Source of the DNA: Nitrospina sp. LS_NOB
GTDB lineage: Bacteria > Nitrospinota > Nitrospinia > Nitrospinales > VA-1
Reading direction: 5' to 3'
DNA: 64,000 nucleotides
Assembly: GCA_001542995.1 (NCBI GenBank)
Contig: LFLA01000003.1
Coordinates: 1-64,000, forward strand
The notes beneath the pieces are model-generated. The model searched no databases. It was not told the DNA's origin and saw only the letters and a program-made list of their open reading frames with translations. Below are positions 1-64,000 of the stretch, in pieces. Both the position numbers and the translations under genes were made by a program. Position 1 is the stretch's first letter, and every line of letters starts with the position of its first letter.

Positions 1-828
1 ACCAGAGGGTCATGGGGTACTTTTTTCGGTGCCGGGCACCAGCGCGATGAAGACGGCCTGGCGCTGGCCTGGTCGAGTAACCGTTTTGGCGCAGTCGGAG
101 GCTACGACATCCGCCTGGACAACAGCTATCGGGTCGGCCTGTTTGCCGGGGGCAGCCGTGGGCATATTGAAACCGATGTCAGATCGATCAAGACCGACAC
201 CAACAGCGGGTTTATCGGCGCTTACGGGCAGCGGATTCTGGGGGGGGGTACCCTGAGCGGGTCGGTGACCGTCGGCTATGAAAGCCATAACAGCGACCGC
301 GCCGTGTTCGACAACCTCGAAGGGGATGAAACCGCTGACGGGGATTACGGCAGTTTCCATGTCAACCCGTCCCTGGCTCTCGCGTGGCTTCATAAACTGG
401 AAGACGGCCTTGAGTTCCGGCCCAGCGCGCAGATCGCCTATACCTACGGTCATTATAGCGGTTACACCGAGAGCGGCACGACAAACTCCAATTTGCGCTT
501 CGATAGCCGGAGCGTGAATATTTTCGACAGCCGCCTGCAACTGGCGCTGGCGCGGTCCTTTTCCCATGGCCGGGGAGAGATTGAGTGGCGCGTCGGCGCT
601 ACGTTCACATATTATGGTGATGACGATGTCGATGTCAGTCTGGGCGGAGGTGATTCAATCTCTTACCGGGTGCCGGGTGACGAGACCATCCCCGCCGGGT
701 ATATGGGTGCCCGTCTGAGCGGCGCCGTCAGCGACGCTGTCAACGTGGTTGGTGATGTGGAATATCATAATGGCACGGGTGGCACGCAGTCCATATTGGG
801 TTATCTGGGGCTGAGGGTTCGGTTTTGA
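1..828 (+). CDS. Autotransporter-type outer-membrane beta-barrel domain (5' partial)
   Basis: The frame is open from the first base, so the gene begins outside the window and only the last 275 residues are seen. They form alternating hydrophobic/polar strands with many Gly, Tyr and Asn residues (for example GGYDIRLDNSYRVGLFAGG), and end in Arg-Phe (LGLRVRF), the C-terminal aromatic that the BAM machinery recognises in outer-membrane barrels. This matches the translocator domain of autotransporters, which is about 270-300 residues. The passenger is not visible, so the exported function is unknown. An internal ATG near 265 is probably not a true start because the barrel pattern continues upstream. 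Confidence 0.75.
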   Translation, partial: TRGSWGTFFGAGHQRDEDGLALAWSSNRFGAVGGYDIRLDNSYRVGLFAGGSRGHIETDVRSIKTDTNSGFIGAYGQRILGGGTLSGSVTVGYESHNSDRAVFDNLEGDETADGDYGSFHVNPSLALAWLHKLEDGLEFRPSAQIAYTYGHYSGYTESGTTNSNLRFDSRSVNIFDSRLQLALARSFSHGRGEIEWRVGATFTYYGDDDVDVSLGGGDSISYRVPGDETIPAGYMGARLSGAVSDAVNVVGDVEYHNGTGGTQSILGYLGLRVRF

Positions 829-892
829 GGTAACAAAGACGGTGCTGTGCGGGACAGGAACTTTTTACTTCCTCCTTCTCCCTCATGCAGGA

Positions 893-1115
893 AACCTTTG
901 CGTAAGTCGGAAAAGCGAGATTACCCCTGCGGGGCACGAAAGCTTAGGTGAAACATCACGTCTTCACGGAGCCTGTGCTGAGCGAAGTCGAAGTATTCAG
1001 AATGACAATACACAGAAACGAGATTCTTCACTGCGTTCAGAATGACAAGAAACGCCAATTTGTCATCCTTTTGTTCAGCATGACAATACTGGGCTATTTT
1101 GTTATTCTGAGGGAC
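893..1115. repeat. Dispersed repeat cluster
   Basis: The 378 bases between the barrel gene and rpsT hold no convincing gene. They contain a palindromic TACCCCTGCGGGGCACGA-type element (922-960, ending in ATCACG) and then several copies of a second motif built around TTCAGAATGACAA (about 985-1115, both orientations). The same two motifs occur next to each other at 2169-2280. These are short intergenic repeats with no coding content. Confidence 0.7.
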
Positions 1116-1206
1116 AAGGTGACGAAGACGTAATATTTTTCCTTAAAGATCGTGCCCCGCAAGGGGCGTGGCAGTTTTTTTAACGTTCAACATGGAGGGA
1201 CAGTTT

Positions 1207-1464
1207 TTGGCTGATCATAAATCTGCATTGAAGCGCAACCGGCAGAACCTGAAAAGAAATGAAAGAAACAAAGGTTACCGCACCCTGGTCAGGACGTTAT
1301 CCAAAAAAGTGCGTACCGAAGCTGAGGCAGGCAACAAAGAGCAGGCCCGGAAAGAATTAAAGATCGCCGAGAAAGTCATCGCCAGGGTTGGTGGTAAAGG
1401 CATCCTCCACGCCCGCGCCGCGTCCCGAAAAATTTCCAGCCTCACCCGGTTGGTCAACCGCTGA
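1207..1464 (+). CDS. rpsT: 30S ribosomal protein S20
   Basis: An 85-residue basic protein starting ADHKSALKRNRQNLKRNERNK, the conserved S20 N-terminus; the C-terminus has the usual KGxLHxxxAxRxxSxL pattern. S20 binds 16S rRNA early in 30S assembly. The start is a TTG at 1207, six bases after a strong GGAGGGA site (1194-1200); the upstream in-frame GTG at 1168 would add residues foreign to S20. In E. coli rpsT also starts with UUG and this weak start is part of its autogenous translational control, so similar control is plausible here (inference). It appears monocistronic. Confidence 0.95.
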   Translation: MADHKSALKRNRQNLKRNERNKGYRTLVRTLSKKVRTEAEAGNKEQARKELKIAEKVIARVGGKGILHARAASRKISSLTRLVNR

Positions 1465-1474
1465 ATATTGAGCG

Positions 1475-1492
1475 GCGCGGCTGAAGCCGCGC
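1475..1492 (+). terminator. Probable rpsT terminator hairpin
   Basis: A perfect 7-bp GC stem (GCGCGGC / GCCGCGC) with a TGAA loop lies ten bases after the rpsT stop codon. The T tract after it is poor, so it may be a weak or Rho-assisted terminator. Confidence 0.5.
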
Positions 1493-1525
1493 TTCTGGCA
1501 ACCCTGCCCGGCACGGGTATGTGAT

Positions 1526-1801
1526 ATTTTACCTTTTCGATGAGGCGTGTGTAAAAGGTAAGAATCAGAGGATTGTGTTGCATAGCAGTGACGGCGGCCA
1601 TGTATAAAGCGGCACGCACATTGGCGCGTCCGCCCCGGATACACCGGCGGCCCCGGAACTTTCCGCTGTCACGATTGAGTCGAGCAAGACCGATCAGTGC
1701 GGCAACTTGCCGCCGGTTTAAGGTTCCTGAGTCATGCTGTCAGCGACATCCAGATGGTGTTTGGAGATATCGATGCCAGTAAAATGTGCTTTCTGATGCA
1801 T
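1526..1801 (-). pseudogene. Internally deleted IS110-family transposase
   Basis: Reading the minus strand from ATG at 1801, 27 codons give a protein with GIDISKHHLDVA, the RuvC-like N-terminal motif of IS110/IS116/IS902 transposases, then a stop at 1718. In another frame directly after, the sequence encodes RQVAALIGLARLNRDSG followed by RGRR, an NVRAALYMAAVTAMQHNP motif and FYTRL, the conserved C-terminal transposase_20 region. The middle of the usual 300-400-residue protein is missing and the two parts are out of frame, so this is a dead copy. Confidence 0.8.
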
Positions 1802-2040
1802 AATCTGGTCTCCCAGCCTTGTCGATGCGGGCTCAGCCGCCCGGGCAACTGTTCGGGTTAATCAAAACAGGACACAACGACCTGCGCTCCGGGACGGGTT
1901 TAATAACCCAAGGGGTAAACGATCTATTGTGCCCTGAATCCAAATCCTCTGAGCTTGTGGAAAATACAAAACCGCCTTCCCACAGGGCTCACAGGTACAA
2001 CTACTACAAATCCCCCCCCTTATGAACAACATACAAGGGG
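1526..2040 (-). mobile_element. Remnant of an IS110-family insertion sequence
   Basis: The minus strand carries both ends of an IS110-type transposase (see the pseudogene at 1526-1801) and about 240 non-coding bases upstream of its start. In IS110 elements this upstream segment encodes the bridge (seek) RNA that guides target choice; here it has inverted repeats such as GGGC/GCCC around 1833-1850 but no gene. Element boundaries are not defined. The downstream edge abuts a palindromic dispersed repeat near 1503-1525. Confidence 0.55.
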
Positions 2041-2052
2041 TAAATAACTCAT

Positions 2053-2100
2053 CGAGCCGAGAGCATGGTTGCTAACAGTAAAAAGCTATTGCAATTTACC
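2053..2100 (+). repeat. Dispersed 48-bp repeat, copy 1
   Basis: This segment (AGCCGAGAGCATGGTTGCTA, then AACAGTAAAAAGCTATTGCA and ATTTACC) matches 48496-48543 with about six differences. Both copies are intergenic. A more degenerate relative may lie at 52341-52380. Confidence 0.65.
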
Positions 2101-2139
2101 GGTACTCCGCTGCAACGAGCGGGTGAATGTCACTCCTGC

Positions 2140-2307
2140 GGGGAGAGACCTTTGCATAACCCCGAGATTACCCCTGCGGGGCACGAAGTTTAAGGAAAAA
2201 TATCACGTCTTCGTCACGTTGTTCCTCAGAATGACAAAACAGCCCTTTATTGTCATGCTGAGCTTGTCGAAGCATCTCGCTTTTCTGCTTTATCGACTTA
2301 CGCAAAG
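2140..2307. repeat. Composite dispersed repeats
   Basis: It contains a palindromic element (2169-2207, TACCCCTGCGGGGCACGAAG through TATCACG) followed by CTCAGAATGACAAAAC and GTCATGCTGAGCTTGTCGAA motifs, ending with ACTTACGCAAAGG, which also occurs inverted near 893-905. The right end fuses with the beginning of the YkgJ-like gene. Confidence 0.65.
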
Positions 2308-2334
2308 GTCTCCTGCGGGGAGTGCTGCAAGACG

Positions 2335-2667
2335 GTGAACATGACCGTTGTTCGAGATATCACACTCCAGCAACATGGCAGTCTGAAAGAATTGGAACTT
2401 TATTTGTCCTATCGGGGAATCCGGGTTGTCGGTTCAAACGAAAAGAGAAACCAGCTTTATTATTCCATGGATGTTTCTTGCAGTGAACTGACTGCGGATA
2501 ACCAGTGCCGTGTTCATGACAGCCCCGAAAAGCCTCTCATTTGCCATCGTTTCCCTTCCGCTAAAAGGACATTGAAGACATTCCGGAATGCGGCTACACC
2601 TTTCCCACTCGGCGTGAAGCCAATTCGCAATTACGTTAATGGGCTGGCAGGAGTTTTTGACAACTGA
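2335..2667 (+). CDS. YkgJ-like cysteine-cluster protein, 5' end truncated by a repeat
   Basis: The C-terminal half has CSELTADNQCRVHDSPEKPL followed by ICHRFP, matching the C..L...C.IY..RP..CR.FP core of the YkgJ (zinc/iron-chelating, UPF0153) family. Codons just upstream of the GTG at 2335 read SCGECCK, resembling the family's CGxCC motif, but no ATG, GTG or TTG lies in frame between the preceding stop (2191) and that motif, and this part is dispersed repeat. The native 5' end was probably replaced by the repeat, so the gene may be non-functional. The role of YkgJ proteins is poorly known; metal or Fe-S binding is inferred from the cysteines. Confidence 0.55.
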   Translation: MNMTVVRDITLQQHGSLKELELYLSYRGIRVVGSNEKRNQLYYSMDVSCSELTADNQCRVHDSPEKPLICHRFPSAKRTLKTFRNAATPFPLGVKPIRNYVNGLAGVFDN

Positions 2668-2991
2668 AGAAGCGATTATTTGTTGGGTCCAACGTCACGC
2701 TGGCGGCCTACTTGGCGTACCTCTTTCGGGGCATGAAGGCCAATGAGGAGTCATAACATGCTACCGACTGGCAACAGCCCGTTAAGTGACCTAACATTCT
2801 TGCGCGCAAGTCCTCATCGTTCCTCGATTACTGAATGCCAACTATTTTTATCTTCAGAGAGGAGATAACATTCTGTGTAGTAAAATACTCTCAAATGGAC
2901 CCAGAATCTGATTTTCAGAAAAGCAATTATAAATAGTGTTTTATTTTTTGTTCTGGAGAGGCTGTTTTAAGGAGATCGAACAATCTCTGCC
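2668..2991. other. Intergenic gap without recognisable gene
   Basis: This 324-base stretch shows a degenerate fragment of the palindromic repeat (TTTCGGGGCATGAAGG near 2725) and AT-rich DNA before the next gene. An AAGGAG at 2969-2974 lies 17 bases before the next start codon, further than usual. Nothing else can be supported. Confidence 0.4.
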
Positions 2992-3483
2992 ATGATGTCG
3001 TATTTGGATGGAGTTATGGGACAACGATTTGTTGAAAATAGCAACAGGACGATAAAAGACGTTCGCACGGGTCTAGTTTGGCAGGAGAGCTATGCTTATG
3101 TTGAAACGGGGAATAATATTAGCTGGTATGATGCCCAGGACTACATCAGCAAGCTAAATCGCGAAAAACTGGGAGGCTATGAAGATTGGCGCTTGCCGGA
3201 TCGACTTGAAATTCAAAGCCTTTATGAAATCGCCAAACCCTTCCAGTCGCGTGGAAAAACATTCATTCTTCATATTGATCCGATTTTTGAATTCAGTTAT
3301 GGCAGTTGTTTTTGGACCAGTAAGACCCGGCTTTCTGCGGCGCTTGGCTTCGAATTTGACTTGGGAGACATTCACTGGTATCCCAAGGGGAGCCATAAGG
3401 GAACCGTTCGGGCTGTACGGAATGATTGGCAGCCTCTATTAATGATTGACCCGGGTTGGGCAGAAAAAACCAAAGACTCCTGA
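2992..3483 (+). CDS. DUF1566 (Lcl C-terminal) domain protein
   Basis: A 163-residue protein consisting almost entirely of a DUF1566 domain. Visible landmarks are DVRTGLVWQ (~24-32), WYDAQDYISKLN (~45-56), GGYEDWRLPD (~61-70), FWTS (~107) and the closing GTVRAVRN. This domain occurs in many secreted or surface proteins and in lectin-like proteins of legionellae; no reaction is known. There is no signal peptide. The start is uncertain because the only good ribosome site is 17 bases upstream. It is followed after seven bases by an HNH gene on the same strand, probably co-transcribed. Confidence 0.7.
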   Translation: MMSYLDGVMGQRFVENSNRTIKDVRTGLVWQESYAYVETGNNISWYDAQDYISKLNREKLGGYEDWRLPDRLEIQSLYEIAKPFQSRGKTFILHIDPIFEFSYGSCFWTSKTRLSAALGFEFDLGDIHWYPKGSHKGTVRAVRNDWQPLLMIDPGWAEKTKDS

Positions 3484-3490
3484 AACTAAT

Positions 3491-3772
3491 ATGGACGAGC
3501 AACAATTCAAAGTTGAAAAATCCAAGGCGCGAAAACTCCGCCAGTCACAGTGGTGGAAAGAAAAAATCCAGGCTGGCGTTTGCCATTATTGCGGAGGCCG
3601 GTTCACGGCAGAAGAGTTAACGATGGATCATATTGTCCCCATTTCCCGCGGTGGAAAGAGTAAGCGTGGGAATCTGGTGCCCGCATGTAAAAAATGCAAT
3701 GTGAATAAAAAGTACTACACCCCGGCAGAGATCATCCTTCGTGAAAAGCTAGGTCAGGACATTCAATTTTAA
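3491..3772 (+). CDS. HNH endonuclease
   Basis: A 93-residue protein with a complete HNH domain: CHYC (first zinc pair), MDHIVPISRGGKS (catalytic His with the DH pair), GNLVPAC and KKCN (second zinc pair). The basic N-terminus (KSKARKLRQSQWWKEK) could contact DNA. Start at ATG 3491, eight bases after the DUF1566 stop; an earlier in-frame codon at 3446 lies inside that gene. Small stand-alone HNH proteins cut DNA in many settings (homing, restriction, phage packaging); this one has no terminase or methylase neighbour, so its role is open. Confidence 0.85.
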   Translation: MDEQQFKVEKSKARKLRQSQWWKEKIQAGVCHYCGGRFTAEELTMDHIVPISRGGKSKRGNLVPACKKCNVNKKYYTPAEIILREKLGQDIQF

Positions 3773-3845
3773 AGAATGGGTGGTGGATACCTGAAACACC
3801 GCCTCAAAAACTTCTTCCAATAAATTTCAAGGTTTAAATTAATTC

Positions 3846-5348
3846 ATGCAGATTCTTTTGGATGTGGATTTCCTGATTCAGGCATCAAAAAATATTGCGG
3901 ATTCGGCGGTGTTAAGCCTGTGCCGTCAAAAGCGTTGCCAGGGCTGGGTAGCGTCCACTTCCATTCCTGCCATTTGGCAGGAGGCGGGAGTACGAAATGT
4001 TCAATCAATTTTGCGGGACGTGGCTGTTTTGACTCCCACGGCTCATGATATTGACCTGGCCCTCGGTTCTAAAAAACCCTTTACGCAAGCCTTGGCGACA
4101 CGTCTGGTAGAGGCCGCCGGGTTGGACGCGGTGGTCACGCTTGCCCCTGAAAATTTTTCCGGCTTGACAGTAGAAGCCCTGACTCCCGGACAGTTGCAGG
4201 AAAAATTGGATGCTCCGCCAGAGCCGGTTGAAGAAGTTCGTTTACTGGATATCACCGCCTCGTATCACCAGATATTAAATGAAGTGGAAAAGGAGATGGC
4301 GGAAACGATTCGATCGGGACATTTCATCCTTGGCCCTAAAGTATCCCGGTTGGAAGAGAGGATGGCAGATTATTGCCAGACCAAATATGCCGTTGGAGTT
4401 TCATCCGGAACCGATGCGTTACTGATTGCGCTGATGGCTTTGGGAATTGGCCCGGGTGATGAAGTGATCACCTCCCCCTACACATTTTTTGCAACGGCAG
4501 GTTCTATCATTCGCGCCGGGGCTAAACCGGTTTTTGTGGATATCAATGACATTACTTTCAATATCAAGCCGGAGCACATTGAACGTTGCATCACCCCAAA
4601 TACCAAAGCCATTATTCCGGTGCACCTTTATGGGCAATGCACAGATATGGACCCTGTTCTTCAACTGGCCGGGAAAAAGGGTCTAGCGGTGATTGAAGAT
4701 GCTGCGCAGGCGATTGGTTCTGAGTATAAGGGCAGGCCGGCAGGTTCGTTGGGGGATATGGGGTGCTTCTCATTTTTCCCCGCAAAAAATCTTGGGGGAT
4801 TTGGCGACGGCGGTCTGGTGACCACTAACTCCAAAGAACTTTACAAACAGTTAAAGATTATCAGAGTGCATGGTTCGGAACCGAAGTATTATCATAAAGT
4901 GATAGGCGGAAACTTTCGTCTCGATGCTTTGCAGGCTGATGTTGTGAGTGCCAAGCTGAACTTCCTGGAGGACTGGACCGAGAAAAGGAGGGGAAACGCG
5001 CAAACTTATAATCAGCTATTTAAAGATTCCGCATTGACCCCGTTTGTCCAACTGCCTCCTGAAGTGTTTTCCCGTCATGTTTATAACCAGTATGTCATTC
5101 GCATGGGAAGCCGCAGGGATGAACTCAGAACTTTTCTAAATGAAAAGCGGATCGGGTGTGAAATTTATTATCCCATCCCGCTTCACCTTCAAGACTGTTT
5201 TAAATCTTTAAGCTATAAAGGTGGTGACTTCCCTGAATCTGAAAAAGCTGCAAGGGAGACCTTGGCGCTTCCCATATCCCATGAAGTCGATCGAGCTCAG
5301 CAGGAATATGTTGTTCAAATGATCCACCGGTTTTTTCTGGGGGAGTGA
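3846..5348 (+). CDS. PIN-like domain fused to DegT/DnrJ/EryC1/StrS sugar aminotransferase
   Basis: Residues 133-500 are a PLP-dependent nucleotide-sugar aminotransferase of the WbpE/ArnB type: SSGTDAL (~187), EDAAQ (~284, PLP-ring Asp285), FFPAKNLGGFGDGG with the Schiff-base Lys314, and the C-terminal YYPIPLH motif. These enzymes make amino sugars for O-antigen or other surface glycans. Residues 1-120 form a separate module with the spacing of a PIN-like nuclease domain: LLDVDFLI (Asp6), an acidic IWQEAG, HDID (~68-70) and AGLDAVVTLAPENF (~91-104). Family members are normally about 370 residues, so this is a fusion. Both parts are read in one frame without an internal ribosome site that I can see. 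The gene is convergent with ppiC, 13 bases away. Confidence 0.85.
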   Translation: MQILLDVDFLIQASKNIADSAVLSLCRQKRCQGWVASTSIPAIWQEAGVRNVQSILRDVAVLTPTAHDIDLALGSKKPFTQALATRLVEAAGLDAVVTLAPENFSGLTVEALTPGQLQEKLDAPPEPVEEVRLLDITASYHQILNEVEKEMAETIRSGHFILGPKVSRLEERMADYCQTKYAVGVSSGTDALLIALMALGIGPGDEVITSPYTFFATAGSIIRAGAKPVFVDINDITFNIKPEHIERCITPNTKAIIPVHLYGQCTDMDPVLQLAGKKGLAVIEDAAQAIGSEYKGRPAGSLGDMGCFSFFPAKNLGGFGDGGLVTTNSKELYKQLKIIRVHGSEPKYYHKVIGGNFRLDALQADVVSAKLNFLEDWTEKRRGNAQTYNQLFKDSALTPFVQLPPEVFSRHVYNQYVIRMGSRRDELRTFLNEKRIGCEIYYPIPLHLQDCFKSLSYKGGDFPESEKAARETLALPISHEVDRAQQEYVVQMIHRFFLGE

Positions 5349-5361
5349 GTCCGAACCTGGA

Positions 5362-5940
5362 TCAAAACAGGGGCGGTTTTTCTTCCACAATAATTTTTTC
5401 GCGGGGTGTGTGAACCTGACTTTCGCAAACCATAATGATATGAAAGCCTAATTTTGTTTTGAGGGGTTCTTCAAGTTTCAATTTCTCCGATTTCATGATG
5501 CAATCGATCAATTCCTGATTCATGGTATGTGGGGCTATTTCCATTCCCTGGTAAATCCAGCCTAACGACCCTCCCAAGGCTTTACTCATGCAAGCGCTGT
5601 ATTTTTTTGCGAGACGGGTGAAAAATTTCTCCATTTTTTCCCAGTCATGAAAAGGCTTGTCGGGATCGTCCATTTCCTGCTGCGCCAGTTCGTTCTGATA
5701 ATCCACCAGTGTTTCCCAGATCATTTTTGCAGACTCGATGGAGGTCATGCGGATGGTTCTCACCCGGTGTTCCATGGGCTTGTCAGTGGTGAAAGTTTTC
5801 TTCGTCGGGACAAAGGCTTTTTTAATTTTTGGTTTGGGCTTGATTGGGCCTTTAGGGCTATCCGCGACAGGCTTGGGTTCCTTGGCGGTTTTGTCCCGTT
5901 CGAAAATGGTCTTTTCAGGTTCTTGGGGTTGCTCAGACAT
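5362..5940 (-). CDS. PpiC-type (parvulin) peptidyl-prolyl isomerase
   Basis: The 192-residue protein has a Lys/Pro-rich N-terminus (1-55) without a clear signal peptide, then a parvulin fold: VRTIRMTSIESAKMIWETL (~60-78), FTRLAKKYSAC (~107), GGSLGWIYQGM (~123-133), IDCIMK and a terminal GFHIIMVCES. The GGxLGW and GFHII pieces are hallmarks of rotamase domains. It would catalyse cis-trans isomerisation of X-Pro bonds. With no export signal it is probably cytoplasmic, which is less common than the periplasmic SurA/PrsA types. Confidence 0.75.
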   Translation of the reverse strand: MSEQPQEPEKTIFERDKTAKEPKPVADSPKGPIKPKPKIKKAFVPTKKTFTTDKPMEHRVRTIRMTSIESAKMIWETLVDYQNELAQQEMDDPDKPFHDWEKMEKFFTRLAKKYSACMSKALGGSLGWIYQGMEIAPHTMNQELIDCIMKSEKLKLEEPLKTKLGFHIIMVCESQVHTPREKIIVEEKPPLF

Positions 5941-6010
5941 AATAATTCTTTAGTAAGGTTATTTTGATAGGGTGATGATTATTTTCAATAGCAGTGTAAT
6001 TTGAATGGGC

Positions 6011-6853
6011 TCATTTTTCAAGCCATATAGACTCCAGATATTGCAGGACAGCTCCCTGGGCATTGCTTCCGATGATCTCATTAGCGGATTCCTTGACTTC
6101 CGGCAGAGCATTTTCCATGGCAATGGCCCGGCCGGCGATGTGAAACATGTCGAGATCGTTCAAATAATCTCCGAATACAACGACGTGCTCCAGCGGGACC
6201 CCCAGTTTTAGAGCAAGAACCTCTACCATATTTCCCTTGCTGGCCTCCTGGTGAAAGGACTGCAGCCAGTAATAGCCTTTCATGGACACGTCTTCGGCGA
6301 AATATAAATTGAGGTGGTCAAAATGTTTTTCTTTAAGTGATTGGTAAACGTTTTCGAGCCGATCATGCGTGTCGATCAACAAAAACCCGGAAACTTTTTC
6401 CTCCTCTTGAAAATCAAAACAGTTAACCTGGCAAAGTCTTGCGTCACTTTCAAGGCTTTTGACATAGGCTTGGGAACCGGGATTGGTGGCATTCAGATAA
6501 TAAAGTTGGTGCTTTTCTCCAAGTGTATAGATGAAGGGATCAATGCCCAGAGGCAAGGCCAGCTCAAGCATGCTTTGAACGACTTTTTTTTCAATGGAGC
6601 TGGAATGTTCTAAAATGTGCCCGGTGTTGAAATTGGCCATGTAAACGCCATTGAATAAAATGACCGGCAGGTTCAGGTTCAATCCCTTCAAAATCGGATG
6701 TACGGAATCATAGTTTCTGGCGGTGGCGATGGTGAAACGCATTCCCATATCGATCAGTCGGTTGAGGCGCTTCTTGTAATCATCGGGGAATGAACTATCG
6801 GGGCGTAACAGGGTGCCGTCCAGATCGGAAATATATAAAAGCTCTTTATCCAT
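6011..6853 (-). CDS. Cof-type HAD-IIB family hydrolase
   Basis: A 280-residue phosphatase with HAD motif I SDLDGTLL (nucleophile Asp10, acid/base Asp12), motif II TIATARN, a C2-type cap in the middle, and motif IV FGDYLNDLDMF (GDxxND). Such proteins dephosphorylate sugar phosphates, nucleotides or cofactor precursors; the substrate cannot be read from sequence. It is a single gene on the minus strand between ppiC and a divergent DUF547 gene. Confidence 0.88.
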   Translation of the reverse strand: MDKELLYISDLDGTLLRPDSSFPDDYKKRLNRLIDMGMRFTIATARNYDSVHPILKGLNLNLPVILFNGVYMANFNTGHILEHSSSIEKKVVQSMLELALPLGIDPFIYTLGEKHQLYYLNATNPGSQAYVKSLESDARLCQVNCFDFQEEEKVSGFLLIDTHDRLENVYQSLKEKHFDHLNLYFAEDVSMKGYYWLQSFHQEASKGNMVEVLALKLGVPLEHVVVFGDYLNDLDMFHIAGRAIAMENALPEVKESANEIIGSNAQGAVLQYLESIWLEK

Positions 6854-6932
6854 AATGGGGTTTGAATGAATGGAATTCTCGCAGGTCTGTTTGTAAGGAA
6901 TCGCTTCAGGAGTATACTAAAATAAAATTATT

Positions 6933-7028
6933 AAATGAACAACCCTGCTGCAAACGGACAGGATGTCCTGAATAAAGTGTCATTTTAAAAAATGTGGCAA
7001 GCCAGGGGGAATAAAACCCACTTGTGGG
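6933..7028. repeat. Dispersed ~95-bp repeat, copy 1
   Basis: This segment matches 51408-51502 with roughly 80% identity over its whole length; shared blocks include GTGGCAAGCCA, GGGGAATAAAACCCAC and AATAAAG. Here it is intergenic, just upstream of the DUF547 gene. The second copy runs into the 3' end of larE. Confidence 0.75.
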
Positions 7029-7061
7029 AATTAATTATTTTGCGAAAAAGGATTGGGGTTC

Positions 7062-7844
7062 ATGAGAGATAAAAATTTTGTCCGGCACTTACAATCTGTG
7101 TTTTTGGGAATATTTTTTGTTTTTAGTTTTTGTTCCAATAGTGAAGCTTTTGATTTTTCTGACTGGGATGTGCTGATCAAAAAACATGTAACTCCTAAAA
7201 CGTTGGAGGGTGTTCCTCTCAGCGCGGTCGATTATGCCAACCTGAAAAAAGATCCTCTTTTTTCGGATCTAATTTCCAGGCTTGAGCCGTACTCTCTAAA
7301 GAGTCTGGAGTCGGATAAATCCAAATTGACCTTCTGGATCAACGTTTATAATATTCTGGCGGCAAAAATGATCACCGACCACTATCCCATAGAGAGTATC
7401 AAGGATGTGGGGAGTTTATTTAAATCTGTTTGGAAGCTCCCAGTGGGCAAGGTGGGAGGCAAAGAGCGCACTCTCAACGACATCGAACACGAAATCCTAA
7501 GGAAGATGGATGAACCCCGTATTCATGTGGCTATCGTCTGTGCTTCTATCAGTTGTCCGGATCTTCGCCTGGAAGCCTATACGGTGGAAAAGCTGAATGA
7601 CCAGTTGGACGACCAGATGAAAATGTTTTTGCGATCCCGTGAAAAAGGAATGAAACTGGACGAAAAGAAAAACCGGGTTTATCTCTCATCCATATTCAAA
7701 TGGTTTGCGAAGGACTTTGAAAGCCGTGGAGGAGTTTTAAAATATATTAGTCAGTATGTTTTGGCAGAAGAAAAAATGGTTTTAAGTAGTTCCAAAATAA
7801 AAATTTCCTACCTGGACTACAACTGGAAGATCAATGGTCGCTAG
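7062..7844 (+). CDS. Exported DUF547 domain protein
   Basis: Residues 1-30 form a signal peptide (basic RDKNFVRH, hydrophobic SVFLGIFFVFSF, then SEAF). The mature part carries DUF547: YANLKKDPLFSDLI, FWINVYNILAAKMI (~96-109), GGKERTLNDIEHEILR, HVAIVCASISCPDLR (~162-176) and the DDQMKMFL helix. DUF547 proteins are widespread periplasmic proteins of unknown function. ATG 7062 was preferred to TTG 7053. It is preceded by a dispersed repeat and followed by a palindromic repeat and a hairpin shared with ftsZ. Confidence 0.85.
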   Translation: MRDKNFVRHLQSVFLGIFFVFSFCSNSEAFDFSDWDVLIKKHVTPKTLEGVPLSAVDYANLKKDPLFSDLISRLEPYSLKSLESDKSKLTFWINVYNILAAKMITDHYPIESIKDVGSLFKSVWKLPVGKVGGKERTLNDIEHEILRKMDEPRIHVAIVCASISCPDLRLEAYTVEKLNDQLDDQMKMFLRSREKGMKLDEKKNRVYLSSIFKWFAKDFESRGGVLKYISQYVLAEEKMVLSSSKIKISYLDYNWKINGR

Positions 7845-7856
7845 GTTCCCGCGTGA

Positions 7857-7898
7857 TACCCCATTCGGGGCATGAAGTTCAAGGAAGAAGACATCACA
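7857..7898 (+). repeat. Palindromic dispersed repeat
   Basis: Starts TACCCCATTCGGGGCATGAAG and ends GACATCACA. It belongs to the same short family found at 922, 2169, 51043, 59546, 59587, 59844 and 62275. The CCCC/GGGG part can form a small hairpin. Confidence 0.7.
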
Positions 7899-7917
7899 GT
7901 TGAGGAAGAATACCAGA

Positions 7918-7938
7918 GGGCCAGCGTTGCGCTGGCCC
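7918..7938 (-). terminator. Hairpin at the end of the dcw cluster
   Basis: A perfect 9-bp inverted repeat (GGGCCAGCG / CGCTGGCCC, 3-base loop) lies 20 bases downstream of the ftsZ stop codon. On the minus strand it is followed by a moderately T-rich stretch. It may also end the convergent DUF547 transcript. Confidence 0.5.
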
Positions 7939-7957
7939 GCCGGTTATCGAACGATCA

Positions 7958-9118
7958 TTAGTCCGCGTGTTTGCGGAGAAATGTTGGGATGTCAAAGTTT
8001 GCGGTCAGGCTTCCCGGATTTGGATTTTCTTCCTTAATGGAAGAGGCCAGGGATTTTAAATGGTTAAAAGAAGTTGGGCCTGAATCGTCATTGGGCATCG
8101 GGTCTCCCCCGACCACTTTTTTCAAGGCTGGCCTTTCTTCTAGCCTCATTGAGGTTGTCTCCTCAAACCCTGTGGCGATGACGGTCACCCGCATCTCTCC
8201 TTCCATTTGTTTGTCGATCACCGCTCCAAAAATGATGTGAGCGTCGTCATGGGCGTTTTCTTGAATCAGCATGGAAGCTTCATTGACTTCAACAAGTGTG
8301 AGGTCTTCACCGCCAGTGATGTTAATCAGAATGCCCTTTGCGCCATCTACCGTTGCTTCATCCAGTAAAGGACTTGAGATGGCCTTCTGTGCCGCTTCAA
8401 CGGCCCGCATTTCTCCGGTGGCGGTCCCGCTGCCCATCAGAGCTTTGCCCATGCTACCCATGATGCATTTAACATCGGCGAAGTCTAGGTTGATGAGGCC
8501 GGGTATCACGATTAAGTCAGAGATGCTACAGACCGCCTGCTTCAAAACATCGTCGACCATGGAAAAGGCCCCAGTGAATGAAGTTTGTTTGCCGACATAA
8601 CTGAGTAGCTTCTGGTTTGGAATGACAATCAACGTGTCAACCGCATCTTTTAGCTCCTGGATTCCTTCATCAGCCTGCCGCATTCGCCATTTACCCTCAA
8701 ACGCAAAAGGTTTGGTGACTACGGCGACAGTCAAGGCTCCCACTTCCTTTGCGATACGCGAAATGATGGGTGCGGCCCCGGTGCCCGTTCCACCACCCAT
8801 TCCAGCAGTGATGAAGACCATATCCGCTCCTTCCAGCATTTCGCGAATGCTGGCTTCACTCTCTTCGGCGGCATCCCTTCCGATTTCAGGATTGGAACCC
8901 GCACCAAGCCCGCGGGTCAATTCTCCGCCGATTTGAATTTTTCCAGAGCAGTCAGATTTCTCAAGCGTTTGCAGATCTGTGTTGGCGATAATAAACTCCA
9001 CACCACGGATACTGTCCCGGACCATGGAGTTGACAGCATTATTGCCCCCACCCCCTACACCAACGACCTTGATTGTTGCTGAATAATCGTTTTCGTTATC
9101 AAACTCTATTAAACTCAT
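7958..9118 (-). CDS. ftsZ: Cell division protein FtsZ
   Basis: The 386-residue tubulin-like GTPase that forms the Z ring. Visible motifs: VGGGGNAVNSM (~20-30), the tubulin signature [10 protein letters not shown] (~108-117), and NLDFADV for the T7 synergy-loop region. The C-terminus after the linker ends [13 protein letters not shown], containing the conserved D-(I/V)-P-x-(F/Y)-(L)-R peptide that binds FtsA and ZipA-like anchors. It is the last gene of the dcw cluster, 14 bases after ftsA, and is followed by a hairpin. Confidence 0.98.
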
Positions 9119-9132
9119 TTTGTCCTCCGGTT

Positions 9133-10365
9133 TTAAAAAAATTCATCTGCCCAATCTTTCATACGTGTAAAAATTTTGTCGAACAGGTTCCTCCCTTGAA
9201 GTTCCCGACTCGTTCCTGACTTAAACCTTCTGGATCCGTACTGGATTAATCCTGTACAGGTGGCATACATGGGGTTGTTCACGACATCCATCAATCCTCC
9301 GAGACCAATGGGTGTTCCCACGCGCACAGGAGACTGGAAAACATCTTCGGCTAATTCGGCCATGCCCTGCATGCTTGCTGCTCCGCCTGTTAGGACAACG
9401 CCTGAAGAAATGATTTCCCTGTATCCGGATTCGCTGATTTCATGATCCAGCAGTTCAAACATTTCCCGTGTTCTAGCTTCTATGATTTCGCTGAGAATCT
9501 GGCGTGGAACCGTTCGCGGCTCCCGTCCGCCGACACTTGGAGCTTCGATATTTTCCCCTTCCTGAAGCAGGGGTGGGTAGGCGCATCCATACGAGTGTTT
9601 GATTTTTTCCGCTTCCGCATTTGGAGTGCGAAGTCCAATGGCTATATCATTTGTCATTTGAGCGCCGGCAATTGTCAAAACTGCTGTATGCTTGATGGCC
9701 CCCTGGTAAAAAATAGCCAGATCAGAGGTGCCACCACCTATATCAATCATCGCAACGCCGAGTTCTCTTTCGTCCTGAGATAGAACAGATTCACTGGACG
9801 CCAGTTGCTCCAGCACAATGTCCTGAACTCCAAGACCTGCCTTATTGACGCATTTGACAATATTTTGCGCGGAAGTTACGGCGGCGGTAACGATATGGAC
9901 TTTGGCTTCAAGCCTTACTCCTGCCATTCCTAATGGAGTTTTAATCCCGTCCTGGCTATCAACGATAAATTCCTGGGGAAGCACGTGGATGACTTCCCGG
10001 TCAAGAGGGATGGCAATGGCTTTGGCGGCTTCGATGACACGATCAATATCCTTCTGTATAATTTCTTTTCCTTTGACCGCGATAATGCCATGACTGTTCA
10101 TGCTGTTGATGTGGCCTCCTGCAATACCTACAAAAACAGAATCGATTTCGCATCCCGCCATCAACTCGGCTTCTTCAACAGCACTTTTTATAGATTCCAC
10201 GGTGCTGTCTATGTTTATTACCACGCCTTTACGCAAGCCCCGTGATGGATATTGGCCCAGTCCGATGATATCTATTTTTTCATCATCAACGACCTCGCCG
10301 ATGATGCAACAGATTTTGGTCGTTCCAATATCCAGTCCGACTATATAATTACTTTTTTTGGCCAT
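9133..10365 (-). CDS. ftsA: Cell division protein FtsA
   Basis: An actin-fold ATPase that tethers FtsZ to the membrane. Motifs: [15 protein letters not shown] (phosphate 1), [12 protein letters not shown] (phosphate 2, ~215), [13 protein letters not shown] (adenosine). The last residues ([16 protein letters not shown]) form the amphipathic membrane-targeting helix. The chosen ATG (10365) sits nine bases after AGGAGGAG; another ATG at 10374 directly abuts that site with no spacer and is less likely. The ftsQ stop codon overlaps this ribosome site, indicating tight coupling. Confidence 0.97.
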
Positions 10366-10380
10366 GCGTCCCATCTCCTC

Positions 10381-11283
10381 CTAGTTGGTTTGCCGCTTCA
10401 TGGATGTTGAGTTGATTGAAATTCGGTCTCGGACGACGACTCGATCTTTGAACGATAGGTCGATCATCTGGATCTTCATGTTGTCATCTTCCAGAGTGTC
10501 GAGAACAATCATGAATTTTTTGAACCCTTCCGTTAACGATTCCATGGACATTTGAATTTGCAGATCACGATTGCGAGTGAAAAAAATGATTCTGGAGTTC
10601 CCCTTTAGCTCGGCGGTGTCCAGCGGATTATTTTCAAAAAAAGAAAGTTTGTTGAAATAATGCATGGTCTTGAGGCTCTGTATGACCTTGTCCCCGGAAA
10701 AGTTTTCTGGCTTTGCTCCCTTGGAGGATTGAACGATCAACGGTAAATGCCTGTACTCTGATTTTTCTTCGGAGAGGAGCGCTCCAAAATTATCCATCAA
10801 AAAAATATTTTTGAATTTAATCCGAGCATAGGGCACACGCTCGGTCAATTCGATTTGAACCTCCCGGGGAAACTTTCGCTGGACAGATACAGAAAGAATC
10901 CAGGGGTGTTCCGCGAGTCTTTCTGAAGCTTTGGATAGATCATAAGTAAACAGGTTTTCTCCATGAATCGGCCCCAGCCAGTCCAGAAGTTGGCTGTCCT
11001 GCAGGGAATGATGGCCGCGGAACGAGACGTCCGTAATCTTAAACCTGGGATCGGAAATCAAAAAACTATAGCTGGCATAGATTAAATAAATGACCACCCC
11101 TGCCAAGAAAAGTTTTGAGGCCAGTTCAAATAATATTCTTGCCCAGGAAAAATCACGGCCCGATGTTTTTGAGGGAGCTTTTTTGCTCAAGTCGCCACCA
11201 CGTCGCTGCTTTTTCTTTCTTTCAGAGCGTAGGTCTGACCACGCCATGGCGGGACTCTTTTGACCTGTGATTGCAAAATCCAT
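10381..11283 (-). CDS. ftsQ: Cell division protein FtsQ/DivIB
   Basis: A 300-residue bitopic protein: a basic cytoplasmic N-terminus (1-48, with RKKKQRRGG), one transmembrane helix (~50-70, LASKLFLAGVVIYLIYASYS), then a POTRA domain (FKITDVSFRGHHSLQDSQLL) and the FtsQ beta domain (IQIELTERVPYARIKFKN). It links early and late division proteins through FtsB/FtsL. It starts two bases after ddl ends and is followed by ftsA, the classical ddl-ftsQ-ftsA-ftsZ order. Confidence 0.93.
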   Translation of the reverse strand: MDFAITGQKSPAMAWSDLRSERKKKQRRGGDLSKKAPSKTSGRDFSWARILFELASKLFLAGVVIYLIYASYSFLISDPRFKITDVSFRGHHSLQDSQLLDWLGPIHGENLFTYDLSKASERLAEHPWILSVSVQRKFPREVQIELTERVPYARIKFKNIFLMDNFGALLSEEKSEYRHLPLIVQSSKGAKPENFSGDKVIQSLKTMHYFNKLSFFENNPLDTAELKGNSRIIFFTRNRDLQIQMSMESLTEGFKKFMIVLDTLEDDNMKIQMIDLSFKDRVVVRDRISINSTSMKRQTN

Positions 11284-11285
11284 GA

Positions 11286-12203
11286 TTATTCCGTGTAATC
11301 CCGTTGAGCGGTTTTTAATATTTCAACGACTAAATCATCAAACCCTAGTCCTATCTCCCGAGCAGCCATTGGTAGAAGGCTGGTGGGGGTCATTCCCGGG
11401 ATGGTGTTCATCTCCAGGACCTGAGGGACTCCATCGTTATCCAGAATGACATCCACACGGGGGAAACCTCTTCCCCTTAATACCTGAAAGACTTGTTTTG
11501 CGGTTTGCCTGCACCGGCCTGCTTCGCTTTCCTCAAGGTCGGCGGGGCAGATGTATTCGGTTTTTCCCGGGGTGTATTTTGCCTCGTAGTCATAAAATCC
11601 GGACTTGGGACGGATGTGAACAATCGGCATGGGTGTCATTTCATTCATTCCAATTGCCAGAAGTTTTCCTTCAATAAACTTTTCTACAATCACTTCTTTA
11701 GAATAAGCGAATGCGGCTTCCAATGCCGGTTTCCATTGGCCTTCGGTTTTAACGATGGTTACTCCCAGACTCGACCCTTGATTGGTTGGCTTGACGACTA
11801 CGGGAAGATCTAGGCTTCGGTCTGTTTTTTGGTTTTTATAGAACACTTCATAATCGGCTGTGGGTATTCCATGAAATTTTAAAATTTCTTTGGATTTTAA
11901 TTTGTCATAAGCCAAAGCACTGCCCATAACCCCTGACCCGGTGTAAGGTATTTTGAAATATTCAAGTAAACCTTGAATGCATCCGTCTTCCCCAAAGGTC
12001 CCATGCAGGGCAATAAAAGCCAGGTCGATCGGATTCGACTTGAGGGTCTCCCCAATATTATGGTCAACGTGAATCGGCAAGACGGTCAATCCTTTCCTGT
12101 TAATGGCCTCAAGGACCGAGTTTCCGGTGACGATTGAGACCTCTCGCTCGGGAGAAAGTCCTCCCATAAGCACTCCAATGGTTTTACCTTTAAAATTATC
12201 CAA
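11286..12203 (-). CDS. ddl: D-alanine--D-alanine ligase
   Basis: A 305-residue ATP-grasp enzyme that makes the D-Ala-D-Ala dipeptide added by MurF. It has GVLMGGLSPEREVSIVTGN (N-terminal substrate loop), LHGTFGEDGCIQGLLE, PYTGSGVMGSALAYDK, PVVVKPTNQGSSLGVT (ATP loop), and the catalytic end FPRVDVILDND and EMNTIPGMTPTSLLP. The length is normal for DdlB-type enzymes. It lies between murB and ftsQ in the dcw cluster. Confidence 0.96.
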   Translation of the reverse strand: MDNFKGKTIGVLMGGLSPEREVSIVTGNSVLEAINRKGLTVLPIHVDHNIGETLKSNPIDLAFIALHGTFGEDGCIQGLLEYFKIPYTGSGVMGSALAYDKLKSKEILKFHGIPTADYEVFYKNQKTDRSLDLPVVVKPTNQGSSLGVTIVKTEGQWKPALEAAFAYSKEVIVEKFIEGKLLAIGMNEMTPMPIVHIRPKSGFYDYEAKYTPGKTEYICPADLEESEAGRCRQTAKQVFQVLRGRGFPRVDVILDNDGVPQVLEMNTIPGMTPTSLLPMAAREIGLGFDDLVVEILKTAQRDYTE

Positions 12204-12239
12204 AAGCCTTGTTACAAATCCCCTTTAAGCAGGTCCGCC

Positions 12240-12263
12240 CCGGCCCTTGGCCAAAAGGGCCGG
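12240..12263 (-). promoter_or_regulatory. Inverted repeat in the murB-ddl gap
   Basis: A perfect 9-bp stem (CCGGCCCTT / AAGGGCCGG, 6-base loop) lies in the only sizeable gap (123 bases) inside the dcw cluster. It could attenuate read-through or stabilise processed mRNA. There is no clear T tract, so a full terminator is doubtful. Confidence 0.45.
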
Positions 12264-12326
12264 AGAACAAAGGAAGGAGGGGTTACCTTTGTTTGCGGAC
12301 CAATTCAATGTTGTTATTTCTCCAGT

Positions 12327-13382
12327 TCACTCGCCGGCACTAACAATTTCGGTTTGCAATTCAATGCCGGTTTTTGCTTTAACCTCTTTTTGAATGTTCT
12401 CAATCAAATGGGTCACATCTTTGGCTGTTGCGTCCCCTTTGTTGACAATGAAATTTGCATGCTTGATCGAAACCCCTGCATCGCCAACAGAAAGTCCTTT
12501 GAGTCCTATGGACTCGATCAACCTTCCCGCTGTGTCGCCTTCGGGATTTTTGAAGACAGAACCCGAGTTGGGTACCGTCAATGGCTGGGTCTGCGATCTT
12601 CTGGATAGATGCCGGTCCATCGCGTTCTGGATTTCAGGGCGATCTCCCTCTTCCAGTTCCAGCTCTGCTTCAATAATAATTCCGTCGTCATCAGGGAAAA
12701 TGGTTTTTCTGTATTCGAAAGAAAGTTCTTCCCGTTTTAAGGTCTGAATTTCCCCATCCGAGGTGATCCGGGTTACGCTACGAAGAACCTGGCTTGTTTC
12801 GGTCCCTTCCGCCCCGGCATTCATGACAATCGCACCTCCCAATGATCCGGGAATGCCTACCAATTGCTCGATTCCTGTTAGGGAATAGCGGGCCGCGTGT
12901 TTGGCGAGGTAAGACATTTTTACTCCGGCTCCCGCTTTGATCACGGCCCGGCGGTTTCCGGTTTCCTTGCGGAAGAACAGAGGGCGTTTAATTTCCTTGA
13001 AGCAATTTTTTAATGAGATGACCACTCCCCGTATTCCCCGGTCTCCGACAAGCAAATTAGTGCCTTCGCCAAGAATGAACAGAGGTTGGGAACCTTTATG
13101 CTTCAAAATCATTTGAATGTCGCGAACATCCTCAGGGAAAATCAATACATCCGCTGGGCCGCCAATTTGAATGGAAGTGTAGGGAGCCAGAATTTCGTTT
13201 TGGAGGACAGTGCCTTTTATTTTGTGTAACCAGGGAAAAGAATAGCTCATAGTTTTACTCTGATGAATTTTGTGACCCAGAACGGTTTTGGGGTACTCCA
13301 TTTTAGTTTTGAGATTGAACTCCCTTCCCGTTCCAGAATGGGCAATGTGAATCAATCGGCGTTTCCAGGCTTCGTTGAGCAT
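12327..13382 (-). CDS. murB: UDP-N-acetylenolpyruvoylglucosamine reductase (MurB)
   Basis: This FAD flavoenzyme makes UDP-MurNAc. Visible motifs: TSIQIGGPADVLIFP (FAD domain, ~69-83), LGEGTNLLVGDRGIRGVVISL, GIPGSLGGAIVMNAGAEG, SFEYRKTIF and SGSVFKNPEGDTAGRLIE with the catalytic Ser. The order corresponds to type II MurB. The start at 13382 follows an AGGAAGGA site about nine bases upstream, giving a 351-residue protein with some 45 extra N-terminal residues; an internal ATG at 13250 would give the usual ~305 residues but lacks a clear ribosome site. Confidence 0.95.
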   Translation of the reverse strand: MLNEAWKRRLIHIAHSGTGREFNLKTKMEYPKTVLGHKIHQSKTMSYSFPWLHKIKGTVLQNEILAPYTSIQIGGPADVLIFPEDVRDIQMILKHKGSQPLFILGEGTNLLVGDRGIRGVVISLKNCFKEIKRPLFFRKETGNRRAVIKAGAGVKMSYLAKHAARYSLTGIEQLVGIPGSLGGAIVMNAGAEGTETSQVLRSVTRITSDGEIQTLKREELSFEYRKTIFPDDDGIIIEAELELEEGDRPEIQNAMDRHLSRRSQTQPLTVPNSGSVFKNPEGDTAGRLIESIGLKGLSVGDAGVSIKHANFIVNKGDATAKDVTHLIENIQKEVKAKTGIELQTEIVSAGE

Positions 13383-13410
13383 AGAGGGTGGTCCTTCCTA
13401 TTGAAAGCGA

Positions 13411-14787
13411 TCAATCATTGAAGTGGGATGTGAGCTTGTGGCTCAACTCCCCTATATTCCCAGCGCCAAGAGCCATGACAATGTCTCCCGGTTTTAGAAT
13501 CTTTTGCAAATGCGGGATCACGGACTCCGTGCCCCCGATGTATTCCACGTGTTTATGTCCAAACTCTTTCACGCCTTCCGCGATCCTCTCGGAATGGATG
13601 CCTTCTATTACATCTTCGCCAGCTGAATAAATATCAAGCAGAAGCAGTTGGTCGGCATCGTTGAAAGCGGAGAAAAAATTTTCCATGAGATATTTCGTGC
13701 GCGAGTAGCGATGCGGTTGAAATATGACGACAAGCCTTCGGTTTGGCCAGACTTCTTTGGCGGTTGACAGGGTGGCCTGGATTTCTACCGGATGATGGCC
13801 GTAATCATCAACGATTATCAATGACTCGGACTGTTTCAGAATTTCAAACCTTCTCTGTACCCCGGTAAAGTTTTTCAGCGATTCGGCGATCGTCGGGAAA
13901 TCCATATTCAATTCCATTCCTACAGCGACCGCCGCAAGGGTGTTGCAAACATTATGTCGTCCCAGAGCCCCGGACAATATTTTGCCCAGCCTTTTATTTT
14001 GGTGATAGACGGTGAAGTAGGTTTTTAATCCCTCCACCGAGATATTTCGGGCGGTGTAATCGGCCTGGGATTTCAAACCGTAGGTAATGGTTCGTTTCTC
14101 AATCCTCGGAAGCAGGGATTGAAGATTGGCATCATCCAGGCATAAGATCGCGGCACCATAGAAAGGGATTTTGTTGAGAAACTGCAGGAATGTGGATTTC
14201 ATATTCTCCATTGTTTGGTAAAAATCCATATGTTCTTCGTCCAGGGTCGTGACCACCGCCAGCGTAGGAGAAAGCTTGAGAAAAGAACCATCGCTCTCAT
14301 CGGCTTCGGCAATGAGGTACTGGCTCTGGCCAAGTTTCGCGTGTCCGCCCATATTCTTGATTCTTCCACCAATCACTACTGTTGGATCAAGATTTCCAGC
14401 CGCCAGAACCGTAGCGACCAGTGAGGTTGTTGTGGTTTTCCCATGCGTGCCCGCAATGGCGATGCCGTGTTTCATCCGCATCAGTTCAGCCAGCATTTCA
14501 GCCCGGGGAATGACCGGTATGGATTGCTCCCGGGCGGCCTGCACCTCTACATTGTCGTCACTGATGGCGCTGGATACGACGACAACGTGTTTGCCCATGA
14601 CATTTTCCGCGCTATGGTTGTGGCGGATCTCAGCCCCGAGAGTTTTCAGGTGGTCGGTCACCTGGTTGGAAGAGGGATCGGAACCGCTCACCTCATAGTC
14701 CTGATTGATTAAAACTTCAGCGATTCCGCTCATTCCTGACCCTCCGATCCCGATAAAATGGATCCGTTGTGTTTTTCCTAGAAACAT
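13411..14787 (-). CDS. murC: UDP-N-acetylmuramate--L-alanine ligase (MurC)
   Basis: The first Mur ligase adds L-Ala to UDP-MurNAc. The 458 residues show the Rossmann N-domain (IHFIGIGGSGMSGIAEVL), the P-loop GTHGKTTTTSLVATVL (~114-129), TLDEEHMDFY, and the C-terminal DDYGHHPVEIQATL and FQPHRYSRT motifs that are specific for MurC. Its start overlaps the 3' end of murG by ten bases, implying coupled translation. Confidence 0.97.
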   Translation of the reverse strand: MFLGKTQRIHFIGIGGSGMSGIAEVLINQDYEVSGSDPSSNQVTDHLKTLGAEIRHNHSAENVMGKHVVVVSSAISDDNVEVQAAREQSIPVIPRAEMLAELMRMKHGIAIAGTHGKTTTTSLVATVLAAGNLDPTVVIGGRIKNMGGHAKLGQSQYLIAEADESDGSFLKLSPTLAVVTTLDEEHMDFYQTMENMKSTFLQFLNKIPFYGAAILCLDDANLQSLLPRIEKRTITYGLKSQADYTARNISVEGLKTYFTVYHQNKRLGKILSGALGRHNVCNTLAAVAVGMELNMDFPTIAESLKNFTGVQRRFEILKQSESLIIVDDYGHHPVEIQATLSTAKEVWPNRRLVVIFQPHRYSRTKYLMENFFSAFNDADQLLLLDIYSAGEDVIEGIHSERIAEGVKEFGHKHVEYIGGTESVIPHLQKILKPGDIVMALGAGNIGELSHKLTSHFND

Positions 14788-15926
14788 GACAGAACATAAT
14801 TCCCTTCTTTTTTTCCGGCCCGGCCGGATGACGGAGTTGCGTCATCCAGCAAGTCCATACAAATCTGGCGAACTTTTTCCGTAGCGTCCCGGTTCCCTAA
14901 CTGGTAGCTGTTCTCTTCCATTTCCTGCAATCGTTCGGGATCTTCCATGGCACGAAGGACGGATTGGGCAATACGTTCTCCTGACAATTCATTGTCGAGC
15001 ACCAATTCACCGGCATTGGCGGCATCCAGTACTTGGGCATTTTTTTCCTGATGATTGTGGGCCGCATGGGGATAAGGAATTAAGACGGATACTTTTCCGC
15101 AAGCGGTCACTTCTGCCAGAGTGGTTGCGCCAGCCCGACAGATCACTAATGAGGCTTTACGATATTGCTCTGCCACGTCATCGATAAAGGGCCTGACATC
15201 ATGGGAGAAACCACTGCCCTCATATTTGTTTTTCACCATTTCATGGTCACTTTCACCGGTTTGATGGGTGATATGAATGTTTTCCCGTTTGGAAACAAGA
15301 GACTCCAACGCTTCCACCATGGCAACGTTAATGGAGTGGGCTCCTTGACTGCCTCCCAGGACCAGTACACGAAAGGGCCCTTGAGAATCCTTGGGAAACT
15401 CTTCCCGAGGCTGACAGAATTCATCGCGAATCATGTTGCCCGTCACCTCGACTTTATCCTTGGGAAAGAACTTTGCAGATTCCTTGAATGAAACTGCCAC
15501 CTTGTCCGCGATCTTTCCCAGCCATTTGTTGGTGAGGCCGGGGAAGGAGTTTTGTTCGTGGATAAGAATGGGCACTCGTAATATCCATGCAGAGAGAACC
15601 AGAGGACCGGATACATATCCGCCCACACCTACAACCAGGTCCGGCCGCTTGCTGATCAGGAAACACATGGACTGGGCGGTGCCTACTGGCAGCTTGACCC
15701 ATGACATCCAGCGACTGAGGCGTTTTTTACCGAGTAAACCTGCTGAAAGAATGGTTTTCAACTCGAATCCTTCGTGCGGAAGAACTTTTGCCTCGATACC
15801 TTGTTGAGTTCCCACAAATGAAATTTCAATATTCATATCGTGCCTCATGAGAGCTTTCGCTAAAGCGATTCCTGGATAAAGGTGGCCTCCAGTACCACCA
15901 CCGGCTATGACAACTCTTTTTTGCAT
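14778..15926 (-). CDS. murG: UDP-GlcNAc:lipid I N-acetylglucosaminyltransferase (MurG)
   Basis: The 382-residue GT28 glycosyltransferase turns lipid I into lipid II at the inner face of the membrane. Diagnostic motifs: IAGGGTGGHLYPGIALAKAL near the N-terminus, GVGGYVSGPLVLSAW, HEQNSFPGLTNK, VLGGSQGAHSIN and CRAGATTLAEVTACGK, then PYPHAAHNHQEKNA. The last ~25 residues, past the conserved fold, are variable and overlap the start of murC. Confidence 0.97.
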   Translation of the reverse strand: MQKRVVIAGGGTGGHLYPGIALAKALMRHDMNIEISFVGTQQGIEAKVLPHEGFELKTILSAGLLGKKRLSRWMSWVKLPVGTAQSMCFLISKRPDLVVGVGGYVSGPLVLSAWILRVPILIHEQNSFPGLTNKWLGKIADKVAVSFKESAKFFPKDKVEVTGNMIRDEFCQPREEFPKDSQGPFRVLVLGGSQGAHSINVAMVEALESLVSKRENIHITHQTGESDHEMVKNKYEGSGFSHDVRPFIDDVAEQYRKASLVICRAGATTLAEVTACGKVSVLIPYPHAAHNHQEKNAQVLDAANAGELVLDNELSGERIAQSVLRAMEDPERLQEMEENSYQLGNRDATEKVRQICMDLLDDATPSSGRAGKKEGNYVLSCF

Positions 15927-15930
15927 TGAA

Positions 15931-17037
15931 TCAATGTTTTACCGTTTGTTCCGAAATATTCAGCAGAACACCCACTGAAAGCATGGTGATTAACATTGAT
16001 GACCCGCCCATGCTAATGAGAGGAAGGGTCAATCCCTTGGTTGGAAGAAGCCCCACAGCCACTCCCAGATTGATAAAAGCTTGAAACCCGATCAAAAGAG
16101 TCAGACCGGTTGCCAAATGAGTTCCAAACGGATCTTTGGCCTGACAAGCGATGGCAAAACCTCTCCAGATTAAAATTGAAAACAGGAGAATAATCGCTGT
16201 AGTCCCTATAAACCCCAGTTCTTCCCCGATGACGGAAAAAATGAAATCCGTATGAGCTTCGGGAAGATAAAAAAGTTTTTGATGGCTGGCTCCCAACCCG
16301 GTTCCCCAGTAACCTCCCCGACCAAAAGCGTAAAAAGACTGGATGGCTTGAAACCCTGCATTCGAGGGGTCCTGCCATGGGTCGAGAAAAGCTATGATCC
16401 GCCGGGTGCGGTATTCCGCACCCATGATTGCCGCTGTGATGAAAGGGATCAGCGCAAGTATGGAAAGAAATAGAAACTTTTTTCTTAGGCCAGCGATAAA
16501 AAGCATTGTGAAAGTAACCAGACAAATAATCATGGCGGTCCCAAAGTCGGGCTGGAACAGAATCGGGATGAAAAAGAAACCCAGCACAATCAGGTTGGGA
16601 AGATAGCCGTAAGCGAAGTTTCTCAGCTTGTCGGCTCTTTTGACCAGAGACTTGGCGATAAAAAGAACAAGGGCAAACTTTGCCAGCTCCGAGGGTTGAA
16701 AAGAAAATCCTCCGAGGGTCAGCCATCTTCGCGCTCCACCGACCTCCTTGCTGATTCCCGGAAACATGACTGCAAGCAAAAGCAAAAATGTCGCTATCAT
16801 GACGAGATACGTGTGCTGGTGCAGTTTGTGGTAGTCCAGGTTTTTGGTGACGAGCAGAACCCCTGTTCCCAGAAGACACCAGACGGCTTGGCGTTTGAGG
16901 AAGTAATAGGAATCGTTGTATTTTTCCATTGCATATACCGCGCTGGAACTGAAAACCATAACGATGCCGATTAGAACCAAAACGGCTACGGTGATGCTCA
17001 ACAGAGAGTCTGAATGTTTTGCCTGAGACGTTGCCAA
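15931..17037 (-). CDS. ftsW: Peptidoglycan glycosyltransferase FtsW
   Basis: A SEDS-family polytopic membrane protein of 368 residues with about ten hydrophobic segments. Conserved pieces include YYFLKRQAVWCLLG, GGARRWLTLGGFSFQPSELAKFALVLF, FQPDFGTAMII, GLGASHQKLFYLPEAHTDFIFSVIGEELGF and PTKGLTLPLISMGGSSM. With FtsI it polymerises septal glycan strands. It sits between murD and murG, its standard place. Confidence 0.95.
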   Translation of the reverse strand: MATSQAKHSDSLLSITVAVLVLIGIVMVFSSSAVYAMEKYNDSYYFLKRQAVWCLLGTGVLLVTKNLDYHKLHQHTYLVMIATFLLLLAVMFPGISKEVGGARRWLTLGGFSFQPSELAKFALVLFIAKSLVKRADKLRNFAYGYLPNLIVLGFFFIPILFQPDFGTAMIICLVTFTMLFIAGLRKKFLFLSILALIPFITAAIMGAEYRTRRIIAFLDPWQDPSNAGFQAIQSFYAFGRGGYWGTGLGASHQKLFYLPEAHTDFIFSVIGEELGFIGTTAIILLFSILIWRGFAIACQAKDPFGTHLATGLTLLIGFQAFINLGVAVGLLPTKGLTLPLISMGGSSMLITMLSVGVLLNISEQTVKH

Positions 17038-17043
17038 AATCCA

Positions 17044-18384
17044 TTATCCTTCCAGATTTTTAACGATGGTTTTAAAACGGTTTCCCCGATCTGCATAATC
17101 CTTGAACATGTCAAAGCTGGCACAAGCCGGGGAAAGAAGAACTACATCGCCATCTTCTGCTTTTGCGTTGGCCAGACCCACAGCCTCTTCCAAGCTATCG
17201 CTTTCGTCATAACCGAAGGAGCCGTTAAGAATTCCTTTGAATTTATTGCGGGTTTCTCCGATCAGAACCAGATGTTTGACTTTTTCTTTCATCAGGCTTT
17301 TTAAGGGAGAAAAATCCGTGTCCTTGTCTATTCCGCCGGCGATGAGAATAATGGGGCGGTCAAAAGTGTTCAATGATTTGCAAACAGAGCCCACGTTGGT
17401 TCCTTTGGAATCGTTGACGAAATCAACGCCGTTCAGGTTGCGGACCCATTCCAGACGATGCTCCAGGCCGATAAAGTTTTTTAAAGTTTGTTGAATAGCT
17501 TCCAGCGATACGTTGAGCAGCAAAGCGGTGGCGATGGCGGGGAGGATGTTCTCGACCTGCCATTGCATTCCTCTCGACAGCGACTCAATAGATATGATTT
17601 CCTGCTCGCTATTTTGCAGCCGGGCGATGATCTTGTCGCCAGACAAAAAGATTCCTTTTCCCAGCTCGGTTTGAGTGCTGAAAAAAATACGCTCTGCCGG
17701 GCAGTCTTTCCCCATGTCGCGGGTATTGGAATCATCCTGATTCAGGATTAAAAAATCGTCCCGAGTTTGACGAGCGAAGATCTTTTTCTTCAACGCAACA
17801 TAACTTTGGAAATCTTTATGCCGGTCCATGTGATCGGGGCTTATATTAAGAATGACAGAAACGGCAGGGTGAAGTCCTGAGGTAGCTTCCATTTGAAAGC
17901 TGGAAAGCTCAAGGATTCTGTAATCGGCATCACCTTGGTCTAATAAGGAGATAAAAGGAGTTCCAAGGTTGCCTCCTGCATAAACGGTTTTTCCAGACCG
18001 CCCAAAAATCTCAGCAATCAAGCTGGTGCAGGTGGATTTGCCATTGGTTCCGGTGATGGCAATAATCGGAATGGTATTGAATCGGTTCGCCAGCTCAATT
18101 TCGCTGATAATTTCTATTCCCTTTCGGCTTACGTTTTCAAGGAACGGTGAGTGAATATCCACTCCTGGACTCAATACCACCACTTCTGTGTCGGAAGGAG
18201 GTTCAGGATTTTGAAAACGGATTTTCACATCTGCGCACAATTGTTTCAAAGGCTCCAATAATTGTTCACGGGACTTGCTGTCTGTCACCGTGACACGAGC
18301 TCCGCGCCGGGAAAGAAAATTAGCGACAGCGATGCCTGTTTTGCCAAGTCCGATTACAGATAAGTTTTTATTTTTAAGTTCCAT
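17044..18384 (-). CDS. murD: UDP-N-acetylmuramoyl-L-alanine--D-glutamate ligase (MurD)
   Basis: A 446-residue Mur ligase. It begins KNLSVIGLGKTGIAVANFLSRRG (N-terminal UDP-binding fold), has the ATP loop GTNGKSTCTSLIAEIF (~114-129), NISPDHMDRHKDFQSY, and the C-terminal NDSKGTNVGS and LLSPACASFDMFKDYADRG motifs, the latter distinctive of MurD. It adds D-Glu to UDP-MurNAc-L-Ala. It is six bases upstream of ftsW and two bases downstream of mraY. Confidence 0.97.
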   Translation of the reverse strand: MELKNKNLSVIGLGKTGIAVANFLSRRGARVTVTDSKSREQLLEPLKQLCADVKIRFQNPEPPSDTEVVVLSPGVDIHSPFLENVSRKGIEIISEIELANRFNTIPIIAITGTNGKSTCTSLIAEIFGRSGKTVYAGGNLGTPFISLLDQGDADYRILELSSFQMEATSGLHPAVSVILNISPDHMDRHKDFQSYVALKKKIFARQTRDDFLILNQDDSNTRDMGKDCPAERIFFSTQTELGKGIFLSGDKIIARLQNSEQEIISIESLSRGMQWQVENILPAIATALLLNVSLEAIQQTLKNFIGLEHRLEWVRNLNGVDFVNDSKGTNVGSVCKSLNTFDRPIILIAGGIDKDTDFSPLKSLMKEKVKHLVLIGETRNKFKGILNGSFGYDESDSLEEAVGLANAKAEDGDVVLLSPACASFDMFKDYADRGNRFKTIVKNLEG

Positions 18385-18386
18385 CT

Positions 18387-19472
18387 TTACCTTAGCTTCA
18401 AGGTGCTGAGACTGATCATGGCCAAAACCACGGCGACAATCCAGAACCGCACAATGACTTTGGGCTCTGACCAGCCAAGTTCCTCAAAATGGTGATGAAG
18501 CGGAGCCATTTTGAAAAAACGCTTTCCACCTGTGTATTTGAAATAACCAACCTGAATGATGACGGACAGCGCTTCAATCACGAAAATTCCACCAACAAGA
18601 ATCAATAGAAGTTCATGCTTGACGATCACTGCGATGGTGCCCAACACACCTCCCAGAGATAAGGACCCGACATCGCCCATAAATATTTGTGCGGGGTAGG
18701 AGTTGTACCAAAGGAAACCCAGGCTGGCTCCAACAATGGCTGAGCTGGCGACCGCGATTTCTCCCGCCTCTTTGATGTGTTGAATGCGCAAGTATTCCGA
18801 AAAATTAAAATGACCAGAGATATAAATGATGCCGGTATAAGTGAATGTGGCGACGATAATGGGGCCGATGGCCAATCCATCGAGACCGTCCGTCAGATTG
18901 ACGGCGTTGGAGGTACCCACCATTATGAAGACAATAAAAATCAGATAGCCAAATCCCAAGTCGGGTTGGAAACCTTTAAAGAAGGGGACCGACAAACGTG
19001 TGGCATATTCGGCACGCGCAGGATCGAAATACAGCAGATAAATTCCAATCGCCAGGCTCAACAATATCTGGAGGAAAATCTTTTCTTTTGCGGAAATACC
19101 ATCCCCTTTTTTTAATTTGATGAAATCGTCCCGTAGCCCGATAGCTCCAAAACCGATAGCGGAAAGAATAACGACCCAGATATAGTGATTGCTTAAATCA
19201 GCCCAAAGCAGAGTAGAGCCTACGAAGGTCGCCAGAATAAGCAGTCCACCCATCGTCGGAGTTCCAGACTTGGAACTGTGATGCTGCGGGCCGTCACTGC
19301 GAATCTTTTCCTGTATTTGCAGTCTCTGCAAAGCGCGAATCATCAACTTGCCCAGAATCAAGCTCAGCGCTAACGCCGTGATTCCAGCATAAGCAGACCG
19401 GAAGGTGATGTACTTGAAAACATTGAATACCGAATATTCCGAACTGAGTGGATAAAACAAGTGATAGAACAT
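18387..19472 (-). CDS. mraY: Phospho-N-acetylmuramoyl-pentapeptide-transferase (MraY)
   Basis: A 361-residue integral membrane enzyme that transfers phospho-MurNAc-pentapeptide to undecaprenyl phosphate, making lipid I. Signatures: HHSSKSGTPTMGGLLIL, GLRDDFIKLKK, AVNLTDGLDGLAIGP (catalytic Asp pair), YPAQIFMGDVGSLSLGG and APLHHHFEELGWSEPKVIVRFW with the HHH motif. About ten transmembrane helices are apparent. Its length is normal for the family. Confidence 0.97.
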   Translation of the reverse strand: MFYHLFYPLSSEYSVFNVFKYITFRSAYAGITALALSLILGKLMIRALQRLQIQEKIRSDGPQHHSSKSGTPTMGGLLILATFVGSTLLWADLSNHYIWVVILSAIGFGAIGLRDDFIKLKKGDGISAKEKIFLQILLSLAIGIYLLYFDPARAEYATRLSVPFFKGFQPDLGFGYLIFIVFIMVGTSNAVNLTDGLDGLAIGPIIVATFTYTGIIYISGHFNFSEYLRIQHIKEAGEIAVASSAIVGASLGFLWYNSYPAQIFMGDVGSLSLGGVLGTIAVIVKHELLLILVGGIFVIEALSVIIQVGYFKYTGGKRFFKMAPLHHHFEELGWSEPKVIVRFWIVAVVLAMISLSTLKLR

Positions 19473-19474
19473 TT

Positions 19475-20878
19475 TTAATTTTTATCTGCGATAAAGATTT
19501 GTAATACTTTTTCCATTGCGGCCCCTCGCGAGCCTTTGAACATCACGCAATCCCCACTTACTGCTTCTTGGGTTAAAAACTCTGCTGCCTCCTGATGGTC
19601 GGTGAATTCCAGGATTTGAATTTTTTCTCCTGCAAGAGTTCGAGCGCTTTTTGCTGCCAGGCCTGCCAGTTTCCCGACTGCGACCAGAATATTTGTTTTA
19701 GATTCGGCTATTTCCTCTCCCAGATTTTGATGGGCGGCGATAGACCGATCTCCCAATTCGAGCATGTCTCCGATCACGAATATCCGTCGGCCCTGGGTTT
19801 TGAAGTCATCCAGTGTTTTCAGGGCTTCGGTCATAGACCGGGGATTGGCGTTGTAAGCGTCGTTAATCAGATCAATCCCTTTGTGCCGGATCTGTTCGTT
19901 GCGCTGGGACATGCGTTGGTAATTCTCCAGTCCGCGGGTCATGGCCTCTTCCTGAATCCCCAAGGAATAACCAGTCGCCAACGCGGCCAGCGCGTTATAA
20001 ATGTTGCAGTAGCCCAGATAAGGAAGACGAACGGAAAGAGTTTTGTCGAAAAGGCTGACTTTGAATTGAAACCCAAGATTGTCCTTGTTTTCTATTTCGC
20101 TGGCCCGCACATCCGCAGGCTGATCAATGCCAAAGGTAACGGTTCTGGCACGAAGTGACCGAGCCAGTTCCAGAACCAGCGGGTCATCGGCATTAACAAT
20201 GGCCGTGCCTTCTTTTGTCAATGCCTGAAACAGCTCTCCTTTTGCGGACTGAATGTCTTTCAGACTCTTCAATTGCACCAGATGCCCTTCGGAAATATTG
20301 GTGATCACACCAATATCGGGTTGCGCGATCTCCGCCAGCTTTTTAATCTCACCCGCTGCACTCATCCCCAACTCAAGAACTCCCATTTCATGAGAGGGTT
20401 CTCTTTTTAGAAGAGTCAGAGGCAGGCCGATATGGTTGTTCAGGTTGCCCTGTGTCTTCAAAGTCTTGAATTTGGTTTCCAATATAGAAGCGATCATTTC
20501 TTTAGTGGTCGACTTCCCGTTTGTTCCAGTAACGGCAACAACCTGAAACGGAAAACGTTTTCTCTGAAAGCCTGCTAAATCCTGCAAGGCTTTAAGCGTG
20601 TCTTGGACATGAATCACAAAAGGTTCTTCCCCGGTCCGGGTAGGCTTATCCGGAAGCTTATCCGGATTGGACAGAATGATTCCTCCAACCTTTTTATCAA
20701 TCACGTCAGCCAGAAAGTCATGTCCGTCAAACCGCTCCCCTTTAATACAAATGAACAATTTCCCTTTTGAGATCGTTCGGGAATTTATGGAAACCCCCTG
20801 AAAAGGACGAGCGAGGTCTCCTTGCAAGAGCCGGCCTTCAAATGCATTGAGGCAATCTTGTGCTTGACCTTTCATCAA
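19475..20878 (-). CDS. murF: UDP-MurNAc-tripeptide--D-alanyl-D-alanine ligase (MurF)
   Basis: A 467-residue Mur ligase that completes the pentapeptide with D-Ala-D-Ala. It shows GVSINSRTISKGKLFICIKG in the N-domain, the ATP loop VTGTNGKSTTKEMIASILE (~116-134), GNLNNHIGLPLTLL, ELGMSAAGEIKKLAEI and the C-terminal DLINDAYNANPRSMTEAL motif typical of MurF. It overlaps the murE stop codon by four bases (ATGA), so the two are translationally coupled. Confidence 0.97.
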   Translation of the reverse strand: MMKGQAQDCLNAFEGRLLQGDLARPFQGVSINSRTISKGKLFICIKGERFDGHDFLADVIDKKVGGIILSNPDKLPDKPTRTGEEPFVIHVQDTLKALQDLAGFQRKRFPFQVVAVTGTNGKSTTKEMIASILETKFKTLKTQGNLNNHIGLPLTLLKREPSHEMGVLELGMSAAGEIKKLAEIAQPDIGVITNISEGHLVQLKSLKDIQSAKGELFQALTKEGTAIVNADDPLVLELARSLRARTVTFGIDQPADVRASEIENKDNLGFQFKVSLFDKTLSVRLPYLGYCNIYNALAALATGYSLGIQEEAMTRGLENYQRMSQRNEQIRHKGIDLINDAYNANPRSMTEALKTLDDFKTQGRRIFVIGDMLELGDRSIAAHQNLGEEIAESKTNILVAVGKLAGLAAKSARTLAGEKIQILEFTDHQEAAEFLTQEAVSGDCVMFKGSRGAAMEKVLQIFIADKN

Positions 20879-22437
20879 TGGCTTCGTTTCCTTAAAGCTG
20901 AACGGGCAACTTCCCGATCATCAAAGTGAATAGTTTGCGTTGCCAAAATCTGATAGTCCTCATGACCTTTTCCGGCGATGAGAACTAAATCGTTTTTGCC
21001 GGCGAGGTGGATAGCATGTTCAATAGCCTCTTTCCGGTTGATGATGGCGGCATAATCATCACCCTTTCGGGCAGAGGAAGGAACGCCTTGAAGAATGTCC
21101 TCAATGATCTGTTCGGGATCTTCTGTTCTGGGATTGTCAGAGGTGATGATAGAGAAATCGGCTTCCCTCAAAACGGCTTGTCCCATGGCTTTTCTTTTGC
21201 CTTTGTCCCTGTCGCCACCGCAACCGAATACAACAATCAGCTTTCCTTCGGTAAATGCTTTTGCCGCAGAGATCGCATTGCAAAGCGCGTCATCGGTATG
21301 TGCGTAATCCACCAGCACGGAAACCCCATGGCTGTTATCAATGCTTTCAAATCGGCCGGGAATAGGCTGAATCTGGCGAAACACTTCCTGAACCTTTTCC
21401 AGGGAAACATCCTGAACCATAGCTCCCGCTGCCGCGGAAAGGAGGTTGTGAATATTGTGCCGACCGAGGAGGTTGGAGTGGATTTCTCCAGCCCCAAAGG
21501 GAGTTTTCAAGGTAAATTGGCAACCTGATTTTGTGAGTACAATATTTTCAGCCTTAAAATCCGCGTTACTGTCGATGCCTGTGGTGAAGGAATCTGCTTT
21601 AAATTCTCCAGCGAATTCCCGCCCCACCGGATCGTCAATATTGAAAATTCTCTGTTGCACCCGGTTATCCAGAAAAAGTTTTTTCTTGGCGTTTTTGTAG
21701 CTCTCCATATCGCCATGGAAATCCAGATGATCACGGGTCAGATTGGTGAAAATTCCCACCTTAAATCGCATGTCATGAACACGGCTCTGGTATAGGGCGT
21801 GGGAAGAGATCTCGAGAAAACAATATTCAATTTTTTCTTCGATCATTGCGTCCAGCATCCGGTTTAAATCCAGGGATTCAGGTGTGGTGACAGGGGCAGA
21901 AAGTTTTTTATCCCCGTAATGATAATTGATGGTGCCAATAACTCCCGTCCGCACTTCTTTTGCCCTGAACAACGCCTCAAGAATATAGGACGTGGTGGTT
22001 TTCCCGTTGGTACCGGTGATTCCCGTTACGGCTAAGCGCTCTGATGGGCGGTGGTAAAAACTGGTGCTGACGATAGAAAGTGCTTTTCGGGAATCTTCCA
22101 CGCACAGGGCTGTTACGTCACGCGACCCCAGGTCGAGCCCGCCCAGGGAATCAAGAGGGGTTTGGGTGATAAACGCTGAGGCTCCTTTGGCGATCGCATC
22201 TTTTATGAACACGCCGCCATCCCAGTTTCTCCCGGGGATGGCCACAAACAAGCTGTCCAGCCCGGATTTTCTGGAGTCGAAGACGATTTCGCGAATGGCC
22301 CGGTCCATGGTTCCCAAAATATTGGTAACCTGCAAACCCAGGATTAAGCGCGAAAGTTTTTGTTCGTTTTGATCAGTCACGTTAAGGTAACCACTTTCAG
22401 GAAATACCAGCCAGTTTGTTGAACTTGTTGATTCCAT
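20875..22437 (-). CDS. murE: UDP-MurNAc-tripeptide synthetase (MurE)
   Basis: The enzyme adds the third stem amino acid. The ATP loop GITGTNGKTTTSYILEALF and the C-terminal SDNPRTEDPEQII are clear; the DNPR motif is associated with meso-diaminopimelate as substrate, as expected for a Gram-negative wall. I place the start at ATG 22437, which overlaps the ftsI stop as TGATG, giving 520 residues. A longer frame opening at 22548 would overlap ftsI by more than 100 bases and add non-family residues. Confidence 0.95.
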   Translation of the reverse strand: MESTSSTNWLVFPESGYLNVTDQNEQKLSRLILGLQVTNILGTMDRAIREIVFDSRKSGLDSLFVAIPGRNWDGGVFIKDAIAKGASAFITQTPLDSLGGLDLGSRDVTALCVEDSRKALSIVSTSFYHRPSERLAVTGITGTNGKTTTSYILEALFRAKEVRTGVIGTINYHYGDKKLSAPVTTPESLDLNRMLDAMIEEKIEYCFLEISSHALYQSRVHDMRFKVGIFTNLTRDHLDFHGDMESYKNAKKKLFLDNRVQQRIFNIDDPVGREFAGEFKADSFTTGIDSNADFKAENIVLTKSGCQFTLKTPFGAGEIHSNLLGRHNIHNLLSAAAGAMVQDVSLEKVQEVFRQIQPIPGRFESIDNSHGVSVLVDYAHTDDALCNAISAAKAFTEGKLIVVFGCGGDRDKGKRKAMGQAVLREADFSIITSDNPRTEDPEQIIEDILQGVPSSARKGDDYAAIINRKEAIEHAIHLAGKNDLVLIAGKGHEDYQILATQTIHFDDREVARSALRKRSH

Positions 22438-24182
22438 CAGGCTCGATCGAGAATAAAAACACGTTCTTTGCTTGACGGAACGTTTAAATAACGCAACGTC
22501 TTTTTTGCTATTTTCTGGAATACCGGTGCGGCCACAACACTTCCCCAATGCGACCCCTTGGGGTTGTCGATCATCACCAAGATCACAATCCGTGGAGAAT
22601 CTGCCGGAGTAAAACCAATAAAAGAAGAAATGAATTCTGTTTTGGAGTAGGACTGGGTCTCGATATTATATTTCTGCGCCGTCCCGGTTTTGCCCGCAAC
22701 GTCAAACCCTTCCAAGTCTGCTGTTTTCCCGGTTCCGCTTTTCACCACCGACTTGAGAATCTCAACCATTTGAAGGCTGGTTTTTTCGGAAATGACCCGC
22801 CGCACTTTTTTTGGCTTAAATTGCTCCACGACCTTCCCGTCTTTAATCAGCGCCTTGGTGATATGAGGCGCCATAAGATTTCCGCCATTGGCGATTGCCG
22901 CCAGAGCGCTGACCATTTGAATGGGGGTCACGGCGATCTCATGCCCAAAAGAAATAGAGGCGAGAGACATCCCGGTCCAATTTTTCTGGTCCTTGAGCTG
23001 ACCTGCGGATTCGCCGGGGAGTGACAGGCCGGATTTTTCACCGAACCCGAATTTGCGGATGTACTCATAAAAAGGTTTCCTGCCAACCTGCTGGGCAATT
23101 TTGATCGCGCCGATGTTGCTGGACTTGGCAATAATGTCGCGCATGGTCAGCCAGCCAAATTTATGGTCGGAAGCCTCTCCGATATAAGCTTTCCCGATTT
23201 TAAGTTTTCCATTTTCACAAAAGTAAATATCCTGCGGCCTGGCCAACCCTTTATCGAGGGCTGCAGCGGCAACGATGGGTTTGAAAATCGATCCTGGTTC
23301 GTAAGAACTGGCGACGATATTATTCTTCCAGACTTCCGGGGGAAATGCCCCGTAGTGGTTTGGGTTGAATTGAGGGACATTGGCCATCGCATAAATTTCC
23401 CCCGTGTGCGGATCCATAACCACAGCCATCCCTGAGTCTGCTTTAAAACGTTCAACTTGTTTTTTTAAATGATATTCGGTGGTGAATTGGATGACCTCAT
23501 CCAGAGTGAGAACCATGTCATAACTTCTGGAGATGGAGTTGTGCAATCCATCAAGGATTTGAATATTTCTTCCGCGGGCATCGCGTTCTGTAACCTGCCT
23601 GATGGTGGTGCCCTTGAGCCTGGATTGATGGGCATGCTCAATACCGGCAAGGCCTTGATTGTCTATGCCGACAAACCCCAAAACACTTGCTGCAAGTTCC
23701 CGCTTTGGATAAAACCTTTTTTGTTCGGACACGAATCCTACACCTGAAATACCGGCTTGCTTTAGCGCCGCAACCTCATCAAGACCGCTTTTCCGTTTAA
23801 TCCAGACAAAATGTTTTTTGGAAGAGATCTTTTTATAGACCTTATCCCGGTCCAGTTTCAGTGTTGCCGAAAGAACACGTGCGGTTTTCTTTCGGTCCAG
23901 TATTTCCGAAGGGGTTACATAAACAGATTCCACTTCGACATTTCGTGCGAGCTCATTCAGATTCCGGTCATAAATCACTCCGCGCCCGAATTGAGTTTCG
24001 ACAGTGCCCATGTACTGCTTTTCGGATTGCGCCAGAAGGGTTTCATGCTGAATGATCTGCAGAAAAGCCAGCCGGGCGATCAAGGCGGCTCCGAACAGGA
24101 AGAGCAATACCGAGACAACCCACAGCCGGGTTTTAATCCCACCTCGAAACGTTCCAGTGGCCTGTTTGTTATTTTTTGCCAT
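22437..24182 (-). CDS. ftsI: Peptidoglycan transpeptidase FtsI (PBP3)
   Basis: A class B penicillin-binding protein of 581 residues: a short cytoplasmic tail, a transmembrane anchor (~18-36, LWVVSVLLFLFGAALIARL), a dimerisation domain (~60-210), and a transpeptidase domain with SYEPGSIFKP (catalytic Ser in SxxK), SSN (AKSSNIGAIK) and KTG (VAGKTGTAQ). There is no PASTA domain. It cross-links septal peptidoglycan together with FtsW. It follows ftsL by four bases and overlaps murE. Confidence 0.96.
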   Translation of the reverse strand: MAKNNKQATGTFRGGIKTRLWVVSVLLFLFGAALIARLAFLQIIQHETLLAQSEKQYMGTVETQFGRGVIYDRNLNELARNVEVESVYVTPSEILDRKKTARVLSATLKLDRDKVYKKISSKKHFVWIKRKSGLDEVAALKQAGISGVGFVSEQKRFYPKRELAASVLGFVGIDNQGLAGIEHAHQSRLKGTTIRQVTERDARGRNIQILDGLHNSISRSYDMVLTLDEVIQFTTEYHLKKQVERFKADSGMAVVMDPHTGEIYAMANVPQFNPNHYGAFPPEVWKNNIVASSYEPGSIFKPIVAAAALDKGLARPQDIYFCENGKLKIGKAYIGEASDHKFGWLTMRDIIAKSSNIGAIKIAQQVGRKPFYEYIRKFGFGEKSGLSLPGESAGQLKDQKNWTGMSLASISFGHEIAVTPIQMVSALAAIANGGNLMAPHITKALIKDGKVVEQFKPKKVRRVISEKTSLQMVEILKSVVKSGTGKTADLEGFDVAGKTGTAQKYNIETQSYSKTEFISSFIGFTPADSPRIVILVMIDNPKGSHWGSVVAAPVFQKIAKKTLRYLNVPSSKERVFILDRA

Positions 24183-24186
24183 ATTG

Positions 24187-24504
24187 CTATTTCAGGAAAA
24201 CGGTGATCACTTTACCTTCATCAGGTTCTTTCATTCCCACTGCGGTTTTAGCCAAAAAATGAACGCGGTTCAGGGATCTCAGGCTTTCGCGTTCAAGGTT
24301 GAGCAGGTGGTTCTCTTTCAACAGTTTCCTGCGTTCTTTGGCCAGGTCCTGATACTCATAGGCCAGATTAATTTTTTTTACATTGGGCCAAACCAAGGCC
24401 AATGCTCCGAGCATGAACAGGATGGAGATCGAAATGACCATCCAGAAATCTTTAGAGGAAACATGGAGTCGGCCCTTGATAAGCCTACGAACTCCGTCAA
24501 ACAT
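24187..24504 (-). CDS. ftsL: Cell division protein FtsL
   Basis: A 105-residue bitopic protein: a basic N-terminus, one transmembrane helix (~21-41, FWMVISISILFMLGALALVW) and a periplasmic coiled coil rich in Leu/Glu (YQDLAKERRKLLKENHLLNL). FtsL is poorly conserved in sequence, so the call rests on size, topology and position between rsmH and ftsI. It overlaps the rsmH stop codon by eight bases. Confidence 0.88.
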   Translation of the reverse strand: MFDGVRRLIKGRLHVSSKDFWMVISISILFMLGALALVWPNVKKINLAYEYQDLAKERRKLLKENHLLNLERESLRSLNRVHFLAKTAVGMKEPDEGKVITVFLK

Positions 24505-25435
24505 AAACTCTTTCGGCGACCCTCAATTTTGCGCTTATTGATCGTGGATTTTGCGCCACCTCTTCTTCTGAAGGCACAAGGGGTTTGCGAGTCAAAACTT
24601 TTAAGGTCTGCGTTCTTCCACAAATACACATAGGTATTTTGGGTGGACAGGAGCACCCTTTTTCCTCGGCTCTAAAAAATGTTTTTACGATCCTGTCCTC
24701 TAGAGAGTGAAACGAGATCACTGCAACGCGTGCTGTTGAATTGAGCAGTCCCATCATGTCGGCCAAAGCCGTTTTCAGTTGTTCCAGCTCATCATTGACG
24801 GCTATTCTCAGAGCCTGAAACGTCCTTGTTGCTGGATGGATCCGTGAATGCCGGGGAGATGACACCACCCGCGCTACAATTCGGGAAAGCTGACCGGTGG
24901 TGGTGATGGGACGCTCAGCCTGTTCCTTGCGAATTGCGCGGACGATTCGTTTTGAATAACGCTCTTCGCCAAAATTTTTAATAATGGATGCCAGTTCCGC
25001 GTCAGAAAGTTTTGCCAGAAGATCGGCGGCTGAAGTTTTCTGGGAGGAGTCCATTCGCATATCGAGCGGACCATCATGCTGTATGCTGAAGCCGCGCTCG
25101 GCTGTGTCCAACTGGGGCGAAGAAACTCCCAGATCCATCAGTAGTCCAACTACACCTGTGATCCCGTTTTCGGCTGCGAGGCTTTTAAGGTTTCCCAGGT
25201 TGCCGTGGGCCAGAGTTACCCTGTCGCGGAAAGGAGACAGTCTTTCGCTGGCCCGCTCTATAGCGGAGCGGTCCCGGTCGATTGCGAAAACCCGAATTTC
25301 GGGAGCTGTGTTTTTAAGAATGAATTCCGTATGGCCTCCATCCCCGAGTGTGCCATCCACGATTACACCCTCCATGTGAATATTCAGGTAATGAAGCACT
25401 TCGTTTTTCATTACCGTTTCGTGGTACGTTGGCAT
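24497..25435 (-). CDS. rsmH: 16S rRNA (cytosine(1402)-N(4))-methyltransferase RsmH
   Basis: A 312-residue SAM methyltransferase (formerly MraW). Motifs: YHETVMKNEVLHYL at the start, VDGTLGDGGHTEFIL (SAM loop), LMDLGVSSPQLDTAERGFS, GPLDMRMD, HPATRTFQALRIAVNDEL and ISFHSLEDRIVK. It modifies C1402 in the ribosomal P site. It is the second gene of the dcw cluster, 47 bases after mraZ. Confidence 0.97.
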   Translation of the reverse strand: MPTYHETVMKNEVLHYLNIHMEGVIVDGTLGDGGHTEFILKNTAPEIRVFAIDRDRSAIERASERLSPFRDRVTLAHGNLGNLKSLAAENGITGVVGLLMDLGVSSPQLDTAERGFSIQHDGPLDMRMDSSQKTSAADLLAKLSDAELASIIKNFGEERYSKRIVRAIRKEQAERPITTTGQLSRIVARVVSSPRHSRIHPATRTFQALRIAVNDELEQLKTALADMMGLLNSTARVAVISFHSLEDRIVKTFFRAEEKGCSCPPKIPMCICGRTQTLKVLTRKPLVPSEEEVAQNPRSISAKLRVAERVYV

Positions 25436-25482
25436 GATATTTTTGGCGACTCCCTAGATGGCTAATGTCTACGGAATGCCCT

Positions 25483-25872
25483 TTATGCTTTCTCCTGCTT
25501 GGACCATTCTTCGGGGGACCAGACTTCAAAGGTTTTGGACATTCCCACCAGAATGGCTTCTTTGCTCAACCCTGCAATGTCTCTCTGGTTGGCAGGGATC
25601 AAAATCTTTCCTGACTTCATTTCGCACTCAGTTGCTTTAGAATAAAATTCGCGCAATCGGTTACGGTCGGCCTTGTCGAATGCGTTCAGGTCGCTCAGCT
25701 TGGCCTCGTTTTCGGACCATTCTTTCTGGGGAAAGACGACCAGATAATGGTCCATCATACACACCACCAACTGCGGGCCAAACTGTTCCAGCGCACTGCG
25801 AAACTTCGCTGGTACGTTGAAACGGCCCTTGTCGTCCAGGCTGATGTTGTAGGCGCCTAAAAAATTGTTCAT
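25483..25872 (-). CDS. mraZ: Transcriptional regulator MraZ
   Basis: A 129-residue protein with two SpoVT/AbrB-like repeats: LDDKGRFNVPAKFRSAL (~12-28) and MKSGKILIPANQRDIAGL (~84-101). MraZ forms ring-shaped oligomers and represses its own dcw promoter in E. coli and other bacteria. It is the first gene of the cluster, directly after the promoter at 25939-25966. I did not find the classical TGGGN triplet repeats with 5-base spacing, so the operator is unclear. Confidence 0.95.
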   Translation of the reverse strand: MNNFLGAYNISLDDKGRFNVPAKFRSALEQFGPQLVVCMMDHYLVVFPQKEWSENEAKLSDLNAFDKADRNRLREFYSKATECEMKSGKILIPANQRDIAGLSKEAILVGMSKTFEVWSPEEWSKQEKA

Positions 25873-25938
25873 TGACTGTGTTCACCGATTCCGTGTAACT
25901 CTGACATAAAATTACATTTTACAACACTTTAGTACACA

Positions 25939-25966
25939 ATCCTATCATAATGGGACAACCTGTCAA
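25939..25966 (-). promoter_or_regulatory. Sigma70-type promoter of the dcw cluster
   Basis: On the minus strand a perfect -35 box TTGACA (25961-25966) is followed after 16 bases by TAGGAT (25939-25944). Transcription would start near 25932, about 60 bases before the mraZ start. This is the only strong promoter seen before the 16-gene cluster. Confidence 0.7.
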
Positions 25967-26274
25967 CTGAAAAGGAGACATAAATACTGAAAAACTGTGC
26001 CGGGGAAAATGGGCTAACTTTTTATTTAAACAGGTGTTGGTCGCTTCCAAACGGGTCGCAAAAAGGCTTTTTCCTAGAGACAGGGTAAAATCGGGTTGTG
26101 ACACCGCTATTATCGGAACCAGGCGAAAGTGCTATTTCCAGACCGAATCGACGGAGGTAGGGCAACGGGGGGAGCAGAACGACAAATTTGAGTTAGTTCA
26201 TTATAGGTAAATTGCCTTCTTCATGAATTTTTGGCCAGGGCTTATTTATCCCTTTCCTTTTCAATGGATTTGCT

Positions 26275-26304
26275 TTGACAAGGCCAAATTTTGGATGCTA
26301 CTAT
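26275..26304 (+). promoter_or_regulatory. Sigma70-type promoter of the ccm operon
   Basis: TTGACA (26275-26280) and TACTAT (26299-26304) separated by 18 bases, 56 bases upstream of the ccmE start. It points away from the mraZ promoter, making the 25873-26359 gap a divergent regulatory region. The rest of that gap shows no gene. Confidence 0.65.
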
Positions 26305-26359
26305 GAAAAAAGCCTCAATAAATTAATAAAATTCTTTCGCCAGAGGATGTGGGCCGGTT

Positions 26360-26851
26360 ATGAAGCAGAAAAAAATAAGGTTTTTAGTGGGTAGCTTGCT
26401 GATTGTCGGTGCCATCGGCTATCTGATTACAATGGGCATCAGCAATACCTCGCAATATTTCTTTACCGTGGATGAGTTGATGAACCAGCAGGTCTCTTAT
26501 GCCGGTGCGGGATTAAAAGTAAAGGGCAATGTGGTGAATGGCTCTATCCAAAGGGATCCCAACGATTATTTAAATGTGAAATTTTCCATCGAGGAGAACG
26601 ATGCCTCGTTAAAGGTGGCTTATCAAGGGGTAACGCCGGATATGTTTATAGATGGCGGTGAGGTGGTGGTCGAAGGAACTTTGGGGAAAGACGGAGTTTT
26701 TCACGCCAACACTTTATTGACCAGTTGCCCGTCAAAATATGAAGCTGAAAAAGAGGCCGGAAAGATGCACCCGGGAACATTCCCTCAAGCCGATAAGTAT
26801 CGGAAGCCGGGCCTCAATAAAGCGGAAGCCTTGCCGAAAACAACAATCTGA
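26360..26851 (+). CDS. ccmE: Cytochrome c maturation heme chaperone CcmE (CXXXY variant)
   Basis: A 163-residue protein with an N-terminal signal anchor (~5-26, KIRFLVGSLLIVGAIGYLI) and an OB-fold periplasmic domain. CcmE carries heme from CcmC to CcmF. The usual heme-linked histidine (HxxxY) is replaced: the motif reads C123-P-S-K-Y127. CXXXY-type CcmE proteins are known from Desulfovibrio and archaea, so this is a recognised variant and not decay. It opens the ccm operon, 71 bases before ccmF. Confidence 0.93.
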   Translation: MKQKKIRFLVGSLLIVGAIGYLITMGISNTSQYFFTVDELMNQQVSYAGAGLKVKGNVVNGSIQRDPNDYLNVKFSIEENDASLKVAYQGVTPDMFIDGGEVVVEGTLGKDGVFHANTLLTSCPSKYEAEKEAGKMHPGTFPQADKYRKPGLNKAEALPKTTI

Positions 26852-26922
26852 CCTCCCCTGTAAAATCGAGTAACCCAGCCATCCAGCATTAGTGCGGGAT
26901 TAAAGGCGTTTGCATAGAAACC

Positions 26923-28938
26923 ATGAACGATATTGGTGAGTTTACATTACTAGTAGCCTTGGCAACGGCTCTCTATGGTTGCGTTGCCTATGTAATGTCA
27001 GCCCGTGGAAACCGCATTGACCTTTATCTTAGCGCCGACAAGACCCCATTTATTGTCTGGACGTGCGTTATGATCTCTTCCATTTGTCTATGGAAGGCTT
27101 TTCTCACCGATGACTTCAGCCTTCAATACGTCTGGGCCTATTCCAACCGCGAGCTCGATACGTTTTATAAAATTTCCTCATTCTGGGGCGGACAAAAAGG
27201 TTCTCTGCTGTTCTGGACCCTGCTTCTCAGTACCTATATGCTCGTGGTTTATTTTCAGAACCGGAGTAAAAACCTCAGAGTGGTTCCCTATGCGATGGCA
27301 GTCATGCTTGCCGTCGTGGTGTTCTTTCTTTTCCTGATCAATTTTTCCACCAATCCATTTGAGCGCATCCCTCTGCCTCCCGAAGATGGGCGCGGTCTGA
27401 ATCCACTCCTGCAAAATTACTGGATGGTGATTCATCCGCCAACATTATATTTGGGATATGTTGGATTCACCGTTCCTTTCGCATTCGCAGTGGCGGCCCT
27501 TCTCAGCAAAAATCTGGATGACGGTTGGATTCGTATGACCCGGAAGTGGTCTTTGATCTCCTGGTTTTTTCTTTGCATGGGCAATTTGTTCGGAGCTTCC
27601 TGGGCTTATGTGGAACTGGGCTGGGGTGGTTACTGGGCCTGGGACCCTGTTGAGAACGCCGCATTCATGCCGTTGCTGATCGCAACCGCTTTTTTACATT
27701 CAGTGATGATTCAGGAAAAAAAGGACATGATGAAAGTCTGGAATATGTCCTTGATCTTTCTGACATTCGCGATGACGATTTTTGGAACATTTATCACCCG
27801 TAGCGGTCTTATCCAGTCGGTGCATACCTTTGATGAAGCGACCTTGGGATATTATTTTCTGGCATTTCTTTTTGTGATCATTGTCGCTTGTACAGCATTG
27901 ATCATTATACGGCTTCCCCTGTTGAAGAGCGCGAACGAACTCGACTCTTTTTTGTCCCGAGAAAGTAGTTTTTTATTTAACAACCTGGTTTTACTGGGGA
28001 TTGCTTTCGCGACGTTTTGGGGGACCATCTTCCCGATTATTTCAGAAGCCGTGCGGGGTGTGAAGATTACCGTAGGGCCTCCCTTCTATAACCAGGTTAA
28101 CGTGCCCATAGGCCTTGCTCTGTTAGCGCTCATAGGCATTGGGCCTGTAATTGCATGGCGTAAGGCCACATTTTCCAACTTAAAAAAGAACTTTTTAAAA
28201 CCTGTCAGCGCCGGAATTGTTATGGCAGTGGCGTTGTTCCCGGTCATTCCGTTAGGAAGTCGAGCCGAGATTTATACTTATGTGACGTTTGTGCTTTGTG
28301 CTTTTGTGCTGACCAGTATCTTAACGGAGTTTTACAAAGGGACGGTTTCAAGAATGGGCTCGCACGATGAGTCTGTTGTTGGAGCTTTAACAACGATGAC
28401 CTGGCGCAATAAGAGGCGGTATGGGGGTTACACCGTTCACATTGGCGTGGTGTTGATTTTTGCTGGCATTGCAGGTTCGCAGGCTTATGGAACCCATACG
28501 GAAAAACATCTGCAACTGGGTGACTCCTTTGAGATAAGAGGGTACACGATCAAATATGAAAAACTGATCGCGGTGCAGGCGACAAGCATTAAGACTCGAA
28601 TCATTGCCCAGCTTGCCGTAGAGCGTGATGGCAGGCGATATTGGACGGCCCGCCCTGAAAAAGAATTTTATAAAGGACAGAACCAGCCAGTCTCTGAAGT
28701 GGATGTCCTGTCAACCTGGAAGGAAGATTTATATATGATCCTTGCGGATTTTAGGGAAGATGAGTCGGCAACGATAAAAGTGTATGTGAACCCGATGGTC
28801 AGCTGGATTTGGACGGGCGGATGGGTCATTGCTTTTGGAACAATGATCTCCATGTGGCCGGATCGATTGGAGCAACGTCGCCGCCTGGACAGAGTCCGCA
28901 GGCAGGAGCAGTTGTTCCCCTCTCCCGCACAGGAGTGA
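26923..28938 (+). CDS. ccmF: Heme lyase CcmF
   Basis: A 671-residue polytopic protein with around 14 hydrophobic segments. The tryptophan-rich WWD-type motif GWGGYWAWDPVENAAFMPLL (~240-260) and conserved FWGGQKGSLLFW and HPPTLYLGYVGF pieces are diagnostic. CcmF ligates heme to the CXXCH cysteines of apocytochrome c. It overlaps nothing and is followed by ccmH after four bases. Confidence 0.97.
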   Translation: MNDIGEFTLLVALATALYGCVAYVMSARGNRIDLYLSADKTPFIVWTCVMISSICLWKAFLTDDFSLQYVWAYSNRELDTFYKISSFWGGQKGSLLFWTLLLSTYMLVVYFQNRSKNLRVVPYAMAVMLAVVVFFLFLINFSTNPFERIPLPPEDGRGLNPLLQNYWMVIHPPTLYLGYVGFTVPFAFAVAALLSKNLDDGWIRMTRKWSLISWFFLCMGNLFGASWAYVELGWGGYWAWDPVENAAFMPLLIATAFLHSVMIQEKKDMMKVWNMSLIFLTFAMTIFGTFITRSGLIQSVHTFDEATLGYYFLAFLFVIIVACTALIIIRLPLLKSANELDSFLSRESSFLFNNLVLLGIAFATFWGTIFPIISEAVRGVKITVGPPFYNQVNVPIGLALLALIGIGPVIAWRKATFSNLKKNFLKPVSAGIVMAVALFPVIPLGSRAEIYTYVTFVLCAFVLTSILTEFYKGTVSRMGSHDESVVGALTTMTWRNKRRYGGYTVHIGVVLIFAGIAGSQAYGTHTEKHLQLGDSFEIRGYTIKYEKLIAVQATSIKTRIIAQLAVERDGRRYWTARPEKEFYKGQNQPVSEVDVLSTWKEDLYMILADFREDESATIKVYVNPMVSWIWTGGWVIAFGTMISMWPDRLEQRRRLDRVRRQEQLFPSPAQE

Positions 28939-28942
28939 CCGA

Positions 28943-29425
28943 ATGAGAACTTTAAAAGTATTGACGTTATTGTTTGTGTTGGTAGGGGTTTCAATAGGCT
29001 CAGCGTCCAGTGCCGGGGCCGGGGTTCTTTTGCAGGATCTTGAAAACGCCTTGATGTGCAAATGTGATGACAAGTGTGGAAAAGTTCTTATTAATTGCAC
29101 CTGCTCCACTGCTGATAAAACCCGTGCCAAGTTTTCGAAAATGCTGGAGTCAGGTCTTACCGTTGAGCAAATTATAAAAACTCAGGTGGATGAATATGGG
29201 GAAACCGTGTTGTCCGCTCCTACCAAATTTGGATTCAATCTCACAGCCTGGATGACCCCGTTTGTAGCTTTAGTTGCCGGGGGATTTGGGCTTCGTAAAG
29301 TTTTTCAGTCCTGGATCGGGAAAAAAGAGGGTGACGATTCCCCCGAGATGCCTGTGGACGAACCTGAAATTTTAGAAAAATATTCCAAGCGTTTAAAAGA
29401 TGAACTAGACGGGATCGAGCTATAG
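28943..29425 (+). CDS. ccmH: Cytochrome c maturation protein CcmH
   Basis: A 160-residue protein with an N-terminal signal peptide (~1-26), a thiol-redox segment LMCKCDDKCGKVLINCTCST (~37-56) and a C-terminal transmembrane helix (~95-115). CcmH reduces apocytochrome disulfides and presents apocytochrome to CcmF. The usual LRCxxC pattern is replaced by a richer cysteine set (CxCxxxC...CxC), as in several non-gammaproteobacterial CcmH proteins. It is tightly packed between ccmF and a CcmI-like gene. Confidence 0.88.
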   Translation: MRTLKVLTLLFVLVGVSIGSASSAGAGVLLQDLENALMCKCDDKCGKVLINCTCSTADKTRAKFSKMLESGLTVEQIIKTQVDEYGETVLSAPTKFGFNLTAWMTPFVALVAGGFGLRKVFQSWIGKKEGDDSPEMPVDEPEILEKYSKRLKDELDGIEL

Positions 29426-29427
29426 GA

Positions 29428-29760
29428 ATGGGATTTATCCACTTCTTAGAGTTGATTCTGGTTGTTGGAATCCTGCTTGCAGTGGGAATACCGCTTTTTG
29501 GGAAATTGAAACTTAAAAAGCTGGTGGAAGCGGTGGATCCTGCTGTTGACGAATATAAACATCTTTTAGTACGTAAAGAAGAAACTTTGATTTCCATCAA
29601 AGAACTGGAATTTGATTTCAGTACCGGAAAAATTTCAGAACCCGATTATAAGGAACTTCGCCATAAGCTGGAAACAGAAGCGACGAGGATTCTGGAGCAT
29701 CTGGACCAGTTGGAAGAGGAAGGCAAAAAAAACAAATCCGTTAAATCTCATCAAACCTGA
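29428..29760 (+). CDS. CcmI-like membrane-anchored coiled-coil protein
   Basis: A 110-residue protein: one transmembrane helix (~5-25, HFLELILVVGILLAVGIPLF) and a long charged helix that includes IKELEFDFSTGKISEPDYKE (~56-75) followed by LRHKLETEA. The LEFDxxTGKxSExDYxELxxxL pattern resembles the anchor segment of CcmI, which binds apocytochrome c in other bacteria. The TPR domain of full CcmI is missing. It begins three bases after ccmH, so a role in cytochrome c maturation is likely by position. Confidence 0.7.
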   Translation: MGFIHFLELILVVGILLAVGIPLFGKLKLKKLVEAVDPAVDEYKHLLVRKEETLISIKELEFDFSTGKISEPDYKELRHKLETEATRILEHLDQLEEEGKKNKSVKSHQT

Positions 29761-29784
29761 CACAACCATTTAGCAGGGGCCCTA

Positions 29785-30549
29785 TTGAGAATGGTAGACA
29801 ATCCCAAACCCTCCGATTTCGCTATTGAAGTCCGCCAGCTACGCAAAGACTTTGGGGTCTTGAAGGCGGTGGATGGCGTCAGCTTTGATTTAAAGCGCGG
29901 GGAATTTTTATCGGTGTTTGGTCCCAATGGAGCGGGTAAGACCACTCTGATCAAGATTCTTACGGGATTGACCCGGCCTTCATCAGGAACAGCCCGGGTT
30001 GCAGGTTACGAGGTGGAAGAGGGGAGATCCGAAATGCGGCGCGAAATCGGTGTTATTTCCCATTCACCCGCTTTATATGCAGATTTGACTCCCATGGAAA
30101 ACCTGGTTTTTTTTGGCAAGATGTATGGGCTGGAGCATCCTCAGGAGTCAGCGCTGGCGGGTCTTGAAGATGTGGGGCTGGCAGCACGCAGGCATGACCG
30201 GGTGCGGACCTTTTCTCGGGGCATGTTACAGAGGCTATCCATCGCCCGGGCCGTCCTGCACGATCCTTCCATATTATTTCTGGATGAACCTTTCACCGGC
30301 CTGGATATCCATGCATCCAACGTGCTCAAAGAGCATCTTCAAACTTTACATAACAATAAGAGAACCATATTGATGACCACGCACGATGTTTCATGCGGGC
30401 TGGAAATGTGTGACAAGGTGGCCCTGCAGGTGATGGGCCGGTTCGCCTTTTTTAAAGATATTAAAGATGTCGATAAAGAAAATTTTGAGACGATGTACTT
30501 TGATGCGGTTCGCAATAACCAGTTCACCATGGGCATTCGCTCTCACTGA
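29785..30549 (+). CDS. ccmA: Heme exporter ATP-binding subunit CcmA
   Basis: A 254-residue ABC ATPase: Walker A FGPNGAGKTTLIKILTG (~51-67), Q-loop region, signature FSRGMLQRLSIAR (~145-157), Walker B ILFLDEPFTGLD, and the H-loop MTTHD. CcmA with CcmB and CcmC releases holo-CcmE. Start is TTG 29785 five bases after AGGGG, or ATG 29791; the two differ by two residues. Identity as CcmA rather than a generic ABC ATPase rests on its place before ccmB. Confidence 0.92.
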   Translation: MRMVDNPKPSDFAIEVRQLRKDFGVLKAVDGVSFDLKRGEFLSVFGPNGAGKTTLIKILTGLTRPSSGTARVAGYEVEEGRSEMRREIGVISHSPALYADLTPMENLVFFGKMYGLEHPQESALAGLEDVGLAARRHDRVRTFSRGMLQRLSIARAVLHDPSILFLDEPFTGLDIHASNVLKEHLQTLHNNKRTILMTTHDVSCGLEMCDKVALQVMGRFAFFKDIKDVDKENFETMYFDAVRNNQFTMGIRSH

Positions 30550-30555
30550 GGCAGT

Positions 30556-31236
30556 ATGAACCTTTTTTTGAGTCAAATCGCGGCGATTGTCTGGAAAGAT
30601 TTCGTGACGGAACTCAAGACTCGGGAACTGTTCAGTGCGATGTTTATATTCGCATTACTGGTGATGCTGATATTTATTTTTTCTGTGAACCTGAGTATCG
30701 TCAAAGCCAGTGAGGTCGGACCGGGGATTTTGTGGGTGGCGTTTTTATTTTCCGGAACTCTGGGTCTGAACCGATCTTTCGTGCTCGAAAAAGAAAATGG
30801 CTGCCTCATGGGGTTGATGCTGGTGCCGGCAGACCGAACGGTTATTTATTTCGGAAAACTGATCAGCAATTTTGTTTTCCTGACCATTATGGAATTGTTC
30901 ATCCTGCCGCTGTTCATGATTTTTTTTAATATTGACCTTATTGAGCACCTGCTTCCGCTTTTACTTGTTATATTTCTGGGGACCCTTGGGTTCTGCGCTC
31001 TGGGGACCCTGTTGTCTTCGTTGGCCTCAAACCTTAAAACCCGGGAAATCATGTTGCCCATTTTGCTCTATCCCTTACTGGTGCCGATCGTTATCGGAGT
31101 GGTTCGGATGACCGGGCAGATTCTGGCTGGGGAGCCTTTGTCGGAAATGATGAACTGGATTGGTTTGACGGCTTCCTTCGATATCATTTATATTGGTGTC
31201 TCCATTATGACCATCGACCATATTCTGGAGGAGTGA
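30556..31236 (+). CDS. ccmB: Heme exporter permease CcmB
   Basis: A 226-residue integral membrane protein with six hydrophobic segments. Landmarks: AIVWKDFVTELKTRELFSAM at the N-terminus, WVAFLFSGTLGLNRSFVLEKE (~58-78), LMLVPADRTVIYFGK and the C-terminal LPILLYPLLVPIVIG. It is the membrane partner of CcmA. The spacing to ccmA is six bases and to the ccmD-like gene four bases. Confidence 0.94.
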   Translation: MNLFLSQIAAIVWKDFVTELKTRELFSAMFIFALLVMLIFIFSVNLSIVKASEVGPGILWVAFLFSGTLGLNRSFVLEKENGCLMGLMLVPADRTVIYFGKLISNFVFLTIMELFILPLFMIFFNIDLIEHLLPLLLVIFLGTLGFCALGTLLSSLASNLKTREIMLPILLYPLLVPIVIGVVRMTGQILAGEPLSEMMNWIGLTASFDIIYIGVSIMTIDHILEE

Positions 31237-31240
31237 CGGA

Positions 31241-31384
31241 ATGCATAACCTGGGATTTTTATTTGCGGCCAATGTGTTTGTATGGGGCGGCATTATTTAT
31301 TATGTTTACACGCTCAAGCAGCGCAACAGGGCTCTTGAAAAAGACCTGGACTTGCTGAAAGAAACTTTGAGCAAAGAAGGATGA
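31241..31384 (+). CDS. ccmD: CcmD-like small membrane protein
   Basis: A 47-residue protein (start MHNLGFLFAANVFVWGGIIY) with one transmembrane helix (~5-24) followed by a basic/charged amphipathic helix (LKQRNRALEKDLDLLKETL). This topology and the position between ccmB and ccmC match CcmD, which stabilises the CcmABC-CcmE complex. The stop codon overlaps the ccmC start as ATGA, implying coupled translation. Confidence 0.8.
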   Translation: MHNLGFLFAANVFVWGGIIYYVYTLKQRNRALEKDLDLLKETLSKEG

Positions 31385-32100
31385 TGATGAGTCCCGATGT
31401 GGTAGAAGAAAAAGAAGAAGAAAGTAATGCCCTGGTCTGGTTGACGGGTTTTGCACTTCTGGCGGCGATGATCGCGATCTTCATTTATGTCCCCACCGAA
31501 CGGAAGGAAGGCCTGATCCAGAGGATCATGTATTTTCATGTGCCTTGTGCCTGGCTTTCATTTTTTGCATTCTTTGTGGTTTTTATCTGTTCCATTCTGT
31601 TTCTTTGGAAGAAAGACCGGGAGTGGGACATTTATGCCCACGCCTCAGCAGAGATCGGAGTGGTTTTCTGTTCTCTGGTATTGATCACGGGTCCGATCTG
31701 GGCAAGACCTGTTTGGGGAGCCTGGTGGGTGTGGGACGCGCGTCTCACCTCCACGCTGATACTTTGGATCATATACGTGTCCTACCTCATGCTCCGGGCG
31801 CAAAGCGATGCCGGCTCCATGCGGGCTCGTTATGCCGCAGTGCTTGGCATTGTCGGGTTTCTGAATATTCCCTTCATCCATTTTTCTGTACTCTGGTGGC
31901 GGACATTTCACCCCCAGTCCAAGGTCATCACTAACGAAGGGATTGGCAAGGGAATGGACCCCAGCATGCTGGCGACGCTGGGCATATCTCTGTGTGCCTT
32001 CACTCTGCTTTATTTCTTGTTGATGGGTGAGCGGGTGCGGCAGGAAAAACTGAAAGATGAAATTGACCGTCTTAAAAGAGAAAAACTTTACTCGTCTTAA
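31381..32100 (+). CDS. ccmC: Heme exporter/heme-handling protein CcmC
   Basis: A 239-residue protein with six transmembrane helices and the WWD motif GAWWVWDARLTSTLILWIIY (~113-132), flanked by conserved histidines in YFHVPCAWLSF and FIHFSVLWWRTFHP. It loads heme on CcmE. The reading frame starts with three adjacent ATGs; the first (31381) overlaps the ccmD stop. The 3' end overlaps ccmG by 44 bases. Confidence 0.96.
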   Translation: MMMSPDVVEEKEEESNALVWLTGFALLAAMIAIFIYVPTERKEGLIQRIMYFHVPCAWLSFFAFFVVFICSILFLWKKDREWDIYAHASAEIGVVFCSLVLITGPIWARPVWGAWWVWDARLTSTLILWIIYVSYLMLRAQSDAGSMRARYAAVLGIVGFLNIPFIHFSVLWWRTFHPQSKVITNEGIGKGMDPSMLATLGISLCAFTLLYFLLMGERVRQEKLKDEIDRLKREKLYSS

Positions 32101-32638
32101 AGACGGATTGCTGGGCCTGTTGATCCTTGTGGCCCTGATTTTACTCGTACTCCGTATTCAAAATCCCGGCCCGGAAAACCCGCAACCGGCAGTCAATCAG
32201 TTCAAGTCGCAAGAAGGCTATCTGGCCCCCCGCTTTACTTTAAGGAATCTCAAGGGCAACCTTGAGGGGCTTGACGATCATTCCGGTAAAGTGATTGTTG
32301 TCAATTTTTGGGCCACTTGGTGCGTTCCCTGCGTTAAGGAAATGCCAAGCTTCGAAAATTTGTACCGCCGCTTTCGCTCGAAGGGGCTGACTATTCTGGC
32401 GATCAGCCTGGACAAAGGTGATTCTTCCAAAGTTCAGGAATTTGTGGATAAGTACAAATTGTCTTTCCCGGTTTTGCTGGATACCGAAGGGGTTGCAGAA
32501 AAACTTTATCCATCATTTACCATTCCATTTACCTATGTGATCGATAAGCAGGGCAGGGTTATCGCCCGTGTCGATGGCGCTAAAAACTGGGAGTCGTCTG
32601 AAACGTTCGAGGCGGTGGAGCATCTTTTAAAACAATAA
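32057..32638 (+). CDS. ccmG: Thioredoxin-like CcmG/ResA/TlpA protein
   Basis: A 193-residue protein with an N-terminal membrane anchor (~14-35, LKDGLLGLLILVALILLVLR) and a thioredoxin fold with the active site WATWCVPCVKEMP (~91-103) and a cis-Pro region IPFTYVID. It keeps apocytochrome or CcmH cysteines reduced in the periplasm. It is the last gene of the ccm operon and overlaps ccmC. Confidence 0.9.
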   Translation: MKLTVLKEKNFTRLKDGLLGLLILVALILLVLRIQNPGPENPQPAVNQFKSQEGYLAPRFTLRNLKGNLEGLDDHSGKVIVVNFWATWCVPCVKEMPSFENLYRRFRSKGLTILAISLDKGDSSKVQEFVDKYKLSFPVLLDTEGVAEKLYPSFTIPFTYVIDKQGRVIARVDGAKNWESSETFEAVEHLLKQ

Positions 32639-32657
32639 TACGTGAGGAAAGCATTTA

Positions 32658-33074
32658 ATGATAAATAAAGATAGAGCCCAGTCTGCCAATGAAAGTTTTT
32701 ATGAAGCTTTTAATAAAAGGGATATTGAGGCGATGAAAAGGGTGTGGAGGAATGATGAAAGCATAACCTGTGTTCATCCCGGCTGGCCTCCTCTTAATGG
32801 GTTCAAACCGATCTTAAATAGCTGGGCGGGTATTTTTGAAAACTCGGGAAATATGGAGATTCAAATTTCTGATGTGCGGGTTCTGGCTTCGAATGATCTA
32901 GCCTGGGTTTCCTGCATCGAGAAGCTTTATACCATCGCTGAGAGCGGAGTGCTGGCCTCTAAAGTTTTTGCCACTAACCTGTTTCGCCTTGAGGACGATG
33001 TTTGGAAAATGGTCATGCATCATGCTTCGCCCGTCCCCGACATTCGAAAAGCAGAAGATGCCTCGAGGAACTGA
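32658..33074 (+). CDS. SnoaL/NTF2-like protein
   Basis: A 138-residue single-domain protein: NESFYEAFNKRDIEAMKRVW at the start, an HPGWPPLNGF segment, DVRVLASNDLAWVSCIEKL and a terminal WKMVMHHASPVP. This pattern is that of a SnoaL-like (NTF2 superfamily) cone-shaped domain. Members bind or isomerise small molecules, or are of unknown role. It lies 20 bases after ccmG and may be co-transcribed, though a link to cytochrome maturation is not shown. Confidence 0.75.
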   Translation: MINKDRAQSANESFYEAFNKRDIEAMKRVWRNDESITCVHPGWPPLNGFKPILNSWAGIFENSGNMEIQISDVRVLASNDLAWVSCIEKLYTIAESGVLASKVFATNLFRLEDDVWKMVMHHASPVPDIRKAEDASRN

Positions 33075-33104
33075 AAACGGGCCGGAATCCAGCAAAAGAG
33101 GTCA

Positions 33105-34082
33105 TTATTTTAAAAAACACGCGACAAGATGTCCGGGGCCGATTTCTTTAAGGGGAGGTATTTCTTCTTCACATTGCTTTTCTTTGATGGGGCAACGGTT
33201 GTGGAAGGCGCAACCTTTGAGGGGAGTGGCGGGATTTGGGATATCTCCCTTGATAGATGTCTTTTGTTTGATCCGTCCTGATTCGAGGTTGGGAATTGCG
33301 TTCAGCAGAGCCGTAGTGTAGGGGTGCTGGGGCGAATTATAAATTTGTTCGCTATTGGCAAGCTCAACAATTTTTCCGAGATACATCACCGCTACCCGGT
33401 CGCAGAAATATTCTATCACCCCCATATCGTGAGAGATAAACAAGTAGGAGATGTCCAGATTTTCTTTCAAGTCGAGCAAAAGGTTGATGATCTGAGCCTG
33501 TATGGAAACATCTAAAGCTGATACCGGCTCATCTGCAACTACCAGCTTTGGGTTCAAGGCGATGGCCCGGGCAATGCCCACGCGCTGGAGCTGGCCTCCG
33601 CTTAATTCGTGGGGATACCGGTTAAAATGATCGGGGGTCAGGCCCACTTGCTCTAAAAGCTGTGTTGCTTTTTCGGCATTTTCTTTTTTGTCTTGGTGGC
33701 CATGAATTTCAAAAGGTTCCTGAAGGATATGGCCAATACGTCTGGCCGGATTGACGGAGGAATAGGGGTCCTGAAAAATGATCTGCATTTTCCTTCTAAG
33801 ACTTCTCATCTCAGTTTCTTTGAGATCAAACAGGTTAGTGCCGCAAAAGCTTACCTGTCCTGAAGTCGGCTCGATCAGGCGGAGCAAGGTTCGGGCCGCA
33901 GTGGATTTTCCGCAGCCACTTTCTCCTACCAGTCCCAGTGTTTCTCCTGCTTTAAGGGTGAAGGAGATACCATCTACCGCGCGAACTGGTGGGGCTTGTT
34001 CTTCGAGAAATTTTTTTTCGGGCAGAAAATATTTTTTAAGATTCCGCACCTCCAGCAAGGGAATGTTTTTTTCTGTGGTCAT
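33105..34082 (-). CDS. Oligopeptide/dipeptide ABC transporter ATPase (OppF/DppF type)
   Basis: A 325-residue ABC ATPase: Walker A GESGCGKSTAARTLLRL, QDPYSSVNPARRIG, signature LSGGQLQRVGIARAIALNP, Walker B LVVADEPVSALD, and the C-terminal oligopeptide-transporter extension with the CAFHNRCPIKEKQCE cysteine motif, which often holds an Fe-S cluster. The ATG at 34082 overlaps the stop of the partner gene as ATGA; a longer frame to 34112 is less likely. No permease or binding-protein gene is adjacent. Confidence 0.92.
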   Translation of the reverse strand: MTTEKNIPLLEVRNLKKYFLPEKKFLEEQAPPVRAVDGISFTLKAGETLGLVGESGCGKSTAARTLLRLIEPTSGQVSFCGTNLFDLKETEMRSLRRKMQIIFQDPYSSVNPARRIGHILQEPFEIHGHQDKKENAEKATQLLEQVGLTPDHFNRYPHELSGGQLQRVGIARAIALNPKLVVADEPVSALDVSIQAQIINLLLDLKENLDISYLFISHDMGVIEYFCDRVAVMYLGKIVELANSEQIYNSPQHPYTTALLNAIPNLESGRIKQKTSIKGDIPNPATPLKGCAFHNRCPIKEKQCEEEIPPLKEIGPGHLVACFLK

Positions 34083-35065
34083 ATTGATCCCGGTTCCAGG
34101 TGGCAACTCCATTGCCGCTGGGCATCCGCCTGACGCAATTCAGGTTTTTGGGTTTTACATTTTTCAATAGCCCAGGCGCAACGAGGGTGAAACGCACACC
34201 CTGAAGGTCGTTGATCGAGACTGGGAACGTTGCCCGAAATTTCCTCCAGTCGTGCGCCTGTTTTTTTTATAGTTCCCAGTTTGGGAACAGAGGCGATGAG
34301 TCCCTTGGTGTAGGGATGAAGGGGATTGTTCAGAAGAGCGCGGGCAGGCCCGGACTCGACTATTTCTCCTGCATACATGACCAGAACCCTCTGAGCGATT
34401 TCTGCGACCACCCCCAGATCATGGGTGATGATGAGAATGGACATCCCTGTGTCTTTTTTTAAATTATCCAGAAGCTCAAGAATCTGGGCTTGAATCAAAA
34501 CATCGAGAGCGGTCGTGGGTTCATCGGCGATGAGAACTCTGGGAGTGCAAGCCAGGGCCATTGCAATCATGACGCGTTGTCGCATTCCCCCGCTGAGTTG
34601 ATGGGGATAGTGTTTCAGTTTTTCTTCCGGTGAGGGGAGTTCCACCCGACCAAACAGGTCTGCCGACTTTTGCAGGGCCTCTTGCCGGTTCATAGCCGTA
34701 TGGCGAAGGAGTGTTTCGGCCATTTGCTCTCCGATGGTCAAGACCGGGTTGAGAGAGGTCATAGGGTCCTGGAAGATCATAGAAATAGAGCGGCCGCGTA
34801 AATCCTGTAAGGCTTTTGCATTTAGGGATAACAGGTTCTGGCCAGAAAACAGAATTTTTCCGCTCAGAATTTCCGCCGGAGGCTCTGGCAAAAGACGGAG
34901 AATAGAAAGGGCGCTGACGGTCTTTCCGCAACCGGATTCCCCGACCAGAGCCAGGGTTTCTCCCCGATTTAAATGAAAGCTGATTCCATTGACGGCGGTC
35001 AGCTTTCCCCTGGGAGTGGAAAAAGAAACCTTCAGGTTTTGAATATCCAGTTCCGGTGATGACAT
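34079..35065 (-). CDS. Oligopeptide/dipeptide ABC transporter ATPase (OppD/DppD type)
   Basis: A 328-residue ABC ATPase: Walker A GESGCGKTVSALSILRL, FQDPMTSLNPVLTIG, signature LSGGMRQRVMIAMALACTP, Walker B VLIADEPTTALD, H-loop ITHDLG, and the C-terminal CAFHPRCAWAIEKC motif. It precedes the OppF-type gene and is coupled to it. The pair would energise peptide (or nickel/murein peptide) uptake with permeases coded elsewhere. Confidence 0.92.
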   Translation of the reverse strand: MSSPELDIQNLKVSFSTPRGKLTAVNGISFHLNRGETLALVGESGCGKTVSALSILRLLPEPPAEILSGKILFSGQNLLSLNAKALQDLRGRSISMIFQDPMTSLNPVLTIGEQMAETLLRHTAMNRQEALQKSADLFGRVELPSPEEKLKHYPHQLSGGMRQRVMIAMALACTPRVLIADEPTTALDVLIQAQILELLDNLKKDTGMSILIITHDLGVVAEIAQRVLVMYAGEIVESGPARALLNNPLHPYTKGLIASVPKLGTIKKTGARLEEISGNVPSLDQRPSGCAFHPRCAWAIEKCKTQKPELRQADAQRQWSCHLEPGSI

Positions 35066-35203
35066 CGCTGTTTTCGCAATAAACAGGTTGAAACGAATTT
35101 AATCTGGTAAAATTCGGTTTTCGAATCTCTGATGTTATAATAAATCATTTACGCGCTTAATGGTCATTCTGTAGAATTTTTATTGTTCTTGAGCGGAAAA
35201 TAG

Positions 35204-35592
35204 ATGAATCCCTTCACAAAAATATTGGTGGTTGAAGATGACTCCACATCCTCAAAATTGATGGCTTATCATCTTAGAATGATGGGATTCAAAAACGTCA
35301 CGGAGGTCGAGGATGGAGACTCGGCGTTGGAACAATTGAAAAAGGAAAAAGCGGACTTGGTGATAGCCGATTGGCATATGCCGAACCTGAATGGACTGGA
35401 CCTTTTTAAAGCCATCCGGGAAGAGGGATTGTGGCGGGATATTCCCTTCTCCTGATGGTCACGGTGGAAAAAGACGATCAAAAGGTGCAGGAAGCCATCC
35501 AGGCGGGGGTTCGGGACTATATTGTGAAGCCCCTTAATGTTGAGAAATTTAAACAAAAGATCCATGAAATGCTAGGGCTGGATCGGGTCTGA
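35204..35592 (+). pseudogene. CheY-like single-domain response regulator, frameshifted
   Basis: The first 83 residues have the receiver features ILVVEDD (acidic pocket) and LVIADWHMPNLNGLDL (phospho-acceptor Asp in ADW). The frame ends at a TGA at 35453, but from 35452 another frame continues LMVTVEKDDQKVQEAIQAG, then DYIVKPLNVEKF with the conserved Thr and Lys, and ends at 35592. One base is missing near 35447 (after IPF). Joined, this is a complete ~129-residue receiver protein. It is either a recent pseudogene or a sequencing error. A TATAAT lies at 35136-35141. Confidence 0.85.
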
Positions 35593-35634
35593 ATCAAAAT
35601 GGGGAAAATGAAATTTTGTTTGTTAGAGCCAAAT

Positions 35635-35662
35635 AAAAAGGCGGCCGGATGACCGCCTTTTT
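35635..35662. terminator. Bidirectional Rho-independent terminator
   Basis: AAAAAGGCGG and CCGCCTTTTT form a 10-bp stem with an 8-base loop, with A and T tracts on either side. It sits between the convergent response-regulator gene and the secreted-protein gene at 35687 and can serve both. Confidence 0.85.
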
Positions 35663-35686
35663 AAGGATTTGGTTTTCTTTAAAATT

Positions 35687-36142
35687 CTATTTGGATTTGA
35701 CGAGGCATTCTTTTTCAAGTTCCTTGCTCACGATATTGTCGCATTTTTTGGGATCGCCCTGAACGATCGCATAGCAATATGCCTGACTATCCCGGTTTAG
35801 GATCAGGGTACAGTAATAAATGCTGTGGTCCTTATGTTTGTAGCGGCTTTCGGGGTTGTTGATAGGAGTAAGGGCGAGGCAAAGGTTTCGCTCATCTTCT
35901 TTAGAAAGCTTCCCCGTTGGTTTTGCCGCAGACGAGAACAACCCTGTCTTCTTCATTTCTGTCATGGGTCCTTGTCCATCAACCACGGTTACCGGATCTA
36001 CACCCGGGCGTCCCTTTCGAACTTCCTGGGTAATTTCATCACAAGCTTTTGTATCCGCAACATCAGCCGCCATGGAGGGTGGAGCCCCAATAAAAAAAGT
36101 TAACGATACTACCAACCAACCCATGGCCCTGTTCATCCACAT
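35687..36142 (-). CDS. Secreted cysteine-containing protein of unknown function
   Basis: Residues 1-25 form a signal peptide (basic start, WLVVSLTFFIGA, cleavage near SMAAD). The ~125-residue mature part has six cysteines (ACDE, NLCLA, YYCTL, AYCYA, KKCDN, KECLV), suggesting three disulfides in the periplasm or outside. I recognise no family. It shares a terminator with the response regulator. Confidence 0.7.
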   Translation of the reverse strand: MWMNRAMGWLVVSLTFFIGAPPSMAADVADTKACDEITQEVRKGRPGVDPVTVVDGQGPMTEMKKTGLFSSAAKPTGKLSKEDERNLCLALTPINNPESRYKHKDHSIYYCTLILNRDSQAYCYAIVQGDPKKCDNIVSKELEKECLVKSK

Positions 36143-36374
36143 ATCAGTCTTCCTCCCAAATGACTTGTATTTTTATGATATCTGACAAAAAAAGAAATAA
36201 CGTGATGGTTGTAAGGATACCCTATTTTGCCGGGAAAAACCAAAAATTGTCTTCAAACTATTGAAAATAAATGAGCTTATGAAAGCCGGGCGGGTGAGGG
36301 TTGAGAACGTGCTGATAAGCGGTCCTTTTCCCCTCAAAGATATGGGAATGGGTTGAACAATAAACTTAATTTGG

Positions 36375-36479
36375 TTACTTTGTGTCGGCTGGTTTTTTCT
36401 TACGCATAGCTCCAAAAACCACCTTCGCCACAGTACCGACCATCAATAGTAATAAAATGATTAAAAAGGTCTCGTTCAT
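36375..36479 (-). CDS. 34-residue single-span membrane protein
   Basis: A short gene starting MNETFLIILLLLMVGTVAKV and ending in a basic tail (GAMRKKKPADTK). One transmembrane helix (~4-22) and positive-inside tail are clear. An AAGGAA site lies six bases before the ATG. Small proteins of this shape often regulate membrane complexes, but nothing here says which one. Confidence 0.6.
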   Translation of the reverse strand: MNETFLIILLLLMVGTVAKVVFGAMRKKKPADTK

Positions 36480-36677
36480 AAGGGTTCCTTGAGTTGAATA
36501 ATTAATGAGATTTTAAAATTTCTATATCGGAAATAAATCCGAAAAAATTAGCTTTCCGAAACTTAAATATAGTTTATTGTACCCATTAAAATTGTTAAAA
36601 ATGTTACGTTTATGTCAAAGATTCGTCAATTATTTGTGTTTCGGATATCCCGAATCCGATTATGTAGAGGTGATTTC

Positions 36678-36968
36678 ATGAGATCATGGGAAAAGTCGAA
36701 AATAAGAAAATATCTTGGACCGCTACTAATAGTCGTTGGGCTGGCCTATACCTATCATTCTCATATTACTGGTTGCCCCCGCTATGTCATTTTTGCAGGC
36801 TGGGCGCTAGGACCGCCCGTTTGGTTCCTCCTGGAATATAGTCTGCTGTTTGATGCTGAAAGTGAGGATTTGAGCACCTTCAGGCATTATCAAAGCCTGT
36901 GCAGAAACCTTTGGCTGGGATTCCTGGCCTATTTAGCGGCGTTTTACCTTGGCCAGTGGAACACTTGA
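36678..36968 (+). CDS. Small two-helix membrane protein
   Basis: A 96-residue protein starting MRSWEKSKIRKYLGPLLIVV at an ATG six bases after AGAGGTG. Hydrophobic segments lie at ~12-30, ~42-58 and ~75-90, with a basic N-terminus. No family is recognised with certainty. An earlier in-frame ATG at 36612 would add 22 residues with no hydrophobic or family signal and no ribosome site. Confidence 0.6.
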   Translation: MRSWEKSKIRKYLGPLLIVVGLAYTYHSHITGCPRYVIFAGWALGPPVWFLLEYSLLFDAESEDLSTFRHYQSLCRNLWLGFLAYLAAFYLGQWNT

Positions 36969-37015
36969 CCTTGAATTATGACGGGAGGGGTTTACGCGAG
37001 AATCATTCAGATGTT

Positions 37016-38067
37016 TCAGGGATTGTTTCTTACCTTTTCCAACACCATACGCTCAGCTATAGCTTGGGCAAGAAGGCGGTTGCCCTGAGGGGAATAATGG
37101 TGGATGTCCTTCCCATTATTCCCGTATAGGGATCTTATGTCTCCTTCCTTGCCGTAATCCACCATGCGCTGTAAAAAATCGACGTAAGGGAGTTTGTGGA
37201 GATACATAAGCTCGTGAAAATACTTATAAAGAGCTACAAAAGCTAGATCGAATTGATCACAAGGATCTTCGGGTCGGGCTTTATTGCAGGCCATCGCCTC
37301 AACCGCTGGAAGTGCCGGCGACAATACTAGCAACGTAGGAGCGTTGTACTGCATTCCTAGTTCTATTATTTCATCGATTAACTTGGTGATGGTCGGGCTT
37401 GCTTGGTCACGTTCTATGACTCTTGTTATACAGTTGCCAACTAGGAATTTTGTGAACTGTAAACGAGAATGGAGATTGAGACAGGAAAACTGGGAAAATA
37501 TTTGGATTTAAATTTGAAAGATTGCCGTTTTGGTAAAGGAACATAGGCTTGGTGATTCCGAAATGGTTATCTTTCCGAGTGTCATCCAGATCGTTCGTGG
37601 TGTAAAGAATCAGCACGATCCATTTGGGATTCAATTTGTCTATATGTCTTTTCAGGTTTAAATAATATTGGCCTATTCCATAGCCGGAAACGCCCAAATT
37701 TAAAACCTGATATCCTAACTGGGAAACATTTTCTACTTTCTCAAGATAATAGGAAACAGTTTCATCGTCGTTGACACCCAGACCCAGGGCGACAGAGTCC
37801 CCCACCACTAAGATATGTTCTCTTGAAAAATCCACCTCTTCGGAGCGCATTCCCATAGAATTGGTGGTATAAGTGACTTTCCCGTTTGTGATGGTTTTGC
37901 TTGGCATGTTATCCCAGCCGAGTTCGGGATGGAACTGGCATATTTCACACACCAGAGAAGTGTATCCGGAGCTCCAATAATAACCTTCAATCAGGATAAG
38001 ACCCAGCAGACCTGTCAGAAAAGTGGTCACGAGAGCCAGCAAAATTTCTTTCTTTTTTTTTAATCAT
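37016..38067 (-). pseudogene. SGNH/GDSL-type hydrolase, broken by frameshifts
   Basis: The middle part (38042-37407) has a transmembrane segment (LVTTFLTGLLGLILIEGYYW), ILVVGDSVALGLGVNDDETV (the GDS block with nucleophile Ser) and LNLGVSGYGIGQYYLNL. The end part in another frame (about 37440-37016) has IDEIIELGMQYNAPTLLVLS, DFLQRMVDYG and DIHHYSPQGNRLLAQAI, the catalytic DxxH block. One extra base near 37425 breaks the frame. At the 5' end, ATG 38067 reads through a run of nine A into the wrong frame; eight A would join it. The intact protein would be a membrane-anchored esterase/acyltransferase-like enzyme of about 340 residues. Confidence 0.75.
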
Positions 38068-38273
38068 TTAAAGCAGGAGGGTTTTTAGTGAAGAAAAGGT
38101 TCCGGATAAGGTTTGAATGATACACCGATTCATCATGAAAATTATAACAAATGCTCCACCTTGTTTCCGCAACTATTATCTTGCGCCGGTTTGCCAATAA
38201 AGGTTGACCCTTGAACCCTTTATGATTTTTGGTTATCCTCTGCATCCCGACCCATTCGATAGAAAAAGGGTTT

Positions 38274-39041
38274 ATGCGAATTTTAAGCTGGAATGTCAAT
38301 GGCGTGCGTGCCGCTGTTAAAAAAGGGTTTTTTGGCTGGCTGGAATCTGAATCGCCGGATGTGGTGTGCCTGCAGGAAATCAAAGCTCGAACCCAAGACC
38401 TAGATGAATCCATACAAAATCCGGACGGCTACCATGCGGTTTGGAACCCGGCTGAGCGCAAGGGATACAGTGGTGTCGCTATTTTTACCAAAAAGAAACC
38501 GCAAGCGATTCATAGAGGGATAGGCATTGAACGGTTTGATGTAGAAGGACGTGTAATTAGAATCGAGTTTAAAGATTTTGATCTGTTCAATGTTTATTTC
38601 CCCAACGGTACCAGTGGTGAGGAAAGGCTTGAATACAAAATGGAGTTTTATGATGCCTTTCTGGATCATTGCGAACAATTGCGGGCCGGGGGCAGAGAGT
38701 TGGTGATCACCGGAGATGTGAACACTGCCCACAAGGCCATTGACTTGAAAAATCCTAAAGCAAATGCAAAAAACTCGGGGTTCTTGCCGGAAGAGAGGGC
38801 CTGGGTCGATAAATTTGTTTCACATGGGTATGTGGACAGCTTCAGGTCTTTTCACCCGGAACCGGATCAATACACCTGGTGGAGCTACCGGTTTAATGTG
38901 CGGGCTAAAAATATTGGTTGGCGCATTGATTATTTTTTTGTCACGGAGAAACTCATGGCAAAGGTTCAAGACTCTTTCATCCAACCAGATGTCATGGGCT
39001 CGGACCATTGCCCCATCGGCCTGGATATTAAGGCCAGATAA
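38274..39041 (+). CDS. xth: Exodeoxyribonuclease III
   Basis: A 255-residue endonuclease/exonuclease/phosphatase-fold enzyme. It starts MRILSWNVNGVRAAVKKGF and has VCLQEIKA (metal-binding Glu), YSGVAIFTKKKP, ITGDVNTAHKAIDL, YTWWSYRF and the closing GSDHCPIGLDI with the catalytic Asp-His. It repairs abasic sites and trims 3' ends. ATG 38274 gives the family N-terminus; the longer frame from 38229 adds unrelated residues. Confidence 0.95.
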   Translation: MRILSWNVNGVRAAVKKGFFGWLESESPDVVCLQEIKARTQDLDESIQNPDGYHAVWNPAERKGYSGVAIFTKKKPQAIHRGIGIERFDVEGRVIRIEFKDFDLFNVYFPNGTSGEERLEYKMEFYDAFLDHCEQLRAGGRELVITGDVNTAHKAIDLKNPKANAKNSGFLPEERAWVDKFVSHGYVDSFRSFHPEPDQYTWWSYRFNVRAKNIGWRIDYFFVTEKLMAKVQDSFIQPDVMGSDHCPIGLDIKAR

Positions 39042-39156
39042 TCGGGATATGCAACGTTTGCGGATTGCACGCATCTAATGGTTTGCCATCCTGATAAATC
39101 GGGTTTCTCAATCAAGCGTCATTATAAAGAATCATTTTAATTGGAGTGGGGATTTT

Positions 39157-42084
39157 ATGGGATTTGAGCTCAACAAAAGTTATAGCGGATTCAAACTGAC
39201 CCGGAAGAAGGAGATTGACGAGCTGAAATCTCTCGGCCTTTTTTTTGAACATGAGGTCACCAAAGCTGAATTGATGGTTCTGGAAAACGATGATGACAAC
39301 AAGGTATTCAGCGCGACGTTCAGGACTCCCCCGGAAAACGATACCGGGATTGCCCATATCCTGGAACACAGTGTTTTATGCGGGTCTAAAAATTTTCCGG
39401 TCAAGGAGCCTTTTGTCGAGCTCATGAAAGGAAGTTTGCAGACCTTTCTCAATGCAATGACCTTTCCTGACAAGACCATGTATCCCGTTGCTAGCAGAAA
39501 CCGGAAAGATTTTTTCAACCTCATGAATGTCTATCTGGATGCGGTTTTTTATCCCAATATTTCAGAAGAAACCTTCAAGCAGGAAGGTTGGCATTATGAG
39601 TTGAACAGCCCGGAAGATAAGATTGTTTATAAAGGAGTGGTGTTCAATGAGATGAAAGGCGAATTCTCCAATCCGGAAAGCTGTATTGATCGCCAGTTGG
39701 CTCACTCCCTGTTTCCTTCCACCACATATGGATTTGAATCCGGAGGCGACCCTAAAAGTATTCCCGACCTGACGTATCAGGACTTCACGGAGTTTCACAG
39801 AAAGCATTATCATCCCTCCAACAGCAGATTGTTTTTATACGGAGATGGGGACACCCAAAGCTATCTTGAGTTTTTACAGGAAAAATATTTGAAGGATTTT
39901 GAGCTTATGGATATCAACACTTCCATTGCCCACCAGAGATCCTTCAGGAAGCCGAAAAGAAAACCCATGGCCTACCCGGTTTCCAGCGATGAGTCGCTGG
40001 AGAAAAAGACCTATGTCCTGGTGGGCTACAAGTTGGATAAGGCCATCAACCATGAGCATTGTCTTGGGTTTAGCATACTGAGCCATCTCCTGCTGGGGTC
40101 TTCTGCGTCTCCTTTAAGAAAAGCCCTCATCACTTCCGAGTTGGGCAGTGAAATTATTGGCGGAGGATTCGATGACAACCGCGCCGATACCATGTTTGCC
40201 GTGGGATTAAAAGGCACAGAGCCTGAGCACGAAAACAAAATTCTTGCACTCATTGACTCGACCCTGCGCGAACTAGCAGAAAAGGGAATAGAGGAAGATA
40301 TGATCCTCTCGGCAGTCAATTCCATAGACTTCAGGCTTCGGGAGGCCAATTTTGGCGGGTTTCCCAAAGGCATTGTTTATAACATTCAGGCATTGGGTTC
40401 ATGGCTTTACGATAAAGATCCTTTCACCCATCTCAGATTTGAGAAAGTCATGCGGAAAATCAAAAAACAGATGCATGAAGGATATTTCGAGGGTTTGATT
40501 CACCGTTACCTGATTGAAAATAACCATCGCAGTATTCTGGTGGCCACGCCCAAACAGGGCCTGGGCAAGAAATGGGAAGCCAAGGAAAGAAAAATTTTAA
40601 AAACGGTTAAAGAGGAACTTGCCTCCGAGCAGATTGACAACATGATCGCAGAAACCCAAAAACTTCAGGAATTGCAGTTGACTCCGGATTCGCCAGAGGC
40701 GCTTGCCACGTTGCCTTCGCTGGAGATTGAGGATGTTCCCAAAGAAATTGAAAAATATCCCCTGGAAATAAAAAACCAGGGCGACTCAAAGATACTATTC
40801 CATGACCTGTTCACAAACGATATCGCTTACACCCAAATAGGATTCAACACGCACTCGGTACCGGCCGAAATGATTCCCTATATCCCGTTACTAGGAACTC
40901 TGGTGCTGGGGATGGGGACTCGCAGGCATAGCTACACGGAGATTTCTAAGTTGATCGGCATGCATACCGGCGGAATCCGCACTTCCCATTTTTCTTCGGC
41001 AACGGTTCAGGACCGTCAGCAGGTTCTCTCCTATATTTTTTTCAATGGCAAGGCGTTGATGGAAAAAGTGGGCAACCTGTTCGATCTTTTTGATGAACTG
41101 CTCGGTGAGTATAGTTTTGATGACACTAAACGACTGGTTGAAATCATTCGCAGTGCCAAGTCTGATATGGAAGATTCGATTGTCCCGCATGGCAATCATT
41201 ATGTGTTGGCGAGACTTCAGTCCTACCAGTCCCGACTCGGAAAGTTTGATGAGCTTACCGATGGAATCACCTATTACCGGTTTTTGGAGCAATTGCTGGA
41301 GCGTGTGGAGAAAGATCCGGCGGGCGTTGCTGGCCAGTTCCGACAGGTCGCGGAACGGGTCTTTACCCGCAAGAACGCTCTGTTTAATATTACCTCCGGG
41401 AAAAAGGATTACCAGATAATAGAAAAGAGAATCGCTAAAACGGTCGGCGTTCTTTCGGAAAAAGAATGGAGTGAGGAGGAGTGGGACCTGAAAGCGGCAC
41501 CCTTGAATGAGGGTTTTTTGACTGCCAGCACCGTTCAGCATGTAGGCAAAGGGGCTAACCTGTATGATTTAGGATTCAAATATTCCGGCCAGTTTGAGGT
41601 GCTCAAGGGCCTTCTTAGAACAGGATTCTTATGGGACAAGGTTCGCGTGCACGGTGGTGCCTATGGCAGTGGCAGCTCGTTCGATTTTTTCACCGGTGAT
41701 TACAGCCTGGTTTCCTACCGCGACCCCAACCTTTCCGAAACGTTGGCCGTCTATGATGAGATCGCGGACTTCTTGAACAACCTGGACCTGTCCGACGCAG
41801 AACTGACCAAAATCATCATCGGCTGTGTTGGGAAAATGGACCCGCCTTTAACCGCCGACCGCAAAGGTTTGGCTTCCATGATCGATCATCTCACAGGCCG
41901 CACCCACGAATTGAAACAGCAATACCGTGAGGAGTTGCTGTCCACCCGGCTGGAAGATTTAAAGGGTTATGCTCCTCTGTTTGAAAAAATCCGTGATGGT
42001 GGCAATGTCTGCGCCTTGGGTAATGAAGACAAACTCAAAAAATCAAAATCTGTCTTCGGCCAACTGGTCAAAGTATTCCACTAG
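39157..42084 (+). CDS. M16C zinc metallopeptidase (PreP-like presequence protease)
   Basis: A 975-residue protein of the insulinase superfamily. The inverted zinc motif HILEH (in GIAHILEHSVLCGSKNFPVK, ~64-83) with a downstream Glu (VFNEMKGEFSNP) is at the N-terminus, followed by three further M16 domains; size and the SxxGGIRTSHFSS and KVRVHGGAYGSGSS segments match subfamily M16C. Such enzymes degrade unstructured peptides inside a clam-shell chamber. No signal peptide is seen, so the site is probably the cytoplasm. It is a single-gene unit. Confidence 0.95.
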   Translation: MGFELNKSYSGFKLTRKKEIDELKSLGLFFEHEVTKAELMVLENDDDNKVFSATFRTPPENDTGIAHILEHSVLCGSKNFPVKEPFVELMKGSLQTFLNAMTFPDKTMYPVASRNRKDFFNLMNVYLDAVFYPNISEETFKQEGWHYELNSPEDKIVYKGVVFNEMKGEFSNPESCIDRQLAHSLFPSTTYGFESGGDPKSIPDLTYQDFTEFHRKHYHPSNSRLFLYGDGDTQSYLEFLQEKYLKDFELMDINTSIAHQRSFRKPKRKPMAYPVSSDESLEKKTYVLVGYKLDKAINHEHCLGFSILSHLLLGSSASPLRKALITSELGSEIIGGGFDDNRADTMFAVGLKGTEPEHENKILALIDSTLRELAEKGIEEDMILSAVNSIDFRLREANFGGFPKGIVYNIQALGSWLYDKDPFTHLRFEKVMRKIKKQMHEGYFEGLIHRYLIENNHRSILVATPKQGLGKKWEAKERKILKTVKEELASEQIDNMIAETQKLQELQLTPDSPEALATLPSLEIEDVPKEIEKYPLEIKNQGDSKILFHDLFTNDIAYTQIGFNTHSVPAEMIPYIPLLGTLVLGMGTRRHSYTEISKLIGMHTGGIRTSHFSSATVQDRQQVLSYIFFNGKALMEKVGNLFDLFDELLGEYSFDDTKRLVEIIRSAKSDMEDSIVPHGNHYVLARLQSYQSRLGKFDELTDGITYYRFLEQLLERVEKDPAGVAGQFRQVAERVFTRKNALFNITSGKKDYQIIEKRIAKTVGVLSEKEWSEEEWDLKAAPLNEGFLTASTVQHVGKGANLYDLGFKYSGQFEVLKGLLRTGFLWDKVRVHGGAYGSGSSFDFFTGDYSLVSYRDPNLSETLAVYDEIADFLNNLDLSDAELTKIIIGCVGKMDPPLTADRKGLASMIDHLTGRTHELKQQYREELLSTRLEDLKGYAPLFEKIRDGGNVCALGNEDKLKKSKSVFGQLVKVFH

Positions 42085-42400
42085 CCAGGCCATGCCCGGT
42101 GATAGCTGACTCCACGCCTTCGGCGGTCGCTAAAGCGTGTAATGTTTCCTCGTTAGTCTTTTGACCCACAGGGGTACCACCGCCACATTGCCATCGGCCG
42201 CTGGCCGAGGTTAAGTTTCTAGTGTTTCCTGTCGATAAATAGTACAGAAGAATCCCCTGTTGACAGGTGAGATATGAAGCTCAAGCGCAAAGAAATTCTA
42301 GACCTTTTAAGGTCATTTGGGGTGAGTCAGATTTCTGAACTTAAGAATGGTTGCCGCGATTACGAGACGTATTTCAAAAAGCGCCAGAGGCGGGAAGATC

Positions 42401-42496
42401 AGCGGTTTACACGGCATTCATTTCGTTCATAAGAGATCGGGCAAATTCAGCGGTTCACACACCACTCCATCCGTTCATAGAGACCGGGCGAAGTGG
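42401..42496. repeat. Two tandem ~48-bp degenerate repeats
   Basis: Unit 1 (42401-42448, AGCGGTTTACACGGCATTCA...) and unit 2 (42449-42496, AGCGGTTCACACACCACTCC...) share the AGCGGTT-ACAC, CGTTCATA and GAGA-CGGGC blocks. Unit 2 covers the last codons of tpx. No other copy was noticed. Confidence 0.55.
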
Positions 42497-43035
42497 AAAG
42501 CTTTTTCCATTTCAGGCAGTCGGGCCAATTCTGAAACCACTTCCAGATACCGGATGATCCCGTCGCGGTCGAGCACAATGATGGCTCGGGCCAGCAGGCG
42601 GTTTTCCTCTATCAAAAGCCCGGTCGATCGACCAAACTCAGCATCCCGATAATCCGACAGAAACAGAATATTGTGAATATTGGCTTCTTTCGCGAAGCGT
42701 TTTTGCGCGAAAGGCAGGTCCCGGCTGATCGTCACCAAGTTGGCGGTTTGATCCAGCCCCTTGTTCTCTTCGCTCAGTATATGAGTTTGTTTTTCGCAGG
42801 TGGGAGTATCGAGGGAGGGAACGACACTCAGTATTGTCACCTTGCCTTTGAACGATTGCAGGTCAATCATGTTCAAACTAAGGTCAGGGAGGCTGACAGT
42901 CGGGAGCGCTTGACCCACCTGCGCTTTTTCTCCAATCAACGTCAGTGGTTTTCCTCTTAACGTTACCGCCTGCCCCCAACTCGATCCCGCAAAAATTAGG
43001 ACCAGAATTAAACTCCCATATATTTTATGAAGCAT
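42475..43035 (-). CDS. tpx: Exported thiol peroxidase (Tpx-type peroxiredoxin)
   Basis: A 186-residue peroxiredoxin with a signal peptide (~1-22, LILVLIFAGSSWGQA). The body matches Tpx: TLIGEKAQVGQALP, VTILSVVPSLDTPTCEKQTH (peroxidatic Cys80), VTISRDLPFAQKRF. In E. coli Tpx the resolving Cys follows FAQSRF; here the sequence is FAQKRFAKEANIHN and Cys80 is the only cysteine, so it would act as a 1-Cys enzyme. Most Tpx proteins are cytoplasmic or lack a clear leader, so the export signal is also notable. Confidence 0.88.
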   Translation of the reverse strand: MLHKIYGSLILVLIFAGSSWGQAVTLRGKPLTLIGEKAQVGQALPTVSLPDLSLNMIDLQSFKGKVTILSVVPSLDTPTCEKQTHILSEENKGLDQTANLVTISRDLPFAQKRFAKEANIHNILFLSDYRDAEFGRSTGLLIEENRLLARAIIVLDRDGIIRYLEVVSELARLPEMEKAFHFARSL

Positions 43036-43144
43036 AATAAGCTCTCCTTTTTATTAGGCTTTTCTGCCACATCTTAACATTTTAGCGAGATGGCTTGCTT
43101 TTATTGAGCAAATGACGTGGCTCTGTTAAGATCAAAGTTAAATT

Positions 43145-43729
43145 ATGAATGGCACCATTACAGAACTAAAAAGAAATATCAAGGCCTGCACTCTTTGTGA
43201 AGCGGACCTTCCTTTTCCTGCAAAACCCATCTTCTCATTTTCCGCGATATCAAAAATACTCATCGTGGGGCAGGCTCCGGGAATCAAGGTGCATGAATCC
43301 GGCACTCCCTGGAACGATGCCAGCGGCGACAGGTTGCGCGAATGGATGCAGGTCTCGAAAGAACAATTCTATAACACGAAGTATTTTTCAATTGTGCCGA
43401 TGGGGTTCTGCTACCCCGGAAAAGGTAAATCAGGGGATTTGCCTCCCCGCCCTGAATGCGCTGAAAAATGGATGTCACCCATCCTTGAGAAACTGCCCAA
43501 GCGGCAACTGACTCTTCTAATCGGCCAATATGCGCAAGGCTGGTTTTTGAAGTCCCGCAAAAAACCGACCCTGACAGAAACGGTAAAAAACTGGAAACTT
43601 TACCTGCCCGAGTATTTTGTATTGCCTCACCCTTCACCGCGCAATAATATCTGGCTCAAGAAAAACCCGTGGTTCGAAAAAAAGCTGGTGCCACAGTTGG
43701 GAAAAAGAATCACCGAGTACCTGTCCTGA
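43145..43729 (+). CDS. Uracil-DNA glycosylase-superfamily protein
   Basis: A 194-residue protein with UDG-superfamily landmarks: ILIVGQAPGIKVHESGTPW (motif A with GQAPG), a central YFSIVPMGFCYPG and the C-terminal VLPHPSPRNNIWLK (HPSPRN, DNA-intercalation loop). It belongs to the UDG-like group related to families 4 and 5, but has only one CxxC (ACTLC) near the start and not the full four-cysteine Fe-S set, so its activity is uncertain. Confidence 0.85.
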   Translation: MNGTITELKRNIKACTLCEADLPFPAKPIFSFSAISKILIVGQAPGIKVHESGTPWNDASGDRLREWMQVSKEQFYNTKYFSIVPMGFCYPGKGKSGDLPPRPECAEKWMSPILEKLPKRQLTLLIGQYAQGWFLKSRKKPTLTETVKNWKLYLPEYFVLPHPSPRNNIWLKKNPWFEKKLVPQLGKRITEYLS

Positions 43730-43732
43730 CAA

Positions 43733-46105
43733 TCAAAACTCGACGACAGTGACCCCATCGCCGCCTTCGTGGCGCGAACCAGGGGTGAACTGTTTGCAGA
43801 GCCCGGCCTTTTCCAGATAATTGCGTACCAGGGTTTTGATAGTTCCCATCCCGTGACCGTGGATGATGCGCACCCTCTGCGCTTTCTGCACAATGGCCCG
43901 GCTGATGAAGGCTTCCACAGCGGCTTCGGCTTCTTCAGAATTCATGCCCCTCAAATCACAGGAGGACACCGAACCGCCCTCTGACTCGGTCTGGACAGTC
44001 AATGAAAATTTCTTTTCGGATTTTTTGTCCTTTTGTCGCGAGTTGCCACGAAGGGCGCTGGCTTCGACAATAGTTGTGATATTGCCCATTTGCACCCGCA
44101 GTTTTTTCTTTCCTTCAGGGGGTTCCAGAAGAGTGCCGAGTGCGCCCAGGTTCAAAATTAAAACCGGGTCTCCAGTTTTCAGGTTTCCGGCTGGCAGGGA
44201 CCATTCGTCGATATCTTCCACTTTCGGAGACAGAGGCACCTGACTCATGGACTGTATTTGTTTTTCCACCTTGCGGATTTTGGGAAGGTCTTTTTCGCCT
44301 TTGATCTCTTGAATCATTTTTTGGATTTCAGCTTTTCCGGCACGCACTTCCGCCTGTAATTTTTTGGTTTTGTTTTTTTGAAAATCCTTTTCTTCATCCC
44401 GCAGTCGATGAGTCAGGATTTTCTGTTCTCTCGCCAGGGATTCAGCTTCATCTTTCTGCTGTTTTATTTCTGCCCGATCCCGGCTGAGTTCCAGTCTCTG
44501 GCGGGTCAAATCTGCCAGCAGGTCTTCGGCACGGTTCTCTTTGGCCTGATACAAACTGCGGGCCTGATCGATGATGTTTTTTTGAAGGCCCAGTCGCTCG
44601 GCGGTGTCGAGGGCGGCGCTTTGCCCCGGCGCTCCAAAGATCAAGCGGTAGGTGGGACTCAACGTGTCGAGATCAAACTCCGTGCAGGCATTGAGGAAAC
44701 CTTCGTGAGTTTGCGCCAGAATCTTTAATGTAAAATAGTGGGTGGAGACCAATGTCATGACATTTTTGCTTTTAAGATCAAAAAGAATGGCTTCTGCCAG
44801 TGCTGCGCCTTCTTGAGGGTCGGTGGCAATTCCCAACTCGTCCAGAAGTACCAGGGAACCCGAGTCAACATGATTCAGAATATGAACAATTTTTTTCAAG
44901 TGCCCGGAAAAAGTGGATAGCTTTAATTGAATATTCTGGTCATCACCGATGTCGGAATAAACCTTCGGGAAAAACGGAATCCTGGAACTCTCTTTAACGG
45001 GAAGATACAGTCCCATCCTGGCCATGAGAGCCAGCAGACCCAGAGTTTTTAGCGTTACGGTTTTGCCTCCGGTATTTGGGCCGGAAATGATCACCACTCG
45101 AACCGAGTCGTCCCACTCAATGGTATTGGGAATCACCGTTTCACCATCCAGAACCAGTTCCGGATTCCGGGCTTCCTTAAGCTCCATGATCGAGTCGCGG
45201 TTCATGGGACAGTTCACTGCCGACATGGTTTTAGCCAGTCGGGCTTTGGCGTGAATAAGATCCAGAGATACCAGTGTTTCAAGGTTTCTTTCCAATGGTT
45301 CCTGGAACTGCCGGGTTTGAAGGGCCAGGGCTTGCAGGATTTTAATTTTTTCCTGCATGACTTGAAGCCGGGCTATTTTCAATTGATTGTTCAGCGGCAC
45401 GATGGAAGCGGGCTCTATAAACAGAGTCTGTCCTGTTCCTGAACTATCATGCACAATACCGTCCACTCGGGACTTGAACTCCGCCCGCACCGGGATGACC
45501 ATACGCTCCTCACGTTCGGTGATGTAGGAATCCTGCAGCGCTTCGCGGATGCTATCCGAGTTGAGGAGACGTTGCAGGCGTTCTTCCAGTTTGCTTTTTG
45601 TGGTGTCAGTATTACGTAGAGCCTTGCGCAGTTCCGGTGTGGCATTTTCCCGGATGTTTCCCTCATCATCGATACAACGGACCAGATCATTGAAAAACTC
45701 TTTGAGGGGATCAAGCCTTTCCAGCCAGGCCAGCAAGCGGGGATAAATGGGTTTTTTATCTCGACATAGATTTCGACACAATCGCAAAAGGTTGATGACC
45801 GATAGGCATTGCTCCGGCTCGATCATTTTTTGTTCTTCAACGTCCTGGAAAACAGGGCGAAGGTCCTCAAACCGATCCATAGGAAAGGAGTCCAAAGAAT
45901 CCAGCAAGGCCACCATCTCGGCGGTTTCTTCGAGCAGGGTTTGTGCTGAATTATAATCCTCTTCAGGTTTTAACTCCTGGCAGTGATCTTGGGTGATGGG
46001 GGAGCAGGCATGGTTTGCCAATGCCGAAACCACTCTGCCCCAGCCCAAAAGCTGCATGGATTTTTCGATCAGGTGAACTGAGTCGGATGAGGGTGTGTCG
46101 CTCAT
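43733..46105 (-). CDS. mutS2: Endonuclease MutS2
   Basis: A 790-residue MutS-family ATPase without the mismatch-recognition domain: helical core (1-300), Walker A ISGPNTGGKTVTLKTLG (~336), Walker B LVLLDELGIATDPQEGAAL, STHY, a coiled coil (~515-630), and a C-terminal Smr nuclease domain (CDLRGMNSEEAEAAV, HGHGMGTIKTLVRNYL). MutS2 acts in ribosome-collision rescue and in suppression of recombination. The start overlaps the upstream hydrolase gene (TAATG). Confidence 0.96.
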   Translation of the reverse strand: MSDTPSSDSVHLIEKSMQLLGWGRVVSALANHACSPITQDHCQELKPEEDYNSAQTLLEETAEMVALLDSLDSFPMDRFEDLRPVFQDVEEQKMIEPEQCLSVINLLRLCRNLCRDKKPIYPRLLAWLERLDPLKEFFNDLVRCIDDEGNIRENATPELRKALRNTDTTKSKLEERLQRLLNSDSIREALQDSYITEREERMVIPVRAEFKSRVDGIVHDSSGTGQTLFIEPASIVPLNNQLKIARLQVMQEKIKILQALALQTRQFQEPLERNLETLVSLDLIHAKARLAKTMSAVNCPMNRDSIMELKEARNPELVLDGETVIPNTIEWDDSVRVVIISGPNTGGKTVTLKTLGLLALMARMGLYLPVKESSRIPFFPKVYSDIGDDQNIQLKLSTFSGHLKKIVHILNHVDSGSLVLLDELGIATDPQEGAALAEAILFDLKSKNVMTLVSTHYFTLKILAQTHEGFLNACTEFDLDTLSPTYRLIFGAPGQSAALDTAERLGLQKNIIDQARSLYQAKENRAEDLLADLTRQRLELSRDRAEIKQQKDEAESLAREQKILTHRLRDEEKDFQKNKTKKLQAEVRAGKAEIQKMIQEIKGEKDLPKIRKVEKQIQSMSQVPLSPKVEDIDEWSLPAGNLKTGDPVLILNLGALGTLLEPPEGKKKLRVQMGNITTIVEASALRGNSRQKDKKSEKKFSLTVQTESEGGSVSSCDLRGMNSEEAEAAVEAFISRAIVQKAQRVRIIHGHGMGTIKTLVRNYLEKAGLCKQFTPGSRHEGGDGVTVVEF

Positions 46106-47424
46106 TACACTAAGGTGGACTCGAGAAGAATGCTCACTCGGGCATCATAAAGGCGGTTGGGGTCGCGGAAATTTTTATATCCATACAAAAGAACCGCGAG
46201 ATCTTTTTCAACTTTCTTTTTATAGCTGGTCTTTTTTTCTCCAGGGATGAGCGTACTGCCATGAATCTGGAGTTTTTGTGTGGTGATGGTGACGGGTTTA
46301 TCAAAGTCAATGGTTTCGCTATTGAAATACAAATCATATTTAATGATGTGCTGGCCCATCACTTCAAACTGGTTTTGTCCTTTACGGGTAGCAAACAGGG
46401 TAGCGATTTTGCCATCACGTTTAACCGGGTTCGGGCTTTCTGGTCCGGGCAGTTCCAGCAAGGCAAGGTTCTGTCCTTGAATCAGCCGGGCCCAGTGGAT
46501 CGCACCGAGGTGGTTGCCTTCCCGGGTCATGCGTACAACATCAGGGTTCAACTGGCGTTTCTGTTTGCCAATCCATTCCACCATTGCAGGTACTTCCGAT
46601 TCAGGCAGGAAATGGCCGCCGTGGGCCGTGCCTCTTTCTCCGTGTTCCCGATAGCGGACGGGGTATTTCATATCGGAGAGAATTTTATGAATTCGCCGGC
46701 TGAGTTGGATAGGGAAAATAGGATCGTGTGCGCCTTGAATCATATAAATCGGCGTGTTGCGTAGATTCACCAGAAAATGCATGTACCGGGGTGTGATGCT
46801 TCCGGCAATGGGGATCAGCCCGGCAAACCGGTCCGGATAAAACATGCCGATCATGTAAGCACCGATAGCGCCATTGGACAACCCGGCAAGAAAAACCCGA
46901 TCTGAATCTATATTGTATTTTTCACGAACCTGGTCGATGAGTCTGAGTACCATTTCTTCGGCGGGCCGGGCCCACCAGGCCCCCATCGGGTAAGTGGGAC
47001 ACAACACCGCAACCTTTTTATTCAGACGTTCAACCCAGGCCGGAATGGTGTTGGCACCGCTACCGCCCAGCCCATGCAAGATGACTACGAGCGGAATCTT
47101 TTCATCCGATCCCGATGGCTCGGGAAGAAACAAGGCATAAGGATAGTTTTTTCCATTATGGGTGATTTGTAAATTTTTTTGAAGTCCAACCGGGCCCGGG
47201 TTTTTCCTTGCCCGTGCGCGTAGGATGGATTTGATGGTTTCGTGTTGTATCTGGCCCGACTGCAAGCGTTTCAGCACCTGGGTTTCTACATCGGGGTCCT
47301 GGGTGGAAAGAAACAAATCCACTTCCGACTTGATGTCCAGTGTTTCCCTCACCTTGCCGGACTCTTGCACCGCAGAGCACGCCACGACAAACAGCAGGAT
47401 CAAACTAATTTTCAGGGTATTCAT
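46105..47424 (-). CDS. Lipoprotein alpha/beta hydrolase (PHB-depolymerase/feruloyl-esterase-like)
   Basis: A 439-residue protein with a lipoprotein signal (ISLILLFVVACSAV, lipobox Cys16). An alpha/beta-hydrolase domain (~100-290) has PLVVILHGLGGSGANTIPAW (oxyanion region), DRVFLAGLSNGAIGAYMIGM (nucleophile Ser in GLSNG) and GAHDPIFPIQLSRRI (acid). A C-terminal ~130-residue domain may be a substrate-binding or sandwich domain. It resembles secreted esterases such as poly(3-hydroxybutyrate) depolymerase-type LpqC. Its stop codon overlaps the mutS2 start. Confidence 0.82.
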   Translation of the reverse strand: MNTLKISLILLFVVACSAVQESGKVRETLDIKSEVDLFLSTQDPDVETQVLKRLQSGQIQHETIKSILRARARKNPGPVGLQKNLQITHNGKNYPYALFLPEPSGSDEKIPLVVILHGLGGSGANTIPAWVERLNKKVAVLCPTYPMGAWWARPAEEMVLRLIDQVREKYNIDSDRVFLAGLSNGAIGAYMIGMFYPDRFAGLIPIAGSITPRYMHFLVNLRNTPIYMIQGAHDPIFPIQLSRRIHKILSDMKYPVRYREHGERGTAHGGHFLPESEVPAMVEWIGKQKRQLNPDVVRMTREGNHLGAIHWARLIQGQNLALLELPGPESPNPVKRDGKIATLFATRKGQNQFEVMGQHIIKYDLYFNSETIDFDKPVTITTQKLQIHGSTLIPGEKKTSYKKKVEKDLAVLLYGYKNFRDPNRLYDARVSILLESTLV

Positions 47425-47676
47425 GCTTTACACAGTATCGAATTTTAAAATCTTTGTAAAGGCTTTAGGGTCGGCCTAAATGACTAATTTTATTGGAATT
47501 TTCTGTCCTCATGCGGTAAGATTTATCTCTGTTTAGCCACGTTGTTCAATTTTTAGGAGTCCTTCAAAAATTTCCTGCGGCCGTGAACGTATCCTTTGAA
47601 AAAGGAACGCGAATTGCCAGTCGAAAAATATTAAATTAACAAACAAATATTTTAAATCTTCTTAATGGCCTGCCTG

Positions 47677-48459
47677 ATGAATTCATTAAAAGCACCTGTT
47701 CAAGCTCTGGTTAAAACTCTCAATCTGGGAACTCTCTCGCTGGGAAAATGTCGAATGGATGCAGGGGAACCTGCCGCACTGACCCGGATGTTCACGTTAA
47801 AGAAAAATGGGATGGATTTTGTGGGGCAGGTCCGGGTGCGTCCCGGGGACCCGGCCGTTCGCATCGAAGTCTTCAATGAAAATTATTTTGATGAGTTTGA
47901 CCAGCCTGAATCGGCTGTGCTCGACAATCTGGCTGGGAAAGTTCTGGGTCGGTTGTTAAAGGATAAAGAATTGCCGGAAGCGGTGAAATCCCCTATCCGA
48001 GAATATATTGAAGAGCAGGAATCGAGTGGCGAGAAAGAAGAAGTTATTGAACCCGGCAACGAACGCGATCTGGATAAAATTTTTGAGCGTTTGAATCAGG
48101 AGTATTTCAGTGACCGGATTAAAGCCAAGGTCATGTGGGGGCGCGATGTGAAATCGCGGAACAAAAGTGGTTTTCGCTATGGCTCCTATGATGAGGGAAA
48201 AAAACTCATCCGGATTCATCCACGGTTGAAGCAGGACTTTGTGCCTCTGTGCGTGTTGGAACTCACCGTCTACCATGAAATGTGCCACCAGTTTGCCCCG
48301 TCTTATAAAAGGAACGGAACCTGGCAGAGCCATCACCCTGAATTTAAAAAGAAAGAGCGGGAGTACAAGGACTTCAAAGACGCCCGCAACTGGGAGAAGC
48401 ACAACTGGCATCGTTTGCTCCTTCCCGCCGAAGAAAACGCCGAATTGGTGATAGCCTGA
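47677..48459 (+). CDS. SprT-like zinc metallopeptidase domain protein
   Basis: A ~260-residue protein with a SprT-like C-terminal half: LDKIFERLNQEYFSDRIKAK (~143-162), a KSRNKSGFRYGSYD strand, IRIHPRLKQ, and the zinc motif YHEMCHQF (HExxH) followed by WQSHHPEFKKKEREY, which could supply the third His. The N-terminal half is unfamiliar. SprT/Spartan relatives cut DNA-protein crosslinks, but bacterial members are mostly uncharacterised. Start ATG 47677 or 47665; neither has a strong ribosome site. Confidence 0.82.
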   Translation: MNSLKAPVQALVKTLNLGTLSLGKCRMDAGEPAALTRMFTLKKNGMDFVGQVRVRPGDPAVRIEVFNENYFDEFDQPESAVLDNLAGKVLGRLLKDKELPEAVKSPIREYIEEQESSGEKEEVIEPGNERDLDKIFERLNQEYFSDRIKAKVMWGRDVKSRNKSGFRYGSYDEGKKLIRIHPRLKQDFVPLCVLELTVYHEMCHQFAPSYKRNGTWQSHHPEFKKKEREYKDFKDARNWEKHNWHRLLLPAEENAELVIA

Positions 48460-48495
48460 CCCTCTAGCGAGGGAAGCAACGGGGCAATAGCTCTT

Positions 48496-48543
48496 AAAGC
48501 CGAGAGCGTTGTTGCTAGCGGTAAAAAGATATTGCAATTTGCC
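48496..48543 (+). repeat. Dispersed 48-bp repeat, copy 2
   Basis: AAAGCCGAGAGCGTTGTTGC, TAGCGGTAAAAAGATATTGC and AATTTGCC match the copy at 2053-2100 in the same orientation. It occupies the gap between the SprT-like gene and the P-II gene. Confidence 0.65.
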
Positions 48544-48605
48544 ACCGGCGGCTCGCCGGGGCCGCTTGCAAATGCCGTTGATTTGGCCTAAATTGGTTGC
48601 ACGCC

Positions 48606-48944
48606 ATGAAAATGATCAAATGTTACATTCAGTATGAAAAACTGGAAGCGCTCCGGGAAAAGCTTTTTGAACTGGGAGTGCCTGGAATTTCTGTGGTCGA
48701 TGCCAAAGGCATTGGCAAACCGATGAGCCATTTAAAATCAGACCCCGAATTGAAGGTTCCTCAATTCCATCCCTGCGTGGAAATTTCGGTGGTTCTTGAA
48801 GCCGAAGCGGTGGATGAAGTGGTGGACATGATTGTGAAGACGGTGCATACTGGTGGCTTGAGCGATGGGAAGGTTTTTGTCCTGCCGGTTGAAGAGGCCG
48901 TCCGGGTCCGCACCGGGGAGCGGGGCAAGCAGGCCCTCTACTAA
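48606..48944 (+). CDS. P-II-like signalling protein (GlnB superfamily, divergent)
   Basis: The 112-residue protein matches GlnB in length and strand order: MKMIKCYIQYEKLEALREKL, GISVVDAKGIGK, CVEISVVLEAEAVDEVVDMI, then the B- and C-loops TGGLSDGKVFVLPVEEAVRV and RTGERG. The T-loop differs: GlnB has Gln39 for 2-oxoglutarate/Mg-ATP and Tyr51 for uridylylation, but here the region reads GKPMSHLKSDPELKVPQF without either. Start is ATG 48606; a TTG at 48597 is possible. It is followed by yggS and proC on the same strand. Confidence 0.88.
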   Translation: MKMIKCYIQYEKLEALREKLFELGVPGISVVDAKGIGKPMSHLKSDPELKVPQFHPCVEISVVLEAEAVDEVVDMIVKTVHTGGLSDGKVFVLPVEEAVRVRTGERGKQALY

Positions 48945-48960
48945 TTAAGGCAAGCTTCTG

Positions 48961-49656
48961 TTGATCGCTGAAAATCTCACTGAGATCCGGGAACGGATTT
49001 CCCAGGCTATCCAAAAGTCGGGAAGAGAACCGGGCAGTGCCCGTCTGGTTACAGTTTCCAAACAAGTAGATATTGCCCGAATAGGTGAAGCCCGTACTGC
49101 CGGGGCGGTGATATTTGGCGAGAATAAAATCCAGGAAGCGGTTCCCAAAATAGAACAAATAGGATCGCAAGATATTATCTGGCATTTTATCGGCCACCTG
49201 CAAAAGAACAAGGTCAAGTTTCTCGATGAGCGCTTTGACTTGATCCACTCGGTGGACAGCCTCGAACTGGCGGAGAAAATCGCTAAACAGTGCCAGTCAG
49301 AAAACCGGGTGCAGAGGGTTTTGTTGCAGGTTAATGTTTCGGGCGAAACCGCAAAGTTTGGCATGGAACCGGGCGAACTGGAAAAGCAGATGGATAATTT
49401 TTCCCGGTTGCAAGGGATCATGGTTGAGGGCCTGATGACCATCCCGCCATTCCACCCCGACCCGGGAAATTCCCGCAAGCATTTTTCCCGGTTGCGGGAG
49501 CTTCGTGAGCAATGCGAAAAACAGAACGAAGTTTCCCTTCACGAACTTTCCATGGGCATGAGCCACGATTTTGAGGTCGCGGTGGAAGAGGGGGCGACGC
49601 TGGTTCGTGTCGGAACAGCTATTTTTGGTCCCCGCCGGGCCACGCCCGGTGGATAA
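48961..49656 (+). CDS. YggS-family PLP homeostasis protein (PLPBP)
   Basis: A 231-residue PLP-binding barrel protein. Motifs: RLVTVSKQVDIARIGEA (PLP Lys in VSKQ), GENKIQEAVPKIEQI, WHFIGHLQKNKVKFL, IHSVDSLELAEKIA, LQVNVSGETAKFG and LSMGMSHDFEVAVEEGATLV with VRVGTAIFG. It has no enzyme activity but buffers pyridoxal phosphate. The start is TTG at 48961. It sits 16 bases after the P-II-like gene and before proC, an arrangement common in bacteria (yggS-proC). Confidence 0.93.
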   Translation: MIAENLTEIRERISQAIQKSGREPGSARLVTVSKQVDIARIGEARTAGAVIFGENKIQEAVPKIEQIGSQDIIWHFIGHLQKNKVKFLDERFDLIHSVDSLELAEKIAKQCQSENRVQRVLLQVNVSGETAKFGMEPGELEKQMDNFSRLQGIMVEGLMTIPPFHPDPGNSRKHFSRLRELREQCEKQNEVSLHELSMGMSHDFEVAVEEGATLVRVGTAIFGPRRATPGG

Positions 49657-49707
49657 GGGGGGCTAATAGATGTTTCCAGATTTAAAATCAACTGGGAGAA
49701 CAAGCTT

Positions 49708-50577
49708 GTGCTGAAAAATAAAAAATTGGGATTCATCGGTGGCGGCAATATGGCTGGAGCCATGATTAAGGGACTGGTTTCTGCTTCCTTCATTGAAGCG
49801 AAAAATATTTTTGTCTCGGAACCGTCGGAATCGAAACGCGATGCTCTGCACGCAGAGTACAAAATCAAAGTCACTGCCGATAACCGTGAACTGGCGAAGA
49901 AATCCGACATCCTCGTTCTCGCGGTCAAGCCGCAGATATTGAAAGAGGTTCTCCGCGATATTAGCTCGCTGGTGGATCATGACAAGTTGGTGATATCCGT
50001 TGCCGCTGGATTTCCAATCTCAATCATAGATGGTGCTCTGCAAGGGAATAAAAAAAAGAAGCTCAGTGTGGTGCGCACCATGCCCAATACCCCGGCGCTG
50101 GTCCAGGAAGGAGTGACAGCGATCGCTTCCGGCGAACATGTTACTAAAGCGGATGTGAAAATCGCCCACCGTATTTTTGAAGCGGTGGGTCGCACTGTCG
50201 ATGTTGAGGAAGACCACCTCGACGCCGTGACGGGTTTAAGCGGTAGCGGCCCGGCTTATATCTTCATGCTGATCGAAGCGCTTTCTGACGCGGGAGTCAA
50301 GGTGGGTCTTTCACGCGAAGTGGCTAATACGCTGACCATCCAAACGGTGCTTGGTTCTGCCAAACTGGCGCAGGAAAGTGAGAAGCATCCCGGTGAACTC
50401 AAAGATATGGTCGCCTCGCCGGGGGGCACCACCATCGCCGGCCTGCGCGCTCTGGAAGAGGGGGGTCTGCGCACCACCCTGATGAACGCTGTAGAAGAAG
50501 CCACCCTGCGCTCGCGCGAATTGGGCAAAATAGCTATTAATGAAAATCAGTCAGCAGCTGAAGATAAAAAGCAATAA
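49708..50577 (+). CDS. proC: Pyrroline-5-carboxylate reductase
   Basis: A 289-residue NAD(P)H-dependent enzyme for the last step of proline synthesis. Motifs: KLGFIGGGNMAGAMIKGLV (Rossmann loop), DILVLAVKPQILKEVL, VRTMPNTPALVQEGVTAIA and the C-terminal GLSGSGPAYIFMLIEALSDAG and HPGELKDMVASPGGTTIAGL signatures. Start is GTG 49708 with GGGAGA upstream. Co-directional with yggS, 51 bases downstream. Confidence 0.96.
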   Translation: MLKNKKLGFIGGGNMAGAMIKGLVSASFIEAKNIFVSEPSESKRDALHAEYKIKVTADNRELAKKSDILVLAVKPQILKEVLRDISSLVDHDKLVISVAAGFPISIIDGALQGNKKKKLSVVRTMPNTPALVQEGVTAIASGEHVTKADVKIAHRIFEAVGRTVDVEEDHLDAVTGLSGSGPAYIFMLIEALSDAGVKVGLSREVANTLTIQTVLGSAKLAQESEKHPGELKDMVASPGGTTIAGLRALEEGGLRTTLMNAVEEATLRSRELGKIAINENQSAAEDKKQ

Positions 50578-50605
50578 TTTTGCTTTCCACTTGCAAGGAG
50601 AACGT

Positions 50606-50983
50606 ATGAGTAAAAATACAGCGTCATATTGGAATGTTTTGAGCCCAGAAAACTCTGGTAAGTGGGAGCCAATTGAAGGTACAGAGGGAATGCTGGAGCA
50701 ATTAACTTTGGCTATGGATGGTGTGACCGGTGACTATACCCGTTTAACTCGATTTAAAGCCGGGGCGGATACAAAAAAATTTGGTTCCAAGTCGCATGAT
50801 TATCCTGAAGAGATCTATATAATTTCTGGTCGGATTTATGATGAAGCTTTCGATATTTGGCTGGAAGCGGGTCATTTTGCCAGTCGTCCGCCAGGTGAAG
50901 TACATGGGCCATTTATTTGCGAAGAAGAATGTTTGGTTTTAGAGGTCTCGCATCCAAGCCAGTCGGTCAATGTCCCCCGCTAG
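50606..50983 (+). CDS. Cupin-domain protein (ChrR-like)
   Basis: A 125-residue single cupin. Strand motifs: YTRLTRFKAGADTKKFGSKS, HDYPEEIYIISGRIYDEA (metal His and Glu), FASRPPGEVHGPF (second metal His). The pattern resembles anti-sigma ChrR-type cupins, but no zinc-binding ASD domain is attached. Start ATG 50606 follows AAGGAG with five bases spacing. Substrate unknown. Confidence 0.82.
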   Translation: MSKNTASYWNVLSPENSGKWEPIEGTEGMLEQLTLAMDGVTGDYTRLTRFKAGADTKKFGSKSHDYPEEIYIISGRIYDEAFDIWLEAGHFASRPPGEVHGPFICEEECLVLEVSHPSQSVNVPR

Positions 50984-51002
50984 GCTCCTCCGGGGCATAA
51001 AT

Positions 51003-51121
51003 CGTCATTGCGAGGAGGCTTTGCCGACGTGGCAATCCAGAATACCCTTGCAGGGCATGAAGGTTAATGAAGGAATATCACAAACCTGGATCGCCGCGCT
51101 CCTGTCAGGAGCTCGCGATGA
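51003..51121. repeat. Inverted repeat with a palindromic repeat nested in its centre
   Basis: The ends GTCATTGCGAGGAGGCTTTG (from 51004) and CTCGCGATGACG (to 51121) with AATCCAG / CCTGGAT are the two arms of a larger imperfect inverted repeat. Its centre (51043-51082) is a TACCCTTGCAGGGCATGAAG ... ATATCACA element, of the same family as at 7857 and 62275. Confidence 0.65.
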
Positions 51122-51149
51122 CGTTGCAACAGCTATGTGGCGTCGCCAC

Positions 51150-51383
51150 TTACTTACATTTAAATTTTTTGTATTCGCCGTAACCGACGATGGCGAAACC
51201 GAGGAAGAGAATCCAAGTGGGATGCAGCACATGTTCCGGTTTATTGAAGAAGAGGATCAGCATCAGTGCCACGCCCGCCATGCAGACGACCAAGCCGAGA
51301 AAGACAGCGTTCAATCCTTTTTCAAACCCATCCGGGTCTTTAAGTTGTTTTCTTATTTCTGGCCGCAGTTCATATTTAAACAT
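51150..51383 (-). CDS. Small two-helix membrane protein
   Basis: A 77-residue protein, MFKYELRPEIRKQLKDPDGF at the start, with two transmembrane helices (~27-46 VFLGLVVCMAGVALMLILFF; ~54-69 PTWILFLGFAIVGYG) and a basic tail (KKFKCK). No family is recognised. It is flanked by dispersed repeats on both sides. Confidence 0.6.
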   Translation of the reverse strand: MFKYELRPEIRKQLKDPDGFEKGLNAVFLGLVVCMAGVALMLILFFNKPEHVLHPTWILFLGFAIVGYGEYKKFKCK

Positions 51384-51407
51384 GGTTTTTGTTTTTCAAT
51401 AAGGCTG

Positions 51408-51502
51408 AAATGAACGACCCCGCCGCAAGCGGATGGGGTATCCTAATAAAGCGTTATTTAAAAAGACGTGGCAAGCCACGGGGAATAAAACCCACTGGTG
51501 GG
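51408..51502. repeat. Dispersed ~95-bp repeat, copy 2
   Basis: This is the partner of 6933-7028. Its right half lies within the annotated 3' end of larE and supplies the last ~16 codons and the stop codon of that gene on the minus strand. Confidence 0.75.
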
Positions 51503-52296
51503 TTCAAACTTCCCATCCGATACCCTTCTGGATCCAGTATTACACTGCTGAATCCCAAAGCCTTTAATTTTTCCTGAACAGAGTTCTGCATGGATTCATC
51601 ATTCTGGTAGCGCGGCATTTCATCTTTGCCCAGTTCAATGCTGGCCTGGGCTCCAATGTGCCGGACACGCACTTGCTTGAACCCTAAAGAGAGCAGGAGG
51701 TCTTCGGCCTGTTCGACCCGGAAAAGTTTTTCAACGGTGACCGGCTGGCCATAGGGAATCCGGGACGACAGGCAGGCCATTGCCGGCTTGTTCCAGATTG
51801 AAAGCTCCATCATGCGAGACAGATCCCGAACATCCTGCTTGTTGAATCCCGTTTCTACCAAGGGACTGCGCACGCCCTGCTCGCGAGCGGAATCGAGCCC
51901 AGGCCGGTAGTCACCGAGATCATCGGTGTTGATGCCATTTAAAATATGAGTGATGTTTTCCTGCTCGGCGACTTTTTTCAGACTGGAATAAAGTTCCGTT
52001 TTGCAGTGGTAGCAACGGTTGGCCGGGTTGGCCCGGTATTCCGGATTGGACATTTCCTCTGTTTTGATGACTCGATGCCTTGCCCCGATTTCCTCGGCCA
52101 ACTGGCGGGAGGCCTGTAATTCCCGGTTTGGCACGCTGGCCGATTGCGCGGTGACGGCCAATGCTTTTTCGCCTAGAACCCCATGGGCAAGGGCAAGAAC
52201 CAGTGTGCTGTCCACCCCACCGGAAAAGGCGACCAGCGCGCTATCCATTTTCCGGATCAGTGATTTTATTTTTTCTGTTTTTTGTTTCAGTGTCAT
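51454..52296 (-). CDS. larE: ATP-dependent sacrificial sulfur transferase LarE
   Basis: A 280-residue PP-loop protein: ALVAFSGGVDSTLVLALAHG (PP-loop, ~20-39), NPANRCYHCKTELY and AMACLSSRIPYG, the cysteine motifs of the family, plus the R-VRHIGAQASIE-L C-terminal fold. LarE sulfurises the nicotinate-derived NPN cofactor of lactate racemase and related enzymes; larA/larB/larC are not in this window. The C-terminal ~16 residues (NPPVGFIPRGLPRLFK) are encoded by a dispersed repeat and are not family sequence. Confidence 0.9.
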   Translation of the reverse strand: MTLKQKTEKIKSLIRKMDSALVAFSGGVDSTLVLALAHGVLGEKALAVTAQSASVPNRELQASRQLAEEIGARHRVIKTEEMSNPEYRANPANRCYHCKTELYSSLKKVAEQENITHILNGINTDDLGDYRPGLDSAREQGVRSPLVETGFNKQDVRDLSRMMELSIWNKPAMACLSSRIPYGQPVTVEKLFRVEQAEDLLLSLGFKQVRVRHIGAQASIELGKDEMPRYQNDESMQNSVQEKLKALGFSSVILDPEGYRMGSLNPPVGFIPRGLPRLFK

Positions 52297-52754
52297 GAGG
52301 AGATTTTAATATTGATTTTAGCTAAGAATAACATACCACTGGGCGTGGGGCCAACGGGCAATAGCTATTGTCGGCTAGCAAAGAGTTATATCGGCTCAAC
52401 GACTCATTGCTGTCTGCCTCCGGTGGCTAACCGGCAAAAAAAATCCGGGAACAGAGAGTGTGTTCTGTTCCCGGACATCCGAGGAGGAGGTGTTCTTTGA
52501 GGGGTAACGAGCGCTACACTCTTTACCTCTCATATTAAACAGTGTAACGGAAGATTCTGGGAGAACCCCAGCTTTTCCGAGTTAAGTTTTATCTGAAATT
52601 AAGTTTCTGGTTCAGGTGGGGGCACTCAGGAAATTGAGCCCTTGAAAGCTAGTAAAAACAAAGAGATTGGGCTCAGGAGTTCATCTCTGCTACGCAAACC
52701 CTACAGGGTTTGGCTCACCTTGAGATTAGAGATCAAATTCTCCCAGAGTGGGTG
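52297..52754. other. 458-bp gap; possible 3' UTR or small RNA of aspS on the minus strand
   Basis: No protein gene is supported. On the minus strand, between the aspS stop and the terminator at 52444-52475, there are further inverted repeats: CTGGG / CCCAG around 52558-52577 and CGTTACACT / AGTGTAGCG (one G-U pair, 20-base loop) around 52510-52550. The terminator lies 280 bases past the aspS stop. A structured 3' UTR or independent RNA is possible. The left part (52341-52430) looks like degenerate dispersed repeat. Confidence 0.4.
52444..52475 (-). terminator. Strong Rho-independent terminator downstream of aspS
   Basis: A perfect 12-bp stem (TCCGGGAACAGA / TCTGTTCCCGGA, 8-base loop) is followed on the minus strand by eight T residues. 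It is the only clear terminator on this strand after aspS. Confidence 0.85.
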
Positions 52755-54530
52755 TCAGGATAAATCGGCTTTGAGCCTCAATTCCCGCAATTGTTTCGGG
52801 TCCACTTCCGAGGGGGCCTCGGTCATCAGGCAGGTGGCTTTCTGGGTTTTGGGAAAGGCGATCACGTCGCGGATTGATGCGGCACCTGAAAGTAACATAA
52901 CGATTCGGTCCAGTCCCATGGCGATGCCGCAATGTGGCGGGGCTCCATACTGCAACGCGTCCAGCAGGAATCCGAATTTAGCCTCAGCTTCTTCCTGACC
53001 GATGCCGAGGAGTTTGAACATTTTTTCCTGCACTTCTTTTTGATGGATACGGATACTGCCGCCACCGATTTCGTTGCCGTTCAGCACCAGATCATAAGCC
53101 CGCGCTTTAATGGAACCGGGATCACTCTCGAATTTCCCCAAATCTTCTTCACGCGGAGCGGTGAAGGGGTGATGCATGGCAGTATATCTTTTTTCCGTAT
53201 CATCATATTCCACCAGGGGAAACTCGGTGACCCAGGTGAAGGCATTTTTCGATTCATTGATCAGGTTCAACTGCTTGCCTAAAGCCAGCCGTAAATGCGC
53301 AAGGGCATCGGCCACAATTTTGGGGGTGTCGGCGATGAAAACAATTGTGTCGCCGGGTTTGCTGTCCAAGGCTTTCAGCATTTTGTCGAGCATTTCCTGC
53401 TCGAAGAATTTGACGATGGGCGACTGCAATTCGTTTTCCTGAACCTTTATCCAGGCCATGCCTTTAGCGCCATAAGTTTTGGCAATTTCTGTTAAATCAT
53501 CCAGTGCTTTGCGGGACAAAGATTCGGCGCTGTTTTTGATATTGAGGGCGCGAACCTGTCCGCCCGATTCCAGCACCTGGGCAAACACTTTAAACGAGGT
53601 GCCCCGGACAATTTCTCCCAGGTCCACGATTTCCATGCCGAATCGCGTATCCGGTTTATCGGTTCCGAATCGGTTGATGGCATCCTGATATTTCAGGATG
53701 GGGAAGGGTGTTTCGATTTTTTTGCCGAGGACTTCCTGATAAATTGCCGCCATCATTTCTTCAGTTATCTGAAACAATAATTTTTCATTGCCGAATGACA
53801 TTTCGATATCGATCTGGGTGAACTCTGGTTGCCGGTCCTGACGCAAATCTTCATCGCGAAAGCATTTAACGATCTGGAAGTACCGGTCCATGCCCGAGAC
53901 CATGAGAATCTGTTTGAACAATTGTGGCGACTGGGGCAGGGCATAAAACTTTTGCGGATTGAGCCGACTGGGCACCAGATAATCCCGAGCTCCTTCCGGG
54001 GTGCTCTTGGTCAGCATGGGGGTTTCAATCTCCATGAATCCATGCCGGTGCAGTTCGTTTCTCGCCACCCGGGTGGTGTCATAGCGAATTTTCAGGTTGC
54101 GTTGCAATTCCGGTCCACGCAGATCAAGAAATCGGTATTTCAGGCGCAGGACTTCCGAGGTGTCCTGCGGTTCCCAAGGTGAGATGGGTGGAGTTTCCGA
54201 TGGATTGAGAATGCTCAACTCATCGACATAAACCTCGATCATGCCGGTTTTCAGTTTTGGGTTCACCATATCATCCGGACGGCCGCGAACCTTGCCAACA
54301 ACGCCGATGACAAAATTGCCGCGAATGGATTGCGCGTGCTCGTGCGCCAGTTGGTCGATTTGTGGATTCAGGACCACCTGGGTCATGCCGTATTTGTCCC
54401 ACAGGTCGACGAAAATGAGTCCCCCGTGATCGCGCCGGGTATGCACCCATCCGCACAGAGTCACTGTTTCGCCGATATGCTTATCCGACAATGTCCCGCA
54501 ATCATGCGTTCTTTGAAGTTCGTTGCTCAT
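52755..54530 (-). CDS. aspS: Aspartyl-tRNA synthetase
   Basis: A class IIb synthetase of 591 residues: N-terminal OB-fold anticodon domain (GWVHTRRDHGGLIFVDLWDK), motif 2 YFQIVKCFRDEDLRQDRQPEFTQ with the bacterial RxDRQPEF, GAD insertion domain (~290-420) and motif 3 GLDRIVMLLSGAASIRDVIA. I choose ATG 54530 (MSNELQRTHDCG), since the upstream TTG 54563 adds non-conserved residues; neither has a good ribosome site. Whether it also charges tRNA-Asn cannot be read here. Confidence 0.95.
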   Translation of the reverse strand: MSNELQRTHDCGTLSDKHIGETVTLCGWVHTRRDHGGLIFVDLWDKYGMTQVVLNPQIDQLAHEHAQSIRGNFVIGVVGKVRGRPDDMVNPKLKTGMIEVYVDELSILNPSETPPISPWEPQDTSEVLRLKYRFLDLRGPELQRNLKIRYDTTRVARNELHRHGFMEIETPMLTKSTPEGARDYLVPSRLNPQKFYALPQSPQLFKQILMVSGMDRYFQIVKCFRDEDLRQDRQPEFTQIDIEMSFGNEKLLFQITEEMMAAIYQEVLGKKIETPFPILKYQDAINRFGTDKPDTRFGMEIVDLGEIVRGTSFKVFAQVLESGGQVRALNIKNSAESLSRKALDDLTEIAKTYGAKGMAWIKVQENELQSPIVKFFEQEMLDKMLKALDSKPGDTIVFIADTPKIVADALAHLRLALGKQLNLINESKNAFTWVTEFPLVEYDDTEKRYTAMHHPFTAPREEDLGKFESDPGSIKARAYDLVLNGNEIGGGSIRIHQKEVQEKMFKLLGIGQEEAEAKFGFLLDALQYGAPPHCGIAMGLDRIVMLLSGAASIRDVIAFPKTQKATCLMTEAPSEVDPKQLRELRLKADLS

Positions 54531-54603
54531 TTGATTATTTGTAAGGGGTGATGAAGGGGCCAAAGTTCAATAAGGTACTGAAAAGAAGGCAGACTTGCAA
54601 GCG

Positions 54604-55926
54604 TTAATCTGGCGGGGAAGAAGGTTCCTGCTCTTCCGAGGCTTCCTCGTTCTCCTGACTGATGAGAGATTCTTCCTGCTCTGCCTGTGCGACCGCCTTT
54701 TGTTCAGCTTCGATTTTGGCCAGTTCCTGTTCCTGGCGTTTTTTGTAAAGCTGATATTCGACCACCATCTGCGGCTTGATCTTGATCGCCAGGGGAATAT
54801 TGACAGTGCTGCACGAGCGCATGCAGACTCCGCACCCGGTGCAGATATTTTTGTCGATGACCGGCTTGTCGTTGACCTGAAAAATCGCTCCGGGAACCGG
54901 GCAATCGATCACACATTGCTGGCAGAACGTATCGCCGTAGGCCTGGCATTTTTTCTTGTCCAAAATGGCGTAGCCCATATTCACATCCGTCAGCTCCTGG
55001 ACTGGGAGCAAGGCTTTATCCGGGCAGGCCGAGATGCAGGGCAGGTCGGTGCACATCACACAGGGATTGCGCAGGGGTTCGATATAAGGTGTGTTGAAAA
55101 CGAGGAACCCCATTTTCTTGGGCGCGCGCAGGATGGCGTCCTTGGGGCAGGCGTGGATGCATTCGTCGCAACGGGAACAGGCTTGCAAAAACTGTTTTTC
55201 AGAAATCGCGCCCGGCGGTCGCAACAGAGGGACCCGCTTGGTGATCTTGTCCACAGCCTTGTTGACACTGTCGATTTTACCTTGGACTTTGTCAATGGCG
55301 GGCTTGGCGAAAAAGTGGACGCCCTGACGCAATATATTGCGGCGGTCGTATTCCTTATCCTCAACCTCTTCAAGTTGGAAGATATTATGGCCCACCTCGG
55401 CTTCGGTGGATGCTTCTACAGGTTCGGCCTCCGGTTCCGGGTCGGGTTCGAGCTCCCCTCGAAGCAAACGCTTCTCTTCGGGACTTTCTTTAAACCGGGA
55501 TATCAGGCGCTTGAAGAACCCTTTTTTCGGGGCAGGTTCGGCCTCATCTATTTCTTCGGCACCTTCTACCTGTTCGACACTTTCGACTCCCTCGGTCTCT
55601 TCAACGAGTTCGGGCTCAGCAGAGGTTTCGAGCTCCTCATCCTCTATGGGTGCTGGGGGTTTAGTCTTGGCTTCCTCTTCCACTGCAGTGCCGAAATCCA
55701 GGAAGTTGCCGAACGAAAACACATCCCGACGCGATATTTCCTTTGGTTCTTCTTTGACCGGTTGAGGGGTGATGGTGTCTTTATCCAGACTCAGGGGGTT
55801 CGGTTCAATCTGGGCGCTGGAGTGGTTTCCGCGCTGGTCCTCGTCGATAAGATCTTCAACGCCGCGTTCGGTGTTCTTCTTTTTCCCTTTAAAGGTTTCT
55901 TTTGCGAGACTATGTCTAAACTTCAT
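54604..55926 (-). CDS. NapG/MauM-like polyferredoxin with long acidic N-terminus
   Basis: The C-terminal ~195 residues carry four 4Fe-4S motifs: CSRCDECIHACP (~250), CVMCTDLPCISACP, CQAYGDTFCQQCVIDCP and CTGCGVCMRSC. The irregular third motif is typical of NapG/MauM electron-transfer proteins. Directly before them is YDRRNILRQGVHFF, like the twin-arginine region of NapG, but it sits at residue ~193 instead of the N-terminus. Residues 1-190 are Glu/Pro-rich and disordered-looking, with another ISRRDVFSFGNF at ~64-75. The redox partner is unknown; no nap genes are adjacent. Confidence 0.82.
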   Translation of the reverse strand: MKFRHSLAKETFKGKKKNTERGVEDLIDEDQRGNHSSAQIEPNPLSLDKDTITPQPVKEEPKEISRRDVFSFGNFLDFGTAVEEEAKTKPPAPIEDEELETSAEPELVEETEGVESVEQVEGAEEIDEAEPAPKKGFFKRLISRFKESPEEKRLLRGELEPDPEPEAEPVEASTEAEVGHNIFQLEEVEDKEYDRRNILRQGVHFFAKPAIDKVQGKIDSVNKAVDKITKRVPLLRPPGAISEKQFLQACSRCDECIHACPKDAILRAPKKMGFLVFNTPYIEPLRNPCVMCTDLPCISACPDKALLPVQELTDVNMGYAILDKKKCQAYGDTFCQQCVIDCPVPGAIFQVNDKPVIDKNICTGCGVCMRSCSTVNIPLAIKIKPQMVVEYQLYKKRQEQELAKIEAEQKAVAQAEQEESLISQENEEASEEQEPSSPPD

Positions 55927-56021
55927 AGTGGTTTGAAGTGGTGCAGTGTAAAAGCATATTAAGCCGAACTGACCTGTTGTCAGCCCGTTAACGTTATGGC
56001 AGTCGGCCCTACGCCTAGTAG

Positions 56022-56516
56022 TTAGAGCCAGCCGTTTTCTGTGGCGATATTGTTATAGTCGTGCCAGTTTTGCGCGTCTGCGTTTTCCAGCATATATTCA
56101 TCCATAGCCAGTACTAATGGATGGCCCTTGTTGACAAAGGATTGCACCGTCGGAAACCGCAAAACAAAAGTTGTGACTGCGGATTTACCCAAAGTCATGA
56201 TGTTCGGATCTGCGGCTATAGTCTTGAGGACTTCTTCAGCATTTTCGGGAGTGATCGACTGGAACAGTTCCGCTGTTTTTTCTTCCAGTTCAGGGTGATC
56301 ATCGCAAGCGACGGCGGACTGCATCTGCAACTCAAGAATCTTTTGATAGTCGGCTTCGTCGTATTCCCCTTCCATACGACCTTCTTCCCAGGCCGATCCT
56401 TCCAGATTACGTTCCCCCTGACTATCTCTACGTTCAGACGTTTCTGAAAATGCCAGATTTGCTTCATCCAGCAGGATTTTGGCTTTAACTTCCGCGCTGG
56501 TTTCTGTATTGGACAT
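56022..56516 (-). CDS. Acidic protein of unknown function
   Basis: A 164-residue protein with a Glu/Asp-rich first half and a helical second half (KTAELFQSITPENAEEVLKT, then GKSAVTTFVLRFPTVQSFVN). No signal peptide, membrane helix or known motif was recognised. It lies ~95 bases upstream of the polyferredoxin gene on the same strand, and their shared acidity and position suggest, but do not show, a functional link. Confidence 0.6.
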   Translation of the reverse strand: MSNTETSAEVKAKILLDEANLAFSETSERRDSQGERNLEGSAWEEGRMEGEYDEADYQKILELQMQSAVACDDHPELEEKTAELFQSITPENAEEVLKTIAADPNIMTLGKSAVTTFVLRFPTVQSFVNKGHPLVLAMDEYMLENADAQNWHDYNNIATENGWL

Positions 56517-56717
56517 AACTTGTTTCGTGCTCCATTTTAACTATGGGTTGATACCGGGTCATTGCCGAGCCTGGTTCCCCTGAGTATTTTATGAAACTTT
56601 CTCGATTTTGGCCCGATTTTGATTAAAGGTATAGATGGCAATATGTTAGCATTAACCCATTAGATTCCAAAAAATTAAAAGCGATTCATCGAAAGAACTG
56701 CGTTTAAAGGAACCTGT

Positions 56718-58541
56718 ATGAAAAAGGTCATGTTGATATTTCCTCCGGAATGGGTGCCTACCGCCCCTTATCTGGCCCTGCCGAGCCTCGCCGCGGTTCT
56801 GCGTAAAAACGGCATAGAGACCGTGCTCAAGGACATCAATGTGGAGATGTTTGACCACTTCTTCACGTCCGGATTCCTGTTGTTTATCAAAAGCAAAATA
56901 TCAGCCCGGTTGAAAACGCTGATACAAAAAGAGTACGGAGAAGCGTTGAGTCCGGAAGACGCCGAGCTGAAACAAATGCTCAGCGACTACCAGCATATCG
57001 ACCTCGACCACCATATCAATAAAGTGGGTCGCGCCAAGAGGATCATGCGCGGGCCGGAATTTTATGAGATCGAGAAAGCCGAATGGGCGCTCAACGCTTT
57101 CAGGGAAGTCATGGAATATATTTCTGTCTGCTACTTCCCTGCCAGCATCAATTTTTATCCGGTCGAGAGCAACCTCAACGTGTACCGGCCCTGGGTTTCT
57201 GAAGACCTTTTGAAAGTGCCGCACGACAAGACTGTCAATGTTTATGCCGACATCTGCCGGCAGTTGGTGTTGCGGTCGATTAAAAAAGAACAACCCGATA
57301 TCGTTGGCATTTCCATAGGCACTCCGGTGCAATTGATGGCAGGCATCACCTTTGCTACTTTGATCAAAGAGGCTTATCCCGACATCCATGTGACTGTGGG
57401 GGGCAACATCATCACCCGGCTCAAGGACGAATTTGCGAAAAAGCCGCATTTCTTCGGCAAGGTGTTCGACTCGATGATCACCTATGAGGGCGAGCACGCT
57501 TTGGTCTGGTTGGTAGAAGCGCTATCAGGCAAAAGAAAAATGTCCGAAGTTTCCAACCTCATCTACAAAGATGAGGAAGGCAATATGCATGTCAACGACA
57601 CCTATCAGGAACAGGTCACCGAACTGCCACCGCCGGACTTTGACGGCATGCCCTGGGAAAAATATTTTTCGCCGGAAAAACTCGTTCCCTATTTGGCTAC
57701 GCGTGGCTGTTACTGGGGCAAGTGCACGTTCTGCGATCACGGTGCCGGTTATATCGACCAGTTTCGAGCGAAACATGCGAATCAGATCGTCGATGAACTG
57801 GAATACCTGAAAAATAAACTCAACACCAAACATTTCATGTTCACCGATGAGTCGTTTCCGCCAGCCCTGTTCATCAAACTGCCGCCGATGATGGTGGAAC
57901 GTGAGCTCGATATTTATTGGACCACGCTGATTCGGTTTGAATCGCAACTGCTGGAGCCGAAGTTGTGGGACATGGCGCACAAGTCAGGTTGTCGGTCATT
58001 GTATTACGGGCTGGAGTCGGCCAACGAACGCATCATCAAACTGGTGAAGAAAGATACCGATATAGAAGCGGCAAAAATCAACCTGACACAGGCCAAGCGG
58101 GTGGGCATCTGGAGCCACGTGATGTGTTTTTACGGGTTCCCCTCAGAAACCGAAGCGGAGGCTGAAGACACGCGGCAGTTCCTGTTGCAGCATCAGGATA
58201 TGATTCCATCGGTCGAGATGTATTTTTTCGTGCTCTATAAAAACGCGCCGGTGATGTTCCAGAAGGATGAGTACAAGATCACAGTGAAGGATAACCCCGA
58301 GCACGACCTGGCTTTGGATTATTATTACACTCCGGAGTCGGGCCAGACCACCGAAGAGGCGATGAAGCGTTACGAAAGTTTTTACCGCGACGATTTTGAT
58401 CCATGGGCAATGCGCATCAATGCCCGTGAACATGTGTACCTCTACATCACGCATTTCGGCACCAGCGATTTGCCCCACCTCTACGTGAAAAACGACCCCG
58501 AATCCCACGAACGCAGCACGGCCCCCGAACTGATGATGTAG
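56718..58541 (+). CDS. B12-binding domain radical SAM protein
   Basis: A 607-residue protein. The N-terminus (APYLALPSLAAVLRKNGIET, PDIVGISIGTPVQLMAGITF, VTVGGNIITR) is a cobalamin-binding Rossmann-like domain. The radical SAM core follows with GCYWGKCTFCDHG (~330-342), a C-x4-C-x2-C variant of the usual CxxxCxxC. Such enzymes do methylations, ring contractions or lipid/peptide modifications; the substrate is not evident. Start is ATG 56718 after AAAGGAAC. Confidence 0.88.
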   Translation: MKKVMLIFPPEWVPTAPYLALPSLAAVLRKNGIETVLKDINVEMFDHFFTSGFLLFIKSKISARLKTLIQKEYGEALSPEDAELKQMLSDYQHIDLDHHINKVGRAKRIMRGPEFYEIEKAEWALNAFREVMEYISVCYFPASINFYPVESNLNVYRPWVSEDLLKVPHDKTVNVYADICRQLVLRSIKKEQPDIVGISIGTPVQLMAGITFATLIKEAYPDIHVTVGGNIITRLKDEFAKKPHFFGKVFDSMITYEGEHALVWLVEALSGKRKMSEVSNLIYKDEEGNMHVNDTYQEQVTELPPPDFDGMPWEKYFSPEKLVPYLATRGCYWGKCTFCDHGAGYIDQFRAKHANQIVDELEYLKNKLNTKHFMFTDESFPPALFIKLPPMMVERELDIYWTTLIRFESQLLEPKLWDMAHKSGCRSLYYGLESANERIIKLVKKDTDIEAAKINLTQAKRVGIWSHVMCFYGFPSETEAEAEDTRQFLLQHQDMIPSVEMYFFVLYKNAPVMFQKDEYKITVKDNPEHDLALDYYYTPESGQTTEEAMKRYESFYRDDFDPWAMRINAREHVYLYITHFGTSDLPHLYVKNDPESHERSTAPELMM

Positions 58542-58689
58542 TGGCGAGACGCCACAGCCAGTGTGCGACAGACGCTCACTATCGTTCGCGAGCCGCGAAA
58601 ACCCTAAGTTCGTTGCCCTGTTAACGATTATTTTTTTTCTGCTCAGATAGGGAAAACCAAATCCCCCCAACCCCTGTGGCATTTGACAT

Positions 58690-58782
58690 TAGCTTTCATG
58701 CCCGGGACGGGTACTTTGAGGAAAGGGGGCTTCAAAATGGACCCCTCTTTTTCAAAGAGGGGCTGGGGTGATTTACAACCTG
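58690..58782. repeat. Dispersed repeats in the gap before hicA
   Basis: The 350-base gap after the radical SAM gene holds an inverted palindromic element (CATGCCCGGGACGGGTA, 58690-58713) and CCCCTCTTTTTCAAAGAGGGG (about 58741-58761), a hairpin, followed by CTGGGGTGATTTACAACC. The latter sequence recurs in interrupted form at 59530-59646. Confidence 0.65.
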
Positions 58783-58823
58783 TCTTGCGATATGTGGAAA
58801 TCCTATTTGGAAGGTTTTTTTAA

Positions 58824-58875
58824 TTGATTCCAGTTAGATTACCTAGTATTCTAATTTATGTAACTAAATTTAGTT
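58824..58875 (+). promoter_or_regulatory. Putative hicAB promoter and operator
   Basis: TTGATT (58824-58829) and TATTCT (58847-58852) are spaced by 17 bases. A perfect 14-bp palindrome AACTAAATTTAGTT follows at 58862-58875, immediately before the ribosome site of hicA. Its place fits an operator for the HicB repressor (inference). Confidence 0.5.
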
Positions 58876-58891
58876 GCTAAGCGGAGGAGCT

Positions 58892-59146
58892 TTGAGTCGG
58901 AAAGAAAAATTAATCAAACGCCTCATGGGACGGCCCCGGGATTTAACCTGGGAAGAGTTGTCCGGGGTGTTGAAGTGTCTGGGATACCGGGAGTGGAAAA
59001 AAGGCAAGACGGGAGGTTCAAGGCGGCGATTTGTTCATGACAGTGCTCCGCCCGTCAGCCTGCACAAGCCGCATCCGAAAAATATTGTAAAACTATATGT
59101 GATCCGGGAATTAATAGAATTTTTAGAGCGTGAGGGACTGTTATGA
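58892..59146 (+). CDS. hicA: HicA-family toxin (mRNA interferase)
   Basis: An 84-residue protein with a double-stranded-RNA-binding-like fold: LTWEELSGVLKCLGYREWKK, TGGSRRRFVHD, VSLHKPHPKNIVKLYVIREL and the closing FLEREGLL. The GSRxxF and LHKPHP motifs are typical of the HicA subgroup paired with HicB. The start is TTG 58892 after GGAGGAG. It would cleave mRNAs when free of HicB. Its stop overlaps the hicB start (ATGA). Confidence 0.87.
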   Translation: MSRKEKLIKRLMGRPRDLTWEELSGVLKCLGYREWKKGKTGGSRRRFVHDSAPPVSLHKPHPKNIVKLYVIRELIEFLEREGLL

Positions 59147-59505
59147 AAGACATGATGCAATACAAGGGATACTTTGGTTCAGCCCATTACAGTGATGAGG
59201 ATGCTGTTTTTCACGGGAAAATCGAATTTGTAAGAAGCCTCGTCACTTATGAGGGGAGCACGATTAAAGGTCTGCAAAAATCCTTTAAAGAGGCCGTGAA
59301 CGATTATCTGAAAATGTGTGCGGATGAGGGAACAGAGCCTGAAGAATCTTTCAAGGGAAGCTTTAACGTGCGAACGGGCTCGGAACTGCATCGGTTGGCG
59401 GTTTTAGCGGCCAAGGAAAGAGGCACTAACCTGAATCAGATTGTCACTGAGGCTCTGGAGAAACATCTTAAGAAAACAGGCAGGACTTCTATTAGCCACA
59501 GATAA
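59143..59505 (+). CDS. hicB: HicB-family antitoxin
   Basis: A 120-residue protein: a degraded RNase H-like N-domain (YKGYFGSAHYSDEDAVFHGK, FVRSLVTYEGSTIKGLQKSF, KEAVNDYL) and a C-terminal ribbon-helix-helix-like DNA-binding part (GSFNVRTGSELHRLAVLAAK, NQIVTEALEKHL). It neutralises HicA and represses the operon. The last residues (SISHR) are encoded by the start of an ATTAGCCACAGATAAACACA repeat, so the native end may have been altered. Confidence 0.87.
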   Translation: MKDMMQYKGYFGSAHYSDEDAVFHGKIEFVRSLVTYEGSTIKGLQKSFKEAVNDYLKMCADEGTEPEESFKGSFNVRTGSELHRLAVLAAKERGTNLNQIVTEALEKHLKKTGRTSISHR

Positions 59506-59529
59506 ACACAGATGGACAGAGATAGAAGC

Positions 59530-59912
59530 TCCCTCTTTTTCAAAGTACCCCTTCGGGGCATGAAGTTTACGGAAGGGAATATCACATACCCGTTCCGGGC
59601 ATGAAGGCAAGGGTTAATTATCACAATGGCTGGGGTGATTGACAACCAGTAGATTTCTTCTATCCCCCGCTGGTTTGACATTCAACCCCCCGCCTTGCAC
59701 CTTTTATTGGTATGCCAAACTAGAGGCCAAATGTAGTCAAGAATGGATGTGAAATACCCAACCTAAGCTTTCATGCCCGGAACGGGTACTTCGTGATATC
59801 CGTTTCCGATAAATTTGTGAGCCTGTGGTGTTACCTACCTTTGACTCATGCCCCGCAGGGGTAGGAGGGGTATGTGATATCCCCATCATTAACTTCATGC
59901 CCCGAAGGGGTA
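59530..59912. repeat. Dense cluster of palindromic repeats, one nested in another repeat
   Basis: The 435-base gap after hicB has no gene. Two direct copies of the TACCCxTTCxGGGCATGAAG ... ATCACA element (59546-59586 and 59587-59625) interrupt a CCCTCTTTTTCAAAG / GGCTGGGGTGATTGACAACC repeat that is whole at 58741-58782. Further inverted or paired copies lie at about 59764-59800 and 59844-59912 (CATGCCCCGCAGGGGTA and CATGCCCCGAAGGGGTA). Confidence 0.75.
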
Positions 59913-59940
59913 GACCCCTTTATTATATGCCAAGCTAAAC

Positions 59941-61281
59941 ATGTCCTTATTCCATCGTCGCTCAATACAAAATATGCTGCATCAATGCGCAGATTTCCTT
60001 TCTTTGAGGCAGCTGGAAGATATTGTTATTAAGCTTAACAGAGAGGACGAAGTATCTCTGCATTCTCAATGGGAGCTTGCAATAATTTATGCTCTTAGCA
60101 GAAACGCGGATATAGAAGTTGAGCCAGACCTTGGAAAAAAACCCGATGTCTTATGGAGAAGTAAAAATACAGGCGATACATTCATAGCCGATGTGAGGAC
60201 TGTTTCAGACGAAGGTCTCGAAAAAGAGAATCCTCGTGAGTTTTACAGGCTTGAATTATGTAATCAGGCAAAGAAAAGGGGGTTCGGAAGAGGCCATTTC
60301 TCAGACAGGCCTGAATACGAGATGGTGGGAAGTTACGGCGATAGTAAGGTCCGATTAAAATATCCCCCAAAAAATGAATACAAAAAACTCTTTAATAGCG
60401 ATTTTCATAAATTTATCGATTGGGTAAAAGAAAATAACCCTGACAGGGCGGAAAAAAGACTTCAGGGGGATGGTTTTGACGTTACCATATATTATCAACA
60501 AAACATCTATGGCATGCCTCAAGGCGGAGGAAATTTAGCTTATACCTGCTATTATTCATTGCAGAACAACCCTATTCTCAATGCTCTTAAGAAAAAAGCA
60601 GATCAGCTTAAAAAGGCAAACTTTGAGGGAGTTAAAGGGATCTTTCTGGCAGATGGCGGGTGTCGTGAATTAACAAGTGGAATAAGCAGTTCTACGGGCG
60701 AAACTTACAGTGATGAACAGGTAATACAATATTTTTTAAATAATAGTAGTTCAATTTCCTTTGTTGTGACCCTTTTTGCTAAGCGAGAGGCAATGGGAAT
60801 ATTTGACCATTTAAAGCCTCTGAATATAAATGGGAAAATATTTTTGAATCCGAAAGCTAATTTTCCTTTGCAGGAAGAAGGCCTATCAGCATTAAATTTG
60901 ATTCCAAAAATCATGCCGGAGCCAAAACTTGATGGGTCAAATGCGGCCAATCATTTACGTAATGGTTGGGATGGTCCACAAAAAGTTTGGCATACTTCAT
61001 CGACAATGAGGAGCGAGCATTTTATGCAAACGATTGAATTTTCTTCAAAGTCCTTACTCGAATATTTAGCCGGAAAAATTACTAAAGAGGAGTTTGTTGA
61101 AACGCATAATTTCAAAATGGCCAATGGGGATTTTTTTGAAAGTATGCTTAAAGGAGGATATACAATCACCCAAGCTAACCTCCAACGATTAAATGATGAA
61201 GATGATGACAAAATTATTTTTACTTTTGAGCCTGATGTTTCAGGCAGACCCTTCGAAAGTCCAAAAGATAAAGAGAAGTAA
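59941..61281 (+). CDS. Unfamiliar protein with a possible PD-(D/E)XK-like nuclease domain
   Basis: A 446-residue protein, AT-rich compared with the neighbours. In the N-terminal part, QWELAIIYALSRNADIEVEP, then GKKPDVLW (P68-D69) and TFIADVRTVS (D84-V-R86) follow the order helix-E, PD, strand-(D/E)xK of restriction-like folds, with Arg in place of the Lys. The rest contains two beta/alpha stretches (VTIYYQQNIYGMPQGGG; GVKGIFLADGGCRELTSG) and an acidic end. No known family is named. It is followed 97 bases later by a HEPN-like gene on the same strand; both appear to be one transferred unit. Confidence 0.6.
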   Translation: MSLFHRRSIQNMLHQCADFLSLRQLEDIVIKLNREDEVSLHSQWELAIIYALSRNADIEVEPDLGKKPDVLWRSKNTGDTFIADVRTVSDEGLEKENPREFYRLELCNQAKKRGFGRGHFSDRPEYEMVGSYGDSKVRLKYPPKNEYKKLFNSDFHKFIDWVKENNPDRAEKRLQGDGFDVTIYYQQNIYGMPQGGGNLAYTCYYSLQNNPILNALKKKADQLKKANFEGVKGIFLADGGCRELTSGISSSTGETYSDEQVIQYFLNNSSSISFVVTLFAKREAMGIFDHLKPLNINGKIFLNPKANFPLQEEGLSALNLIPKIMPEPKLDGSNAANHLRNGWDGPQKVWHTSSTMRSEHFMQTIEFSSKSLLEYLAGKITKEEFVETHNFKMANGDFFESMLKGGYTITQANLQRLNDEDDDKIIFTFEPDVSGRPFESPKDKEK

Positions 61282-61378
61282 AATTAATAAAATGAATTTA
61301 TTTTGTCAAAGATCTGCCTAACCCCATATAGCAAAAAAGCAAATTCAATTTAACTTAAAATAACCCCTATTTTAAATC

Positions 61379-62245
61379 ATGCTTAAAGATTTTTACAAAG
61401 CCTTCGGAATTAATGAAACTATTGAAAAAGAACAAGCCAGATTTGTGCAAAGAATAAATCAAACTATTTTCAAAAGTATCCAAAAAGAAGAAACTTCGTC
61501 ATATGATGAAAAATTTGAATATGGAAATGTTTTCACAACCATCTGCTATTGGTTGGGGGTAAATGCGGATGACAGAATCTCTAAAGCTACTGGGTTTTCT
61601 TATACAAAGGTAATTCCAAAGTTGAGATCATTAACTGATGATAATTTTATCGAAACGATAAAGATATTAACCCTCTTATGTAATTATTTCGATAAAAAGC
61701 AAAAAACCAAAGATTTAATATTCAAATGGATTAAAATCGCATTTCAAAATGCAGCAATTGATTTAGAAATAGCATGGGAAAATGGGAGATTTGTCCCTAG
61801 AGGAGCAGAAATCTTAGATGAAAAACTTTTAACTGAACCGTTCATGTGGCTTGATAAATACCCTGATGAAAAAAAGGATTTTGAAAAAGCAGTAACATGT
61901 TTTCTTGAGAAAAAGATGGACCAAGTAATTATTAATTGTTATTTGACAATTGAAGGTCTTGCTAGAACGGTTTTAGGTAATAATAAGGTTTTAGATAATA
62001 ATAGAGACGACTTAGTAAAAACAATTGGGGTATCTCAAGATTGGAAATCTATATTAAGTAATTTTATCAAGTATGCTAATGAATTTAAACGACATGCTTC
62101 GAAAAATAGGCACGATATAAACGTGTCTGAAGTCGAAGCATTTCTTTATTTAACCGGCCTTTTGGTCAGGCTTATTATCAAGACTGAGGCGGGAAGAGCT
62201 CAGGGTGACAAGCCAAACCCCCTCAATACCCCCTACGGGCCATGA
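61379..62245 (+). CDS. HEPN/Abi_C-like protein, putative abortive-infection effector
   Basis: A 288-residue, AT-rich gene product, mainly helical. The C-terminal part (CYLTIEGLARTVLGNNKVLD, then YANEFKRHASKNRHDINVSE and VEAFLYLTGLLVRLII) resembles the Abi_C / AbiJ-type domain, and R238-HASKNR-H245 fits the Rx4-6H motif of HEPN ribonucleases. The last ~18 residues (RAQGDKPNPLNTPYGP) run into intergenic repeat sequence. The identity is based on motif reading, not on a database search. No antitoxin-like small gene was seen beside it. Confidence 0.55.
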   Translation: MLKDFYKAFGINETIEKEQARFVQRINQTIFKSIQKEETSSYDEKFEYGNVFTTICYWLGVNADDRISKATGFSYTKVIPKLRSLTDDNFIETIKILTLLCNYFDKKQKTKDLIFKWIKIAFQNAAIDLEIAWENGRFVPRGAEILDEKLLTEPFMWLDKYPDEKKDFEKAVTCFLEKKMDQVIINCYLTIEGLARTVLGNNKVLDNNRDDLVKTIGVSQDWKSILSNFIKYANEFKRHASKNRHDINVSEVEAFLYLTGLLVRLIIKTEAGRAQGDKPNPLNTPYGP

Positions 62246-62274
62246 TCCTTCGAGAGCCTCAGGATGCAACACTG

Positions 62275-62316
62275 TACCCCTTTGCGGGGCATGAAGTTAA
62301 GGTTGGGGATATCACA
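62275..62316 (+). repeat. Palindromic dispersed repeat
   Basis: TACCCCTTTGCGGGGCATGA through GGGGATATCACA, the same family as at 7857 and 59546. It separates the AT-rich module from the large gene on the minus strand. Confidence 0.7.
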
Positions 62317-62335
62317 AGTAGGCGGTGCCTAGCAG

Positions 62336-64000
62336 CTAGTTGTCGCGGCGGAAGCCGCGCATTTGGGGCATGGTACCGTCGAAGTCGCTTGTTGCTTGAT
62401 CTGAGGCGGGTTGGATTTCTTTCTTCTCTTCAGGAACTTTTTTCTCCAACAGGAAAACGCAGAGGTCGGGATGGACCTGGTTTTCAGGACACATTTTCAG
62501 GTGTTGCCGGAAAAACGGCATGTTGTGGACCGGGTCGTTATAAAGTGTGTCGAGTCCGTAATGCTCGAACAGTCCGCCTAACGGACGTGGTCCGACCAGG
62601 TAGAGGAACCCGCCGGGCAGGAGCGCTCCCTTCAAAGCTTTCAACATGTTTTCGCAGGCTGCGCGGTCGGGATGGTACATGAACGGAATCCATTTAAAGA
62701 TCAGTCCATATTGGGTGCTGTAGGCGTGGGCGATATGCTCTGCTTCCGGTAGGAACGAAACTTTTTCCAGGTTGTCCAGCTGGTCGCGTGACGCAGCGTA
62801 GTTCCACAACAATTGCGCATTTTTCTGGGCAAATTCTGGATCGCTGAACAGCACGGTGTACTCGCGCTCTTTGGTGCAGTCGATGCAACCGGCCAGCACG
62901 GTGTCAAAAGTGTGGATGAGCACTTTGTTAATTTTTTCCAGCCGATGCGGCATTGCCGGTGCCATTTCCATATAGTAAAAAATCTGATCGAGCACCATGG
63001 GTTGCAGCGCGGATTCTTCAATGTCGGCAGCGCCTTCTGGATAAAACGGAACCGTGTATTGCACCTTGACCGGATCGACCACCGGCGGCTCGCCGTTGAA
63101 GAACCATTTCCAGGTGAAGGGATACTTGGCTGGCGATTTGGTCGAATAGGTCTGCGGGCGCAGGTTCCATTTTGGCTCAAAAGCAATCTCTCTTCCGCGT
63201 TCGCCTTCGAGCAGGGTGAACGATTGCGTGCCCACTCTGACTTCCCGCTCGATGGGGGGTTTTTTCACACCTCCGCAATTGGTGAAAGGGAAACTGGTGG
63301 GATCATCGTAAACCGTGACTTTGTAGAGGAAACCGTCCTGCGCGGTGATGACCACTTTCTGGCTGTCGCTGAAATAGCGTGTCGGCGCGTGTTTTTGCGG
63401 TGTCCAGGTGATCTCGTGAGAAGTCATGGGGTCCATGAATATTTTTTTGATGTCTTTGCCTTCCGGTCCCTGCGGTTCAAAAAATGCGGAGAAAATGTTG
63501 AACGCTTCTTTCGAGGGGTAAGTGGGAAGGCCGCGATACTTCAAGGGCGGGAGTTGTTCTTCCCGCGACTGATCGTTATAGATGCCCCAGATGAACTCGA
63601 ACACAGCGCCGCCGGTTCCCGGCAAAGTGGACTGGAACAGTTCAACCACCGGAATCAGGTCGAGTCGGGCCCAGTTGACTTGAAACATGAAACTGATGAA
63701 CAGGGATTTGTCGAACGTGCCTTCGTGCAGGGCGTAGAGTCCGTCTTTAGTGAGCTGGATATTGTATTTTCCGTCTCCCTGATGAACCATATGTTCATCA
63801 TCATAAAAATATTTCACCTCGGAGAAGGGCACGCGCCAGGCTTCGGCGGCTTTTTCGCGCAGGTTATCGAGCGACATTTTTTCCCAGCCGTCATGAGTGC
63901 TGATATCAACTTGTGTCGAAAAGGTTTTAGCGCGGGGTTTGATGCCGACCCATTGCCGGTTGTCGAGTTGCATCCTGGCCAGTGCCAGTTGCGGGGCTTC
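62336..64000 (-). CDS. Large protein of unknown function (5' end beyond the window)
   Basis: The frame is open to the last base: codons before the ATG at 63973 read EAPQLALAR, continuous in style, so the true start is probably outside. About 555 residues are visible. The C-terminal part (~430-530) has a LKALKGALLPGGFLYLVGPR segment that resembles the late strands of a SAM methyltransferase fold, but no glycine-rich SAM loop was recognised. A PTYPSKEAFNIFSAF segment, a CIDCTKERE motif and many aromatic residues occur in the middle. No family is assigned. Confidence 0.65.
   Translation of the reverse strand, partial: EAPQLALARMQLDNRQWVGIKPRAKTFSTQVDISTHDGWEKMSLDNLREKAAEAWRVPFSEVKYFYDDEHMVHQGDGKYNIQLTKDGLYALHEGTFDKSLFISFMFQVNWARLDLIPVVELFQSTLPGTGGAVFEFIWGIYNDQSREEQLPPLKYRGLPTYPSKEAFNIFSAFFEPQGPEGKDIKKIFMDPMTSHEITWTPQKHAPTRYFSDSQKVVITAQDGFLYKVTVYDDPTSFPFTNCGGVKKPPIEREVRVGTQSFTLLEGERGREIAFEPKWNLRPQTYSTKSPAKYPFTWKWFFNGEPPVVDPVKVQYTVPFYPEGAADIEESALQPMVLDQIFYYMEMAPAMPHRLEKINKVLIHTFDTVLAGCIDCTKEREYTVLFSDPEFAQKNAQLLWNYAASRDQLDNLEKVSFLPEAEHIAHAYSTQYGLIFKWIPFMYHPDRAACENMLKALKGALLPGGFLYLVGPRPLGGLFEHYGLDTLYNDPVHNMPFFRQHLKMCPENQVHPDLCVFLLEKKVPEEKKEIQPASDQATSDFDGTMPQMRGFRRDN

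Follow-up and report, generated by a model that had tools for sequence, protein, structure and literature searches.

A 38–41-nt hairpin element that probably moves as a single unit in Nitrospina

In the window, that is, the whole 64,000-nucleotide stretch of Nitrospina sp. LS_NOB DNA that we analyzed (contig LFLA01000003.1), a palindromic repeat is split by two copies of a short element. We named the inserted element at 59546-59625 and its relatives E. E is almost certainly a mobile insertion. The best explanation of the data, to which we assign a probability of roughly 0.6, is that E is a non-coding mobile element of 38–41 nt whose hairpin and short tail constitute the whole moving unit.

The split palindrome and its insert

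The sequence-only reading had described an intact palindrome near 58741-58775 and a second copy of it split by two direct copies of an element. The palindrome, designated H1, was found intact at 58742-58773, within a base or two of that position, and the split copy consists of exact halves, CCCTCTTTTTCAAAG at 59531-59545 and GGCTGGGGTGATT at 59628-59640, with AT following the second E copy. For the full H1 pattern, the number expected by chance in the window is 0.00. The intact H1 is the right half of a two-hairpin unit, and the left half (58660-58729) is split by an E in the opposite orientation. The features are as follows.

58660..58674, - strand: 3' part of the left H1 half, AATCCCCCCAACCCC on the + strand
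58675..58713, - strand: E copy, 39 nt, in the left half of the same two-hairpin H1 unit, at the symmetric position
58714..58729, - strand: 5' part of the left H1 half, CCCCCTTTCCTCAAAG in the orientation of E
58742..58773, + strand: intact right half of the two-hairpin H1 repeat, CCCCTCTTTTTCAAAGAGGGGCTGGGGTGATT
59531..59545, + strand: 5' part of H1, CCCTCTTTTTCAAAG, left of the insertion; uninterrupted counterparts in the same genome (C10, L008) and in G013 (L052)
59546..59586, + strand: E copy 1, 41 nt, with hairpin TACCCCTTCGGGGCA and a tail ending in ATATCACA
59587..59625, + strand: E copy 2, 39 nt, in tandem to copy 1, with hairpin TACCCGTTCCGGGCA and a tail ending in TTATCACA
59626..59640, + strand: 3' part of H1, ATGGCTGGGGTGATT (AGGGGCTGGGGTGATT in the intact copy)

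The two E copies differ in their stems (CCCC/GGGG versus CCCG/CGGG) and in length (41 versus 39 nt) and therefore do not represent a fresh tandem duplication. The earlier view that two copies had moved holds as regards movement; the pair is better read as two E units, a single E being the usual inserted unit. At the position matching 58660-58784, G010 carries a related composite, which speaks neither for nor against insertion at that place. Directly upstream of the split H1, at 58874-59505, lies a pair of frames encoding a HicA-like protein (a weak match, below cut-off) and HicB.

To define the element, 83 copies were aligned from stretches covering ~0.86 Mb, about a third, of the genome. The consensus is TACCC(C/G)TNC(G/C)GGGCA(T/C)GAAG...GGAAGGNATATCAC(A/G), with the tail ending in TATCAC(A/G), and the copies are 38–41 nt long, nearly all of them 39–41 nt. 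Information content rises from ~0.2 to 2 bits at TACCC and is back at background near +41; the hairpin end is sharp, the tail end is defined, and most flanks show no conservation. The alignment thus gives E consistent ends, so the lack of such ends, named in the sequence-only reading as grounds for rejecting an insertion, does not apply.

The E hairpin pattern occurs 10 times in the window against 0.27 expected, and 238 times (116 + 122; ~240) in the 2.65-Mb draft genome against 10 (4 + 6) for a reversed control pattern. These counts, like that for H1, rule out chance. Among 66 distinct copies, stem pair 5-9 is C-G in 50 and G-C in 16 with no mismatch, and 63 have a TNC loop, which reads GNA on the bottom strand. 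The pair is compensating and the loop is kept, and therefore the hairpin is maintained; judged from these substitutions, stem and loop appear to be under selection. Base 15 covaries with the last base (T..A 46, C..G 14, T..G 5, C..A 1), an association that would reflect either two subfamilies or a long-range pairing. Rfam yielded no match to E at or near the gathering score, and a search among the tail-less hairpins for a longer parent element, in which E ends would enclose a gene, found none. Only 4 of 72 copies lie in ORFs of at least 150 aa, though such ORFs make up 77% of the sequence; E insertion avoids genes.

Empty sites and the direction of change

For the empty-site test, the flanks of each E were joined and an uninterrupted match was sought in the ~0.86 Mb of the same genome, with 11 shifted-junction controls. 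An uninterrupted counterpart without any gap was found for 43 of 73 junctions, whereas the controls gave 0–4 of ~73 in each of the 11 tests (pooled Fisher P ~4e-39). By an automatic sort, which leaves a few more among the rest, 9 of the 43 junctions stand beside or inside another E. The composite CCACAGA..-CCCTCTTTT..AAAG-AGGG..GGGGTGATT occurs uninterrupted, without E, in C10 (L008) of the same genome and in L052 of the sister species G013. Target duplications, which the sequence-only reading had proposed to define, were absent from the filled/empty pairs, and the flanks joined without loss. The paired junctions show E inserting precisely, leaving no visible target duplication or deletion; ordinary target-duplicating DDE transposition does not fit them.

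One insertion lies in a gene. A 41-nt E at L070:1388-1428 (C24, near 321.4 kb) interrupts a small ORF and breaks the filled reading frame, and both a paralogue 2.9 kb away and the homologues in six other species are uninterrupted. Therefore, the empty form is ancestral and E is the newcomer. Two tiny, overlapping frames (MENLTHTIMIWSAVANTV.. and MTFQEITVSIWNLIG..) occur here in duplicate, at L070:1343-1580 and 4257-4470, and six relatives carry homologues. The earlier proposal of a mobile insertion is thus borne out by uninterrupted counterparts in the same genome and in relatives and by the derived state of the filled gene, and the suggestion that short palindromes had moved, here into another repeat, is upheld by the empty sites together with that gene insertion.

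The reverse direction, in which the filled state is ancestral and E was lost precisely to give the uninterrupted copies, is extremely improbable. Direction is not always readable within repeats, and some filled/empty pairs have identical flanks, as loss would allow; however, the gene case sets one filled copy with a broken frame against seven uninterrupted homologues (the paralogue and those of six species), and most of the phylum lacks E. None of the comparisons made gave a sign that an uninterrupted form had arisen by deletion.

The targets of E include H1, a second repeat H2, ACAGATG repeats, E itself and one coding gene. In the sample, about half of the H1 tails are filled (~10 intact, ~9 with E), always between CAAAG and (A)GGGG and in one orientation, with the hairpin end toward CAAAG; the arrangement is the same in G044, which belongs to another genus. 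Template switching or replication slippage between palindromes, an origin raised in the sequence-only reading, could have put E-like hairpins into H1 without dedicated mobility, given that C-run/G-run palindromes form host and insert alike and that some copies are tandem or nested. We nevertheless regard it as very improbable, since unrelated targets (H2, the coding gene, ACAGATG repeats) all carry E with the same two ends, without microhomology or deletion, and it would not predict one fixed position and orientation in H1.

The E copies borne by H1 are not clearly one lineage, judging by their nearest-neighbour concordance (0.29 versus 0.11 by chance, P 0.10), and one of them matches copies found in H2 (between GCGAGAT and TCTTCG). 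This variety, together with the match, argues for separate arrivals. The H2-borne copies do form one lineage (concordance 0.89), and this set may have spread partly as an H2 + E composite rather than by repeated insertion. The further E copies in the window include two in H2 and one nested in another E.

922..960, + strand: E copy of the CACGA..CACG subfamily, 39 nt, in host repeat H2 (between GCGAGAT and TCTTCAC)
2169..2207, + strand: E copy, 39 nt, in H2; the joined flanks equal an uninterrupted copy over 63 nt (L071:17499-17437)
59748..59788, - strand: E copy, 41 nt
59792..59823, - strand: 3' part of an E copy into whose hairpin another E is inserted
59824..59863, - strand: E copy, 40 nt, inside the hairpin of another E; uninterrupted counterparts exist
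59864..59872, - strand: 5' part, TACCCCTCC, of the split E copy
59873..59912, - strand: E copy, 40 nt

E thus occurs also in tandem and within the hairpins of other E copies (59792-59872). In the E-in-E composites (L062:2725, L067:2544, L072:18985 and window 59792-59872), GGCTCA replaces GGGGCA after the inserted copy, as if one such composite had itself propagated. Between the E copies at 922 and 2169 lies a fragment of an IS110-type transposase (Transposase_20; C5:1551-1718, - strand of the window). Some intergenic regions are mosaics of E and further small repeat families, AGCAATAACTTGTTG/AGCCGAG, GCTACTGGCCCCGCGCCTAGCGG and CCACCGGCGGCTCGCCGG (for example L015, L080, L086, L092).

These composites bear on whether E is mainly a passenger, amplified by recombination within H1 + E, H2 + E and E-in-E units with few true insertions. 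The single lineage among the H2-borne copies (0.89) and the GGCTCA common to the E-in-E composites favor such amplification, but the diversity of the H1-borne copies, the many different targets and the mostly unconserved flanks of E do not, and we consider it unlikely as the main route.

Base preference at the insertion point is weak (A/T at -2 and -3, G/C at +2, C/T at +3). Insertion points are slightly more hairpin-like than neighbouring positions (0.56 versus ~0.46), and general hairpin targeting was dropped as an explanation because the rise at the junction is only slight. The orientation of E relative to GC skew is 45:27 in this genome, a weak trend, and shows the opposite trend in G044, where 2 E hairpins are forward and 17 reverse, nearly all of the reverse ones on one 1.6-Mb contig; a replication-strand bias, a hallmark of single-strand transposition, was dropped for this reason.

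Distribution and the search for a mover

Of 77 Nitrospinota genomes, 24 contain E with its tail, and 23 of these belong to one family. Within a genus, tailed copies range from 0 to 93 per genome, and within one genus hairpins range from 0 to 134; the richest genomes are the present one (134) and G051 (120). An exact search with a fairly strict pattern, covering a single genome from each bacterial and archaeal species, returned five contigs labelled Nitrospinota and one short contig labelled Alphaproteobacteria. The latter (L118, 4.4 kb, from the MAG OFTM99) is possibly a mis-binned Nitrospinota contig. Among viral sequences, a single contig (L129, IMG/VR) has an exact E hairpin, near the contig start, and is possibly host DNA. 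E is essentially confined to Nitrospinota, and its copy number is very uneven. In G051, many copies show no difference over 38 nt, as would follow a recent burst. E has amplified separately in different Nitrospinota species, as the range of copy numbers within one genus and these G051 copies show.

We then considered which enzyme might move E. On the RAYT hypothesis, which has been put forward for GTAG REPs, E would be a REP and the genome's own RAYT-like (Y1 HUH) transposase would move it; the sequence-only reading had pointed to such an association. The genome encodes one RAYT-like Y1_Tnp protein of 325 aa with a weak Bac_DnaA_C (DnaA C-terminal-type) match, and both of the richest genomes have Y1_Tnp. 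However, no E is present at the RAYT-like locus, where the flanking repeat is a different inverted repeat, GTCAAGTCCACTATTG; GGGGTA is followed by G, as a GTAG tag would have it, in just 11% of copies; and Y1_Tnp occurs in 9 of 26 genomes with E and 12 of 34 without (60 genomes; Fisher P 1.0). Seven E-rich genomes lack it, including G015 (73 copies, 94% complete) and G010 (38 copies, 94%), the genomes of this survey being drafts, so that any single absence is weak. The RAYT link fails on these three points, and we consider this mover improbable. The RAYT-like gene itself (L041:840-1930) is bounded by the inverted repeats GTCAAGTCCACTATTG and resembles the TIR-flanked 'TIRYT' genes (PMC3733652).

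The compact covarying hairpin, the tiny unit and the lack of target duplication would also suit spread by way of an RNA copy, a small hairpin RNA being reverse-transcribed and then integrated. This is still less probable: the genome, the richest in E, contains no reverse transcriptase (RVT_1), reverse transcriptase shows no association with E over the 60 genomes, and Rfam gives no match above the gathering score. Reverse transcriptase, IS110, Y2 HUH and serine recombinase were all rejected as the mover, as neither Y1 nor any of these four co-occurs with E over the 60 genomes; the present genome has no Y2 or serine recombinase, and one IS110 fragment.

The mechanism that we prefer, and to which we would give a little short of an even chance, is transposition of E as a single-strand hairpin. 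E would move as a folded single strand, the bottom strand folding as TGCCCC-GNA-GGGGTA. A trans-acting, non-duplicating enzyme, of the IS200/IS605-like HUH type or functionally similar, would cut that strand at two places, the hairpin foot and TATCAC(A/G), and the excised E would be pasted into exposed single-stranded DNA, with palindromes such as H1 favored. A further proposal, which we hold to be rather unlikely, is that the ~40-nt hairpin is a complete and still active unit, that its mover is an unrecognised enzyme or else host proteins of replication and repair, working on folded single strands, and that a different palindrome of the genome serves as a site-specific landing pad.

Comparison with known small repeats

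The small dispersed repeats (SDRs) of Nostoc and other cyanobacteria, reportedly described by Elhai and co-workers in Genome Research in 2008 (18:1484; cited in PMC3116915 and PMC2884548), are said to be very small and mobile, with no known mover. E has SDR-like traits in being shorter than 100 nt, non-coding, dispersed and mobile. It differs in its size of 38–41 nt, its defined tail, its unrelated phylum and its strong choice of a site in another palindrome.

GTAG and CGTC REPs are extragenic palindromes of 20–40 nt in high copy number, and some families reside inside other palindromes (PMC3733652), among them GTAG-15 in A. variabilis, GTAG-23 in T. roseum, whose target has hundreds of copies, and the CGTC-1 dimers of H. 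neapolitanus. E is likewise a short, high-copy extragenic palindrome (~240 hairpins; 4 of 72 copies in ORFs), but it carries neither of the two tags, has no RAYT gene beside it, ends in one conserved tail, and its empty sites were demonstrated individually. From column frequencies, a CGTC tag is not conserved at the end of E; CACG/TC arises where the host is H2.

REPINs are non-autonomous short palindromic mobile DNAs built of two inverted REPs; in that work, REP singlets were not seen to excise (PMC3116915). E resembles them in its non-autonomous short palindromic mobility, whereas a lone E is the inserted unit in the gene case and in several H1 copies. Unlike a MITE of a DDE transposon, E has no terminal inverted repeats (its ends are TACCC and TATCACA) and no target duplication. 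Miniature elements derived from IS200/IS605 share with E the terminal hairpin, the lack of target duplication and orientation-specific insertion, but E has one hairpin rather than hairpins at both ends, no fixed 4–5-nt target and no parent element that we could find. The mitochondrial repetitive hairpin-forming and double-hairpin elements are reportedly also short, intergenic and dispersed but are organellar and of different sequence (PMC2800124). Full IS elements inserted into REPs are also reported (PMC1525189).

Our literature search found no paper on such repeats in Nitrospinota. E works like known small repeats but fails the tag, partner-gene and two-hairpin tests applied here. The spread of the smallest bacterial repeats is a long-standing question, and most families are known only as static. 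To our knowledge, RAYT, the proposed mover, does not account for all of them. For E, a single genome displays the ends and the empty sites, a gene disruption that is derived and a target base that recurs, and relatives carry from 0 to >100 copies. This makes a search for the mover practical, by comparing E-rich with empty relatives or by direct assay.
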